Positions 1-64,000 of a DNA stretch of 64,000 bases are shown here, in pieces. Numbering within the stretch: position 1 is the stretch's first letter; each line of letters starts with the position of its first letter. The stretch lies in contig NC_134846.1 of assembly GCF_965363235.1 (NCBI RefSeq), positions 4,035,001 to 4,099,000 on the forward strand. Direction: 5' to 3'. The notes under the pieces are model-generated. The model searched no databases and was not told where the DNA came from. It worked only from the letters and a program-made list of their open reading frames with translations. The translations under genes were made by a program, and so were the position numbers. This stretch comes from Mytilus galloprovincialis. Lineage: Eukaryota; Mollusca; Bivalvia; Mytilida; Mytilidae.

Positions 1-45
1 ATCAGTCACAATATATTATGGCTATGATGTGTTTCAAAATAAGAT

Positions 46-260
46 AAGTCACCAATGTGTCCTCAACGCAGCGAGAATATCCCGCATCCGGAGGTGTTCC
101 TCAGCTGGCTCCTAAATAAACGTGTGTACTAGTTCAGTGAAAATGGACGTCACACTGAACTCCAAAAAATATAAATGAAATACAATTAAAAAAAACATGC
201 AAGACTAACAAAAACCAGTGGCTCTAACTTAGGACAGGCACAAACAAAATGAAATGGTTT
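46..260 (+). repeat. Dispersed repeat family C
   Basis: Contains CTCAACGCAGCGAGAATAT, CCGCATCCGGAGG, a GGCTCCTAAATAAACG block, GACTAACAAAAACCAG and GGACAGGCACAAAC in order. The same order occurs at 38425-38700 (more complete) and inverted at 63560-63730, so this is a dispersed family rather than a gene. Confidence 0.6.
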
Positions 261-1734
261 AGTACTTAAAGAAAAATATGATCAATAAGGACTTGCATGA
301 CAACTACTTTCAATTCGTTTCATTATAGATAATAAAGTTTAATGTTTGATTTTCTCAGTTTGTTTGGACGTCCCCTTTTTGAATGTACCTTAGATTTCGG
401 TGTTTTATATAAAGCTAGTACCGCCGAACTCCATCACTGGCGATACATTGTAACTGATTGTTACTTTGCTTCATGATATCATTTATGGAGGGCTTAAATA
501 GAGTATAATAATGTACAGAGACACAGAGATATTGTCGTCTAGGAAACCTAATCAAAAGCCACCGCTGAAAATAATTAAGATGATGCCTCACTTTCATTGC
601 TGGCAAACAAAAACGGATTCGGTTTCGGTAAAGGAATAATGACGTACATGTATTTCGTTATGTTATACTGTATAACTTTTAATTCATTGTTTTTCCTTAT
701 GAGGTAAACATTTGGCACAGATTGGTCAACAAACGACCAATATGGTACTCTGAATTAGGCAAAGGTGTCCGGTGATCTCAAATAATGAAAAGTATTTGAG
801 GATATGAGAAGTAGGTTACCATTGGTTGAATAGATCTTTATCAATACGAACAAAAAGTTGGGTGATTCATATTGTTTCGATATCAGTGAACCACGTTCTT
901 AGATGTTCAAATGCTGTTAGTAATAAAAGAAAACAAGAACTAACAACTTCCATAATACCATATAATTCCTTGTTGTTGTTTGCATCATCGTCATATGATC
1001 TTTGTTTGATTGTTGTCTCATTGGCAATCATGCCACAGCTCATCATTTTTATATATGAAAACTACATGTTTGTATGTCTCTTTAGAATATCATAATTCAA
1101 ATACTCAAAAGTCTAGTTTGGTCACGTTGTTACCAGCTGAAAATAGGGATAAGTAAAACAATCGCCGTGGTGTGCATAGCAATTAATTTTAGTCAACATT
1201 TCCTAAATGGGTTTCATGCACAAACATTATAACCCCGGGTAATGTGAAAGGAAAAGTGTTGACAGCGGTACAAAAAAGGTTGACAGAACTTTACAAAAAT
1301 ATCTGTTTACTTTCTAATGAACCAACATATTTATAAATGTTCTTAAAATAAATATAGTTTTGATGATGAAAACAAACTGTCATAAAAGAAGGGCGAAAGA
1401 TACCAGAGGTACATTTAAATAGATCGAAAATAAACTGACAATGCAATGGCAAAAAAAGAAAATAACAAACAGACAAATTTCTAAAGTGAATTTTTTTATA
1501 AGGGTTAAATATTTCGCAGTGGTGACTTGCCATGGCTTTGTTTGGACTTGTGTTTTTTTGGCCTTGAATGTTTGTCTCTAATATTTTATTAACTGTGCAT
1601 TTGCATTCAGATATCGCAGATCAAATTTATTCGTTTATAGTGTATTAATGTACGTTTTTTTGATTGAGTTAAGCCTGCCAATTGATATTTTAATGTGTGT
1701 TTTTCTATGTTGTGATGTTATGCTAGTGTTTCAG
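261..1734. other. Unassigned AT-rich sequence
   Basis: No coding exon, RNA gene or clear repeat was recognised. The frames at 415-606, 826-1095 and 1291-1533 have no domain motifs or splice context and read as chance frames. Confidence 0.5.
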
Positions 1735-2090
1735 AAAAAGGGAGAAGGTTTGGATCCATTAAAATGTTTAATCCAGATGCAAATGTTTGCACCTGTCCTA
1801 AGTCAGGATTCTGGTGTGCAGTAGTTGTCGTTTGTTTATGTAATTTATACGTGTTTCTCGTTTCTCGTCTTTTTATTTTATATAGATAAGATCGTTGGTT
1901 TTCCCGTTTGAATGGTTTTACACTAGTAATTTTGGGGCCCTTTATAGCTTGTTTGGTGTGAGCCAAAGCTCCGTGTTGAAGGCCGTACATTGACCTATAA
2001 TGTCTTACTTTTTTCAAATTGTTATTTGGATGGAGAGTTGTCTCATTGACACTCACACCACATCTTCCTATATCTAAATAATAGTACACA
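1735..2090 (-). repeat. Dispersed repeat family B, near-complete reverse copy
   Basis: Read on the minus strand it starts with GATATAGGAAGATGTGG (about 2085 downwards) and ends with GGATCCAAACCTTCTCCC near 1740. Contains GGCCTTCAACACGGAGC, ATTACTAGTGTAAAACCATT and CCTAAGTCAGGATTC-type (reverse) blocks. The 127-codon minus-strand frame over it is a translation of the repeat. Confidence 0.75.
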
Positions 2091-4125
2091 AGACACAACA
2101 TAGCATACTTACAACTAAGCTACACGAACCTATAAATCATAAAGTATTTATCACGCAGGATCATTTACCATGATAATGGATTTCAATTTTGTCTTACAAA
2201 GGAGTGATTCAAAAGCGAAAAAAAACCTTTAATGTGAAGTGTTTCATTCAATACAAAGTTATTCTTTTCCATTAAAAAAAATAATTAAGTCCAACGGTCG
2301 CTTCCATGCATTACGGATTCGAATTTATTCAAAGTTCGTGATGCACTTTGAACACCAAATGAAGAACCGATATAACAAATCTAAGTCGCGTGTTGTAAAT
2401 CAATGATAAAACATAGTTTTAAAAGTCAATTAATTTATGTAGATAACTATTTACTTAGCCTAATCCTGACATTTTGGTATTCAGACGTTTATATCATGTC
2501 TACTGGCAAGTCATTTGACCTATTAATGTGATCAGAGTATTTTATTTTGTAATGAAGATGTCGTAAATATGTCACAGATTCCAGACACGAATAGTAATTA
2601 AAGATTGCGCGGAAAATAATTAGACATTTTCTGTAAACTGACGATCTTTCAAGCACGGATTTACACTGAAATATATGGCTTTTCATAACTCTTATACAGA
2701 ATATGGTTTGAAAAGGTAAGACAGACACAAGCCAGATTGGCTGAAAGTAAGAGTCGCGGATCCCTATGTGTATTATGTCTTCCTGTGAACATGTCAGGTC
2801 AAAAACAGTGTTCATAATTATCTTACAATACTATGTTCTTGCTATTTCTTGTTCTTAATACCGTCATGTTGAACACTTAGTGAGGCTTTTGTTCTTTAGA
2901 TTTATGTATATTGAACATAAACCTTCATCTAAAGTCCATAATTGAATTATGTATATCACATCGATTCTTATTCGTTCTTGTTCTTATCTTTTTGGAGTAC
3001 AATATAGTCGTAAAGTATTGTTGGATTTGGCTGTTGGAGCCCAATATTGTCACATAAACCAAGTAGTTCTAGTGGTAATGTTGACCTTATTTTGTCAGTA
3101 TAGCGAACCTATAAATAACTGTCGTACACGTGTGTAGAATAACAAGCTGTAAAAACAGGTTGTTTTACCACTCTGTTATATTGACGAAACTGTGTGAGCA
3201 ACCCAAACAGACATATTTTTTTAATGTGACAATAGTTTGGATCCAGCTGCATAACTGTGTTAATATACATTAGAGACACACAACACAATATTTTAATACA
3301 CATACAACAAAACTGACTACAAAATTGAAACAAACATACAGTAAAATGACAGACACCAACAAAAGTCGTTTTTTAGTTCATAGTATTTACAAAAAAATAA
3401 AAATATGCAGGAATATTGTTCTATATTGGTGTATGACCTTATCTAATTAAAAATCAAATGAAACTTCCTACTTTCAATTTGACTATCGTTCATAATGGGA
3501 GTTGCGTTTGAATATACGAGACCGAACTAATTATTAGCTGTACCATACGTTGAAGAGTTAATATATTGCTATGATTATAATTTGTAGAAATGTTATTAAG
3601 TTAACTTAAATCTGAGATGAAGGTACACATAAACTCAAGCTTCCATACAGACAATCATACTTTTACAACATGATTCACTACATACGATATACATCTTGCT
3701 TTCGATTACAAAACAACTGATTAAAGTATTTAATTTATTAAATAGTAATAAACTGAAAAAAAAATGTTTTGCTTGTATTTTCTACTGAATGCATTGGTAG
3801 ATATTAACGAAGCATCACATGATAGCTTTTATATGGAGGGTGAAACTCTGTCAGATTGAAACATTTTAAATGACTTGTAAAAGGACACCCAAACTGTTTA
3901 CTTCCTGTCTGGAGAAAAAAAAATAAATACCAGAAATAACAATTATCATGGCTACATAGGTGTTTTTTTTAAGTTAATCTGATATTGATGTATTCCAAAA
4001 CTGGGTGGTACAATAAAAACTCATAAGTCGGTGAGAGACATGGAAAATATATGAAACAAGTGTAACTGTGAGATAATGCTCACTGATGATACCCCCGCCG
4101 CAAGTGGATAATGTTAATAGTGTAA
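2091..4125. other. Unassigned AT-rich sequence
   Basis: No convincing gene. The reading frames at 2489-2815, 2949-3137 and 3109-3333 lack recognisable motifs. No tandem array longer than a few units was seen. Confidence 0.4.
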
Positions 4126-4560
4126 AAATATGTAAGTGTTCGGTAAACAACAACAAACAGAAGTGTTTAACAACCTTCACTGGTTATGCAGCCCTTGCAC
4201 GGTCAGTAAACAGGAAGATGTTGAGTGACGTATTTAAAAACGTATCACATCGTAAAATTGTCATTTGTAAACTCTGAAATAAAATTTTAGAAATCCTTGT
4301 ATTGTAGTTCCTGAGAAAAATAAGACAAAATTACAACTTGGCCATCATGTGTAAAATTACAAGTGTTCGGTAAACAGTAAGTTGTGGAGTGATGAATCTT
4401 AAAACGCATTACACGGTATAGCTGACTTATATAAACTCTGAAACCACATTTAAGAAATCCTAGAACTGTAGTTCCTGAGCAAAATGAGACGAAAATATTC
4501 ATGGGACGGACGGACTAACGGACAGTAAAACAGTACGAAAGATAGACAGACAGAGGTTAA
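4126..4560 (+). repeat. Degenerate tandem duplication of about 200 bases
   Basis: Two diverged units share GTGTTCGGTAAACA near their starts (4137 and 4363) and GAAATCC then TGTAGTTCCTGAG near their ends (4289-4315 and 4455-4480). The second unit is followed by GGGACGGACGGACTAACGG, a simple GGAC-type run. Old and non-coding. Confidence 0.5.
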
Positions 4561-4844
4561 ACAGTATATTCCTTTTTTCAAAGCGGGGTTATAAAAAATA
4601 CTCATAATGACGAAATGATAACCAACATTCTACAAACTACTACTACTACTACTACGACAAAAGACTAATCAACTCTATCCCATCCTACTAGATAGTAGAT
4701 ACTCCGGACAGTTAAACATATCCTTGTCGACTCTTACTTAAATATATCTTCCGTGTTGTTTTGTTTTAGATTTTATCTTTAATTTGGTTTAGCTTACGAA
4801 TGTATCTCTATAAACATATAGTTACAAATGTTCTCGAGTACACC

Positions 4845-4945
4845 CTGCCACGTCCGGTCTGTGTTTTTGCTTTATAATTTTTTTATTTGTCTAGCCTTTT
4901 TCAACTGTTTTTTGACAGTTTGTTCTCATGTTTTTACATCTGTTT
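4845..4945 (+). repeat. Dispersed repeat, CCACGTCCGGTCTGTG family
   Basis: CCCTGCCACGTCCGGTCTGTG followed by a T-rich tail with AGTTTGTTCTCATG. Related copies stand at 56633-56770 and 57383-57490 (CCCTGTCAC-TC-GGTCTATG), inside a local duplication. Confidence 0.5.
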
Positions 4946-5526
4946 CAGATTTATAAAGGTTTGAATGAGCACCAAAAAACTGTGATCCCCCTCCCCCGCG
5001 GTTACAATTATGATCAATATTCAAAACATATTATTCCAAATGACCTACCAAATAAGACTTATTCTAATGCAATTTGGATGTAGCCATTTTTTTCATAGTC
5101 TAAAAGTTGCGTCAAATCTACAGTTGACAAGGCGTAACTAAGGAAAGACCCGCCATTTTTAATTGATTGAATCAACAAATGTTCGATTACTACTAGATAA
5201 TCGAAAATAAAACAACACCTACTTCGAATTCTCCGTTTTAATGTAATTTTATCAGAATTTGAAGCGTACAGTTAACGTGATAACCTGAATGCTGTGAGTC
5301 GAGTAAGTTGTAAACAGCAGAGAATTGTGCAATAAAGGATTTATTTTATTAAAAAAAAAAGGTAGCGTAATAACCTCCAGTTTGTAAGTTTTCATTTGAA
5401 TGACGTCACTTTGAGCTCTGACGTCTTTGTGCCAAAATCATTCATGAAATTTCGCGGATTTTTTTCTATTTGTCAAATTTAAACATTTTTTCAAGTTTTA
5501 TCTTATTTTTCTCATGCATTGGAATC

Positions 5527-5691
5527 GGAATAACAGTACTGTAGTTGAAGAGTTGCTACCGTCAATTTTGATTTGACGGTCGCAAATATCCGTTTTACTG
5601 TCTCCGCTACGCGTCTCTAGTAAAACTGCATTTGCGACCGTCAAATTAACAATTGACGGTGGCAAATCTTCAACTACATTACTGTTATTCC
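5527..5691. mobile_element. Foldback hairpin element, 165 bases
   Basis: The left arm starts GGAATAACAGTACTGTAGTT and the right arm is its reverse complement ending ACTACATTACTGTTATTCC. Arms of about 72 bases pair with few mismatches around a loop near TCTCCGCTACGCGTCTC. Each arm also holds a smaller hairpin (CCGTCAA and TTGACGG). A clear target duplication was not found. Confidence 0.7.
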
Positions 5692-5710
5692 TTAATCACC
5701 AGTTTTGAAC

Positions 5711-5730
5711 TAAATGAGCAACACGACGTT

Positions 5731-5788
<58 letters not shown>

Positions 5789-5945
5789 ACCTGCTTATCA
5801 TCTGGAGCACCTGAGATTATTCCAGTTTTCGTTGAGGCCTGTGTTACTCAGTCTTCAGTTTTTTATGTTGTGTTTTGTGTACTGTAGCCTGCCTGTTTAT
5901 TTATTTTGTTCCTTTTTAGCGACGGTGTTATTTATTTTCGAATCC
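5711..5945 (+). repeat. Dispersed repeat family F fragment carrying a TA microsatellite
   Basis: GAGCAACACGACGTTTGCCA, then a TA run, then CTGCTTATCATCTGGAGCAC and CTGAGAT, in the same order as AGCAACACGACGGGTGCCAC and CTGCTTACCCTCCCGGAGC at 47098-47150. The TA tract has replaced the CATGTGG segment of the other copy. Confidence 0.6.
5735..5785. repeat. (TA)n microsatellite
   Basis: About 25 uninterrupted AT dinucleotides. Other AT/TA runs lie at about 28652-28710, 40769-40789, 41381-41397 and 55703-55719. Confidence 0.9.
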
Positions 5946-8589
5946 ATTTTGCCTCTTTTTTCAGTATACCAGCAATTTCAGCAATGCATTCTACGATTAC
6001 TCTTCATGTACAGACTCATTTCAAAAATCAGTTCAGTAATACATTCTTAATTCTACGATTGTTTTTAATGACGCCGACTGGAAAAACACAAGTATTTTGC
6101 CATCGAAATTTTCCCCCGATTTGAGAAAGCGGATTTTTCTTAAATCTCCATAAAGATACAATAAATATAATTTTTGAAGATAGATATATCGAACGAGCAT
6201 AAAATTGGAAAGATAATTGGATTTCTCATAGACATCACATTTTCCTAAAGCTCTAATTTTCTAAAAACAGCCTTTATAATTTCCATAAACAATCCTAAAA
6301 ATGTTTTTTTTTTTGGAAATAACAATTTAAAGGACACATTTAATATCGTGAAAAGAATTAATAAAATTAAATGCCATCTTAAACAAAAAATTCAGGTCTT
6401 AAAATGACATCTGACTTTGCCTATGGAGAAAATGTCTTTTCGTTTGACAGTAAGAGGATTACAATATTTTAGAATATTCTTAAATCAAATAATAATGAGA
6501 CCTTGGTTGTATGATATCAATAGCTACTAACTTTTTCTTATTATATGATATCATAACCATAAAAAGATCCTTTCACAGTATTTTTTGTTAAAGTTACTTA
6601 AACTGAAAAGAAGACATTGGATATTCATGTAGTCTTTCATACAAATGTATTGATACCTTAAACAATTTGTAATATTGATGGAATTATAGCACGTTAAGAT
6701 TTCGTCTGAGAAAAATGTTTCCATATCAATCCACTTACGAATGGAAAACGCCATTATGGTAATGCACGGTAATTTGCATTTTCAAAATGTATGCTTTTTC
6801 AGCTATTGATGTTTTTGTTTTAGTATGACTACTTATCTATCATAAGGACGTCTAAAGATAGATACTAGTTTTGCTTTTAATTATTTGGCATATGTAGCGA
6901 CTCCCTGCTTTCAATTATGTGGCATATGTAGTGACTCCCGCCTCAAAACAAAACCCCAATTAAAAACGGATAAATACTTTCTTTTAATCATACATTTATA
7001 AAATCGTATTGCATTCCTAAATATCTTAGCAATTAATACACCTCTGTCAATTAATGTTGTCCCCATAAGAATATTGCACTGTATGCATCCTAATACATTT
7101 GATTGAAGATGAAGGGAATCATTGTACATTGTAAAGCACAGGGTTCGGAACATTCAGAAATTTGGATTTATTATTGAATAACATGTAAAATATGGATGAC
7201 AATTCCTGCGTCAGATTGACCAGCTCTCACATAAGACATTCTCAATGCAACTTTCACTGGTGCGCCTTATATAATCTATTAAATTGAATATAGTTCTCAA
7301 TAGTTTCTAAGATGCATAAACCCATAGGCTGTTTTCCTATCCAACTGCAGCGAACCTTTTCAATGTTCTCCAATCAATATTAATCTACCATTTATATGCG
7401 TTTGCTTTATGGCAAAATTCTTCAAATCTTAATAATCATATGTCTATTCCCGATGATCAGGTGCATTACATTCCATACACCCTCTTACTTCCAGAAGAAA
7501 ATCGGCCAACTTGTTGTTTTAAGTTATGATATTCCTATGTTTACTGTACCTTTTCATCCGTTTCCCAATCCCTAACTCTGGATTCACTTCTCCTCCTTTT
7601 TACGTTCCCTTAGCTCTGTTCAACCCCTCTTCGGTCATAGGGCATTCGTGTTAATCAAGGACAATTTAAACTAGGACATTGATTAATATAATAAGCACGC
7701 AAGATCGGATTGTAATTGTCAAATGTCCGCATGATATAACTAACATAAGATCTTAACAACATGTAAAAGCTTTAAAATAGATTACATGCTCCGATAATTA
7801 TGTGTAACCTTATTAACATGCGCTTTATGATTGCGTGCATGGAGTTCCATTGCTTCGAGGCATTATCGAGGACAACACACATTAAAACTACATTGAAAAA
7901 ATAATGATTGTTTTTTCCAAATAAGCCAGCGATTGTAGGTGTTGATGTTATTCGTATTAACTATTGTTTTCTTGAGGTAACAGCTCAATCTTTAAATGAT
8001 TGAAACATGTTTGGAAAAAAGTTCAGAATAGGCTTTAAGTGTATTATCTCAGTGTAAAAGCATATTTTAAAATTTACTGAACTCCAATCGTATTTTAAAA
8101 ATCGGACAAGTCCATAATAGCTGACAACATTTAAAGCTTTACTTAATCAACGTACGAAACGAAAAGAAAACAACTGTCATATTCCTGAATTTTCACAACG
8201 TTGTAAATAACCCATCCAAACTACAGACCTAACCGCGTCTTTATCCAAAATCTCCGAAACGTTGATGCACAAATAGATCTAGGGACATACGAATGAATAT
8301 CAGTGAAACAATTTAGTACAATACAAAACAATAAATACAATAAATCCAAGACAACGGTATGCAGAAATTTAACGGTAAATGTTAAAGTATTCCTTCATCA
8401 TAACATTTAGCTACAATTGATATATAAACAACACACCTTTTTACATCTTAAGTCATGGAGGCGTGACTAATTAAACAACTCATGGTATGTTACGTCATGC
8501 AATCTTCATATGCAACATCAACATTATAAATTCTGATACGGTTTACTGCTTGCAACAAGTTATGAATTGAGACACAATAGGTTAATTTT
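5946..8589. other. Unassigned AT-rich sequence
   Basis: No gene, RNA or array was recognised. The frames at 6551-6754 and 6911-7153 show no domain motif. Confidence 0.4.
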
Positions 8590-8970
8590 TGGTGGCTTAT
8601 ATATTTGACCGCATCTCCTTAATTATAATAAAAAATGTTTTGTTCATTTCTTATAGAACATGCCTCCCGAAGTATAATAGGAGAATTTCTAGTTCCGCCT
8701 CGTTTTTATGATATATTTATGATTCGATAAGATAATTCATAACCTACTCGAACTTAACAACCATACAAACAACATCGCATGATCGTCATTGTTAGTCAGA
8801 ATAAATGATCAACTTGGTAGATATGATAAACAGCTACAAAGCTGTTAAAATCTACACGGTAATATACATTTTGTATTTTAAAGGGTTACATGTCGTGTTG
8901 CCAGTTATAACATTCTTATTTGACCCGGAACTCGTGGTTTGTCATGTAAATATATGTTGTTTCACCCTGT
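8590..8970. repeat. Left part of a paralogous segment (relative at 29060-29440)
   Basis: Shares, in order, a T-rich block, CCTACTCGAACTTAACAACC (compare CCAATTCGGACTTATCCAA), CTACAAAGCTGTTAAAATCT (compare CGCAAAGCTGTTAAAATAG), AAAGGGTTACATGTCGTGTT and TAAATATATGTTG with 29060-29440. The pair diverged some time ago and is non-coding. Confidence 0.5.
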
Positions 8971-8971
8971 A

Positions 8972-9085
8972 CGATAAAAAGTAAAATCGCAAAAATACTC
9001 AACTCGGAGGAAAATCAAATCGAAAAGTCCTTAATCATGACAAAATCAAATGACAAAACACCATCAAAAACGAATGGAAAACAAC
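8972..9085 (+). repeat. Truncated copy of retroelement 3' region (family A)
   Basis: Contains AAAATACTCAACTCGGAGG, AAAGTCCTTAATCATGAC and AACACCATCAAAAACGAATG, the start of family A, and stops where the 349-bp satellite begins. The rest of the family A sequence is missing here but present after the array (11195-11470). Confidence 0.65.
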
Positions 9086-9093
9086 CACCTTGT

Positions 9094-11135
9094 ATCACCA
9101 GCCCAGTAGCCAGTACTCCGGTACTGGCATGACATACGGATTTTGTGTGTTATTAAATTTGCTGTTATAAAATGTTCAAACATATTATAAATTAAGGAAT
9201 GTATCTCCTTCATGCAAAGCTCTGATTCCTTTCACAGATTCGGCTATATTTTTGGAACTTTTGGATTATAGCTCTTCATCTTTTATATAAGTTTTGGATT
9301 TTACATATTTTGGCCACGAGCATCACTGAAGAGACATGTATTGTAGAAATGCGCATCTGGTGCAGAAAAATTGGTACCGTTAATGTTATTACTACCACTG
9401 GGTCGATGCCTCTACTGGTGGACTGTTAGTCCTCGAGGGTATCACCAGCCCAGTAGCCAGTACTCCGGTACTGGCATGAAAATACGGATTTTGTATGTTA
9501 TTAAATTTGCTGTTATAAAATGTTAAAAAATATTATAAATTAAGGAATGTATCTCCCTCATGCAAAGCTCTGATTCTTTTCACGGATTTGGCTATACCAC
9601 TTGGAACTTTTGGATTATAGCTCTTCATCTTTTATATAAGTTTTGGAGCTTACATTATTTGGCCACGAGCATCACTGAAGAGACATGTATTGTCAAAATG
9701 CACGTCTGGTTCAGAAAAAATTGGTACCGTTAATGTTATTACTATCACTGGTTCGATGCCTCTGCTGGTGGACTGTTAGTCCCCGAGGGTATCACCAGCC
9801 CAGTAGCCAGTACTCCGGTACTGGCATAAAATAGGCATTTTGTGTGTTATTAAGTTTGCTGTTATAAAATGTTAAAAAATATTATAAATTAAGGAATGTA
9901 TCTCCCTCATGCAAAGATCTGATTCCTTTCACGGATTTGGCTATACCTTTTGGAACTTTTGGATTATAGCTCTTTATCTTTTATATAAGCTTTGGATTTT
10001 ACATATTTTGGCCACGAGCATCACTAAAGAGACATGTATTGTCAAAATGCGCGTCTGGTGCAGAAAAAAATGGTACCGTTAATGTTATTTCTACCACTGG
10101 TTCGATGCCTCTGCTGGTGGACTGTTTGTCCCCGAGGATATCACCAGCCCAGTAGCCAGTACTCCGGTACTGGCATGAAAATACGCATTTTGTGTGTTAT
10201 TAAGTTTGCTGTTATAAAATGTTAAAAAATATTATAAATTAAGGAATGTATCTCCCTCATGCAAAGCTCTGATTCCTTTCACGGATTTGGCTATACTTTT
10301 TGGACCTTTTGGATTATAGCTCTTCATCTTTTATATAAGCTTTGGATTTTACATATTTTGGCCACGAGCATCACTACAGAGACATGTATTGTCGAAATGC
10401 GCATCTGGTGCAGAAAAATTAGTACTGTTAATGTTATTATTACCACTGGGTCGATACCTCTGCTGGTGGACTGTTAGTCCCCGAGGGTATCACCAGCCCA
10501 GTAGCCAGTACTCCGGTACTGAAATGAAAATACGCATTTTGTGTGTTATTAAGTTTGCTGTTATAAAATGTTAAAAAATATTATAAATTAAGGAATGTAT
10601 CTCCCTCATGCAAAGCTCTGATTCCTTTCACGGATTTGGCTATACTTTTTGGACCTTTTGGATTATAGCTCTTCATCTTTTATATAAGCTTTGGATTTTA
10701 CATATTTTGGCCACGAGCATCACTAAAGAGACATGTATTGTCGAAATGCGCATCTGGTGCAGAAAAATTAGTACTGTTAATGTTATTATTACCACTGGGT
10801 CGATGCCTCTGCTGGTGGACTGTTAGTCCCCGAGGGTATCACCAGCCCAGTAGCCAGTACTCCGGTACTGAAATGAAAATACGCATTTTGTGTGTTATTA
10901 AATTTGCTGTTATAAAATGTTAAAAAATATTATAAATTAAGGAATGTATCTCCCTCATGCAAAGCTCTGATTCCTTTCACGGATTTGGCTTTACTTTTTG
11001 GAACTTTTGGATTATAGCTCTTCATCTTTTATATAAGCTTTGGATTTTACATATTTTGGCCACGAGCATCACTGAAGAGACATGTATTGTCGAAATGCAC
11101 ATCTGGTGCAGAAAAATTAGTACCGTTAATGTTAT
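9094..11135 (+). repeat. Satellite array, about 5.8 copies of a 349-bp monomer
   Basis: Copies start with ATCACCAGCCCAGTAGCCAG at 9094, 9441, 9791, 10140, 10489 and 10838, so spacings are 347, 350, 349, 349 and 349. The last copy stops near 11135. Copies 4-6 are almost identical and copies 1-3 more diverged, consistent with local homogenisation. Each monomer holds an inverted repeat (GTACTCCGGTAC) and the block CATCACTGAAGAGACATG, then TGTCGAAATGCGCATCTGG, which resembles a decayed hammerhead ribozyme. Frames within the array are repeat translations. A lone diverged copy lies at about 38175-38400. Confidence 0.9.
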
Positions 11136-11194
11136 TTTACGATAAAAGTGAATTAGATTTCAGGATCATTTTCAAATGAGAAATTCAGAAAAAG

Positions 11195-11470
11195 TGAATT
11201 AAATCACAAAAATACTGAACTCAGAAGAAAATCAATTCGGAAAGTCTATAATCACATGGCAAAATCAAATAACAAAACGCATCAAAAACGAATAGACAAG
11301 AACTGTCATATTCCTGACTGGTACAGGCATTTTCAAATGCAGAAAATGATGGATTGAACCTGGTTTTATAGCTAGCTAAACCTCTCACTTGTATGACAGT
11401 CGCATCAAATTCCATTATATTGTCACCGATGCGTGAATAAAACAGACAGACACAATAGGTAAAAAGGTAA
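11195..11470 (+). repeat. Retroelement 3' region, family A
   Basis: ACAAAAATACTGAACTCAG, CTGTCATATTCCTGACTGG, TACAGGCATTTTCAAATG, GGTTTTATAGCTAGCTAAAC, CTCTCACTTGTATGACAGTC and GATGCGTGAATAAAACAGAC in order. Other copies: 44020-44270, 49367-49560, 49595-49710 and 52963-53180 (forward), 32225-32470 (reverse). Lies about 0.9 kb from a reverse-transcriptase remnant on the minus strand. Confidence 0.65.
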
Positions 11471-11579
11471 AAGAAAAGCAGTCAACATTGTGTTATCATC
11501 TAAATCACTATAAAAACAACAAATGTAACGAAGAAGCACAAAAAGGCATACATCAAATTGAACAGCCTCATTTTATATA

Positions 11580-11770
11580 AAAAAGAAGATGTGGTATGAT
11601 TGCCAATGAGACAACTATCCACAAAAGACCGAAATAACACAGACATTAACAAATATAGGTCACCGTACGGCTTTCGACAATGAGCAAAGCCCATACCGCG
11701 TAGTGAGCTATAAAAGGCTCCGATAAGACAATGTAAAACAATTCAAACGAGAAAACTAACGGCCTCATTT
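11580..11770 (+). repeat. Family B variant
   Basis: AGAAGATGTGGTATGATTGC, CAATGAGACAACTATCCAC, GTCACCGTACGGCTTTCGAC, GAGCTATAAAAGGCTCCG, then GACAATGTAAAACAATTC. Inserted within the minus-strand retroelement remnant. Confidence 0.65.
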
Positions 11771-11884
11771 TGTTTATATTATACGATTTAATTTATCTAT
11801 GTTAAATGCACCCATAAAAGATGGAGGGTTTTAAGTACTGGTGTAAAATTGCGCGTTTGAAATTCGCACAGGTAGACATGAAAT

Positions 11885-12245
11885 AATTTTGTCGTTCAAA
11901 GTATGACGGGATACATAAATACCGTCACGTAAAATAGATATAACAAAAACAGACTTAACAGTAAAAGTAATAATGATAAATAAAATAATAGTGTGGTTAA
12001 AGTATGATGAGATACATAAGTACAGAGTTACGTCAAATGTGTATCACAGAAAACAGACATAACAGTAAAAGTAATATTAATAAATAAAATATCTTTTTCA
12101 TTCAAAGTATGACAAGATACATAGATACAGAGTCACATCATTAAATAATTTTGTTGTTCAAAGTATGATGGGATACATAAGCACAGCGTTACGTCAAAAG
12201 GATATAGCAAAGACTAAACAGTAAAAGTAATATTAATAAAGACAA
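11885..12245 (+). repeat. Degenerate tandem repeat of about 100 bases
   Basis: Four starts of the form TTCAAAGTATGACGGGATAC, at about 11896, 11998, 12102 and 12158, each followed by ACAGTAAAAGTAATATTAAT-type text except the third, which is truncated. Non-coding; lies between the family A segment and the reverse-transcriptase remnant. Confidence 0.6.
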
Positions 12246-12324
12246 ATAAAAGAATAGAACAAGGACAAATGAAAGAACTATAAAACACGTAGTTAAGATG
12301 ATAAACAACATCAGTACGCAGAAT

Positions 12325-12690
12325 CTATACATCAAGACCATCGTGTATTATTTGTGAAGTTGCTACAGAATATTTATCAACAAGATCTTGGTACCTTCCG
12401 ATGAACTTTTTTAGAAAAAGGACGAGACGTTCTTTAACATACCCCTGGTTCATCAACTTTCTACTCAGACACTGATGACGTTTTACAAAGTCTGAGTAGG
12501 AGCTGCAAGCTCTTGGATATCGAATAAGTTGGGAAATATATATCCCATATGCAGGTGAAGTTGGTATATTGCTACTAAGGTTGGGGAAATTTATAATTTC
12601 AAAATTAAAATCGTCTCCTTTGTCATTAATTCTAGTACTGACATGACTGCGTAAGTCAAATTCGAGATGTAAGTCTAAAAATGAGGCGGA
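12325..12690 (-). pseudogene. Reverse-transcriptase C-terminal remnant of a retroelement
   Basis: The minus-strand frame from about 12690 down to TAG 12327-12325 reads about 121 residues: SASFLDLHLEFDLRSHV, DDFNFEIINFPNLSSNIP, AYGIYISQLIRYPRACSSYS, LSRKLMNQGYV and KKFIGRYQDLVDKYSVATSQ. Known: the order SYLDLHLE, DDFNFPIVNFP, AYGVYISQLIRY and KLLNQG is characteristic of the C-terminal part of a reverse-transcriptase polyprotein repeated widely in molluscs and other animals. Upstream (12735-12742) the frame meets a stop and homology is lost, so it is a 5'-truncated dead copy. Which retroelement clade it belongs to cannot be told here. Confidence 0.7.
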
Positions 12691-12699
12691 AAAAAACGA

Positions 12700-13140
12700 T
12701 GGTTGATTTACTAAATAAGATATCGACTACATTTGCTTGATATTCACACCCGTATGAAAGTAGGTGTAATAATTTACAGACTTATATAATTACATGAAAT
12801 ACAATTAACATGATTAAGTTTAACATGATTCAGAAATTTGAATTAAACGATATATTCTTAAATGCAACATTCATGGATGCAAGTGATTTCCGTGACAACA
12901 TTAAAATAAGGCATTGACAAACGAGCGAAAGTCTTGATTGAACTCGATTTGTTATGTCTGTTCTATAACTTATAAATGTGCATATTATACGTTTGTGTCG
13001 TAATTTGATAGAGTGGCAGAGGCGATGAACGTGTGTGGAATTTAAGAATAAAAATCGTCCACGCCTCATACAAAATGTTTGTGCTTTGGTCAACGCTTTA
13101 ACACCCCAAAGTACTTTCAAAAAGTCTCATTTAGGTATAA
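12700..13140. repeat. Right part of a paralogous segment (relative at 29470-30500)
   Basis: Shared blocks in order: CATTTCAG/GATTCAG-AAATT; GATATATTCTTAAATGCAAC (compare GATATTCTAAAATGCAACA); AGCGAAAGTCTTGATTGAAC (compare AGCGAAAGTTTTGATTGAAC); GTTTGTGCTTTGGTCAACG (compare GTTTGTGTTTCGGTCAATG); CACCCCAAAGTAC. The relative is split by an insertion at 29670-30290. Confidence 0.55.
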
Positions 13141-13659
13141 AATAGTGTTCTCGTTGTTGTAATTGACAGGTACCCGAAGGCTGATAGTTTGTACGCGATA
13201 ATAGCTCAAAATTGTATTACTAGTATTTAACTATTGTGTAAATGCTATTTAAGATTCAACATTTATCCACGATCTTAGAGGATTTCAAAGCCGGTAGTGT
13301 TCATAATGTTTTTTTTTTGTCAATATTTAAATAGCGATACACATGCGTTGTTTCAGTGTTTCTGATGTCTGGATTTTTTTCTTCTAATCGATTTGTGACT
13401 TTTAAGCAGCGTATACTACTTTTGCCTTTATTTGTACAAATTTAATCATGATATTGTAAATAGTCGACAGTGCAATACAACTTTTCAAGAAAATAGCAAG
13501 AAACGGAGGTTTTCAAATTTAAGAATATTTAAAGAAAGTTGCCATAGGTCAGATTGCAACAACGAATCAAACCAGGGGACAGTCCATATACAAATGTATT
13601 GTTGACCCAAAAAATAGGACAAAATCCCAGATACATTATACAGAAAAAATAAATAACCT
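13141..13659. other. Unassigned sequence with a short dispersed repeat
   Basis: CTAATCGATTTGTGACTTTT, then TACTACTTTTGCCTTTATTT (13385-13432), matches TCAATCGATTTATGAATTTC and CCACTGTTGCCTTTATTTT at 28977-29027, another small dispersed family. Nothing else was recognised. Confidence 0.45.
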
Positions 13660-13850
13660 GTCTGTTAATAAGATAAAAATCGTATTCGTTCATTTAATGT
13701 CAAATGAATCTTCTCGAACGTCCATTTACCAGTATCTTAATCTGCAAAAGATATTAGGACGAACAATGACGGGATGAATGATTGAAATAATATCATCCGT
13801 TAATTCATTTGGATTTATATAATGTTATTACAGTAATTCCATATAGATAT
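13660..13850 (+). repeat. Dispersed repeat family D
   Basis: AAGATAAAAATCGTATTCGT, CGTCCATTTACCAGTAT, ATGAATGATTGAAATAATAT, CATCCGTTAATTC and TGTTATTACAGTAA in order. The inverted partner is at 36215-36415. About 80 percent alike by eye. Confidence 0.6.
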
Positions 13851-14383
13851 TAACAAATTAAAAAGGAAAGTGTACAGCAAGAAAGGACAAATAATTTGTT
13901 TTACGATCAAGCTCCGGAATGTCGCTGCGAATCAAATAATCGTTTTTTTGTTTTTAAATATATGTGGAAGTTGGACATACATTATATATATGTTGCCATT
14001 TTAATTATTTGCATTTCATTTATCACTACTATTTAACTAAGTATCAATTTGCAAAAATCAAAAAAAAAAAACACTATACAACATCAATTTATCTTTTCTT
14101 TTTAAACTTCAATAGCTCACAAACGGTCATTTTCCAGAATTTGAGCAGATTCTTATTTTGTTCTTTTGATTTAACGAGGCCCGATCTGGAACGCGTTTTT
14201 GAATATTGCGCAACTCGGGCATTTTTCGGCAGTTGGTTTAACGGTTATAACATAACACATAAAATAAATATAAACAATACCTTTTCTGATTATTTTAGGA
14301 ACTAAAATGATAAAATAAATCAATTTTTGATCGTAGTTTATATTTTATTTAAATTTATACTGTTATTATTGTTTACGACATAG
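13851..14383. other. Region upstream of the gene
   Basis: AT-rich. The 113-codon frame at 13964-14305 is low-complexity, without domains or splice context. No terminal inverted repeat matching sequence beyond 25003 was found by eye. Confidence 0.4.
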
Positions 14384-14391
14384 TTTCGCGC
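14384..14391 (+). promoter_or_regulatory. E2F-like site upstream of the transposase-exonuclease gene
   Basis: TTTCGCGC lies 33 bases before the proposed start codon and matches the E2F consensus TTTSGCGC. It continues into GCCATTT, which resembles a YY1/initiator-type core. The surrounding 60 bases are AT-rich, so the match stands out. If real it would tie expression to the cell cycle, as for many DNA metabolism genes. A single 8-bp match is weak evidence. Confidence 0.3.
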
Positions 14392-14423
14392 CATTTACGG
14401 CAATGTAAACAATATCAGACGAC

Positions 14424-14946
14424 ATGCCTAGCAGAAAGAAGAACGGTCGGTTTTTGAAAAACTGTCAGGCAGAGACTTACAACAACAGATGAGACAACAT
14501 ATCTCGACCCGATTTATCCACAACTGATTTTGATACACCATCTACACTCGATTTTGATACTACTTTTACACCCGATTTTGATACTACTTTTACGCCCGAT
14601 TTTGATACATCTTTTACACCAGGTTCTTTCCAACATGATCACACGTATCAATCCTCTGCATCGTTTGATGAGATCAATGAGTTCTATTTTTCTGGAAAAT
14701 TAAAGCCAATAGGTTATACCAGACATGTGATTGACATTCAAACCTTTTTTGATAATATGAGATGTTCCAGATGTGACATTACATTGAAGTTAAAAGATGG
14801 AATTGGAATTTTGCCTGCTGGTTTATGTGGTCACCTGATTGTTCGTTGTTATAACTGTAATGACTTTTTACGTGTTGCCATGGGCAAAACCCACAATGCA
14901 TCCCATGGGCCAAGGATATTTGATGTCAACACCAAACTTGCAACTG
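14424..14946 (+). CDS. Exon 1: N-terminal region with zinc-ribbon-like Cys pairs
   Basis: The frame from ATG 14424 starts MPSRKKNGRF, a basic N-terminus, meets TGA at 14490, then stays open from 14493 to the donor GTAAGT at 14947. After the stop it encodes three to four copies of an eight-residue acidic repeat close to DFDTTFTP (about 14530-14625), then a domain with CSRC and CYNC pairs spaced about 30 residues apart. That is the pattern before the catalytic core in animal Mutator-like transposases. The first in-frame ATG after the TGA is at 14757, just before the first Cys pair, so translation could restart there and lose little of the domain. Ends in phase 1 (G of a Gly codon). Confidence 0.65.
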
Positions 14947-17900
14947 GTAAGTGCAAAAATAAAATCTGCACACCCTGTATATTTATACTTTATATTCACA
15001 TGTAGCATGTTTACCTAGTACCAATTCCTGGACTGCAAATAATTATGATGTCTTACGAGTGCTGCCTTGTAGTAGCATTAGCCTACTCTTTTTCGAAATC
15101 TACAAGGGTGTCTTTAACGTGCAAGAGGAATCCATGACAAGTCGCCCCACTAGCAAGTCGCCCCACTCCTAATAGCCCCACTTTTTCACCAACTCGCCCC
15201 ACTTTAAAAAAAAAAACGCCCCAACCTGGATTACCAAATCGCCCCACTTTTTAAAAAATCGCCCCACTTGTGAAATGTGTTAAATCCCGTTAATATTACT
15301 CCTGAAAACTTGCCCCACTGAATGGAAAACGATAAAATCTAGATTAATATATTATTAATATATTATTAACCAGGATGAATTTAGTAAAGCCAACTCGCCC
15401 CACTTATGGAAAAAGATGTTATCCCGTTGTATATAAGTTAAATTCCGTGAATATTACTCCTGCGAACTCGCCCCACTTATGGAAAACGATAATATCTAGA
15501 TTAATATATTATTAACCAGGATGAATGTAGTAATGCCAACTCGCCCCACTTATGGAAAAAGATGTTATTCTGTGAATATTACTCCTGCCAACTCGCCCCA
15601 CTTAAAAGAAAATGATAATAATCTAGATTTATATTATATTATTAACCAGGATGAATGTAGTAATGCCAACTCGCCCCACTTATGGAAAAAGATGTTATCC
15701 CGTTGTATATAAGTTAAATTCCGTGAATATTACTCCTGCCAACTCGCCCCACTTATGGAAAAAGATGTTATCCCATTGTATATAAGTTAAATTCCGTGAA
15801 TATTACTCCTGCCAACTCGCCCCACTTATGGAAAAAGATTATTACTCCTGCCAACTCGCCCCACTTGTAGAAAAAGATGTTATCCCATTGTATATAAGTT
15901 AAATTCCATGAATATTACTCCTGCCAACTCGCCCCACTTATGGAAAAAGATGCTATCCCCTTGAAAACCTTATAGAAACTTCTTATATTATTCCCTTTTT
16001 TTAATATAGCAGTAAGAAGTGAGTATTAATATTTCCACTTATGAATAGTACAAGTATGAATAGAGTTAAAATAAATATTTAACATGATTAAACCAATTTC
16101 ACATGTGGGACGATTTTTTAAAAAGTGGGGCGATTTGGTAATCCAGGTTGGGGTGTTTTTTTTTAAAGTTGGGCGAGTTGGTGAAAAAGTGGGGCAATTA
16201 GGTGTGGGGCGACTTGTCCTGCTTCCGTGCAAGAGATATGACTCTCTCTTAACACGGGTCAGCCAATTTTCGTCCCCTTCCAACGGACTATCATCGTTAC
16301 TTTAGTTTACTGCTTTTGGTTGGTTTTTTTCTGTCGGGCAAGAATGTAAAAAATACAAAATCAAATTTACAGAACCAAAATCTTACATCATCCAGTGAAA
16401 AGGTACTTTACACAGTAGAATAAAATGCTTCATTGAGCGCTTATCAAACCCTGACAATTGGGGCAATATTGGACACAATATTCCAGCTTGATACTGTCTG
16501 AATTGGGATTGTGATTAAATTTGTTGACATAATTATGATATAGCTTTCAGGGCCTTTTGAAGCTACATGTAACTATGCTGAATGGGCTTTGGCTCACTGT
16601 TGAAGGCTGTACAGTGACCTTTAGTTGTAAAAACTGTCTTGTGAACAGTTGTCTCATTGGCAATCATACCACATCTTCTTTTTTATATTCTGTACATGTA
16701 CATTTTAAATTTATTCTGTACTATGCACCAAATACTCAGACTATTGCCCTGATCTTTTTTATGGAACTCTGGTTGTGACAAACCAACATTTTTTTCAATG
16801 TGGCCCCACATCAAGGATATGATATAGACCCAGAAAGAAGTCTGTAACATGTATAAATTTTGAGCAATACATTGTAACTATTAAGAAGTCATATTTTTTA
16901 TTGATTTAATAAAATCTACCAACCCAACACGCATCGTTTTATAAGTTGTATTTCGTCACATTTCATTATCTTATGACACAAAAAAAATACATTGCATCCT
17001 GGACTCATCAAAATCTTTTGGGACTCACCATTTCTAAAAGTGATGAGTCCCAGGACTCACCATGAAAAATTCCTAGTGAGAACCCCGACTCTTATAACAA
17101 AACCTTTAACATCATGTGCCGCAATGTGGATATATCCAAAATCAGTGAAAATTTGGTGTCAGAATGAGGCCACACTTAGAAATATTTTGGTTTGCCAAAA
17201 CCCTTAGTACCCAATCTATGCATCGAGAAAGTGGGTATATTTGTTGCTACAATGTAGGTAGGCTATTTCTTTTCTTTTTCTTTTGGCTATGAGAAATTTA
17301 AGTATCAATGTTTATAAGTCTTCATGTCTATCTGAATAAAAATAAATATTTTCACATTAGGACAATAAAAGATTTTTAAGTAGGTAGTATTTTCAAGGAA
17401 GGTACATGTAGCATTAGGGCAAACAAACCTATTCTTTTTTTAGGGTCTGATATAGTCTCCTTGTTCTATATATAGAAAACTGTTTAACCAGACTTTTTAT
17501 ATTTATATTATTTGTGTATTGAAATCATTAAATACTTTTGTTTCTTTTTAAAAAAAATAGCAATTAATTTGACAGATCAGTTGTCCAGATATATACTGAT
17601 CATTAAATTGCTAATTGTTAATGAAAAAAACACCACATAAAAATTAAATTGTATATCAGCTCAAGGCAAGATTTTAAGTAAACATATAAATTAGTAAAAA
17701 GGGCTAAGTTAGCTTTTCTCATCACTTTGCGTCCATCATGGTTTTTACAAAAATCTTCTCCTCTGAAACTATACTAAGAAAAATTTAACCAAACTTGTCC
17801 ACAGTCATCATGATCATTGCGTTTATCATTATGGTATCTTGTTAAAAAGATGTGTCCCATGACCCCCCCCCCCCCCACATGAATCAAGATGGCAGCCATG

Positions 17901-20900
17901 GCTAAAAATACATAGGGTAAAATGCAGTTTTTTGGCTTATTTTTCTAATGAAATTGTTCATTACATGTAGGTCAAGTTCTATCTGCCCTTTAATTTTCAG
18001 ACCATTCGGGCAACTTGTTGTTGGGCTGCTGCCCCGGAATTAGTAATTTTAGGAAAATTTTGCAGCCTTTGGTTATTATCTTTTGATGTCTCGAAATATC
18101 AATGTTATTTGTACAAGACTTACAACATGTAGAAGCAGATAGAAAGCGAGGCTGTGGCGAGAAAAAGTTTTTTTCCAGCCAAGTACAAATAAAATTTATA
18201 TTTCAAAACAAGGTATGCTGTTTCACTATAAACTGCAACTCTTATAACTGATCTAATTGATGTATTTAGAGTAGAAACTATCATTTCTTACTTTTAAGCC
18301 AAAGGCGTAAAATTTCCGCCAACCTGTATATTTTATTGACGTCATCAATTAAACTGTACAGAAACCCATTGTCTACGTCATATACAAGGGGATATATACA
18401 TGTACGATCACTGACTGTTTATCACAGATGAATTATAGTCGATGCAATTTGACTGCTCATATAGCACAGCTGCAGTATGTCACCTTATATTAGTACTGTT
18501 GTTCAAATTTTTAGTTTTAAAATATATATATGTTAGATATAGGAAGATGTGGTGTGAGTGCCAATGAGACAACTCTCCATCCAAATAACAATTTATAAAA
18601 GTAAACCATTATAGGTCAATGTACGGCCTTCAACTTGGAGCCAACGGTCTAATCTATATAAAAACGAGTAACGAGAAACATGTATAAATTACATAAACAC
18701 ATGATAACTACTGTACATCAGATTCCTATATGTACATAAATGTATTGACACATACAAATACTGCAATTTTTTAAATGAAAATTAATATTTCAGGTATGTA
18801 CCACAGTGGAATAGGACCAATACAGCTTAATAATTTATTTACATCACTAAATTTGCCAAATGTCAGTGAAAGCCTGATAAGAAGACGTTGTGAAGAGGTT
18901 GGGCCTATTCTTGAAAATATAGCACAACAGTCCGTAGACAATGCTTTGTTTGAGGAGGGATTGCTAACAAAAACTTGTGAGTAAATCAATGATGACTCTT
19001 TAATGACAGATTTGTGTAAGCCTGATATTTTCTAGTATTGAATATCAATCTACAAAGGATTGAACCACTCTACACATGTCATGAATATTAATGTGAATGT
19101 GATTTGTTGTGTGAAAATTAGCACTATTTTGAATGAGCATGAAATGAAGTTTAAATCATAATTAACGCAACATAAGTTTTTATATGTCAGTCTTTAAAGA
19201 AAAATAGAACTTTATTCATATGATAAACAAGAGGCTAGCTAGATCTGGCTTTGTTCACATGTAATTTGTCTATTATTTGAGTTTGTTAACTTTCAAAAAA
19301 CCTGCTATGAAACAATGAACACCAAACTAAGTCTTAATTATCCTTATTTAGTACAAGGTTTGTGTTTTATTTTCTCTTTTGTAAAAAAAACATGGCTGCC
19401 ATTGCTATAAATAAATCATAGGGGTGAAATGCAGATTTTGGCTTATAACTCTGAAACTAAAGCAATTAGTATATATTTGACATGGGGTCAAGATCTATAT
19501 TCCCTTAAATTTTCAGGGGAATCAGACATTGCCTGACCTGTTGTATTAGGGTTGCTGTCCATATGTAGTGCTTTTATCTTTTAACTTGTCAATCATTTTT
19601 TCATTTCAGGTAATTTAATAGCCGATAATGACAGTGATGCAATTCATGCTATTGCTAGTGGGTCAGAAACTGCAACAAGCAGTAGTGGAATAGCTTCAAC
19701 AGATAACACTAATCCTGTGTGTGGCCCTATTAATGTAACTGGAATAACAGCATCAGCAGACGGAGCTTATCAGAGAAGGGGCTCAGGAAGGTGTTACAAT
19801 AGTTTGTCTGGTAACTATATCTTTATTATTTACCTATCTTAAGATGGAAGTATTATGATCTGTTTACATGTCATACTAAAACTAAAAAAAAACTTATTTT
19901 ATTCTTAAAACTAAGAAATATTGAACAGATATATCATTCTTGGAAGCAGGGTTTCCGTTGGCAGCCTCCATTTTTACACATTTTGGAAAAGAAAAAAAAA
20001 TGTTTGCAATGAAAGATTCATCGTTTGCAAAAGAATTTGGCTAAAGAAATTATAACAATTGGATTTTATCCATCTTGTTTACCTTTTACGGGTTTCTTGG
20101 ACAAAATGAATACTTCATCAGACAATATTGATTTATTTGTCACTTAGGGGCCTTTAACAGTTGACTATACTGTATTGGCTTTGTTCATTGTTAAAGGCCG
20201 TACAGTGACCTATAATTGTTAATTTCTATGTCATCTTGGGCTCTTGTGGAGAGTTGTCTCATGTGCAATCATACCACATCTTCTTTTTTTTTCTCTTTTG
20301 GTTTTTTTGTAAGTAAGGAAAATTGTATGTAAAATATGTTTATGTTTGTTGGCAAAACTAAATTGAAAAAGGCATAGAGGTAAAAAAGAATATTTTCCAC
20401 CAGCAGAAAAACATATGTGTATAAAAATGAACAGGGTTATAAAAATGAAATAAATTTGAATAAAAATACATTAAAAATACTCCTGGTATCAACTATTTTT
20501 ATGAAGGGTACAATAATGTGAATAATATATATGAGGAGCTAGATTCCTTTTGACATGAAAGTGGGTGTAACACGTAATTAATGAAATCCAGTAATTTAAA
20601 AAAAATATTCAATGGAAAACTTTTTGTAGGAACAGCTTCCATGATTGGGAAAAAAACAGGAAAGGTTGTTGGCTATAGTGCTCGATATAAGAGATGCAGG
20701 AAATGTGATGTGGCAAAATTTAAAAAACGGCTACCAACAAAACATAAATGTCGTAAGAATTGGTGTGGCTCAGCCAAATCTATGGAACCAGACATGATTG
20801 TGGAAATACTCAAAGACGCCAAAAAGAAAGATACCCCGGTAATTACACTAATAGGAGATGACGATTGCACAGCATTCAATCGGGCAAGATGTGAAGTCGA

Positions 20901-23900
20901 CTCATGTTTGGAAAAGGTCAGTGACATCAATCATGTAAAGAAGAACATATCAAATAGGCTCCACAAAATAAAAGGCAAATATAAAGAACTCTCTGTAAAA
21001 ACAATTACTGCTCTCATTAAAAGTTTTTCTTTCATGTTAGCCCAAAACAAAGGTGACTCAGACAGAATAAAGAACAGTTTACCATCTGTAGTGCTACACC
21101 AGTTTGGTAATCATGATGGATGTGGAGACTGGTGCCAAATGAAAAACAAACCCACAGCAAAGCACAGAAATCTACCATGGGGTGCAGATCTCAAAGATGA
21201 AAACTTGAAAAAAGATCTTTTAAAAGTGTTTACAGACCTTGACCCGGGAAAGATGAGCAAACTAGATTCCAGTAATCCTAATGAAAGCTTTAACAACACT
21301 GTTCGATCAAAGGCCCCAAAAGACAAGCATTACAGTGAGAGTGGAAGTTTAGCTCACAGATTGTCTGCTGCTGTTTGTCAAAAAAATGAAGGCTACAAAT
21401 ATGTTGCACAGGTACTAATAATTTATTTAAATAAAGTAATATAAAAACATTCATCAAATTATTTTTTTAAACAGAATATGGTTTATAAACTTGAAAAACT
21501 GTAAAACTGGTTCACTAATTAGGTTAAGTTGAAAGATAAACCATAATCACATGAAACTCATAGATATAAAAAAGAAGATATGGTATGATTGCCAATGAGA
21601 CAACTCTCCATGAGACAAACTTGACACAGAAATTAACAATTATATATATAGGTGACTATATGGCCTTCAACAATGAGCCAAGCCCATACTGCATAGTCAG
21701 CTATAAAAGGCACGAAATGACAATGTAAAACAATTCAGAGCAAACTAACCGCCTTATTTTTATAAAAAAAAATAGAACAAAAAACAAATTTGTAACACTA
21801 ACACATAAACAAACGACAACCACAGAATTACAGGTTCCTTACTTGAGACAGGCACATACATAGAAAAAAATATATCAAAAAGAATAATATAAATGTTGTT
21901 TAGGATGGTAGCTTTGTGAAATGTTATCATACACAATGTAAGACACAGCTCCCAAGTTCTTGTGTGTTTTTTTAGGTCCATGAAGAGCTTGGTCTTAGTC
22001 CTGGAATTGCCACAACAGTAACAGCTGCAATAAGAGACAAGGATGTTAACAGGAAAAGGACTGTAGCAAAGACTAAGGAATTTAAGGTTTGATTTAAAAG
22101 CATTTCAGAATTTTCATTCGAACACAATCTTTATACATTAAATGACTTTTAAGGAGATTGATAAATTCTAAACATAGTTTTATGCAGCCTTTTGAAATAT
22201 CTTATTTTCATGATAAAAAAAATTAAAAATCCCTGTTTTGTGGGAGTTACATCCCTTTGATCATATGATAGAAAGTTTTTAAATGAAAAAAAATCCTCTA
22301 AATTGTTGTTTTTTTTTTAAATTTTATATAAAGTATTATCCTATTGTATCATTATAACTATGTGAATAAACATTAAATTTGTCATGCTTTAGAGTGTGTA
22401 GACTTTACTTTTACATGAAACAATGCAAAGGAATGTTTATTTCTTATATTTTACAGTTACAACGTTTAAAACTTAAAAGTCAGAGATCTTCAGAAACAAG
22501 AAGTCATGAAATCAGGGAAGGGGACACTTACTGCTCAAATGTCATTGGCATGTATAAATTTTATCTGTACGTTTTCAATAAGAATTTAAAAAAACAATAA
22601 TTGTTCCTACAACATGTTATCAAAGCACTACCCATATATAAAATATATTTCAAAATATTTGATATAAAATTATAGTTATATTAATTTGGGATTTACTATT
22701 TTCTAACAAAGAAAGATAATTTTTGTTAGAGTTTTTTGACAACATAGATGTTTGGGGAATATGATTGAACTTTCATGATGAACAACCTTTTAATATAATT
22801 TTGACAATGAAAGAACATGACTAATTTCCATTAATGAAATTGCCCTGCTAACATTATTGGTAAATTATTTATAATACTGTTACTCTCTTTTGTGGTTTGT
22901 ATTTCATATAACTTATATTATGTTTTTTTTTCAAATATCCAAATATACAATTTTCAAATATACAATTATCCAATATATAACAATATCAAAATAAGAAAGA
23001 AATTTGAAATCAAAATGTATTTTGAAGATTTAACAAAAAAAAAGTGTTTCCATTACTTTTTCGTATGACAGTGGATTACAACACAAAAACCGAAACAGTG
23101 TTATTACATCCCTTCTTTCTAATTTTATACATTATATTGAATTTTTCCAGATAGGTCTTCTTACAAGATATAATTTGACCTCAATTGTATATTTTAGCTG
23201 ATGCACAAGAACCTGACTTGACAGTTATTCCAGGACCATCAGAGGACAACTGTCAACATATTGAGAAAGTTGTAGTTTTTTATGATTTAGAGACCACAGG
23301 ACTAAGTATGATATAAATATGAATTGGAAATAGGAAAGCATCAAGTTTATTTGTACAAGCTTTAGGAGTAAGGGAATATGCCAGACTTGCCAAACAATTT
23401 CACCTATCAGCCAAGTATTCACAAAAACTTGATATTTTCTGACAATATTATATACTTATTGACTGACAGGCTATAAGGACAAATCATTGAATGGATAAAG
23501 AGTGGAAGCATAGTTAAACTTGCTATTGTTTGAAAAAGCCAGTCAATAACTATTTTTTTATAAAGAAAACCATGGCATCAGAATGATGTATTATCAGACT
23601 ATGATGTCACTTTTATCCAAAGACAAAAGTTCAGGAAATGGTTAAAAACTATTTGCTGGTTAAGTCTTTTTTACTATTAGGTAAATAGTCAAGAGAAAAT
23701 TTTCTAAAAAAAAAAGCTTGTGTTCGTTTATAGTTCTATTGTAAAAAAAACACACTGTCGTATAACAATGGTACTTTATTCGGAAAAAAGTTCTAGACAA
23801 TCAGGAATTCATTAGTTGAGCCAAATAATGTCCTTCCACCTTTTTAATCTGCAACTTTTTAGAATGCCTCATCAAGGAAATGTTATGAAACTTACACAAA

Positions 23901-25003
23901 ATTTAAGTCATTGATGCACATTTATTGGAAAATATAAAGAAAAATAATCCTGGTCTAAGAAATTCCATAATTGATATAATTTAGTTAATCAAATGTGGGA
24001 TGTGGAGGTATCCTTTAGTAAGTTGAGTCATATTCCTATGCAATACTCTCAGACTGCTAAGTACTATCCATACTGATCTGTGTCCACTATTGTTACTCTT
24101 GGTTTAATTATACAAAAGAAATTTGCAATTGAACTTTTACCATGACAATCATTCAATCTACTTATTTTCATCAATTTATTAAGTTATTTTCTTTTTTATA
24201 TAGGTAGACAAAGTTCAATTACACAAATCTCTGCAGTTTGTGAAGAACAGGAATTTAACAGATACGCAACTCCTACTCAAGAAATTTCAGAAGATGCATG
24301 TAGAGTGACAGGATTAAAGTTTAATACAGCGACAAATGAGCTCCTTTACAATGATGAACCAGTTTCACATAAACACCCACAGCAAGTTCTTTTAGATTTC
24401 ATACAGTTTTTAATGTCACTTTGTGCCAGTGACAAACACATTGTGCTTGCTGCTCATAACAATAGGCGATTTGACAGTATCATACTATTTAATCAATTAA
24501 AATTTTATAAATTATGGAATCATTTTTCAAGATATATTGTTGGATTCTGTGATACTTTACCTTTTTTCAAAATGTTGTATCCAGAATTTGAAAATTACAA
24601 GCAAGAGTATATTGCTCAGAAACTGTTGAATGAAGCTTATTCCGCTCACAACGCTTTAGATGATTGTAGAATGCTTATGTCTCTTGTAAAAAAGACGGAG
24701 AAAATTGATGTTCTCCTATCTGACTATTTTTACAGCAGTCACCAAGTTACATTTCAGGGTGTGCAACCGAATAAAGAGTCATTAGAACACTTGTTAAGAA
24801 ATAAGGTCCTCTATAGAACAATTTTCAAGAAACTTGAAGATTCAACATTGACTTACAATCATCTGAAAATTTCTTATCATAGAGATGGATTTGATGGTCT
24901 ATTTTATTTGTTGAGTGAAAAGACAGGCAGTGGAAAGGCCAGAATTAGTAACAATCGTCGAGTGATCCAAAAGATAGCTGACTTTTTTTCTAATGAAGAA
25001 TGA
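14424..25003 (+). CDS. Mutator-like transposase fused to DEDDh exonuclease (multi-exon gene)
   Basis: Seen: eight putative exons at 14424-14946, 18794-18976, 19610-19810, 20630-21411, 21976-22086, 22457-about 22547, 23198-23305 and 24204-25003, about 932 codons. Introns 1-5 and 7 have GT/AG ends and matching phases (1,1,1,0,0,1). In order: a Cys pair region (CSRC, CYNC; residues about 114-150), a DDE core with DGAYQRRG (D286), GDDDCTAF (D379) and NPNESF (E521), then DLETTGL (D660, E662), HNNRRFD (D757) and HNALDD (H815, D820). Known: these are the landmarks of the animal Mutator-like transposase domain and of DEDDh 3'-5' exonucleases. Inferred: one nuclear protein that binds DNA, cuts and joins strands, and trims 3' ends. 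It may be a transposon gene or a domesticated one; no terminal inverted repeats were found around it. Odd: in-frame TGA at codon 23 (14490), and an uncertain exon 6/7 junction. Confidence 0.75.
14490..14492 (+). other. In-frame TGA interrupting exon 1
   Basis: The codon after YNNR is TGA, yet the same frame is open both before it (from 14424) and after it for about 150 codons. A single C-to-T change of CGA would produce it. Alternatives: the true start is downstream; a short intron removes the stop (a GT lies at 14445 and an AG at 14619-14620); or this allele is dead. Confidence 0.7.
15119..15127 (+). repeat. Left target-site duplication GTGCAAGAG
   Basis: Perfect direct copy of 16227-16235, directly abutting the left inverted end of the intronic element. 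The preceding C is also shared, so the duplication could be 10 bp. Confidence 0.7.
15128..16226. mobile_element. Non-autonomous inverted-repeat element with 9-bp target duplication, in intron 1
   Basis: The left end (15128-about 15290) and right end (about 16086-16226) are inverted copies, matching over about 140 bases by eye. The left copy has an extra 16-base block that duplicates its own GTCGCCCCAC motif. GTGCAAGAG stands immediately outside both ends (15119-15127 and 16227-16235), a 9-bp direct repeat and so a likely target-site duplication. The interior is a minisatellite built on the same CTCGCCCCACTT motif. Known: 8-11 bp duplications, most often 9, are typical of Mutator-type elements. 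There is no coding capacity; short frames inside are repeat translations. Confidence 0.75.
15300..15960 (+). repeat. Minisatellite with CTCGCCCCACTTATGG core
   Basis: About nine copies of the core CCAACTCGCCCCACTTATGG followed by AAAAAGATGTTATCCC, a TATATAAGTTAAATTCCGTG stretch and AATATTACTCCTG. Unit length varies (about 73 bases when complete, shorter where the spacer is deleted). Entirely inside the inverted-repeat element, so it grew from the element's own end motif. Confidence 0.8.
16227..16235 (+). repeat. Right target-site duplication GTGCAAGAG
   Basis: Second copy of the 9-bp direct repeat, directly abutting the right inverted end of the intronic element. Confidence 0.7.
16236..18793 (+). 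other. Rest of intron 1: repeats only
   Basis: Holds a reverse fragment of repeat family B (16570-16685), a small inverted repeat around GATGAGTCC/GGACTCATC (16998-17062), a poly-C run of 13 at about 17864-17876, an old dispersed repeat ending in a GGCAGCCATGGC block (17720-18060) whose relative sits in intron 2 (19380-19570), and a forward family B copy (18535-18730). No coding sequence was seen. Confidence 0.6.
18535..18730 (+). repeat. Dispersed repeat family B, forward copy
   Basis: Begins GATATAGGAAGATGTGG, then GAGTGCCAATGAGACAAC, continues with ATAGGTCAATGTACGG and ends near CATCAGATTCC. Same family as the copies at 1735, 37540, 41700, 54711, 55328 and others listed. It looks like a short non-autonomous mussel element; a copy inside intron 1 shows the gene has existed long enough to gather insertions. 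Confidence 0.7.
18794..18976 (+). CDS. Exon 2 of the transposase-exonuclease gene
   Basis: Acceptor TTTCAG at 18788-18793, donor GTGAGT at 18977. The split Gly codon (G from exon 1, GT here) gives ATGMYHSGIG, which matches the conserved segment upstream of the catalytic core in Mutator-like domains, where a GKG/SG motif and a 'NLP' follow; here SLNLPNVSES is present. The rest (about residues 176-235) is predicted helical and acidic. Phase 1 in and phase 1 out; the last T joins GT of exon 3 to make Cys236. Confidence 0.75.
19610..19810 (+). CDS. Exon 3: first catalytic Asp of the DDE core
   Basis: Acceptor TTTTTTCATTTCAG ends at 19609; donor GTAACT begins at 19811. After a Ser/Thr-rich linker, the end reads SADGAYQRRGSGRCYNSLS, the equivalent of the D-G-x-W/Y-Q-x-R-G block holding the first catalytic Asp (codon 19759-19761, about residue 286) of animal Mutator-like transposases. 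The last G pairs with GA of exon 4 to complete the Gly of NSLSG. Confidence 0.8.
20165..20290 (-). repeat. Family B fragment in intron 3
   Basis: Reverse orientation: TTGGCTTTGTTCATTG, GTACAGTGACCTATAATTG, GAGAGTTGTCTCATG and ATACCACATCTTC in the usual order. Diverged, with internal deletions. Confidence 0.6.
20630..21411 (+). CDS. Exon 4: main catalytic part of the Mutator-like transposase domain
   Basis: Acceptor TTTTTGTAG ends at 20629; donor GTACTA begins at 21412. Although the frame is open from an ATG at 20581, the splice site and protein match place the exon start at 20630 (GTASMIGKKTGKVVGYS). Family landmarks in order: GKV-GY segment; CRKC with HKCRKNWCGSAKSME (zinc-coordinating and GSAxxME block); TLIGDDDCTAF with the second catalytic Asp (about D379); a helical insert with NRLHKIK; HDGCGDWC; and NPNESFNNTV with the catalytic Glu (about E521). 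Length and order match the family. No stop or frameshift was seen across 260 codons, which suggests selection or recent activity. Confidence 0.85.
21575..21765 (+). repeat. Family B variant in intron 4
   Basis: AAGAAGATATGGTATGATTG, CCAATGAGACAACTCTCCA, GGCCTTCAACAATGAGCC, GCTATAAAAGGC in order. Belongs to the same variant subfamily as 11580-11770 (shared CATACCGC/CATACTGC-TAGT segment and GACAATGTAAAACAATTC). Confidence 0.65.
21976..22086 (+). CDS. Exon 5: post-catalytic helical segment
   Basis: Acceptor TTTTTTTAG ends at 21975; donor GTTTGA begins at 22087; 37 codons, phase 0 on both sides. Encodes VHEELGLSPG followed by a Lys/Arg-rich stretch ending KTKEFK. In animal Mutator-like proteins this region follows the catalytic Glu as a basic helix. 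The donor is weak beyond the GT, but both phases agree with the neighbours. Confidence 0.65.
22457..22547 (+). CDS. Exon 6: end of the transposase domain (3' boundary uncertain)
   Basis: Acceptor ATATTTTACAG ends at 22456. The frame reads LQRLKLKSQRSSETRSHE then EGDTYCSN, matching the basic helix plus EGxTY motif that closes the animal Mutator-like domain. The next exon needs a phase-1 donor here. The GT donors at 22541, 22552 and 22567 give the wrong phase. The phase-compatible options are a non-canonical GC donor at 22548 (shown) or GT at 22503, which would delete EGDTY. A missed mini-exon is also possible. Confidence 0.5.
23198..23305 (+). CDS. Exon 7: linker and Exo I motif of the DEDDh exonuclease
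   Basis: Acceptor GTATATTTTAG ends at 23197; donor GTATGA begins at 23306. After an acidic linker (DAQEPDLTVIPGPSED) comes VVVFYDLETTGL, the canonical Exo I motif with D660 and E662 as metal ligands. The final A joins GT of exon 8 to encode Ser, giving DLETTGLSRQSSITQI, which fits the family without a gap. Confidence 0.75.
24204..25003 (+). CDS. Exon 8: Exo II and Exo III motifs and C-terminal tail
   Basis: Acceptor TTTTTTATATAG ends at 24203; the open frame runs to TGA 25001-25003. SSITQISAV continues the core strand. LAAHNNRRFDSIIL is Exo II (D757) and AHNALDDCRML is Exo III with the H-x4-D spacing (H815, D820) that defines DEDDh rather than DEDDy enzymes. About 105 residues follow, helical in character, with LKISYHRDGFDGLF and a basic GKARISNNRR segment. 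This tail resembles those after exonuclease-like domains in transposon-derived animal proteins, including the PML-type C-terminal domain (from memory, unverified). No AATAAA lies in the next 200 bases. Confidence 0.8.
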
Positions 25004-25500
25004 TGTTATTACTGTATACAGTGACTATACACATGAATATGTATTGATAAATAGGGCAGCATTTAATATTTATACATGCGCTTTAAACAAAATAGGGGTT
25101 TACTGTTCTACCTCTGTCTGTGCCATAAATATATTTTGTTTAATTTTTTGAGGAACTTGAAGACGAGGATTTCTGATATTTTATTTCAGGGTTTATAAGT
25201 AAGTTTTAACCTGTGATGCATTTTAAGATTCCCCACTCAACAACTTCCTGTTTAACAAAATTAGTATGATTTTACACATGATAGCCAAGTTGATATTTTT
25301 TTTGTCACATTTTTCTCAGAAACTACTATATAAGTCAGCAATACCATGTGATTCTTTTTCAGATTCATCAATCAACAACATCCCTTTTATCTTACACTTG
25401 TATCATTTCACACATGATAGCAATGTGGAAAATTTTAGTTACATTTTATAAGGAAATATTCAGGTGGGGGTATCATTTTACCTGCATCACGGTATGTAAT
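25004..25500 (+). other. 3' flank of the gene
   Basis: No further exon or AATAAA close to the stop. TTTTACACATGATAGCCAAG (25270) and TTTCACACATGATAGCAATG (25406) look like two units of an old repeat. Confidence 0.4.
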
Positions 25501-25529
25501 TCTGTCTGTCTATTAATCTTTCGACAATG

Positions 25530-26080
25530 ATTTCTTCGCTTCTATGAGAGGGAATGATTTTATATGAAGCCCAGAGCTTGATCATGGAGAGTTGTAAGCA
25601 TTTTTTTTATCTGGTATGCAGCCAAATTAATTACTCAGTTTAAAGTATGACTGCTGAATGTACAAGGAAATTATTTTTGTAAAGTTTTCTTGGCTTTTAT
25701 GAAAGGGGATGATTCTATATTTGGCCCAAAGCTTGAAAATATTGAGTTGTAACGATTAAGCAGTTTTTAGATCTGCAGTTCAGCCACTTTGTGTTTGCTG
25801 ATAGTTTGAAATGTAACTACTCATTGTACAAGGTAAAAGTTTGTCTTCAAAATTGTCTAAGCTTCTATGAAAGGGAATAATTTCATATTTGGTCCAGAAT
25901 AGACTCCAGATCTTAACATGTTGAGTGCAATAATTAGATCTTCAGTACAGGAACTTCCTGTAAGAGAGTAGTTTGAAATTTTACTACCAATTGTATTTGT
26001 GTATAAGGAAAATTTGTGAACAAAATTTTCTTGGCTTCTCTACAAGACAATCATTTTATATTTGTTAACCTTTTGTAAAT
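25530..26080 (+). repeat. Degenerate tandem repeat of about 155-175 bases
   Basis: Four unit starts resemble CTTCTATGAAAGGGAATGAT (about 25539, 25694, 25862, 26034), each followed by ATATTTGGCCCA-type and TTGAGTTGTAA-type blocks and, before the next unit, TACAAGGAAA. Strongly diverged, non-coding. Confidence 0.55.
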
Positions 26081-28640
26081 TTGTGTAATACTAATGGATA
26101 TCTTGGATAAACCAGTAGGAAAACTTGAATCACATTTTCCTGGGTGACCATCTGTTCAGTTTATATTGATAAGGTATGCTTGGAAGGATGGGTACGTCAA
26201 TAAACGCCTTTGCCAAAACTGCTTCCCTAATATAGTCATGCGCAGTACACATGAAAAGAATTTGAGGTCTGAAGAAAGATAAAATTTGGAAAACAAATAT
26301 TAAAAATGTATCAATTAATAATTATCAGAATTTAGCACATTTTTTTAGAACGTGGTTGCTTTGTAATCTGGTCTCAGACTCACAAATTCAACATAAAAGC
26401 CCTCTTTTTTGTTTGTAAGTTTAGGACTCCGTCCAGTAAATAAGTTTAATCCTATAATGTTGCACAAAAATTACAATTTCATTTGATTTCAGTTATCAAC
26501 CTTATGTTTTAGGGACTTTAAAAATCTGTTCATAAACATATATAGTTACCTTGTTTTCATTGTTGAATTTATGTTATTTGTTATATTGTTAATATTGAAA
26601 TTATTAAATACTCAATCAGTAAGAGATTGTTTTTTTATTATGTTTATCTGGCATAGAAACAAAAAAATAGATCAGGGAGTGTTAGTTCTGTCTGTAGTAA
26701 TGAACATTGTTGGAACAAATGCATGAAGTCATCACCAAGTCTCCCGGGTGCAGCAGATATAAACAAATAAGAAGATGTGGTATGATTACGAATGAAACCG
26801 ATTCAGCTACAAAGGCTCACAATATGATCTGCACTGAATGACATTGGAATTGACTACTGACAGTCTGCTCCATATTGCCTCAAAAACATTTAAAAAAAAC
26901 AGTTGAATACAATGGCTCAGCAAAATTTCAAGATAAATGATATGACAGAAAAAAAAAGACTCGTCATTCCCAGAGAGGAGTTCACACGGCCTTAAAAGTA
27001 CCCAAGCCTCCAGGCTATAAAGACCAGCTTTTAATGATTTCAACAGGATTCTGTATGAGATATCTGTTTTTATAGTTGAACCCTCACAAGTTTATATATA
27101 TACGTCTACTAAAAGTAGGGGATTATAGTGTAAAGATCTCTGTGTCCGACAGTCCATTGGTACAAAGTCTGGTTGAACTGCAGGTAGAAGTTATTTTATT
27201 TTACCATAAAGGATTGTGCTATGATATCATTATGAAAACTTTATATAAACCTATAGGCATCAGAGTATAAATAATATCATTTTGGTATTTAACCCTTCTA
27301 ATCAACTTCACGGTTCATTGATTATGTAAAAAAGGTATTGCATTACATTTTATTTTTTTTAGATATTCAATTTGTGTTTTGAGATGTTCCCCATTAAGAT
27401 TTTTAACCAATATTTCCATTTGCAAGTCTTAACTAGGAATCTACTTTTTTCAAATAAAGTGCAATTCAATTCCTATTGATCTTTTCTATTTGTAAAATAA
27501 ATAAAAAAAAGTTTTGAGATTCTCCCTTCAAAAATGTCAAACCCAATAAACCAAGTTTTTTTTATTTTTTTCAACTCAAATGCATTCTTTTATGTATGTA
27601 TTATAAGTTTGTTTTATTTACATTTACATATTTCTTTTCAATTATTTTTGATTATTAGATTTTTGCTTGTGAAGATATGATAATAAATGACTTGAAATTA
27701 TGCACCCCCCTCCACCCCCCTCCTTGTGAAATTTTACCTTTTAAGTATGTTTTTTTAATTAATAATTACAGTTTTGTTGATCCGGGATAACAAAGAGACA
27801 ACTTATTACATTTTTAAAAATTAATTTTGGATATTTTGAGTGATATCTTGATTTTCTTTTAAAAAAATGGTAAAATGTAGGTTTTGAGAGCCCCCCCTAT
27901 AAAAATTTTCCACCGCAACACCTGGTTTTCTGACTTTGAATGGAAAGAGTGATGTTTGATGCATGTCATATGTGAAAAACAAAATTAGTTATTGAACAGT
28001 TTTTTTTTAAATTCACTTTTAGTTCATTTCAGGGCAATTTTTACTATATATCCATTATAATATTAGCCCTATTTTAGCATGTCCCTCCCGTTACTACAAT
28101 AAAGGTAAGGTATATATTTTTTTAGCTTAATCCATTCATTATACATATATAGGAATTGAGGAAAAAATTCAGACATAGTTATTGGTCAGATTTTTCATAA
28201 TTCTTTTAGATTGGGCCTCGTTAAGACCTTAATATACTAATATAAATGTAAATAAAGTCCGAGTCATCCTTTTCCCGCCAATTTTTAAAAGTTAGTTTTA
28301 AGTATCTCAAAAAGGAGCTCCATGACCTATCCACATTTATAGCTTATTTTTGTTCCTTTAATAATACCATTTTGACTTAAAGTCTCAATTTTTTTTTTTT
28401 TTTTTAATTTTTAAAGTTTCACCTTAGTACATCCTTGAGTGAAACAAGCATAGAAGTGGGTCAAACCAATATGCAACACCAAAATACATAAATTCTTACG
28501 CACCAGGATGCCCAAATTAAATGGTAAATGTTAAGTATTTCTCAATACTAACATAATATAAATCAAATAAAAATATAAAAGTTCAAAACACATTTTGTAT
28601 CATGAAATTGTCTTCATATATTTAGTGCTTTAGAGTGTGT
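26081..28640. other. Unassigned AT-rich sequence
   Basis: No gene recognised. Contains a family B scrap (26770-26805), C-rich runs at 27705-27722 and 27889-27897, and a long T run at about 28388-28406. Confidence 0.4.
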
Positions 28641-28650
28641 AATGTTTGAA

Positions 28651-28651
<1 letters not shown>

Positions 28652-28710
<59 letters not shown>
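28652..28710. repeat. (TA)n microsatellite
   Basis: Imperfect TA tract interrupted once by ACATA. Confidence 0.85.
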
Positions 28711-28714
<4 letters not shown>

Positions 28715-28789
28715 ATTAGGATTAAAGTCCTGTCCGGTAATTTTGTCATTTTAAAGTTATATTTAACATTGCCATAAAAGCGGGAGGTT

Positions 28790-29032
28790 TGGCATGCCAA
28801 AACACCAGGTTCTTAAAATATCCTGTACCAAGTCAGGGAAATGGCTTTGTTATATTCTAGTTCGTTTCTGTGTGTGTTACATTTTAATGTTTTGTTTCTG
28901 TTGTGTCGTAATTCTCTTCTTATAATTAATGTGTTTCCCTCAGTTTTAGTTTGTAACCCGAATTTTGTTTTTTTCTCAATCGATTTATGAATTTCGAAAG
29001 TAATATACCACTGTTGCCTTTATTTTATAGAG
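28790..29032 (+). repeat. Dispersed repeat with TCGATTTATGAATTTC end
   Basis: CCTGTACCAAGTCAGGG, CTAGTTCGTTTCTGTG, then TCAATCGATTTATGAATTTC and CCACTGTTGCCTTTATTTT; the 3' part matches 13385-13432. Confidence 0.5.
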
Positions 29033-29670
29033 TTGGCGAGAATCACCAAATATATATTGGGCATTTTATTAATTAAGCAGTCATATTGACTATACTCTCG
29101 AAACTTAACGTTGCATATCAATGCTTCAATACACAAACTTTGTATATCAAAAAGAACCATTTTGAAGAGTGCTTTTTTATGATCTTAAATGATAACTCAT
29201 AGCCAATTCGGACTTATCCAATAAGCACCATGCATGACCATGATTATTATAATGCATGTTTAACTTTGTATATTAAAACAAACACCCGCAAAGCTGTTAA
29301 AATAGACTTTAAAGGGATTCATGACGTGTTACCAATAATTATTTCAAAATTCTTCGTTATCACGTAGTTAGTGTTTAGTCTTGTGAATATATGTAGTTGC
29401 ACCTAATGCTTGAATGATAAAAGCGTATAAGATGTCGGTAACATTTTTAAAAGAGAAATTCGGAAGCGATTGTGGAATAAATAGATAAAATATCGGACAC
29501 ATTTGCGTGACTTTAACACCTACAAAGTATAGGATAGTAGGCAAAATTTTATGGTATTAGGCTAATAACGATATAACATACAATTAGGTTTAATGCATTT
29601 CAGAAATTCTGATTAACCGAGATATTCTAAAATGCAACATATATATGACTGCATTTCCTTTTCTTGACAA

Positions 29671-30111
29671 TTTATTAACCAACTAAGTACATTATTGCCA
29701 AAAATGACTGGTTATTAAAAATAACATATTTTCTGTAATGGCCCTGTTTTTCTGTAATGGCCCTGTTTTTTTCTGTAATGGCCCTGTTTTTTTTTTGTAA
29801 TGGCCCTGTTTTTCTGTAATGGCCCTGTTTTTTTTCTGTAATGGCCCTGTTTTTCTGTAATGGCCCTGTATTAATGCCCGGTTTGTCTGTATAAAGCACA
29901 GTAAGGGTTTTTAATAAGTTAATAAAATTAAGTTGTAAAGAGTATAATACGTTTTTGTATTTTATTTAATTTAGTAACCAGCAACCAACATTAAAAAAAC
30001 ATATATAGGGATCACCGATCCTCCTGTTTTTCAACACATAACTTCTGTCAACTTAATATCTTGAATATTTGGTATATTAACACATACACTGTTATTCAGT
30101 TGGTTAATAAA
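29671..30111. mobile_element. Possible insertion with 14-bp inverted ends
   Basis: TTTATTAACCAACT (29671-29684) is the reverse complement of AGTTGGTTAATAAA (30098-30111). The segment lies where the paralogous locus at about 12890 has no corresponding sequence, and contains the minisatellite. No coding capacity. Confidence 0.4.
29732..29870 (+). repeat. Minisatellite, TGTAATGGCCCTGTTTTT unit
   Basis: Seven copies of CTGTAATGGCCCTGT separated by T runs of different length. The 74-codon minus-strand frame over it is a repeat translation. The motif TAATGGCCCTGTTATA also occurs in the hairpin at 30122-30282. Confidence 0.85.
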
Positions 30112-30121
30112 TGTATTAAGA

Positions 30122-30282
30122 AATGGGTGTTTTTATAATGGCTCTGTTATATGTTCTTGGTCAGTAATAATGGCCTCGGATGTCTGTAATGGACCTCGGC
30201 GTTGCCTCGGGCCATTACAGACTTCCTCGACCATTATAACAGACCTTGGACATATAACAGGGCCATTATAAAAACACCCATT
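30122..30282. mobile_element. Foldback hairpin, 161 bases
   Basis: The left arm begins AATGGGTGTTTTTATAATGG and the right arm ends CCATTATAAAAACACCCATT. Arms of about 78 bases pair with scattered mismatches around the loop GACCTCGGCGTTGCCTCGGG. Same TAATGGCCCTGT motif as the nearby minisatellite. Confidence 0.7.
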
Positions 30283-30500
30283 CATTAATACTATAATTAA
30301 AACGAGGCATGGAAAAACAAGCGAAAGTTTTGATTGAACTTGATATTTTATGGATGTAGCATATAAATATTGTTATTTTAAAGGTTTGCTAGCTGTAGAA
30401 CATGTGAATATTTTCAGTATAAAATTCTTCCAAGATTTGAACATATAATGTGTTTGTGTTTCGGTCAATGCCTGTACATCCCAATATACATTTGTAATTA

Positions 30501-31849
30501 CAGAAAGTAACACTAAATATTTGCACGATTATGCCGCGCGAAAAGGATGAGTCAGCCTACATGTAGCATCAAGTAAAAATGAAATTTAAATAGTCGACCC
30601 TTTGTAGAATTTAATTTAATATGTTCAGTTATTTATAAGATCAACTGGTAAGCAACTCTCTGCTTGCGAAATAGCAGAAGTTTTTTTTAAACGTGACTAC
30701 GAAATCTGATAATCACGCGAAGTTAAGAAAAAATATATATTTTAATTGTATACGATAAATAAATGTTACCATTGCAGGAACTCTAAATTGTCCTATTTGA
30801 TCGCGTGAAAATATTTGAATCAAATCATAAGATATAAATGTGATATTCAACTAGTTACCACTACACGTTTAAAAAGCATCATTCATACTATCAAAAGGAA
30901 TGAACAGCCTTCAATGAGATACCAGCGAACCAGTTGCATTATTTCTACCGAAAGTATGAGATTTTTTTCATTGCTATATACATGATATAGGTTACGAAAG
31001 CTTTATAAACTAAATAGTTAAAACAGATATCCGGAACTTAAAATATAATTATATTGAGTGATGAATGCAACTGTTTGCTTGACTTTATAAGCAAACAATC
31101 ACCTTTCTACAAATCTGACAGATGTTTAAACAATAAGCTATCTTTTGATCCAAATAGAAGCTTAATTTCTGATATCATAGCGTTTAGAACACAGAACATC
31201 AAATAATCTTCTAATGATTTAATATCTGGGACAGAAATATCAATATTAATATGCGAACTTTTATATTCTTGATTAAAATTCCATTTTCTCTATTAAAGTT
31301 TGATTTACTTTATAATCGAAATTAAGGAATAGGATTTTTTCCCTCGATGTGATTCGAACACTTTTTAAATGAAATGCAATGTTATTTAAGCAATTTTCGA
31401 TTGCAAAATATCTCCAATAAACAAATGTTTTTTTATTTATTCCAGATGAAAATGCATGTAGTATTTTTATATTCTGTACGGACATCTTCAGAAAATGTGT
31501 AATGTATTTGTACTTTTAGAAGCAGCCCAAAAGAACGCGAAATTGCTTGACAGTGTTTCATCTATTTCGTAACCATTATTCGTACCGTTGATTGAATATT
31601 ATTCGTTGGATAAATGTTTTCGTTGATTTTGTTTATACAGATGACCCACGGGTTTTGATCAACACATAACAAATTCTCTATAAGCTTGTATGGAGTCTTT
31701 GACAAAACCACAAAATTAAATCTCTTCAAAAATGAAAGTTTTCCTTAAACACCGAAAATATATGAATTAATCGTATTTAAGTGTACCTGCAAACATTGTT
31801 TAACTGTCAATAAATCAGAAGTGACAATGTTTTAACAAGGACTACGAAT
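30501..31849. other. Unassigned AT-rich sequence
   Basis: No gene, array or mobile element recognised. Confidence 0.4.
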
Positions 31850-32470
31850 GTGACCTTACAGTTCACGAGCAATGGTAGATTTCAAGATTGTATCTCCGAA
31901 TGTCCCTTGTTACGATTGGTCATATATCTCCAAACGTATTCAAGTACCTATACATCTTATACGACAAAATTATTTTTATGTCTACCTGTGCGAATTTCAA
32001 ACGCGCAATTTTACACCAGTAATGAAAACCTTCTTTCATTTATGGGTAGACTTTACATAGATAAATTCAGCCGTATAGGAAAAGCAAAATGAGAATGTTG
32101 AATTTGATGTATGCCTTTTTGTGCTACTTTGTTACATTTGTTGTTTATGTAGTGATATTAAGATGATAACACAGTATTGACTGTTGTACCCCTATTTTTG
32201 ACATTTTTACTCTTTGAGTATGTTTGTTTTGTTCTTGCATCGTTGACAATGTAATGGAATTTGATGCGACTGTCATACAAGTGAGAGGTTTAGCTAGCTA
32301 TAAAACCAGGTTCAATCCACCATTTTCTACATTAGAAAATGCCTGTACCAAGTCAGGAATATGACAGTTGTTATCCATTCGTTTGATGTGCTTAGACTTT
32401 TGATTTTGCCTTTCGATTTTTGATTTTCCTTTTTGAATTTTCCTCGGAGTTCAGTATTTTTGTGTTTTTA
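31850..32470 (-). mobile_element. Retroelement 3' region, second copy (reverse of 11195-11870)
   Basis: On the plus strand: TGTCTACCTGTGCGAATTTC, AAACGCGCAATTTTACACC (inverted match at 11838-11880), GAATTTGATGTATGCCTTTT (inverted match at about 11545-11565), then family A inverted (TGATGCGACTGTCATACAAG to CCTCGGAGTTCAGTATTTT). The shared order over 600 bases shows that family A and the neighbouring block belong to one element. The 62- and 80-codon frames here are not supported as genes. Confidence 0.6.
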
Positions 32471-34840
32471 CTTCTTAGTCTTCGATTTCCTCTGGTTTGA
32501 GCGTGCCCGATAAAGATAAATCCAGCAAAGGTGCCTCCGACTACATGTAACTAATATTTACAAGTGTTGTAATTGTCATTTGTTGCATTAGTTCAGTTTG
32601 ATGCATCACGCTAAGGCAAAATAATTTAAGTTCACTTGGTGACTTTATCTGCCATCATGGTTAGGAACGTGTGGGTTTGTTCATGCAGTCAATATACTTT
32701 TTTATGGTCACGTGTACCTTAATTTGAAGTCAAACAATATACCAGGATTTCCTGATTTGTCTCCCAGTATGAACGATTAAAAGGTTACTGTTATCATTCC
32801 TATTTATTTTTACATGCGAGATGCATTTGAATGAAGCATGCTTTTTACAGTCGTAAATGTGTCAACAACATAAATGGACATGTTCGATTTATTGCTTGAT
32901 TGAATAATCAAACAAAAAAGGGAAAAAAGTAAAATTAGAGAATAAAAACGTTTTTTCTTAGACGAGAATATCCATCTTGAATTGACATATATTACCTTAT
33001 AAAGGAATAAAAGATTCGCTTTCTGACAATAAGCCATATTTGTCTCTGATTTTATGTAAACATTAATCCGTGAGAATTCAAACACATTGGCAGTTAATTT
33101 TCCATTAAACATGATTTTTATAACAAATGATTAATTACTGCTAGAACAAATTTTATTTTATCTATTCAGAAGATGGGGTTGTCACTGGCTCTTAAGATTG
33201 TCTGGATTATGAAATCAATTACCCCATATAGAAATAGTAACTCTTCAGTGCCAGTCTATAAAAAGGGCATTAGGTAATATATGGTAGAATAACCTACAAA
33301 TAATTGTTTTACATCACGTATGACTATAGTAAAGCAACAGAAACAATCCTTTTTTCAAACAAGACAAGCGGAAATGTAACTAGTTTCTTTTATGACGATT
33401 TTCGTAAATTTTTTTTTCAAATCTAAAGCCTATGCCATGTGACCCAACCTTGTTTTACCCAGAAGGTAGTAACAGGGTAAAAACTGCTGATATAGCATTA
33501 TAAATTCAGAATAATACGGTGTTCAGCCAGATGTGATTGATTGATTGGTTGATATTTGTCTAAAGTTACATATGTATATCAGCGCCAAACGCAATATATA
33601 TAAATATATGATAGATATATATTGTGGAGAGCTCCAGGGATGATAGAATATACGCTTAGTAAAAAGCCTCATGCGAAGAAGGTTTTTTTTCTTCGTTTAC
33701 TTACAGATTTCTCTATAAACATTCATGACATATTTGAAACTGGATGTAAAGCAACCAATCATCAAGTAATCAATCTTCTCCCTTATTACAAAACAAACAG
33801 AAATTTAAATAAAAAAACATCGTTATCAAAATTTATCTTTTTAGATTCTTTGTGTGAATACAAAGGTACATTGTAAATAAAATGTTAATTGGTTCACTAA
33901 ATGTACCTTTATCTGAAAATCAATCAGGAAAAATATTTAAGAAAATATATGCATTAAGGTACAAAATAAAACAAAGGATTGGTACTACATGTACCAGTAA
34001 GCTATTCACATGCATTTTAGTTAGCAACCTTTCCCAAAGGTCAATTATAATTTTAAAAGTATCAAACTCAAATAGCTTGTCAATTTTACTATATTTCTAA
34101 AACATAAAAATGTATAAGAACGCCAAATTACTGTTCCATCAAAGTTGCAAAAATAAAACATGCGGGTTAAAATTTTCCATTTTAAAGTGAATAATATATT
34201 TAACATGGCGTGTGTCAGTACTTTGATTTCATTAACATGGCATTTCAAATTAGTTACTATCAATAGTTAAAAGTACATTTTCTATACAAGTGATGGATGT
34301 CTGTAGAACATGTTCAATTATACCAAAATGTAATTACAGTCAAACCCACCCAAACTATCAAGTCTGAGCTATGTCCGTTTGGAAACAAATTGACAGTAAT
34401 GGATGCTATCTAAAAAATATTTTTTTTCTGTTTTGGAGCCGACATATTTTCTTGCGTGTTTGATTTAAGTTTTACTTTTACCTTCTTCGATCAATGACTT
34501 TAAATAACACGTCCCCGTTCTACTAATAATAACAATTATCCATATCAGTTCAGAACAATTTATCTTTTTTAACTATGATAAGTGATAGAATATACTTCTT
34601 TTAAACAATATTGTCTACTATGAGACAGATTGGGTCCGGAAATAATCACGTATTAGGTAAACGTACTGACAGAATATAGGTAGGATAGGTAGGATTTTGT
34701 TTAAAGGCTATATTAGAGAGGCAAGTCAATTTTAAAAACAGCTAGGGTAGTGACCCCGAGAAGGATTGGGTTACTGTAAACTGATCATTATTTTTTATGT
34801 CTTGTTGCAAGAACTTCTAAATACCAGTCAAACATAACAA
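32471..34840. other. Unassigned AT-rich sequence
   Basis: Two overlapping plus-strand frames (33622-33876, 33882-34100) and a 100-codon minus-strand frame (32810-33112) were inspected. None has a recognisable motif or convincing splice sites. No repeats of note. Confidence 0.4.
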
Positions 34841-36214
34841 TAAAACAAATAATGAGTGCATGGTGATATGATTGAAACCATTTTCCAATATAATGTGACA
34901 AAAATACGAGTTGCCACAAGGCCTTCAACAATGATCAAAACATAAAGCATATTGTAAGCTATAATAAAAGGTTGCTCGCTAATCAAAAGAATTGTTAATA
35001 TCCACGGAAAGCGGATATGCTTACTATAGGTACTTGGTATTTAACAAAATGTTGAAAGAACCAAATTACATACTTCTATAAGAGTACTATAATACTTCTG
35101 AAAGAGCTTATGCATGCAATTCTTACATTACAAGTTCATGTGCAATATAATTCCTTCGATATCTTCTTGAACTTGAATATGACATGCAAAGCAGTGATAT
35201 ACCTAATGCAAATCGTGACAAATAACAGAAAAAAATCACTTAAAAATGTAATCTGTTTCGATAATCGAATGCACTTCTAAAGAGTGATAGTACTACTAAA
35301 TTCACAGTCGATCGAATAAAGCATTAACTTATCTTGATAAAAACAGCAAACAATTATTCCACGTTAATGTACTTTACTTATGCATCAGTGTATATAATCA
35401 TGAGACATGTATTTCGCCCTTTAGACTAAGTTTTTTTTTATGTTACAAGAAGTAGTTTATTTAACTTTTTAACTTTCATCTTTATAATATCCTACTTGTT
35501 CTTTTTCGAAATTAATCAAATTTTTGACTTGTGCCACGGGCTTCTAATTTAAAACATTTGTTTACTTAATGCCCAGTGGCAAATATTCCATGCATTGTCA
35601 AGACACGAAAATAATTTTTTTAATAAATCAATGCATGAAACTGTAAAATGAGACGACTGGGAGTAGATATCCCCGATATTCTTTGAATTACATGTGTACG
35701 TGTTTTTGTATTGCATTGGTTATTTTGTTATACATTAGGTCGTTATACTTTTCTAGTAAATAGTTTCATATTTTGTAAGTCGGGGCCTCTTATAGCCAAC
35801 TATACGGTATGGGTTTTTATCATTAGTGAAAGCCATACGGATGCCTATCACTGCTGTGACTTTGATGATGAATTGTCTCATTTGGCACTCGTACCACATC
35901 TTCTTATATCTATTTGCGTTCATTTCATTTAAAATTCGAAGGATAGTTGACTCATTGACTAACATACCACATCTCTTTATTTTAAGAAGATGGGATTCAC
36001 GTTAGTTTTCTTTATATATCGTTTTGAGAAGTGCTAGTGATTTGACATTCAGTAAAACTATGGAAGATAAATTAAATCTTTAAGAATGTAATAGCAACAC
36101 AGATTTTAATTATTCATGTCCACACCTATCTCAAAAAAAGAACATTTCAAAACGACATTCAGGAGCTTGTGTGTCTGTTTTTTTTTCTTCAATTTTTCAT
36201 AGTTATATTTGTTA
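34841..36214. other. Family B fragments in unassigned sequence
   Basis: Diverged family B pieces at about 34865-34975 (forward) and about 35785-35985 (reverse; AATTGTCTCATTTGGCACTC, then ACCACATCTTCTTATATC). No gene. Confidence 0.45.
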
Positions 36215-36415
36215 TTAGCTAAATCAAGTTACTGTAATTACATTATATAAATCCAGAATAATCAACGGATGATACTCTTTCAATCATTCAGTCCATTATT
36301 TTTCTCCTGAATGTCTTCTGTAGATTAATATACGGGTAAATGGACATTCGTGAAGATTTATTTGTCATTAAATGAATGAATACGATTTTTATCTTATTTA
36401 CTTTTAGGTTATTTA
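36215..36415 (-). repeat. Dispersed repeat family D, inverted copy
   Basis: Reverse complement of 13660-13850 with about 80 percent identity by eye. Confidence 0.6.
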
Positions 36416-37539
36416 TATATTCTGTATATCGAATATTTTGCTGCCCTTTTTTAAATTATCTACATGATTAAGAAATCGGTAAGGTGTCATGGTCTTTGCA
36501 AATAGTCTGAGCATCCTAAAATTATTTTTGGTAGCATCTTTAAATCCAATGTATGCAATTTTTTTAATACGTATACGGCCTTGCTCTTTGATCTACTCAC
36601 TCTAATCCAAGTCAAACGGGGGTTTCTCACCCTATGGGCATTACATCCAATTTTCTTATTAGAGACTACTTATGACTGGAATACTTTGAAACGGAAATAC
36701 TTGCATCCGGGTGTCCGCGGGTCTTATTGGCATTTCCCATAATTATCATAAATCGAGATCGCTGTCTTCAAATAATACCATACAATTATATTGTACATTC
36801 CCTTATGACCATTTGAATTTATAATTATTAACAAGAGAGGAATACAGGCGATATGATGTCATTCGACTATCATTCTGGGTTTTAATCATGTGGAATAACG
36901 TGTATCGTCATGCAGTTTAAATATAACCAATTCATTATACCAATTCATTATAACAATTTACTTAAATCAGACGTCTTCCAAGAAAGTTAAATTGAACTTA
37001 TTTGACACTCTTGGACTATTAATTATATCTTCTAGCTATATATTTGCCTGATTTGTTTTTTTCTGTTTCCATCATCACACATAATGAGCCACCTGCTTTG
37101 TTTCATCACAAACTTTGCCATATGTAACTGTCGTGTTATTTACAGAATTACAGAGTTGTATAGAGTAATTTGTTTTCTTCTTTCTTTTCATCCTGCGGCT
37201 TACCTTTTACTGTCTTAAATCAAACGTTTACCAAATGATATTATAGAATATCCGTTAGATATGCTAAGATCAGCACTTGCCCTTTTATTTCTTAGAAATT
37301 CCATTATTGTGTCTTATAATTGAAGCAACATATAAGATTACGCGATATTAATATTCTGAACTCATGTGTAGAAAATAGTTTAAAACTGCAAATGAACTCA
37401 ATGACCAAAAAAGTTACTTAATTAGACATTTATTAATCTCACCCAATTCCATTTTTGTTCAGATTATATTTCTACATTCATGTCGAAAGGACAGAAGAGT
37501 ACAGGGAGACTATCTGGTTTAGTATATGCTAAAACCTGT

Positions 37540-37800
37540 TGTTCACCGTTTATCGTAGGTTGGTGTGTTTCATAAATGTTTCTTGTTTCTATTTTTTTAT
37601 ACAGATTAGACTGTTTGGTTTCCTGTTTAATAAAATTAGTTTAACAATATTCCTTTTTGTATTCTTTATAGCTTGCTGTTCGTTGCGTGTAAAGGCTCCG
37701 TGTTGAAAGGCGTATTTGACTTATAATTGTTTACTCTTTAGTCAGTTTGACTTGAATGAGAATTGTCCCATCGGCACTCATTCCTCATCTTCTTATTTCT
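37540..37800 (-). repeat. Family B, reverse copy
   Basis: TAGCTTGCTGTTCGTTGCG, GGCTCCGTGTTGAAAGGCG, GAATGAGAATTGTCCCATCG, GCACTCATTCCTCATCTTCT in order. Diverged. Confidence 0.6.
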
Positions 37801-38174
37801 ATAAAATATTCATTGTATATACAATACAAACCGTATAAAAGGAACATGATCATGGGGTAATGCTAAATTGCTTTAAAAGTGTCGTGCGTTGTCAGCAAAT
37901 ATTTGAAAATGTTATCTTTTGACTTCGCGAGAGTTTGTTAGTGTTTAGTCAAAAAGAGACTATTCGGTTGATATTGTAAATTCGCAAAACCTAGTATACT
38001 TTTATCAAAGAGGCGGAAGAGAGATATTGAAGCTCGTTAGTCAAAAACTGACAATTTCCAGCCAAAAATAAATAGTAAAAAGACAAACAACAATTATAAT
38101 ACACAACAAAGACATCTGAAGACTGAGAATGAGAAACAGAGGTTTATAAGATTAAGATATTGTTGGATCAATAA

Positions 38175-38400
38175 TTCCTGTTTCAAAATATTTGAAATTA
38201 AGGAATATATCCCCTACATACAATGATTTTGAGTTTCATCCCCTCTTCAACATTTGTTTTAGATTTTCTATATCCAAATATTCCAATATTTTGGCCTCGA
38301 GCAACATGGGGGAGAAGAAGTTAGTTGTCGACATGCATGTATGAACATTGTTTATTATTACATATCACCGGGATGATCTCAGGTGTTCCAGAAGGGTAGT
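38175..38400 (+). repeat. Lone diverged satellite monomer
   Basis: AAATTAAGGAATATATCCCC (array: AAATTAAGGAATGTATCTCC), TTTTGGCCTCGAGCAACATG (array: TTTTGGCCACGAGCATCAC), GTTGTCGACATGCATG and ATCACCGGGATGATCTCAGG. The hammerhead-like core is lost. Confidence 0.5.
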
Positions 38401-38424
38401 TTCAAATAACTATGCTAAAACTGA

Positions 38425-38700
38425 GAATGGAAATGGGGCGTGTGTCAAAGAGACAACAACCCGACCATAGAGCAGACAACAGCAGAAGGTCACCAACTGG
38501 TCTTCAATGCAGCGAGAAATTACTGCACCCGGAGGCGTCCTTCAGCTGCCCCTAAACAAATATATATACTAGTAGAGTGATAATGAACGCCATACTAAAC
38601 TCCAAATTGTAAACAAGAAACTAAGATTAAAAATAACACAAGACTAACCAAGACCAGAGGCTCCTGACTTGGGACAGGCGCAAAAACGCGACGGGGTTAA
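38425..38700 (+). repeat. Dispersed repeat family C, most complete copy
   Basis: GAATGGAAATGGGGCGTGTG, CAAAGAGACAACAACCCGAC, CAACTGGTCTTCAATGCAGC, GCACCCGGAGGCGTCCTTC, then GGGACAGGCGCAAAAACG. Partial relatives: 44683-44722 forward and 42090-42182 reverse. Confidence 0.65.
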
Positions 38701-39911
38701 CATGTTCATGAGATTTCACCCCTCCCCCTATACCTCTATCCAATGCAGAAAAGTAAACGCATAACAATACGTATATCAGTTCAATGCTAATTTGTTTTAT
38801 ACTACAACAATGTTGGCTATGATGCTCGTATTGACTGTCACTCTAAGGGGTAACGTCCACTCAGACGTAAGTGTGTAAGTTATGTCAAATTTACATGTTA
38901 CATTTTGTATTGTGAATTGTCGATTCAAAGACAATGATATTACATTTTGTACTCTACTAAATTATGATTTCATTTGGCCTTGGAGAGATTTAATTTATCT
39001 AGTTCCTAATAAATAGTAGTCTTGGTCCATAGATAATTCGAAGATGAATAAATGAAAGATTAAGACAGCCAAAACAAGTAGATGGAAAAAGATTTAATTT
39101 AGGTTCCCATTCAATAATAAATGTTTCACTGGGACGATGTTAAAGACAATACTCTATACACTGAGTACTCCCAAATGATTGCTGTACTAATTTAAAAATA
39201 AAAAATGATCTATTTTCGCAATATTACCATTTAATCTTATATCCGTGCATGTTCATATAACCAAACAAACAGGAAACAATAACTTCTTTTGAAATTTATT
39301 TGATACCGGAAATCAAATAGAAGGACGAAGTTGCGCTGATATTTTTTAACAATGGATATTCCATTAATTTATTAAACTCCAAGCACGAATCAGTTGGAAG
39401 ATATTTGAACCGAATTGAATGTTAGTTACTTGTCAAGATGGTATAACACTAGGATGGAAATTACGCTTTATTGCTTCGGAATTGATAATTATTCACGGGA
39501 GGACTAAAATCAAATTATCTTCTTAAAAAACTAAGCTGTCTCTATGTGACACATTGATGAAGAAACTAACTTTTGAACTTTTGAATCTAATATAACCACA
39601 ATTATATAAATCAGTTATACAAGAATTCGATTTTGTAACAGACATGTTAGGCATTTTAAATATCTAAAATAAAAAAAATGTAAAGTTATATCATAATAAA
39701 ATCCTAATTCAGATTTTAGCACGAAATGATCCGGTAAAAATAACGCATGAATATCGTTAATTTTTTTGAAAAGTTCCCGTTACCGTATGAAAATAGAATG
39801 AATGCGGACAACAAATAATAGGAACAGACAAACAACTCATAGAAGTGAGAGAACAACAAAAAAATACCATTTAGAAGATACAAAAGAAAAAACATGAATA
39901 GATAAGACAAA

Positions 39912-40908
39912 CATACAATCACTACATGTACTATGTAGAAAGAATCAACGACAAACTAACAAACAATGTAATGTAAATGCAGTAATATAAATACATGTAG
40001 CAGATCATTCAAGAACTCTACAAGCAAATTTGAATTCATTTGTATATTCATTCTATTCTACTATTCTAATGATAGTGCCATGCAAATGAATGTTGGACAC
40101 TCCGTAATGAATGGTTTTTCGAATATTTCCCCTGGTTTTTTTTCCTAAACGTTCCCGAGATATTCTCCCGCATGCGTTAACACAAATTTTCGGAATTCAT
40201 GATTTTTTATTGATACATATATATATATTATTGATTCGTGTATTTTAACAAATTTGATTCGTTTAGGGATAGTCACATGTTAAACTATATTTTCGAAGGT
40301 AGAGAGAAAACGGCGGATAGCAAAAAGCATATTGACCGGCAAAAAGCATATTGCACAGTTATTTTTAGAATATCTAAAAACCGACATACTTTGTGACGTC
40401 ATGTAATGAATTTCAGGATATTGTTTAACGTTTTCAAACAAATGATATCTGTGATCGATTATTTGACGAAACAAAATCTTGAAATTCATAAGATGTCCAA
40501 AAAAAAGTAAATGAAATAACAACTAATATGTTGTTATTGTCAAGGAGACAATGTAATAGCTATAAAGTTCCAACAAACCTAAATGACGATGTTGATACAT
40601 ACATGGTCGGAAATTAATAATATAACAAATAAAGCCTTTGTATGAGGTCAATACAGGATATATCGACCCAAAGAAGTATATCGACCTCGGACTTCGTCCT
40701 CAGTCAATATACTTCTTTCGGGTCAATATATCCTTGTATCGACCTCATACAAAGGCTAATATTTGTATAATATATATATATATATATATGAGTTGCTTGT
40801 AGAGTTCTTGAATGATCTGCTACATGTATTTATATTACTGCATTTACATTACATTGTTTGTTAGTTTGTCGTTGATTCTTTCTACATAGTACATGTAGTG
40901 ATTGTATG
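39912..40908. mobile_element. 1-kb element with identical 116-bp terminal inverted repeats
   Basis: 39912-40027 (starts CATACAATCACTACATGTAC) and 40793-40908 (ends GTACATGTAGTGATTGTATG) are perfect reverse complements by eye over 116 bases. The 765-base interior encodes nothing recognisable (an 80-codon minus-strand frame has no domain) and holds a palindrome at 40634-40758. No target duplication was found. Identical arms mean a young insertion, recent arm conversion, or an assembly artefact. Confidence 0.7.
40634..40758. repeat. Palindrome, GCCTTTGTATGAGGTC arms
   Basis: The left arm GCCTTTGTATGAGGTCAATA pairs with the right arm ending CGACCTCATACAAAGGC, and GAAGTATATCGACCTCGGAC pairs with GTCCTCAGTCAATATACTTC. 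Arms of about 58 bases, loop near GACTTCGTC. Confidence 0.75.
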
Positions 40909-40950
40909 AGTTGTAGAGTTGTCACTGACTCAGACGTACTTATAAATATA
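40909..40950 (+). repeat. Orphan SINE tail
   Basis: GTTGTAGAGTTGTCACTGAC, then TCAGACGTACTTATA, is identical to the tail of the SINE at 41350-41384 and directly abuts the right inverted end of the 1-kb element. Confidence 0.6.
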
Positions 40951-41125
40951 ATTATTTTCTGTGACTGTATATTACATTAATTTGTAGGATCCTTTACTAT
41001 AGATAATTTAGCTGATCTGTAACAATAACATCTTCATGCCTTATATATCATGTACTGTAGTACGCCGCTAGATTAAAACTGACGAGGAAAGGTAACACAC
41101 GGCCAGCGAAAGCTCTTTTTTTTTA

Positions 41126-41393
41126 GAGCCCAGGTGGTCGTGTGGTCTAGCGGGACGGCTGCAGTGCAGGCGATTTGGTGTCACGATATCACAGTAGCAT
41201 GGGTTCGAATCCCGGCGAGGGAAGAACCAAAAATTTGCGAAAGCAAATTTACAGATCTAACATTGTTGGGTTGATGTTAGACGAGTTGTATATACATTAT
41301 GTACACAGCCATGTATCACCATCATTGATGGCGATCCGATGGATACATCTGTTGTAGAGTTGTCACTGACTCAGACGTACTTATATATATATA
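41126..41393 (+). mobile_element. tRNA-derived SINE
   Basis: The head has RNA polymerase III box A TGGTCTAGCGGG (41143-41154) and box B GGTTCGAATCC (41202-41212), 47 bases apart. It continues with a non-tRNA body (TAACATTGTTGGGTTGATGT) and a tail GAGTTGTCACTGACTCAGAC followed by a TA run. The tail also occurs alone at 40909-40950. The body brings to mind the mollusc RUDI/V-type SINEs, from memory and unverified. The head is too degenerate to be a working tRNA gene. Confidence 0.7.
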
Positions 41394-41699
41394 TATATGA
41401 TATATATTTCACGACAAAGCATTTTCATATCGTTTATCTATGTTTCTTAAAATCATTTTCATTAATATTTATTGATGGAATTAATATATACAAGCGATAA
41501 TGATTGTCATTTTGCACCTGATAATATCTGCGTAATTATACAAATTAAGTTAGGTAATCAGTCAAATACGCAAGTCACGTGAGTAGAAATGTCTGCGGCA
41601 ACATAAACCGGTATGACTCAAGGTCATCCACTGTAAAAATGAACAGAGAAACAACAATCCACGAATTACTATTCAGACAACTGAAGAATGGTTTTTACA

Positions 41700-41860
41700 C
41701 TATAGTAATTTTGGGGCCCTTTATAGCTTGTTGTTCGGTGTGAGCCAAGGCTCCGTGTTGAAGGTTGTACATTGACCTATAATGGTTTACTTTTATAAAT
41801 TGTTATTTGGATGGAGAGTTGTCTCAATGGCACTCACACCATATCTTCCTATATCTATTG
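41700..41860 (-). repeat. Family B, reverse copy
   Basis: GTAATTTTGGGGCCCTTTAT, GTGTGAGCCAAGGCTCCGTG, TTGACCTATAATGG, GGATGGAGAGTTGTCTCAAT, ATATCTTCCTATATC. Little diverged from the copy at 1735-2090. Confidence 0.7.
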
Positions 41861-42325
41861 ACATCATGTGTTTCAATAGGGTTGTTTGGACTAAATGCTC
41901 AAGAGAAACCTAAATTGTTCACTCGGGGTTTAAATCGTGACGTCGTCTGTAGACTCAACCTTTGAATGGCTGATTTTAACTACACCATAAGAAAGACATT
42001 TTTTGGAGCTTTATTTTTATAAGATCCCCTATCAAATATGTCATAAATGTAAAACAACTTGAAACCTCAACAAACCTTGAAATATCAAATTAACTACGAG
42101 CCATACGATCCATGTAACGGTGTTGCCTGCTCTATGATCGGGTTGTTGTCTCTTTGACGCATTCCCCATTTCCATTCTCAATTTTATTAAATGTCTTCCC
42201 TCTATTTTATTTTATGAATAATTGCATCCATCATACACACAGTGACCATGTAATTTTATTGGAGATTCTTTGTTTATTTCTTACATGTTTTTCATCATTA
42301 CAGTTTGTAAATATTTTTTTACATA

Positions 42326-43156
42326 TACTGAGCCAAAAAAGTTTAACAACAAAATTATGAAATTTTATTTTATTACAGGATCATAACAACATATAATTTT
42401 GATAATAAAAATATAAATTATGACATGTCAGAAGCAACATGAATGTTTAACACTCATATTCATTAGGATATTTTTTGTATGGAGCGCGAGAGGGTCAAAA
42501 TGCGGAAATGAGTATAGTGTTATTCAAAATCAATTTCTCGGCCATGTTCTAAGTGCATCAATGAAGGATTGGCAGGAACACCAGCAGCTACCCGTAGTCA
42601 ATACACTACTTTTGTGGCCAGATAAAAACTTTTCACGTGTTGGCGTAAAGTGACGGTAGCGCTCCTCCCTTGACGATGGTAGTTTTTGGTCTACGACATA
42701 TCGACCTATCCTGTGCTGTTGAAATTTGTTGATTTCTGTTTGCTAGTCCCTAAACTGTTGACTTATGCACATAAAATTGAGCCACGACGTCAGCAACAGT
42801 CATGCCGGCATCAACCATCCAAAGAGCCATCTGACGGTCATTTTCGGAGAGGCCTGGTTGACGCCCCATGAAATTTTTTTCAAACTTTTATGTGTTTTTC
42901 TTACCAATGGTGTGTTTCTGAGCGTTATTGCGAAAAAAAAAAATTCGTTTTAAAATTACAGGTACAGAAGGTAAAGCATCAATTGCACGTACAAAGCTGA
43001 AATGGCACGAAATCAATCACCTGGAAAAAAGTACGACTGTTTAAAATTACAAGATAAACTAAGGATTATATCAATAATGTTTAATAAAAAAAATCCCGAA
43101 ACAACAAAAAAATAAATTGAAAAAAAAAAGTGTTGCTAAACTTTTTTGGCTCAGTG
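42326..43156 (-). mobile_element. Deleted Tc1-type transposon with TA target duplication
   Basis: The ends are inverted: ACTGAGCCAAAAAAGTTTA at the left, and at the right TAAACTTTTTTGGCTCAGT. Both are flanked by TA (42324-42325 and 43157-43158), as for Tc1/mariner insertions. At 0.83 kb it is about half the length of an autonomous Tc1 element, and its transposase reading frame (minus strand) keeps only the DNA-binding N-terminus with stops and frameshifts. The catalytic DDE/D region is absent, so it could move only if another element supplied transposase. Confidence 0.8.
42490..42869 (-). pseudogene. Broken Tc1-type transposase, N-terminal helix-turn-helix part
   Basis: From ATG 42869-42867 the frame reads MGRQPGLSENDRQMALW, DAGMTVADVVAQFYVHKSTV and then a TAG at 42752-42750. 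In the shifted frames downstream, NRNQQ, GRPKTTI and REKFLSGH-type remnants follow, matching the order of the paired HTH domains and GRP linker of Tc1-type transposases (ALW/ALMLQAGMSVAEVARRF, GRPRxTT). At least two stops and one frameshift. Non-functional. Confidence 0.7.
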
Positions 43157-43160
43157 TATA

Positions 43161-44019
43161 TAAAGAGATATCTTTTCATGCACTATCATCCCCCTTCTCA
43201 AATACTTCTTTCCAAAGCGTGGTATTTCAATTTATATAAAAGAAGAAGAAATATCCATAGACCCATATTATGTTTCCTTGAATATCATGTTCTAAACAGT
43301 GTCAGTTGAAGAAAAAAATCATTAATGCAATATCATTTATCTTGCAATCTAGAAGTGCACATCCATTAATGGAATCACGGTTAGAACATTTGTCATGTGC
43401 ATGATCACCAAACCACGTGCGCCTCGCGATTTTCTTTTATTAAGTTACCATAGATAATTTTCAACCTTGTTGTTAACATCATTCTTTTTGTCACAATTAC
43501 GTTAATTATTCCTTTCACTTCCAATACCATAGTTGGTGCTAGGCAATCATATGCACTGGTTTGTTTCGATAGAAGTTATACATGGACCAAACCCGTAATA
43601 CGAGAGAAAAGTGCAAATTTCATTTGTTATTAATTGTTCAGTGTTATCTTTTTGTGACTGACATAGAAGGGAGAAATCAAGTTATTCAATCAAAGTCGTG
43701 CATTTAATTAATGTTTCTTGTCATACCATTGTTTTATTTTGAGTAATCTGTCAAAGTGTTAGTGCCCATATGCTAATATACTACATTTAATATTGCATCT
43801 GCTTCGTTTCACAGCCAAACATTCCAATTGAGGACTGTCGTGAATTTCCACGATTTGAGATAGTGGGCGAGAGGGGAAATGGATGAAGTTGGCAAGTATT
43901 TTCTTTTGTAGCCTTTGTTATACTAAATTTTCAATAGAAATTGAAGAGTCTGAAGAAACAAAAACAGAAAAAGGTTTTTGAAAACATAGACTATCGCTCA
44001 AAAATATGTTCATGGAAAA
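43161..44019. other. Unassigned AT-rich sequence
   Basis: Nothing recognised. Confidence 0.4.
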
Positions 44020-44270
44020 AGTAAAAACACAAAATTACTGAACTGAATGGCAAAATGAAATGATAAAAAACATCAAGCGAATGGACAACAACTGTCATAT
44101 TCAAAACTTGGTACAAGCATTTTCAAATGTGGAAAATTGTAAATTGAATCTGGTTTTATAGCGCTCAACCTCTCACTTGTATGACAGACGAATCAAATTC
44201 CGTTATATTTACAACGATGCGTGAACAAAACAAACATGATTAGTAAAATAGTTAAAATATGGGTACAGAA
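44020..44270 (+). repeat. Retroelement 3' region, family A
   Basis: AACTGTCATATTCAAAACTT, GTACAAGCATTTTCAAATG, CTGGTTTTATAGCGCTCAAC, CTCTCACTTGTATGACAG, GATGCGTGAACAAAACAAAC. Partial. Confidence 0.6.
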
Positions 44271-46779
44271 GTCGTCACTGTGTCACAATCTCAAAACAAA
44301 CAAATATTTAAGATACAAGCTCCTTATCAAATTTAAAAACCACGTTCATTGATTCGCGTGTTTGATGTCAGAAAATGTAAAAAAAATATAATTAAACATG
44401 GGGAATAGTTAAAAAATCAACAGTTATGTTACCAAACTACCAAACAGACTTATAAGTTTGAGATTCCCATTCCATTTTCTATTTTAATATACACAAGCAA
44501 AACCTAAAATTTCAACCTTATCAATATTTTTTTATTAAATGTATCATGTCTCGTACATTGTCTTTTTAATATCTTTATTGTTAATTCGTTTGCTTGATTA
44601 CAAAAGGAGGGCTACATTTCTGGGTCTAGTCTATTAAGACTTTCTATTGTTTAGATTTGAATAAAGGTCATTGTAAAATAAAATTGAGAATGGAAATGGG
44701 GAATGTGTCAAAGAGACAACAGAAAAGTATGTACATATGTACATGTGTAGTATTTTTTGTAATGATTGACATTATCAAAGTACACATGAAGTCTGCATTA
44801 CACAATATAAATTCCTGCTAATTAATTAAGCTCGTCTGACGTCATCTGTGCCCCTGTGTTGTGAAGGTTATCGAACAGCTGTTTAATACAGGGACAATCA
44901 TACTTATGATAAACAACGACTGCTGAATGTAATTAGTAGTTACCAGTGCCGGTTATGCAAACGATTTATTTAGTTTGTTTTATTTGGTTTTTCCAGGAAT
45001 TATTAGTATAGTAAACTCGTTCTAATATGTAACCAAATATGGTTTGCAATACTTGTGAATTAAAGACAATTATAATAGTAGTTTACCGGTGTTTAACGCG
45101 AAAGCGAGACGAATGATATGAAACCATCCTCTAAATAAAAAGAGGTCGAAAAAGAACAGAAAATGCATTGGCAACGGTATCGATATAGAAGGCTAAGAAT
45201 GAGCAACGAGAACCCACCAAAAAAAAAACTGAGGGTTGTTTTAATGTGCACCAATAGACTAAATAAACCTTCGTGTTGTAAAATAATTGTCATAGTAACT
45301 AGTACTGTTATCAAACGTTACTAAAACTGTATTCCACAAACAAAAAACAATTGTCAAATATTTTGGTAATGATATGCCCTTAAATCTAGAAAGAAAACTT
45401 CTCAGGATATATGACTATATATCTTGTTATGGCCTAGATGATAAACTTCTTTTTATTTTTAATAATTTATGTACGACTGTCACAAAAAGGAAGAGTGTTA
45501 CTTTAGACCATTATCATATTACTTGAAACAATAAAACACGCTAATAATTGAGACAGGCAATACAACTGAATCCCCACTTACCTGACAGATCTAGGGGCAC
45601 TTGCAAAATAACACTGCCAGATAGAACGTCTCTCTTATATTTCATATGTGTAAAGTTGAATTTGTAAACCGAAAAAAAGAAATTAAGAATGTCATCCGGA
45701 AATCATTTCTCTAAAAACATTTTGTTTTTCAGTGACCTTTATCTTTGACATACTGATCACTAAATCAACAGGCTTCTACAAATGTACCACTTATCCATAT
45801 CTTCTATCGGTGTATTTTTTTTTCTCACATACATGCATGATATATTCCACCCAGAAAAGTTTTGATTTAAAAAAAATCATTTTAAAAAAAATTACCTTTT
45901 GACCCCATATTCTAAAATGACGTGCTTCCTTCGCTTTATGAATAAACCAATGCTCTAAATCCAATAAGTGTTCTTTGCACACATGCTTATTTTGACTACT
46001 GCATTTAATGAATTGCATCAAATTGGCATGTATTTAATATACTTCATTAACTTAAAACACTTCCAAACTAAATTAAATGATGCACATGTTGTTACTTATA
46101 CATACTCCAAAATTGACATATCTGACCCAGTTTCGACAACCGTCCATGCTGGCTGTTCAAAAACTTCTCCCTCTGAAAAATTCACTTGTTCTAATCCGTA
46201 TATGCAAATTGTACTTGCAACTGAACGTTACACGTAAATTCGTTGATCTATTTGTCACTGCCAATGAGTGTAGGTCCCTACAAGTTGTAAAGTTGTCAAC
46301 TTCTAACCACACCTTCCTGATATAGATGCAACGGAGTCAATTGTAATTGTTTGATCGGTTGTTTTCAAGTTTTTCCTTTTTAATAAACAGTTTTGCTTTC
46401 GTTTTTCAAAATTTTATACTTTTATTTTTTTTTTTTTTGGTTTCTTTTCAATTTTTTTATTATTTATAACTGTTGATGCAATGTCCTTGGCTTTGTGAGT
46501 CTTTGTTTACTCCTTGGTTTTGATTGTTATTGTCTTTTACATATTTAAGTATTTGACGCATACGATTATTTGTTTTGTGTTTTAAAATTTAGCAGTTGAT
46601 AAGTATATCATAAAACATTTAAACGTCTTAACAGCACAGGAATAGTATTAGATTAATAAAATCCGAAATATTTTTTAGGTTAAACAAAAAAGGACAGAAT
46701 GACTTGGATCAATTTTCGTTACAATGTTTAAATTAAACTCAATAAATGTTGATGGCACCATTAAGTTTGAAATAGAATT
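44271..46779. other. Unassigned AT-rich sequence
   Basis: A stop-to-stop frame at about 45301-45525 reads protein-like (KYFGNDMPLNLERKLLR, then IYDYISCYGLDDKLLF) but has no splice context or known motif. Other frames are weaker. A family C scrap lies at 44683-44722. Confidence 0.35.
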
Positions 46780-47330
46780 TTCAGTTAAGGTTCTACCTAA
46801 TACTACAGGGAGATAACTCTGTAAAATCAGATAAACTATTTAATGACGTTGTGTTGTTAAGGGAATTTTCTTGATAGAGGGTTGTTGCTCACGAGGAAGC
46901 TATTAATTTAAGAGTTCCAAATGGTGAAGTTGAAATCATCTCTTCGTAAATTTTACGGACGCCAGCACAAATTGGTTGGCCGTTATGGAATAACCGTTTC
47001 TCAAATGATATGTTCCTAACGTCGTAACTACAATCCCCTTCCCTTTCCTAAATGTGACCTACCGAATTTGACTATTTACCGAATTTTATATCTCATAAGC
47101 AACACGACGGGTGCCACATGTGGAGCAGGATCTGCTTACCCTCCCGGAGCACCTGAGATCACCCCTAGTTTTGGTGGGGTTCGTGTTGTTTATTCTTTAA
47201 TTATCTATGTTGTGTCGTGTGAACATGTACTATTGTGTGTCTGTTTGTCCTTTTAATTTTTAGCCTTGGCGGTGTCAGTTGATTTTCGATTTATGAGTTT
47301 GACTGTCCCTCTGGTATCTTTAATTCCTCT
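46780..47330 (+). repeat. Dispersed repeat family F, near-complete copy
   Basis: AAATGGTGAAGTTGAAATCA, GGTTGGCCGTTATGGAATAA, GTCGTAACTACAATCCCCTT, AGCAACACGACGGGTGCCAC, CTGCTTACCCTCCCGGAGC, GATCACCCCTAGTTTTGG, GTTGTGTCGTGTGAACATG. The 3' half is shared with 5711-5945. The 62-codon frame inside is a repeat translation. Confidence 0.65.
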
Positions 47331-48057
47331 TTTTTAAGCTTCTGAATGATCAAAATAAGTGTTTGTCAAGCTGCTATATAACCAGTTTATTTTTTTCTGA
47401 TAAAATGGTTGGTTGAAATTTTTTTAAATTTTATATTTTTGTCAAAGGGTCAAAGTGAATACTTTGTCAAATTTTTATGAAAATTAAACGAGTCAAATTA
47501 ATTTTAGTAAAGATGTTGGGTACCACCTTAACAAATTCGAATATGGTAGAAACCGTCAGCCACAAGTCAATTAAAACTGACTTATAACTATTATAGATAA
47601 CAGTCACCGATTTTATGTAACTAAGATAAAGGGAAAGATGACATTGTTTTTTTTTCAAAACTAATTGACATATTTTATCAACTTATAAACAATTTGAGCT
47701 ATGTTATCTCATCTATGGTTAAATCAAACTATATATGGAAAGAAGATTCGAAAGCGATATTTTTCAAAACAAATAACATATTATTGAAAATTTAATAAGA
47801 TTAATTTTCTATGATGAAGTTGTACATATCAAAATACGTTTAATAGATTTACTCAGTTAAGATTTAATTTTAATGGAGTAAAGTCTTGAACCATTATTTA
47901 TAATAGAATATGTCAAAATGAATAAAAATCATGAAATAGGTAAACAAAAAACACTTTTTTGCTTGTAAAGAATGTGAATGAAAAGATAATACTCCAATAA
48001 AATGGTAGTCGCAGTAGTTGTTTCTATCTAATAAAGACACTTGCAAATGATCTTTAG

Positions 48058-48230
48058 GATATGTTTTCCAGCTACCATGTTCAACACAAAGTTACTGCGA
48101 GGAGTCAATATGTACAGCTTCACCAACACTATCAAGACTGGGTGATGGAGTTGGATAGGTCACAGACAAGGAATGAACCCATGGACCTACAGACTATTCG
48201 CCTTGACGTGGAGTTCAACAGGAGACACAA
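48058..48230 (+). CDS. Candidate orphan coding exon, unidentified
   Basis: Acceptor TGATCTTTAG ends at 48057 and donor GTAAGG begins at 48231, enclosing 57 open codons in phase 0 that end in phase 2. The translation begins DMFSSYHVQHKVTARSQYVQ, includes LHQHYQDWVMELDRS and ends MDLQTIRLDVEFNRRHK. Composition and base use (higher GC than its flanks) look coding. I do not recognise the family. A serine/tyrosine-rich open stretch at 48577-48720 could belong to the same gene, but its phase does not join simply. It may be an exon of a larger gene or a decayed one. Confidence 0.35.
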
Positions 48231-49366
48231 GTAAGGAATACCAAAGAAATATGGGGGTCGGTCGACAAAGATTGAACAATGTTAGATGGAGGACATTGGT
48301 ATAAGTACAACAAACAGTAGGCAGACTCAGAAAGAAGGCTTCCGTTTGCACCCTTTGTGACGTATGACACTAATGGGAGTTGAAAGTTAACTACATAAAG
48401 TAAGTCAGGAGAGACTCTTTACAACCTTATTGTTTTATCAGAAGCGCATGTCTTTGCTTTTTTTCAAACCGTCATCAAGTTTTTGGAAGCCATATTTGAG
48501 ATGTTCAAGATTTGGATGTTGGAAGAGTTCATCTGGATAGCTATAGTTATCAGTCGAATCACTTCATCAAGCAGTTATGTATCATGCAAGTCATTCTACC
48601 AATTTGAACTCTGAGTTGAAACGTCTTTCATCTATCTCTGAATTGCCGTACAAGCATGATAGTAATTCTTATTATTCTTTGAATCAAAGCTATGACTCGA
48701 GATTTGCACGCAGTCATAGTGGCATTTTTTTTTTCTTTTGTTATATCAGTTCTATCTATAAGCTTTGATATTCTGTGTGAAGTTTAAACAGGTACATTTA
48801 TCTGTCATTACGAAGAAATAGAACATTGAACAAACGAATACAAAAGAAGAAGATATATATAATTGTATTTGAAGATATCTTGCGCAATTAGTTTTTTGCA
48901 TCAGTAATGAAAATATTACATGGTATGACAAAAACAATAGACATAAAAAAAAAAACAAATCAATTAAAAATATTTCATGTTCATTTATCTGGTATGACAA
49001 AATAAAGAGCACATACACAATCACATTTACGTAAGATACTTTATACTTATTTACAGACATATGGGCTGCTTTTAGTGTTGTTTGTAAGTTCAACACCTTG
49101 CTATCTGACGAAAAGAACCAAATTAAAGAGATGATGGATGTTACAAGCAATTTTCTTTGTCAGCAATTCTTAGACGGATTGCATACTTGTGACATTTAAT
49201 GAAAGCAGTGGGAGTCTAATTCATCAAAGATAACGTAAACTAACAAGTAAATATGTCAGACCCACGTATGCATTAGTTTTCAAATAAAGCGGTAGAACAG
49301 TTGTATGTTGACCAGTAGACCCAAAATGATGTCGTTCACTGACATTTTACAGATGTCAAATGTAAA
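48231..49366. other. Sequence after the candidate exon
   Basis: A plus-strand frame at 48577-48720 (SELKRLSSISELPYKHDS) and a 132-codon minus-strand frame (48752-49150; hydrophobic, low-complexity) were inspected. Neither is supported by motifs or splice sites. Confidence 0.35.
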
Positions 49367-49710
49367 ATCACAATAATATGAACTCCGAGGACAAATTCAA
49401 AACGGAGAGTCCCTAATCAAGTAGCAAAATCAAATGATAAAACACATCAAACAAATAGATAACAACTGTCATATTCCTGACTTGTAGAAAATGGTGGATT
49501 GAACCTAAACCTCTCACTTGTATGACAGTCGCATCACATCTGTAATGTTTACCTGTTTTGAAAATTGTTTTCATAACAATTTTTGTATGTCATTTGTCAA
49601 ACACATCAAACTGTCATATTGTTGACTTGCTAAAGGCATTTTCTTATATAGAAAGTGGTGGATTAAAGCTGGTTTTACAGCTAGCTAAACCCCCACTTGT
49701 ATGACAGTCG
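49367..49710 (+). repeat. Retroelement 3' region, family A, with a second partial copy
   Basis: 49367-49560 has an internal deletion (TTCAAATGTAG block missing) and ends ATCTGTAATGTTTACCTG. 49595-49710 repeats the middle part (CATATTGTTGACTTGC to CACTTGTATGACAGTCG). The end block is shared with 53160-53180, so these form one subfamily. Confidence 0.6.
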
Positions 49711-51109
49711 CAACGATTTTTGTTCGCATGATCAATTTGTGTATTCTACAATTTCCTATTCAGTATCATAATATCCCGGGGTATAAGTTGTGTTTTAGTA
49801 AGCTAGATAGAAAACTTCATTGTGCAGCACAAAATGTATTGTATTTAATTTAATTTATTGTTTGGTTCTCCCATAGTTTTCAAATATTTTAGCGTTCCTG
49901 ACAAAGGTAGACCCATCAAAGAGCGTCGGACGTGAAAGATTTACAAAACATTAATTTGTTTTAAACATTTTCAGTGTACAATGACGTAGACCAAAAATCT
50001 AATCAACGCTATACTCAAAACTTATAAATGAGAAATAAGACTCGAACACAAATAAACAAGATAATGTAGAAGTCGGCGTACACTATTTAACAATTAAAGA
50101 GTTAATTCATGAGTAAACTGTAGACATTCATGTTTTGGCTTCCTTTGTTTTGGAAATATATCATTATATATTACCTGACGTGCAAACATATTTAATGCAA
50201 CATTTAATTTCTATTCTCAAAATTTTTATTTGTGTATTCTACTTTATAACTTTTAATTGAACTTGGCGATGCGTCCTTGGCACGTTAAAGCAGATTTATT
50301 AATCAACAGGATTTGAATATAATCATTGATATTTCTACAGACAAAAATGAATACTTGTCATCTACTCCAGTCTTCATTATATTTTTTCTAAAAGAGAATA
50401 ACTTGGTGCCAACTAAATATTAAACTACCGAATGAATATAAAGAAAGTATTTGATTTGATTTATATTTTTTGAATTGGATTTAAAAAAAGAGAATATGTA
50501 TAAACACCAAAATAAATATATAAATATGATTGTGAACAAATAGGTCCATGATGAAATTGACGTTGCACAAAATATAGCTGTGTTACTATATTTAGGAAAT
50601 AAACACAACTACAAATTAAAAATGATCCCCCCAAAAAATATTACCAAATATCCACAAGTAACCTGCGATAGTTCTGCTTCTTTTGGTACTAAGTTGCTTA
50701 AAATCAAACCAAAAATGTCCCCAAAATATATTTTGGAAAAAATGTAGTTTTATATACAATATATAGAGAAAAATCTCAAGTGACGAATACTTATGGCCAC
50801 ACTCTGTACATGTAGTTGCAGTACAAAAAATCTTGTGTTCGACTATGTGGATATATTATAAAAGCAAATTAATGCTTTGATGTATGTTCTTGTGATAAAC
50901 ATGTTCCATTTTAATATTCATAATCACTTGTCGCCAAAAGTAAATTTTTACCTTTTTTCGCTTTTTCCAAAAAGAACACAAACTGAATAATCATAAAAAT
51001 GTATGACAAATGCGACTATGCATGGTACCTATAGGACACAGAGGCATAATCATTAATTGATTGCAGAAAGAAGAGAAGCGACAGACAAACTGAGGTCTTC
51101 TCAATTCAC
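49711..51109. other. Unassigned AT-rich sequence
   Basis: A short dispersed motif GTTCCTGACAAAGGTAGACC-CATCAAAGAGCGTCGG lies at 49893-49930; otherwise nothing recognised. Confidence 0.4.
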
Positions 51110-51560
51110 AGTATAGATAGATGTGAAAATGACAATGCGCATGATGGTCGTAGTATGAACGTAGTTAGGTCGTAATAAGAGCTTGGTTAGGACGGTAATG
51201 CGCGTGCTAAAATCGTGCTATGGTCTTGAACAGTATTGTGTTAACTTGGTATAGACGTAGAGGAAGCGTAGTTTGGTCGCAGTGAGAACGTAATAACGTC
51301 GCTGTAAGATCGTAGCGTAGTCTCTTGCTACGATGGTACACCGACCTTTGGAATCTTATCACGACCTCAGTCCGCTCTCAGTACGCCTATACTACAACCT
51401 GATTTCGCCATGACCGCACCACGATTGTTTTGAACATGTTTAAAGTTGGCCACGCTCATCACGATCTGGAAAACTCACCACGACCGTGATACGACCTGAC
51501 TACGATCTACACGATAACACTACGATCGTTAAAGTTTTTATTTATTTCACAGATCGTAGT
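51110..51560. repeat. Mirrored degenerate GGTCGTAG array (imperfect long palindrome)
   Basis: The left half (to about 51330) carries many variants of GGTCGTAGT/AACGTAGT on the plus strand. The right half carries their complement (CACGACC, CTACGATC). GC content is clearly above the surroundings. Pairs such as CGTAGTTAGGTCGTAAT (left) with ATACGACCTGACTACG (right) show inverted symmetry. No coding. Confidence 0.6.
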
Positions 51561-52962
51561 GCGATCGTTGCATAATGGGACTGTGGTATTACGTAGTATG
51601 GATCATCTATGCACTAGACACTGAGTACTCAATAGTCTAACAGTTATTTTTAAATAGTTTATAGAACCTATTTAATTTACAAATTCTATGAACCGTACAT
51701 GTAATGTGATTATATGTGGGCATTAGATACATGTAAAACACAAATTTGTCTTTTTCTCACTCTACCTCCATTTCATGGTCTTTCAGTGTGACGAATGTAA
51801 TAGCGATTTCTCACTCCTTAAATACTGGTAGTTTATAAGAGTTAGAAACTATAAACAGGATTGAACCTTCTCTATCATGTCTTTTGTTGTCTTTAAGTTA
51901 AACAAACTCAAAAGATATTTTCTGAGAACTTCATTTGCCAATGAACTATTATTTGAATTTCTCAATCCACATGGCTGTTGTTAAAATAAACTTTCGAAAT
52001 ATTTGTTTTTTCAGTCCATTTATTGTTGTGTTTAAGTTACGTTGAGCAATTGTATAAGTCTTTTTTTTTCTCGATCAATGCCCGCTGAGATCCTTATAAG
52101 GTACTGTTACAATTTAATAAAATAAAATCGTAAAAAAGAATTACACTTAAATATGACACTTGAACTTAGATGCGGTATTGAACATTTCTAATTAAATTAA
52201 ATTAAATGAAAAAAGGCTATAATTCGATATATTATTAAACTCTATTTGGAGCAGAAGCTGTCTTACGGCTATTTTAGGTTGAGATAAAGAATCTTACTAT
52301 AGACAATTAGTAGGAATCAGGTGGTTTATGTGAAGAATCAATTGTTTATGACCAATCTGTATTCATATTTTATACAACTTGTAGGCTCACGTAATACTTT
52401 TAATCGTGATCAAGTTTCTTCCTTCTGACTTCAAATGTCAAAACAAGATTTGTATGCAGCAATCTCCACGAATAGACGAAACACCGATTTGCACTACAGC
52501 ATCAGTCTCTGATAAAAAAAATGTAGTCCTTTGTTTTTTTACAAATTTGTAGATTACTATTTCAACAAATATTTATCCCGTACATATACTTTGTGTCATA
52601 TAAATTTAATAATTTCAAGTCTTTAAAATAAAATTCTAGACGGCAGGTTCATCTCACTCCTTTCTAAATATGCCCCTTTTGGGTGCGATGGGTTGCCTAA
52701 TAGGATTTTTTTTTAATTGCCGTGCAATCCATATATCGTTCTTGCTTGGTATATTGCTCCATCTGCAAGTATACTTTAGCACCACTGTATATAGTGCCTA
52801 TTCCTATTGAACAGGACATTGCGTTTAATACTAACGTTCCAAAACAAAATGAGATTGAAACAATTTCTACTGTCGCGCGAACGACCCGAATCAAAATGTT
52901 CTAAAAAAATCAGCAAAATCCTTCTCGAAATGTTACCCTTCGTGTTGCTCGTTAAATGTAAA
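51561..52962. other. Unassigned AT-rich sequence
   Basis: Overlapping frames on both strands at 52697-52967 have no motif and cancel each other as evidence. Nothing else recognised. Confidence 0.4.
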
Positions 52963-53180
52963 ATCACAAAATACTAAACACCAAGGCAAATTCAAAACGG
53001 AAAGTCCCTAATCAAGTAGCAAAATCAAATGATAAAACACATCAAATGAATGAATAACAACTGTCATATTCCTGACTTGGTACAGGCATTTTCAAAGGTA
53101 GAAAATGGTGGATTGAACCTTGTTTTAAAGTGCTAAACCTCTCACGTGTATGACAGTCGCATCAAATCTGTAATGTTTAC
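52963..53180 (+). repeat. Retroelement 3' region, family A
   Basis: AAATACTAAACACCAAGGC, CTGTCATATTCCTGACTTGG, TACAGGCATTTTCAAAGGTA, CTCTCACGTGTATGACAGTC, ATCTGTAATGTTTACCTG. Close to the copy at 49367. Confidence 0.65.
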
Positions 53181-53532
53181 CTGTTTTGAAAATCGTATAT
53201 TTCATAACAACTTTTTATTTCAGTTGTCATGTATGTGTGTTTGTTTGATATTTTGTAATTGTTTGTTATATTTCATTGTATTTCATGAGGGCCTCAGGGA
53301 ATACTAGTTTTATAGCTAACTGTGTAACCCTCTTTAAAAAAGAATTATTGCTATTATTATTAATTCCGTTATTTTACGTTACATTTACATTTACGACAAG
53401 GAAAGAGACAGAAAATGACAAAGGGGTGTTAAAACTAACAAGTCGGAGGCAAACTGACAATATCATTTGGTAAAAAAATCAAACGAAATAGAAATGACTG
53501 AGCAACACAAACTTTACCAAAAACAATTGGGA

Positions 53533-53690
53533 AATACCCCTAGTCTTAAATATCCCTAGTCTTAAATATCCCTAGTCTTAAATATCTTAAATATCCCTAG
53601 TCTTAAATATCCTTAGTCTTAAATATCCCAAGACTTAAATATCCCTAGTCTTAAATGTCCCTAGTCTTAAATATCCCTAGTCTTAAATAT
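53533..53690 (+). repeat. 16-bp minisatellite, AAATATCCCTAGTCTT
   Basis: About ten units, mostly identical, one truncated (AAATATCTTAAATATC) and one with CCAAGACT in place of CCTAGTCT. No frame through it is meaningful. Confidence 0.9.
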
Positions 53691-54249
53691 CATTAAACAC
53701 GATTCATGCTACTCTGTTAGGAGCTTCTTTAACGCCTTTTCAATAAATGACCAGGATTTGTCCATAGATTCCTCTTTATGGTTGCTTATGGTCTAAATTT
53801 GAAATAACAAAGTCAATCATAACGTAAGTCGGTAACATATTGATGCGCAATGAAAGAGAAACAATATATTAACTTATTAAAACCTTGTTCTAAGAAAGAA
53901 CTGTAATAATCATTCGTTGTCTAGACAACTTTTTCACTTAACTTTGCGATGTTAAGAAGCTCAATGTATTCAGACCAATTTCGTAAAAACGGATTTGCTG
54001 TGACCAGAATTCAAATTAGCAAATTAATGATTGATGAAACTAACTATTATAGAACAATTCGATGTTATTTGTAATCTGGAACTTCATGTCTAATTTGTAT
54101 GTACAATGTATTAATTTCTTTCCTATTTAGATACAACGACTTTTCCCCACAACTTCTCAATACCCACAACGGTAAAAAAAAATAACTGATGTATCAACAT
54201 TATTTATTATATAGTTCTGTTTGTCTTTCGTGAAAAAGAGATATACTTT
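53691..54249. other. Unassigned AT-rich sequence
   Basis: Nothing recognised. Confidence 0.4.
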
Positions 54250-54319
54250 CACTAAAGTAATAAAAAAAAAAGAAGTACAAAGAACTCAGCAACTAAAACA
54301 AAACAAATACTTCTATGTA

Positions 54320-54710
54320 TGCATGGTTGTGTAAAAAGACAATTCTTCAAGATAACTCCTGAAAGACCATCAGCACTAATTTTCATTGGAAGTACATTTA
54401 GTAAAAGGAAAACAATATCAAACAAACTTAAAACCAAATAAGGAGTATATTACAGTAGTAAGATATCACCAAAGACTCAAACTTATTATCTTTAGAATCT
54501 CTCTTTTCCGCAAACAAATACATATTTATGTACATATTTAGTATCGTTTTGTATGTCATTGAGAAAAACCTTAAATAGATACACGCATATGAATTTTCAA
54601 GGTACTACAATCTATCGATACTTTGGCATTTATTTAATTTTTGCACATTCATTTGTTTGTTTTTTTTTCTCTGACTGTTAACATGGTTAATGAAATCTTT
54701 ATACTAATAG
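54320..54710 (+). repeat. Duplicated module, copy 1
   Basis: GAAAGACCATCAGCACTAAT, GTAGTAAGATATCACCAAAG, AACTTATTATCTTTAGAAT, GTATGTCATTGAG, then AATCTATCGATACTTTGGCA match 56785-57260 in order. A family B element abuts the right end. Confidence 0.65.
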
Positions 54711-54990
54711 ATATAGGAAGATGTGGTATGAGTGCCAATGAGACAACTCTCCATTCAAGTCATAATTTATAAAAGTAAACCATTATTGGTCAAGGTACGG
54801 TCTTCAGTACGGAGCTTTGGCTCACACAGAACAGCAAGCGTATAAAGGCCTAAAAAATTACTAGTGTATCAAACGGGAAAACCAACTATCTAATCAATAA
54901 AAAAACGAGAACGAGAAACACTCAGAACATCAGATTCCTTACTTAGGACAGGTGCAAACAATTGCAGCGAGTTTAAAACGTGTTAATGGT
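54711..54990 (+). repeat. Family B, forward copy
   Basis: GATATAGGAAGATGTGGTAT, GAGTGCCAATGAGACAACTC, AAGGTACGGTCTTCAGTACG, AAATTACTAGTGTATCAAAC, ACTTAGGACAGGTGCAAAC. Near-complete. Confidence 0.75.
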
Positions 54991-55327
54991 ACCAAACGTT
55001 CACTCGTATCTGAAACAAAAAAGGGTAACATCGCAACATAAGCAGACACACTATAAAATATCAATAGGAATGGCCTTACTCAATCAAAAGACGTAGTAGC
55101 ATAAGCATACACTGAACGAGTACATTTGATATATGATGCAATGCAAATACAAAGATAATAACAATAAGGAATGAATTATTAAAAAAATATATTATACTGC
55201 TGTGAAATGCTATACAATTTCAGTAAAACAATAACTTTGAAAAAACATTACGTCATTTGCGATACCAAAAATTTAACACGTCAGGTCAATGAAAATAATT
55301 TCGTTGTTAAGTATACTTCTTCTTAGA
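54991..55327. other. Unassigned AT-rich sequence
   Basis: Nothing recognised. Confidence 0.4.
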
Positions 55328-55410
55328 TATAGGAAGATGTGGTGTGAGTGCCAAATGAGACAACTCTCCATCCAAATAACAATTTAAAAAGTAAACCATT
55401 ATAGGTAAAC
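55328..55410 (+). repeat. Family B, 5' fragment
   Basis: GATATAGGAAGATGTGGTGT to AAGTAAACCATTATAGGT, then truncated. Confidence 0.7.
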
Positions 55411-56119
55411 GAAAATTAAACTCTTTATCGAAAAAATATAGGAAGATGTACTTAGTTCAACTGCTCTAAACGAAAGGTGTGTCCGATTCAATATATACTA
55501 ATCTTATTGTATCTTGTGTATAAAGTAGTGAACAATATGTTATTATAACAGAACGAAAAACCATATTTCTTTTGTAATTATTATTTGAATCTATGTCTGT
55601 TCATATTAGTTACATTTAATTAGTAAATTACCACATATATTATGCTTCGTAATACATTTGTACTCACCACATAATGATGTGATTTATCTTTTTTTTAAAT
55701 CTATATATATATATATATTTAAGAATACTTTCAATTTCTATTCAATCACATTAAAATTCTTCAATTCAAACTATAACTTATTTTCGCAATCAAATTTTAA
55801 AGTTTTTCCAGTTTAATTAATCAACACATGGTTGTTCGGTGAACCATGGAAGTATTAATACTTCCATGGGTGAACCGGATATACGATAGTGATTTTATAC
55901 AGTGATGCTTATCAGGTGTGAAAATCAATTGTATTGGTTATTTAAATATCATTATGTATGTAAAACTAGTGTAAAAACTCATTTGATTTTTTCCCTGGTC
56001 AAGTGAGGCTGTTAAAATACAGGGGTCCCTAAGTATGCGACCTTGGCTACTTAGGTATTTATATATCAGGAAATGATTGAATAACATATTTGTTATCGTT
56101 AAAAAAAAAATAAACAAAA
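55411..56119. other. Unassigned AT-rich sequence
   Basis: Includes a TA run (55703-55719) and a short inverted repeat CCATGGAAGTATTAATACTTCCATGG (55844-55869 in two halves of 13). No gene. Confidence 0.45.
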
Positions 56120-56260
56120 AACAAAAACGAGAAACACGAATAAATTATATAAAGAAACGGCATCTACTGTACATCAGATTCCTGACTTAGGACAGGTGCA
56201 AACGTTTGCAGAGGGATTAGACGTTTTAATGGATCCAAACCTTCTCCCTTTTTCCGTATA
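56120..56260 (+). repeat. Family B, 3' fragment
   Basis: AAAAACGAGAAACACGAATA, CTACTGTACATCAGATTCC, ACTTAGGACAGGTGCAAAC, GTTTTAATGGATCCAAACC. Confidence 0.7.
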
Positions 56261-56519
56261 ACCTTCAAGAAAATTCTTTCTTTAATAAAACTATTCTAAA
56301 ACTTGGTACATAAGGGGTGAATATCAACAGTAAAACTATAAAATTGGTGCTCGATAAAACTTCGTGTTCTTCCTGTACAATGATGTACGGGTGCCGGAAG
56401 TGAAATGTATATACAGTATAAAAAGAGAAAGAAAATAATTTTGATGTTCTTAGGACAAAAAAGTGAAAAACAATTGATAATAATAAATTATGCACCAGAG
56501 ACTCCATTAGAATAAAAAA

Positions 56520-57260
56520 AAAATTGCTGTTTTAGTTGTTATTAGCTTTTGAACTACATTTTATTAACTGCGAATACTTGCAGAGCTGTACTTGTGTTTT
56601 TATATTGTTGATAGGGAGTTAGGGATGCATAAAATACCCTGTCACGTCCGGTCTATGTTTTTGATAGTCATATTGTTCTGCTTTGTATCGCCCTGAGTAG
56701 AGTATTTCTTTTCTACAGAGTTTTGTAGTTTGTTCTTATTTCGTGCTATAATTGGTTTTGTAAAAAGTCTATTCTCAAAAATAACTGCCGAAAGACCATC
56801 GTCACTAATTTTCTTTCGAAATACATTTAGTTAAAAATAAAAGTATATCAAACGAACTTAAAAACAAAATAACGAGTAAATTACAGTAGTAAGATATCAT
56901 CAAAGACGCAAACTTATTATCTTTAGAATATTTTTTTTTTGATAATTACATGCCATAGTGTATGTCATTCAGTAAAACCTGAAATAAATAAAGTGTGGAA
57001 TTTATTTCATAAAGATGGAACAAATTATATAGAAATTGTCTGTGAAAAAAGTTCTCCCAGAACATATTTCCTGTGAAATTAGTTCCACTGGAACTTTTTT
57101 TCACAGGAACAAATTTTGGCTCACATACGCACTTTCAAGGTACAATGTACTTCAATCTATCGATACTTTGACATTTTTTGTTTTCAATTTTTTATTTGCA
57201 CATCTCAGTTATTGTTTTTTCTTTAACTGTTAATGACATCTTTATACTGTATTAATTTAG
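56520..57260 (+). repeat. Duplicated module, copy 2, with a hairpin insertion
   Basis: Begins TTAGTTGTTATTAGCTTTTG, passes through CCCTGTCACGTCCGGTCTAT and CGAAAGACCATCGTCACTAA, and ends near CTATCGATACTTTGACAT and ACTGTTAATGACATC. Compared with copy 1 it has an extra segment (about 56985-57115) holding a hairpin. A third, partial start of the module follows at 57285-57500. Confidence 0.6.
57040..57106. repeat. Hairpin flanked by GGAACAAATT direct repeats
   Basis: CTGTGAAAAAAGTTCT pairs with GGAACTTTTTTTCACAG. GGAACAAATT stands on both sides (57017-57026 and 57106-57115). Present in only one copy of the duplicated module. Confidence 0.55.
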
Positions 57261-57284
57261 TGTAAACAATATAATAATAAATTA

Positions 57285-57500
57285 ATTTCAGTTGTTATTA
57301 GCTTCTGTACTAGCTGTAAGTAACTGAGAGGACTGCTCGATCTGTACTTTGTGTCTTGTTTGTTGTTAGGGATCATCATGTGTAAATACCCTGTCACATC
57401 AGGTCTATGTGTTTGATTGAGGTTTTTCTGCTTTGTATCGATTTGACAAAGTTCGTTCAACTGAGTTTTATGGTTTTTCTGACATGCATTTCGTGGCCTA
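57285..57500 (+). repeat. Duplicated module, partial third copy
   Basis: TTTCAGTTGTTATTAGCTTC, CCCTGTCACATCAGGTCTAT, TTTTTCTGCTTTGTATCGAT in the same order as 56530-56700. Confidence 0.55.
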
Positions 57501-59379
57501 ACACCACTGTCACGGGTTAGGTAAGGGATTCGCGCTGACAAGCATGTTCAACATGCCACATAATCATTATGTATGAATGTCAGGATTCTTTAGTAAACAT
57601 TTGTGTTATAAATAATGCCGTTAGATTTCTCAGTGGAATTTTTGTATTTGAGAATGTTTTCTTTTCATTGAAGGTCGCACAGTTATCTATAATAGCTTTT
57701 ATCCACTTTATTTGAACTGTGATGGTCAGTCGTCTTTTGGCAGACATATTATATTTCCATATTTTTTGTTATTTGTCACAAACGTTCTCCGTCAGATAAC
57801 CCGTGGTTATACAGGGTGAACGCCATAATTTTATATTAAGGTTCATCTCAAATGAAGCCTAAATACATGTATGTTGATAATAGGTTTACAAGTTTGCGCT
57901 ACCAAATTACGTTCTTCCCTCAGCTGAATTCGACCCCCTGCGTCGTTAATATCGTTGCATCATCACCTGTACTGCGTACTGTTGAGTTGTGATTGACAAT
58001 AATCCCCCATGACGTTGATGCAAGTAAGTTAATTACACCCTACGGCCTTCAACAATGTGAAAATCATACTGTATATTGATTGTTAGTTGCTTAACGTCCA
58101 GTGGCCAGTATTTCATTTAGAAGAAAACCAGATTAACCGAAAATACAGAAGTAATTATCTGTAATACAGGCGTCTGGGATTATGATAAGAGAAATTAAGA
58201 CTGTTGAAATATTGCATTTCGGCAAGCAATAATTGTACATAACCATGTAAACAGTAGACATCGACAGAGTTTAATAGATTTTAAAAGCAATTGTATATTT
58301 AATCTGTAAATAGTGCATCGAATACGTCTAGTATGCTGGGGGTATATTGGGGGTAAGCAATTTCACCTCCAATATTCTTTTTTGGCGAACCTGGACTTAT
58401 TTATCGATGTTGCAACGGTCCTGGAGCACATGCTGCTTTGTATAATAATAAATCATAAAGTTTTCTATTCCATTGCAAATAATATCATTTTCTCATTAAG
58501 ATTTAATTCCTTTTATGGTATGCTATATGCGAGGATGCAGCCACAGGCAAAACAATTTGATCCAAGAAACTGATAACCAATTTATATCATCTGAGTGGTA
58601 TAAATTGATACTAGAAACAATTCCCTCTAACCAAGATAGGAATGATTTCTTTAGATTTACACCTGCGAATTCCAATAAGTAGAAATGAATTTGCCCGATT
58701 TTTCATTTTGTCCTTGTACTACATCAATCAAAGGTTACATAAATGTGACAAAATTGATTTAGTAAATTTAATACTATTATTATCCTTTGTTAATTAAAAT
58801 CTATTATTGAGGACAGTGCTCAATGTTTTTACGGAGTTCGATCTCCTTTCTTATTTAAATCACATAGCGAGAATACGAGGCGGACAGCGGGATCATGTAA
58901 CAAACGCAATAGCTTCCTATTTTTATATTATATCAAAGAAACCCGAAGGATAAAATAATTAGCGTTTTCTCAATTGAAAAGCTTACTTGTTTTCCATTTG
59001 ACTTACGGGGACACGAGTTACTAGATATATCTTTAAAAATATGATTATTTTTGTTCAATCATTAATAAAGGTGAAATCGTAAAATAATACTTCGCTTCTA
59101 GTAGCCAGTATTACTGTTCAATTTTGTCATAATAAGCTAAGAAACATTTATGATGAATCATTCGCTTGCAAGAGAATTATTCCACCGCATTGAATCTGTA
59201 TTCGTGTGACCTCCAATTTAGCTCCTTAGATACAAATGAACAACGCATGACTAAGGCGTTTTCGGTTATTCATTATATATTGTTTTGTACATAACTTTAT
59301 CTACATTCTAAATCACTTTTTTTTCGTTAGATTTGGTTTTTTATTTCGTCACTTAGTTGTATGCTATAACTTACTATGC
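57501..59379. other. Unassigned AT-rich sequence
   Basis: Small family B scraps (about 57660-57730 reverse, 58040-58060). The exon-like segment between CCCTCAG (57924) and GTAAGT (58024) contains stops in all three frames. No gene recognised. Confidence 0.4.
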
Positions 59380-59500
59380 AATATGTGCTTTGCTCATTGT
59401 TGAAGGTCATACGGTGATCCAAAATTGCAAACCTTTATGCCTCTGGTGGAGAGTTGTCTAATTAGAAATCTTACCGCATCGTTGTGTTTTTATATAGAAG
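59380..59500 (-). repeat. Family B, reverse fragment
   Basis: TTTGCTCATTGTTGAAGGTC, ATACGGTGATCC, GGTGGAGAGTTGTCTAATTA, TACCGCATCGTTG. It ends about 14 bases before the large foldback. Confidence 0.6.
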
Positions 59501-59513
59501 ATTGGGTGGGTGG

Positions 59514-59959
59514 TAGAATGAAATTCAAAACAGTGTGGCTGTGGCCATTGATTGACACATTAAATTCATCCATTGACTGGGACAATTTACGTGAACGTTT
59601 ATCTGTAACGACCACTGTTCACGACGTACCTACGATAGACATTTAAACTGTGGGGTCACCAAAGGTTTCTTAACGCCTTTAATTATAAAATAATTCGAAA
59701 AATTAATCAGGAATAAGCTTTATGTTTTGATTTATATAATTGATATAAATCAAAACATCGTGTTATTTCTGATTAATTTTTCGAATTACTTTATTCAGGT
59801 GTTGAGAACCTTTGGTGACCCCATAGTTAAGTGTCTTTAAAAAGTACATAGTGAGAAGTGGTCGTTACATACAAACGTTCACCTAAATTGTCCCAGTCAA
59901 TGGATGAATTTAATGTGTCGATCAATGGCCACAGCCACACTGTTTTGAATTTCATTCTA
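59514..59959. mobile_element. Foldback element, 446 bases with arms of about 220 bases
   Basis: The left arm begins TAGAATGAAATTCAAAACAG and the right arm ends CTGTTTTGAATTTCATTCTA. GTGGGGTCACCAAAGG (left) pairs with CCTTTGGTGACCCCAT (right), and AATTCGAAAAATTAATCAG with CTGATTAATTTTTCGAATT. The loop is inside TTTGATTTATATAATTGATA. Most mismatches cluster in one 40-base stretch. Each arm contains the short open frame MKFKTVWLWPLIDTLNSS, a by-product of the repeat. Confidence 0.8.
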
Positions 59960-60862
59960 TATAAACCACGGCTTTATTGAAGGGTGGATTTTCTGAACTG
60001 ACAGTGGGATCTTTGTCAATAGGGTGTCTGTTTGACTGGGCAAGGACAGTTGTGAAACCAATAAGACAAATATTCACTAAACTTCGAATGAATTTAATGT
60101 AAGTATTCTTTTTCGTGTGTTGAAAGGCCAAGCATTTACCCAAAACTCAACATGGCTTCACTTGGGTCCTTACAATTTTCGGAGCCTGTATGATCACATA
60201 ATCGATTATATGTAATTGGTTTACTTTATAAACCAAAAAAAAAAAAACTGGCTAGATGTTAGGTAAACAACAATCGATCATGTGTATGCCTAATCAATTG
60301 AGTAGTCGAGTATGCAAATTTGTGTCTACGTTCAAGTTTGTCTAACAGAAATCGACATTAGTATTACTGATTGCATGGGTGGTATGTGGAATTAAGACTT
60401 TACAAAGAATTCTTCGTTAGAATAAGATTTAATTATTCTTTTTGATCAACCAACATTATTGAATGTAAATATTGTACTTGCTACTTCTCAACTGTTCGTC
60501 TCAGGTCTTTTCTCACCTTTGATCTACATAGGTGTGTTTTTTTCTCTCAACGTTTTACTATTAACTAACATTTCAATAAAGTACCGGTAATAGCATAAAC
60601 CGTATTGTGTGTATCTTGCTTGCTGGCATAAGTTTTTCAAAAGTAAGACGACACTCTGCCAAAAACAGGACATTCCAAAGGAGGCTATCGTCAAGCACAA
60701 TTTCAATAAAACGAGAAACACCACGACAAAAAAAAAAACAACAAGAAAAACGCCGAAAAATTACAATTACATGAAATTAAATAGATATACAGATGAGTAA
60801 CACGAAACTCACCGACATAATAGTGGAAAACACAAACGCACTGGAAAGGTAATACCTACGCT

Positions 60863-60980
60863 ACGTCATCAACAGGTACCATAACACCAGTAGCATCCTC
60901 TCCATGATTGACCATCTTAAATGGAAGTCACTTGTAAACGCCTTCAGATATTGGGCTGATATTTGGTATGTGAGTTAACT
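60863..60980 (+). pseudogene. Short LINE-type reverse-transcriptase end remnant
   Basis: The frame reads YVINRYHNTSSILSMIDHLK, then WKSLVNAFRYW and a stop. Known: R-N-TSSV-MI-LxWxSLxxRR is the usual ending of many LINE reverse-transcriptase polyproteins. The fragment is only about 38 residues, so the call is tentative. Confidence 0.35.
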
Positions 60981-61738
60981 ATGATGAGTTACAGGTCAAG
61001 TTTTAGTTTCGTTTCGCTCCACTAATTTTTGCCAAAATTACGGGCTTTGGACTTTGATGAATTATTGAAAATCACAGTTATACGGATTTTTTCTCTATTC
61101 CCTTCCTGATTTTAAGCTGATTTTTGATATGTGAGACTACCATCATGTTTGTGTTCACATGTGTTTATATTGAAATTGCAGATTTTTCAACTTTTTGGGA
61201 CGGGGCCATTCGTGTCGCTTTGGCACATCTAGTTATTCTTAGTTGTACTGTGGAATTCACTTCCAAAAAACATTATCAGTGTTTACTCCCTGAATCAGTA
61301 GTATAAAATACTGACCCAAAGTCAGTGTATTTAGATAACTAACTTGTTTGTAAATATGTAAATGAGTTAATAATTATTAGTTTTGCATTCATAAATTGTT
61401 TTTTACGTGTCTGTTTGCGATGCAACGACGTATAGTAATCAATGCGCCGATGGATCATCGTACGATGTAGATGTAGATGTAGACAAAACATTTTAGTCAG
61501 CACTTAATGTCTTAGATCAGAATTGATGAACATACATTGCCTTGTAACGTACCTTCAGTTGACCAGTAAATTATTCATTTTATTTGAAGTTTAATTGATG
61601 TATAATTATGTTTTAATATTTGACAGAAGTTTATAAATAATATCTATATATTTATATTCTATATTTTGATGAACAGGGATAACAATTAACAGATGGCGGC
61701 ATTGTTCATTTACACCATTATTATGAGGGTCTAGATTC
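60981..61738. other. Unassigned AT-rich sequence
   Basis: Contains two loosely similar units (TTGGGCTGATATTTGGTATG at 60950 and TAAGCTGATTTTTGATATG at 61112). No gene. Confidence 0.4.
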
Positions 61739-61758
61739 GGGGGGGGGGGGGGGGGGGG
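61739..61758 (+). repeat. Poly-G run of 20
   Basis: Twenty uninterrupted G. The reverse-strand proline runs in overlapping frames are artefacts of this tract. It immediately precedes a diverged family B copy (61770-61905). Confidence 0.9.
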
Positions 61759-61769
61759 TCTGAATTTCT

Positions 61770-61905
61770 TTGATCTCAGATACAAGAAGATGTTGTATGA
61801 GACAACTCTCAATCCAAGTCACAATAATTATAAGTAAACCATCTAAGGTCAAAGTAAAGTCATCACCACAGGGCCTTAGCTCACACCTAACAGCAAGCAA
61901 TAATG
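61770..61905 (+). repeat. Family B, diverged forward fragment
   Basis: GATACAAGAAGATGTTGTAT, GAGACAACTCTCAATCCAAG, AAGTAAACCATCTAAGGTC, AGCTCACACCTAACAGCAAG. Confidence 0.6.
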
Positions 61906-63559
61906 GACCCAAAACAATGCTTAAATATTTTAATAACAATAACCTTTTTCTTTATTATTTTTCTTTTCTGTCCATTTTTTGTAAAACTCTTTATATCTAA
62001 ACCAAATAAAAATTTCTCTTCTTTATGTCTAAATATCTCATTGTTCTCTAATCTTTATTCCTTGGGCATTGTTTCTTTATTCGTTATAATTTTTGCCCTT
62101 TATTCTTATTTTTTTACTTTTGGCCTCTATTCTAAAAACCTCACCAAGACCCACATATTATCTACAAGGATCAACAGAATGTAATGACAAAGTATTTATG
62201 ATCTAATTGTGTATCTGAAGTCGTAAATAATATGAAAGATTACATACTAAAAAGGAAAGAACAGAGTTAAGATGATCCCATATGTTGTTTTCTTATAGAT
62301 CGAACAAGAGGACTCGTCTGATATAATTTTGTATTTTTGTATTGTTATGTGTCAGGATTCTATGCTGGATATTTACGATTCGAATATTTAATATGTTTAA
62401 AATTTGAAATACTCAAATGTGTAATAAAAGCTGTATGATCATATAAACTTGTATTTATTTTTTTTATCATTTATAGTAAATATTGTTTTGCTTTGAAGTG
62501 TGTCCTATTATATATAATACATGTACAATCATGACTGTACTTGCAACATTTGAACGTTTTACAAAACTTGTAGCACGAAAGAAGCGTTTCACACATATAG
62601 TTTACATGTATGCAATTAGTTTTAACCAATATTTTATTCGAATAAATGAAAACATGATAAAATAAAATTATAATACATGAAATAAATAGAATTTAGAAAC
62701 AAGCTTTTATTAAAAGGATAAAATAATTGAATGAAGAATACCAATGGTCTATTATGAGTGCATTTCTCTTGTGTTAACGTTGTTTGTATAAGTTGACAAA
62801 GAGACAACTGTCCACAAGAGACCACAATGACATGTTGTTGCACGGTCAGCCTTTTAATAAAGTTCTGAAAGGGGGTTATATTTTTCTATTTCTTTAATTT
62901 CCAATCTATATTTTCTAAATAAGATTTAAACATTTTCTATTTTTCACTTTTCTCGTCTGTTTTTTCTCTATTCTGAATATTTTTCCCTTTATTCTGCAAT
63001 GTGTGCCCATTATTCTCTATTCTGTAAATCCCCCATTAAGACCCTCTTTATTTTCGTCAATTTCGATGCTTTTTTTATTGAAATCAGTATAAAGTTAATT
63101 AAAGAAAGATTAGTCTAACAACACAAGAAACAGCTGTTGTCTGCATTATCAAACATTTGCTGCATTTTTAGACGATGCAGGTTTTCTTTTAAATAATGAA
63201 AAATGATGCAGTTTGAAAGTGGTGTGATTGAAGACATTCTTGTAAATCTTGTACATTTTTTAGAAGAAACACCTGAGTACCATTCAAACAGTTGATTAAA
63301 TGTCGCAATAGTTACAATGTAATTGCCAAAATCATAATCAAATATTTTATAATGATCCTCTTTAAAACATTTTTCACGAGAAAGTTACCCTAGAGATTTA
63401 GCAAATATAATTATGTAAACTTTAAGGTTCTTTATCCATGATGTCCAACCAAAGTGTTTGTCGGATAATACATGTATGTAAAAAGGTGGATACATGTTAG
63501 AGTAGTTATTTTTCAATTTTAGTTATATAATATATAAGATATGTTTTGGCGTTTAGTAT
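61906..63559. other. Unassigned pyrimidine-rich and AT-rich sequence
   Basis: Two T/C-rich stretches with TTATTCT/CTATTCT words (61930-62140, 62880-63055) and a family B scrap (about 62765-62840). No gene. Confidence 0.4.
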
Positions 63560-63730
63560 GACGTTCATTTTCACTGAGTTAGTCCACAGTTTTATTTAGG
63601 GGCCAGCTAAGGACCGCCTCCATGCCTGGGCGGGATTTTCTCGCTGCATTGAAGACCCATTGGTGGCCGTGAACTATTTGGTAGGTTTTTTGTCTGCTTG
63701 ACATATTCCCCTTTTTCATCCTCAATTGTA
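63560..63730 (-). repeat. Dispersed repeat family C, inverted copy
   Basis: TTTATTTAGGGGCCAGCTAA, GGACCGCCTCCATGCC, TTTTCTCGCTGCATTGAAG, GACCCATTGGTGGCCGTGAA, TTGACATATTCCCCTTTTTC: the reverse of 38425-38600. Lies opposite the forward copy at the start of the window. Confidence 0.65.
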
Positions 63731-64000
63731 TAATGAATACGAGTTTAATATCCCCATTAAGTTGTCTGATGTCTTTTTGTTAACTTTTTAAATTATCTAA
63801 CAAAGAATCAAACTGAGAATGTTGCTACACTCCATCGTAATAATTATAAAGTGTAACGGTTCAATAGCTCAATTTTAATTAAAAAGAAGTTTCCAATATT
63901 TATCAGGGCGTCATCTGTAACATTATTTTAATAATTGTTTGTAATTTCTATGAAGGAACAGTCATTAAAACGCGCAACAAATGTTCTTTCACGTCATTTG

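Follow-up and report, generated by a model that had tools for sequence, protein, structure and literature searches.

A probable KolobokD-type transposon in Mytilus galloprovincialis with a predicted fusion of a DDE transposase and a PLEX9/TREX1-like exonuclease

The window analyzed herein, a stretch of 64,000 nucleotides from the mussel M. galloprovincialis, raises the question of whether a transposase and an exonuclease encoded side by side belong to one gene and, if so, what type of element carries this gene and what the exonuclease may contribute. A sequence-only reading had proposed a Mutator-like transposase joined to a DEDDh exonuclease at 14424-25003, present either in a live transposon or in a domesticated protein. 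The fusion, the exons, and the residues of that proposal stood, whereas its reading frame was not open, a GC splice donor had been overlooked, and the element extends to 28220. The explanation in which we have considerable confidence is a KolobokD-type transposon with one spliced gene, the predicted product of which consists of a DDE transposase, a short linker, and a PLEX9/TREX1-like exonuclease with a PML_C domain.

Gene structure and the two catalytic modules

Eight exons were placed on the forward strand. Exon 1 (14424-14946), defined by its frame and donor, encodes the N-terminal part and contains an in-frame TGA at 14490-14492, while exon 2 (18794-18976) has AG/GT borders and phase 1 at both sides. 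The first catalytic Asp, D286, lies in exon 3 (19610-19810) within the PF20700 match, and exon 4 (20630-21411), for which at least 137 matches were scored in the mussel's own genome, carries a CCHC motif, D379, a DxxH motif, a second zinc motif, and E521. Exon 5 (21976-22086) joins in phase, and exon 6 (22457-22547) encodes the transposase tail ...REGDTYCSNVI, with GC as its donor at 22548. Exon 7 (23198-23305), also joined in phase, supplies a linker and the exonuclease DxE (D660, E662), and exon 8 (24204-25003) the remaining DEDDh exonuclease (D757, H815, and D820) and the PML_C domain (approximately 24749-25000), ending with a TGA stop at 25001-25003.

As previously claimed, the seven junctions join in frame and phase, giving 933 codons with the in-frame TGA included, and the catalytic residues of the transposase (D286/D379/E521, all present) and of the exonuclease were found exactly at the positions assigned to them. 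The frame from 14424 is in phase, but is interrupted by the TGA at codon 23, which the earlier numbering had counted through. A stop at that codon was found in none of the nine other aligned copies, and all nine other copies aligned at the exon 6 donor have the standard GT. Exon 5 had no match in one copy (C6a) and is skipped in one gene model (P0017). A Pfam search with the joined protein, suggested as a check, matched both expected families, PF20700 (7.9e-55) and RNase_T (5e-12).

Two M. galloprovincialis gene models, P0017 (898 aa) and P0016 (767 aa, with the transposase partly skipped), contain both modules, and in each of two relatives in the same genome a single frame without interruption (685 aa in one, 675 aa in the other) runs through both modules, the transposase being covered from around its first catalytic Asp. 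Together with the in-phase joins, these models and single frames uphold the assignment of both modules to one gene, and a single predicted protein that unites a DDE transposase with a DEDDh exonuclease is thus supported.

Extent, class, and mobility of the element

The gene is part of a 14,046-bp mobile element at 14175-28220, excluding the flanking TTAA, of which 14424-25003 covers only a part. The target-site duplication TTAA is at 14171-14174 on the left and at 28221-28224 on the right, and TTAA was found at the tip of 10/10 left ends and 8/8 right ends. The left terminal inverted repeat, CGAGGCCCGATCT (14175-14187, forward strand), is identical at 12 of its 13 bases to the right end read in reverse complement; the right repeat (28208-28220, reverse strand, 13 bp) reads AGATTGGGCCTCG on the forward strand. 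Repeat searches revealed CGCCCCACTT-type tandem repeats in intron 1 (15150-16220), which are also present in other copies with a varying layout, and detected no long terminal direct repeats at 8000-30000; L041 and L042 had no terminal repeats within the 4.4 kb searched. The 3' region (25004-28207) has no recognized gene, its longest listed stop-to-stop frame (25004-28000) being 94 aa, and showed BLAST identities of 96.6-97.3% to six of eight matched copies, 85% to copy C5, and 90% to copy C9b over a 592-bp piece.

Regarding the class of the element, D401-I-N-H404 between D379 and E521 conforms to C/DxxH, which is not diagnostic alone because it is common to hAT, P, MuDR, and Dada as well. The Kolobok zinc motif (H464..C467...C471) was found between H404 and E521, and the CCHC zinc motif of KolobokD (C325, C328, H341, and C343) after D286. 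The 4-bp TTAA duplication is that of Kolobok, and the host, a mollusc, from which the database proteins P0002 and P0017 also come, belongs to the KolobokD host range of molluscs, arthropods, and cnidarians. The termini inside TTAA are 5'-CG...CG-3' and not the RR/YY of Kolobok. Since the signature motifs occur in combination with TTAA, the element fits KolobokD in spite of these ends, and appears to be best filed, by its motifs, TTAA, and exonuclease, as a KolobokD-type Kolobok. The pairing of a transposase with this exonuclease is already described, as KolobokD (Kojima and Bao, 2022; PMC9587614, section 11).

The duplication was assessed at empty sites. Eight joined-flank constructs were searched together, and the 40 candidates scored among 2519 all represented copy C11, so that the empty-site evidence comes from this one copy; a single TTAA was present in 8/8 fetched sites, which indicates that insertion duplicated TTAA (4 bp).

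No fewer than 11 further places with 92-99% identity are spread over several chromosomes, and nine of the 11 copies at 92% or above were fetched (C14:9610395 and C8:71333284 were left out). Element ends and TTAA were present in the copies examined, and young copies are 0.1-1% apart, noncoding parts included. pN/pS was low, at about 0.2, with similar constraint on nuclease and transposase. Genome-wide counts of matches herein refer to scored candidates and are lower bounds. Of 123 scored transposase places, 89 were followed on their own strand by an exonuclease no more than 15 kb away, against a mean of 0.1 in the rotated control, and the chance proximity of the two modules was excluded by this control. 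No downstream exonuclease match was found at 34/123 transposase places and no upstream transposase match at 45/133 exonuclease places. Recent activity of the family, probably one of cut-and-paste DNA transposons, is supported by the dispersed copies and the low divergence of the young ones. Of the two alternatives left by the sequence-only reading, the live transposon is supported for the family, while the copy in the window has the stop and the changed donor described above.

Three other readings of the locus need to be weighed against one KolobokD-type gene. Two adjacent genes within one element, with exon 6 or a point beyond it as the end of the transposase and a separate start for the exonuclease, would be consistent with models P0001 and P0002, which carry the exonuclease but lack the greater part of the transposase, and with the GC donor of exon 6 in the window copy. 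This arrangement is made improbable by the two single frames that span both modules, by the absence of an ATG ahead of DxE in exon 7 and a stop just upstream in the same frame, and by the in-phase join of exons 6 and 7 common to P0001, P0008, P0016, and P0017. A true Mutator (MuDR) element is suggested by the Pfam name of PF20700, Mutator-like transposase, and its 7.9e-55 match. MuDR/Mutator elements duplicate 8-11 bp of target, and only TTAA was observed here, at each end seen and singly at the fetched C11 empty sites; the 9-bp gaps formerly expected were excluded by these sites, and the Mutator assignment was replaced by Kolobok on the basis of TTAA and the signature motifs. Zinc motifs between the second Asp and the Glu, present in the mussel transposase, are also absent in MuDR (PMC9587614, section 10), and we regard this reading as very improbable. 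The least credible is a domesticated host gene, which may be suggested by the open frames and the low pN/pS, but is refuted for this locus by the dispersed copies, their ends with TTAA, and the slight divergence of young noncoding parts.

For the KolobokD-type gene itself, the points that count against it are the CG...CG ends, the stop at codon 23, the GC donor, the unpaired places (34/123 and 45/133), and an empty-site test based on one copy.

The exonuclease, its relatives, and its possible role

All five catalytic residues of a DEDDh exonuclease (D660, E662, D757, H815, and D820) are kept. The module ends in a match to PML_C (PF25244; 9e-20), absent from the sequence-only reading and assigned on the Pfam score of 71.1 bits against a curated cut-off of 27.1 bits. 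PML_C was above this cut-off in 150/150 scored places of the M. galloprovincialis genome (289 candidates) and in 0/14 control genomes. The best solved matches were 9l8b (4e-30) and zebrafish Plex9.1 (1e-22), with Exu (5l80) far behind (phmmer, 3e-4), and a search with one query sequence detected neither TREX1 nor TREX2 among E values up to 1. Among solved proteins, Plex9.1, Exu, and TREX1/2 are the nearest relatives; the structural match to Exu covered 310 columns with an rmsd of 12.6, and the VIA-align rows mostly span residues 63-266, neither of which supports the SAM-like part. As part of the explanation given at the outset, and with the same confidence, the module is predicted to be a PLEX9/TREX1-like DEDDh 3'-5' exonuclease ending in a PML_C domain.

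A tree was built without PML, TREX, or Exu sequences. PLEX9-type rows formed a single clade (98/90) among KolobokD-type exonucleases, and all of these were separate from bacterial DnaQ (100/99). Five rows are termed fish, the organism being seen for P0010 (Xiphophorus) and Plex9.1 (zebrafish) and assigned by similarity for P0011, 9l8b, and 9l85; 9l8b and 9l85, listed as exodeoxyribonuclease III only, group with Plex9.1. The 44 other rows, the ant not counted, comprise the window, 17 places of the mussel genome, and 26 database proteins, with the transposon setting not verified for each row, and an AU test did not reject a clade of these rows alone (p 0.535; 0.361 when the ant was added). Since deep forks are also open, neither the nesting of PLEX9 in transposon exonucleases nor the direction of descent is demonstrated. 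A search for full-length PML with a 909-aa model matched five Mytilus proteins only.

The likeness of the exonuclease to fish PLEX9 and to the PML tail hints at a shared origin. It is a serious possibility, slightly short of an even balance, that KolobokD exonucleases were the source from which the EXO and SAM-like (PML_C) C-terminus of PML-1, fish PLEX9, and perhaps also Exuperantia of insects were domesticated. If so, the DNA-trimming enzyme of a selfish element would have passed into PML nuclear bodies, retroelement defense, and germline RNA localization, with catalysis lost in human PML and Exu. The PML_C matches in the mussel genome make the origin of the PML-1 tail directly testable, both by phylogeny and by assay.

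In transposition, the transposase part would bind the 13-bp ends, excise the element, and paste it into TTAA, and the tethered exonuclease would act on 3' DNA ends arising in its vicinity. Most likely it would trim donor-site ends or destroy free by-product DNA, such that repair of the break would proceed by copying and not by mere sealing. We propose this mechanism tentatively; a 3'-5' exonuclease could damage the transposon's own 3' ends, and the mechanism is not obvious. The enzyme may instead work outside transposition, clearing free transposon DNA from host DNA sensors, attacking competing elements, or binding RNA. Its nearest solved relatives, named above, are compatible with such a role, and PML-like exonucleases reportedly restrict retrotransposons, in work by Mathavarajah et al. 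from 2023. Moreover, PML-1 binds G-rich RNA and ssDNA, and Exu binds RNA, according to the PXL preprint (PMC12934764). That the exonuclease follows the transposase at most of the places scored, and shares its frame in two relatives, points instead to work on the element's own ends, and a role outside transposition is less likely than not.

Comparison with known systems

KolobokD resembles the mussel element in its Kolobok-type DDE transposase, DEDDh (DnaQ) exonuclease, and molluscan hosts, with similarity of the exonuclease to Exu, TREX, and ERI1 on record (PMC9587614, section 11); the mussel ends are CG...CG, not RR...YY, and the element is set beside KolobokD by description. KolobokE encodes a lambda-exonuclease-like nuclease and KolobokP a His-Me finger, each beside a related transposase (PMC9587614). 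These are other nuclease folds, and KolobokP has long terminal direct repeats, unlike the region searched here. MuDR/Mutator shares the DDE transposase and the Pfam name, and differs in duplication length and zinc motifs. The pairing had been named, but briefly described; exact ends, TTAA empty sites, single frames, and low divergence among copies are now added, as are the similar constraint on both modules and an EXO and PML_C module with catalytic residues.

The solved chains of PLEX9-type proteins (zebrafish Plex9.1, 9mrc/9mrd) are 189-196 residues long and lack a transposase, as does Xiphophorus P0010 (197 aa), which has no PML_C match. In the C-terminus of PML isoform 1 (PXL), an EXO-like domain precedes a helical domain of SAM-like type (PMC12934764), and this tail is alike in that Pfam PML_C also matches the transposon protein, human PML-1 entering this comparison via the Pfam family only; the main text of PMC9587614 does not contain the term PML. 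Human PML-1 has lost its active site and nuclease activity, and Drosophila Exuperantia is a pseudonuclease (PMC12934764). The same preprint places the SAM-like part in no other nuclease, with only the pseudonuclease Exu similarly arranged, whereas PML_C has at least 150 matches in the mussel genome, including the transposon exonucleases studied here.

Boundaries of the mobile unit and its target site

The whole genome (1.38 Gb; the window is C9:4035001-4099000) was searched with the exon-4 region of the element, and the scored candidates contained at least 137 matches, 11 of which, besides the window, showed 92-99% identity; nine of these 11 were examined with their surrounding DNA. The unit at 14171-28224, or its left part, was common to the nine copies, and their flanks were dissimilar. 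Both ends were visible in eight copies including the window, and the left end only in copies C9b and C3 (copies are named by contig), with a TTAA tip at all 10 left ends and all eight right ends seen. The element proper spans 14175-28220 (14,046 bp) and has 13-bp inverted repeats matching at 12 of 13 positions. Since a shared unit with TTAA-tipped ends is found in differing flanks, the exonuclease exons are carried within the same mobile unit as the transposase.

Regarding the target site, the sequence-only reading had assumed a Mutator mechanism with a 9-bp duplication. For each of the eight complete copies, the two flanks were joined around one TTAA, and the constructs were searched as one query; 40 of the 2519 candidates were scored, all of them matching the copy C11 construct along its length at 95-99%, and the result covers this one of the eight constructs. 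Copy C11 (C11:3422363-3442362 in genome G000; sequence records L025 and L026) sits within a repeat, the empty version of which is present at at least 40 places, and this allowed the empty-site proof. All eight of the 40 empty sites that were examined read GATGAT-TTAA-TGATTG without a gap; therefore, the TTAA was single before the insertion of copy C11 and was duplicated by it, which argues against the 9-bp duplication, and the Mutator reading was wrong in its mechanism.

Various repeats were also observed. A tandem array upstream of the element (9092-11136) consists of about six 349-bp units that are 95% alike, and a TTTTCTGTAATGGCCCTGT array with units of 19-22 bp lies at 29729-29869. Intron 1 contains a block of tandem CGCCCCACTT-type repeats (15150-16220), which is partly mirrored (inverted copies at 15208-15293 and 16079-16164) and also occurs in other copies of the element in a variable layout. 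A short dispersed repeat around AAGATGTGGTATGATTGCCAATGAGACAACT was found in both orientations at 11575, 16639, 18534, 20242, 21564, and 26760, in several cases within the element introns.

Gene model, integrity, and constraint

The exon chain rebuilt from the window gave 933 codons from eight exons joined in phase between 14424 and 25003, with each catalytic residue at the number originally assigned to it. A TGA at codon 23 (14490-14492) and a GC donor at exon 6 had been overlooked in the sequence-only reading; none of the nine other aligned copies has a stop at that codon, and all nine carry a standard GT at that donor position. The exon 6-7 join itself is correct: the junction reads ...REGDTYCSNVI-ADAQEPDL... 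in gene models P0001, P0008, and P0016, and likewise in P0017 apart from one changed residue in this stretch.

Five of the ten copies (C7, C11, C13, C1, and C6b) had neither an in-frame stop nor a gapped codon, and exon 1 differed in length by 9 bases in C1, C6b, and C6a. Exon 5 was missing from C6a. In C9b, exon 1 was interrupted and exon 7 contained a 1-base indel; C3 had one stop and was cut within exon 7; in C5, there were two stops together with small indels, and the donor of exon 2 was altered. The window copy had the stop at codon 23. In the 3' noncoding 3.1 kb (gaps excluded), the six other young copies were 0.13-0.91% apart from each other and 0.77-1.03% from the window, and the older copy C5 was 6.6-6.8% divergent. 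In a comparison of the window with C5, a reference that is itself broken, simple Nei-Gojobori counts gave codons 24-600 a pN/pS of 0.23 and codons 655-932 one of 0.22; nuclease and transposase are under roughly equal constraint.

Transposase-exonuclease pairing and classification

In two relatives outside this family, single frames at C11:81273464 (685 aa) and C9:24013991 (675 aa) encode a transposase part, which starts at about the first catalytic Asp, a linker, a DEDDh exonuclease, and PML_C. Among the scored candidates in the M. galloprovincialis genome, at least 137 transposase and at least 137 exonuclease rows were merged into 123 and 133 places, respectively. At 89 of the 123 transposase places, an exonuclease followed downstream in the same orientation and within 15 kb, and at none of them did one lie upstream or on the opposite strand; conversely, an upstream transposase was found at 88 of the 133 exonuclease places. 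Across 200 control rotations, the mean was 0.115 and the highest value 1. The pairing noted in the sequence-only reading is real and beyond chance. Among database gene models, Mutator, exonuclease, and PML_C matches were present in P0016 and P0017 (M. galloprovincialis), and Mutator and exonuclease matches in P0018 (M. coruscus). P0020 (M. edulis) showed Mutator and PML_C matches. Another predicted protein of M. coruscus, P0019 (1030 aa), has PML_C beside PF08477, PF16095, and PF00071, which we take to be small-GTPase-type domains, and may be either a gene-model artefact or a capture of the transposon exon.

The Pfam label of the transposase was Mutator-like. According to Kojima and Bao (PMC9587614), Kolobok is characterized by TTAA duplications and a C/DxxH motif; nearly all members also have a zinc motif located between C/DxxH and the final E, and a small number of lineages, KolobokD among them, have a CCHC following the first D. 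In the same article, KolobokD is named for its DEDDh exonuclease and reported from mollusc, arthropod, and cnidarian hosts. These four traits were all found in the window element, the ends of which do not fit the 5'-RR/YY-3' terminus rule of Kolobok. With this exception stated, its sequence features allow the element to be filed as KolobokD-type. The sequence-only reading had left it undecided whether the pairing was described; it is already known as KolobokD (PMC9587614), a term that occurs in one paper of the literature searched.

In operation, the 13-bp ends would be recognized by the transposase part, which would carry out cut-and-paste transposition at TTAA, and the tethered exonuclease may meet the 3' ends arising at excision. 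Trimming of the donor ends may block simple resealing at TTAA and steer repair toward the sister as a template; the element would thereby be restored and its copy number increased. Rival roles, only slightly less probable, are that the exonuclease may clear free DNA that could alert host sensors, attack competing elements, or bind RNA.

Probable kinship of the nuclease to PLEX9, PML, and Exu

In an exonuclease tree of 61 rows, composed of KolobokD-type, PLEX9-type, ant, and bacterial DnaQ sequences without PML, the first three grouped apart from DnaQ (100/99). The five PLEX9-type rows formed one clade (98/90), of which the ant protein was a weak neighbor (85/77), and an alternative tree with the other 44 rows, the ant protein left out, as one clade was not rejected. 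Homology between the KolobokD-type and PLEX9-type nucleases is strongly suggested. The ant protein, P0044 from Cyphomyrmex costatus, carries DEDDh motifs and matches Exu_RNase_H_like, RNase_T, and PML_C together, and may thus connect the transposon nucleases with Exu. Considering the direction of transfer, we lean toward that from transposon to host for the PLEX9/PML nuclease because the transposon side is diverse, has kept its catalytic residues, and is reported from several phyla, and both PLEX9 and PML belong to vertebrates; the tree is compatible with either direction.

Words starting with "transpos" were absent from the main texts of the PXL preprint (PMC12934764) and the JBC article (PMC11602975), and no transposon link to PML, PLEX9, or Exu was found among the literature titles and abstracts listed; the key PLEX9 paper (Mathavarajah et al., 2023) may discuss it. 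What deserves follow-up is the combination of EXO and PML_C, in which the catalytic residues are intact, and the kinship of this module to PLEX9, PML, and Exu. In the two articles, spotted gar PML is described as having exonuclease activity (PMC11602975), and the PML-1 tail as an EXO-like and SAM-like module without activity, the SAM-like part of which occurs in no other nuclease and has a similar arrangement in the pseudonuclease Exu only (PMC12934764). In contrast to this inactive PML-1 tail, the nuclease of the window element combines EXO and PML_C with its catalytic residues intact.
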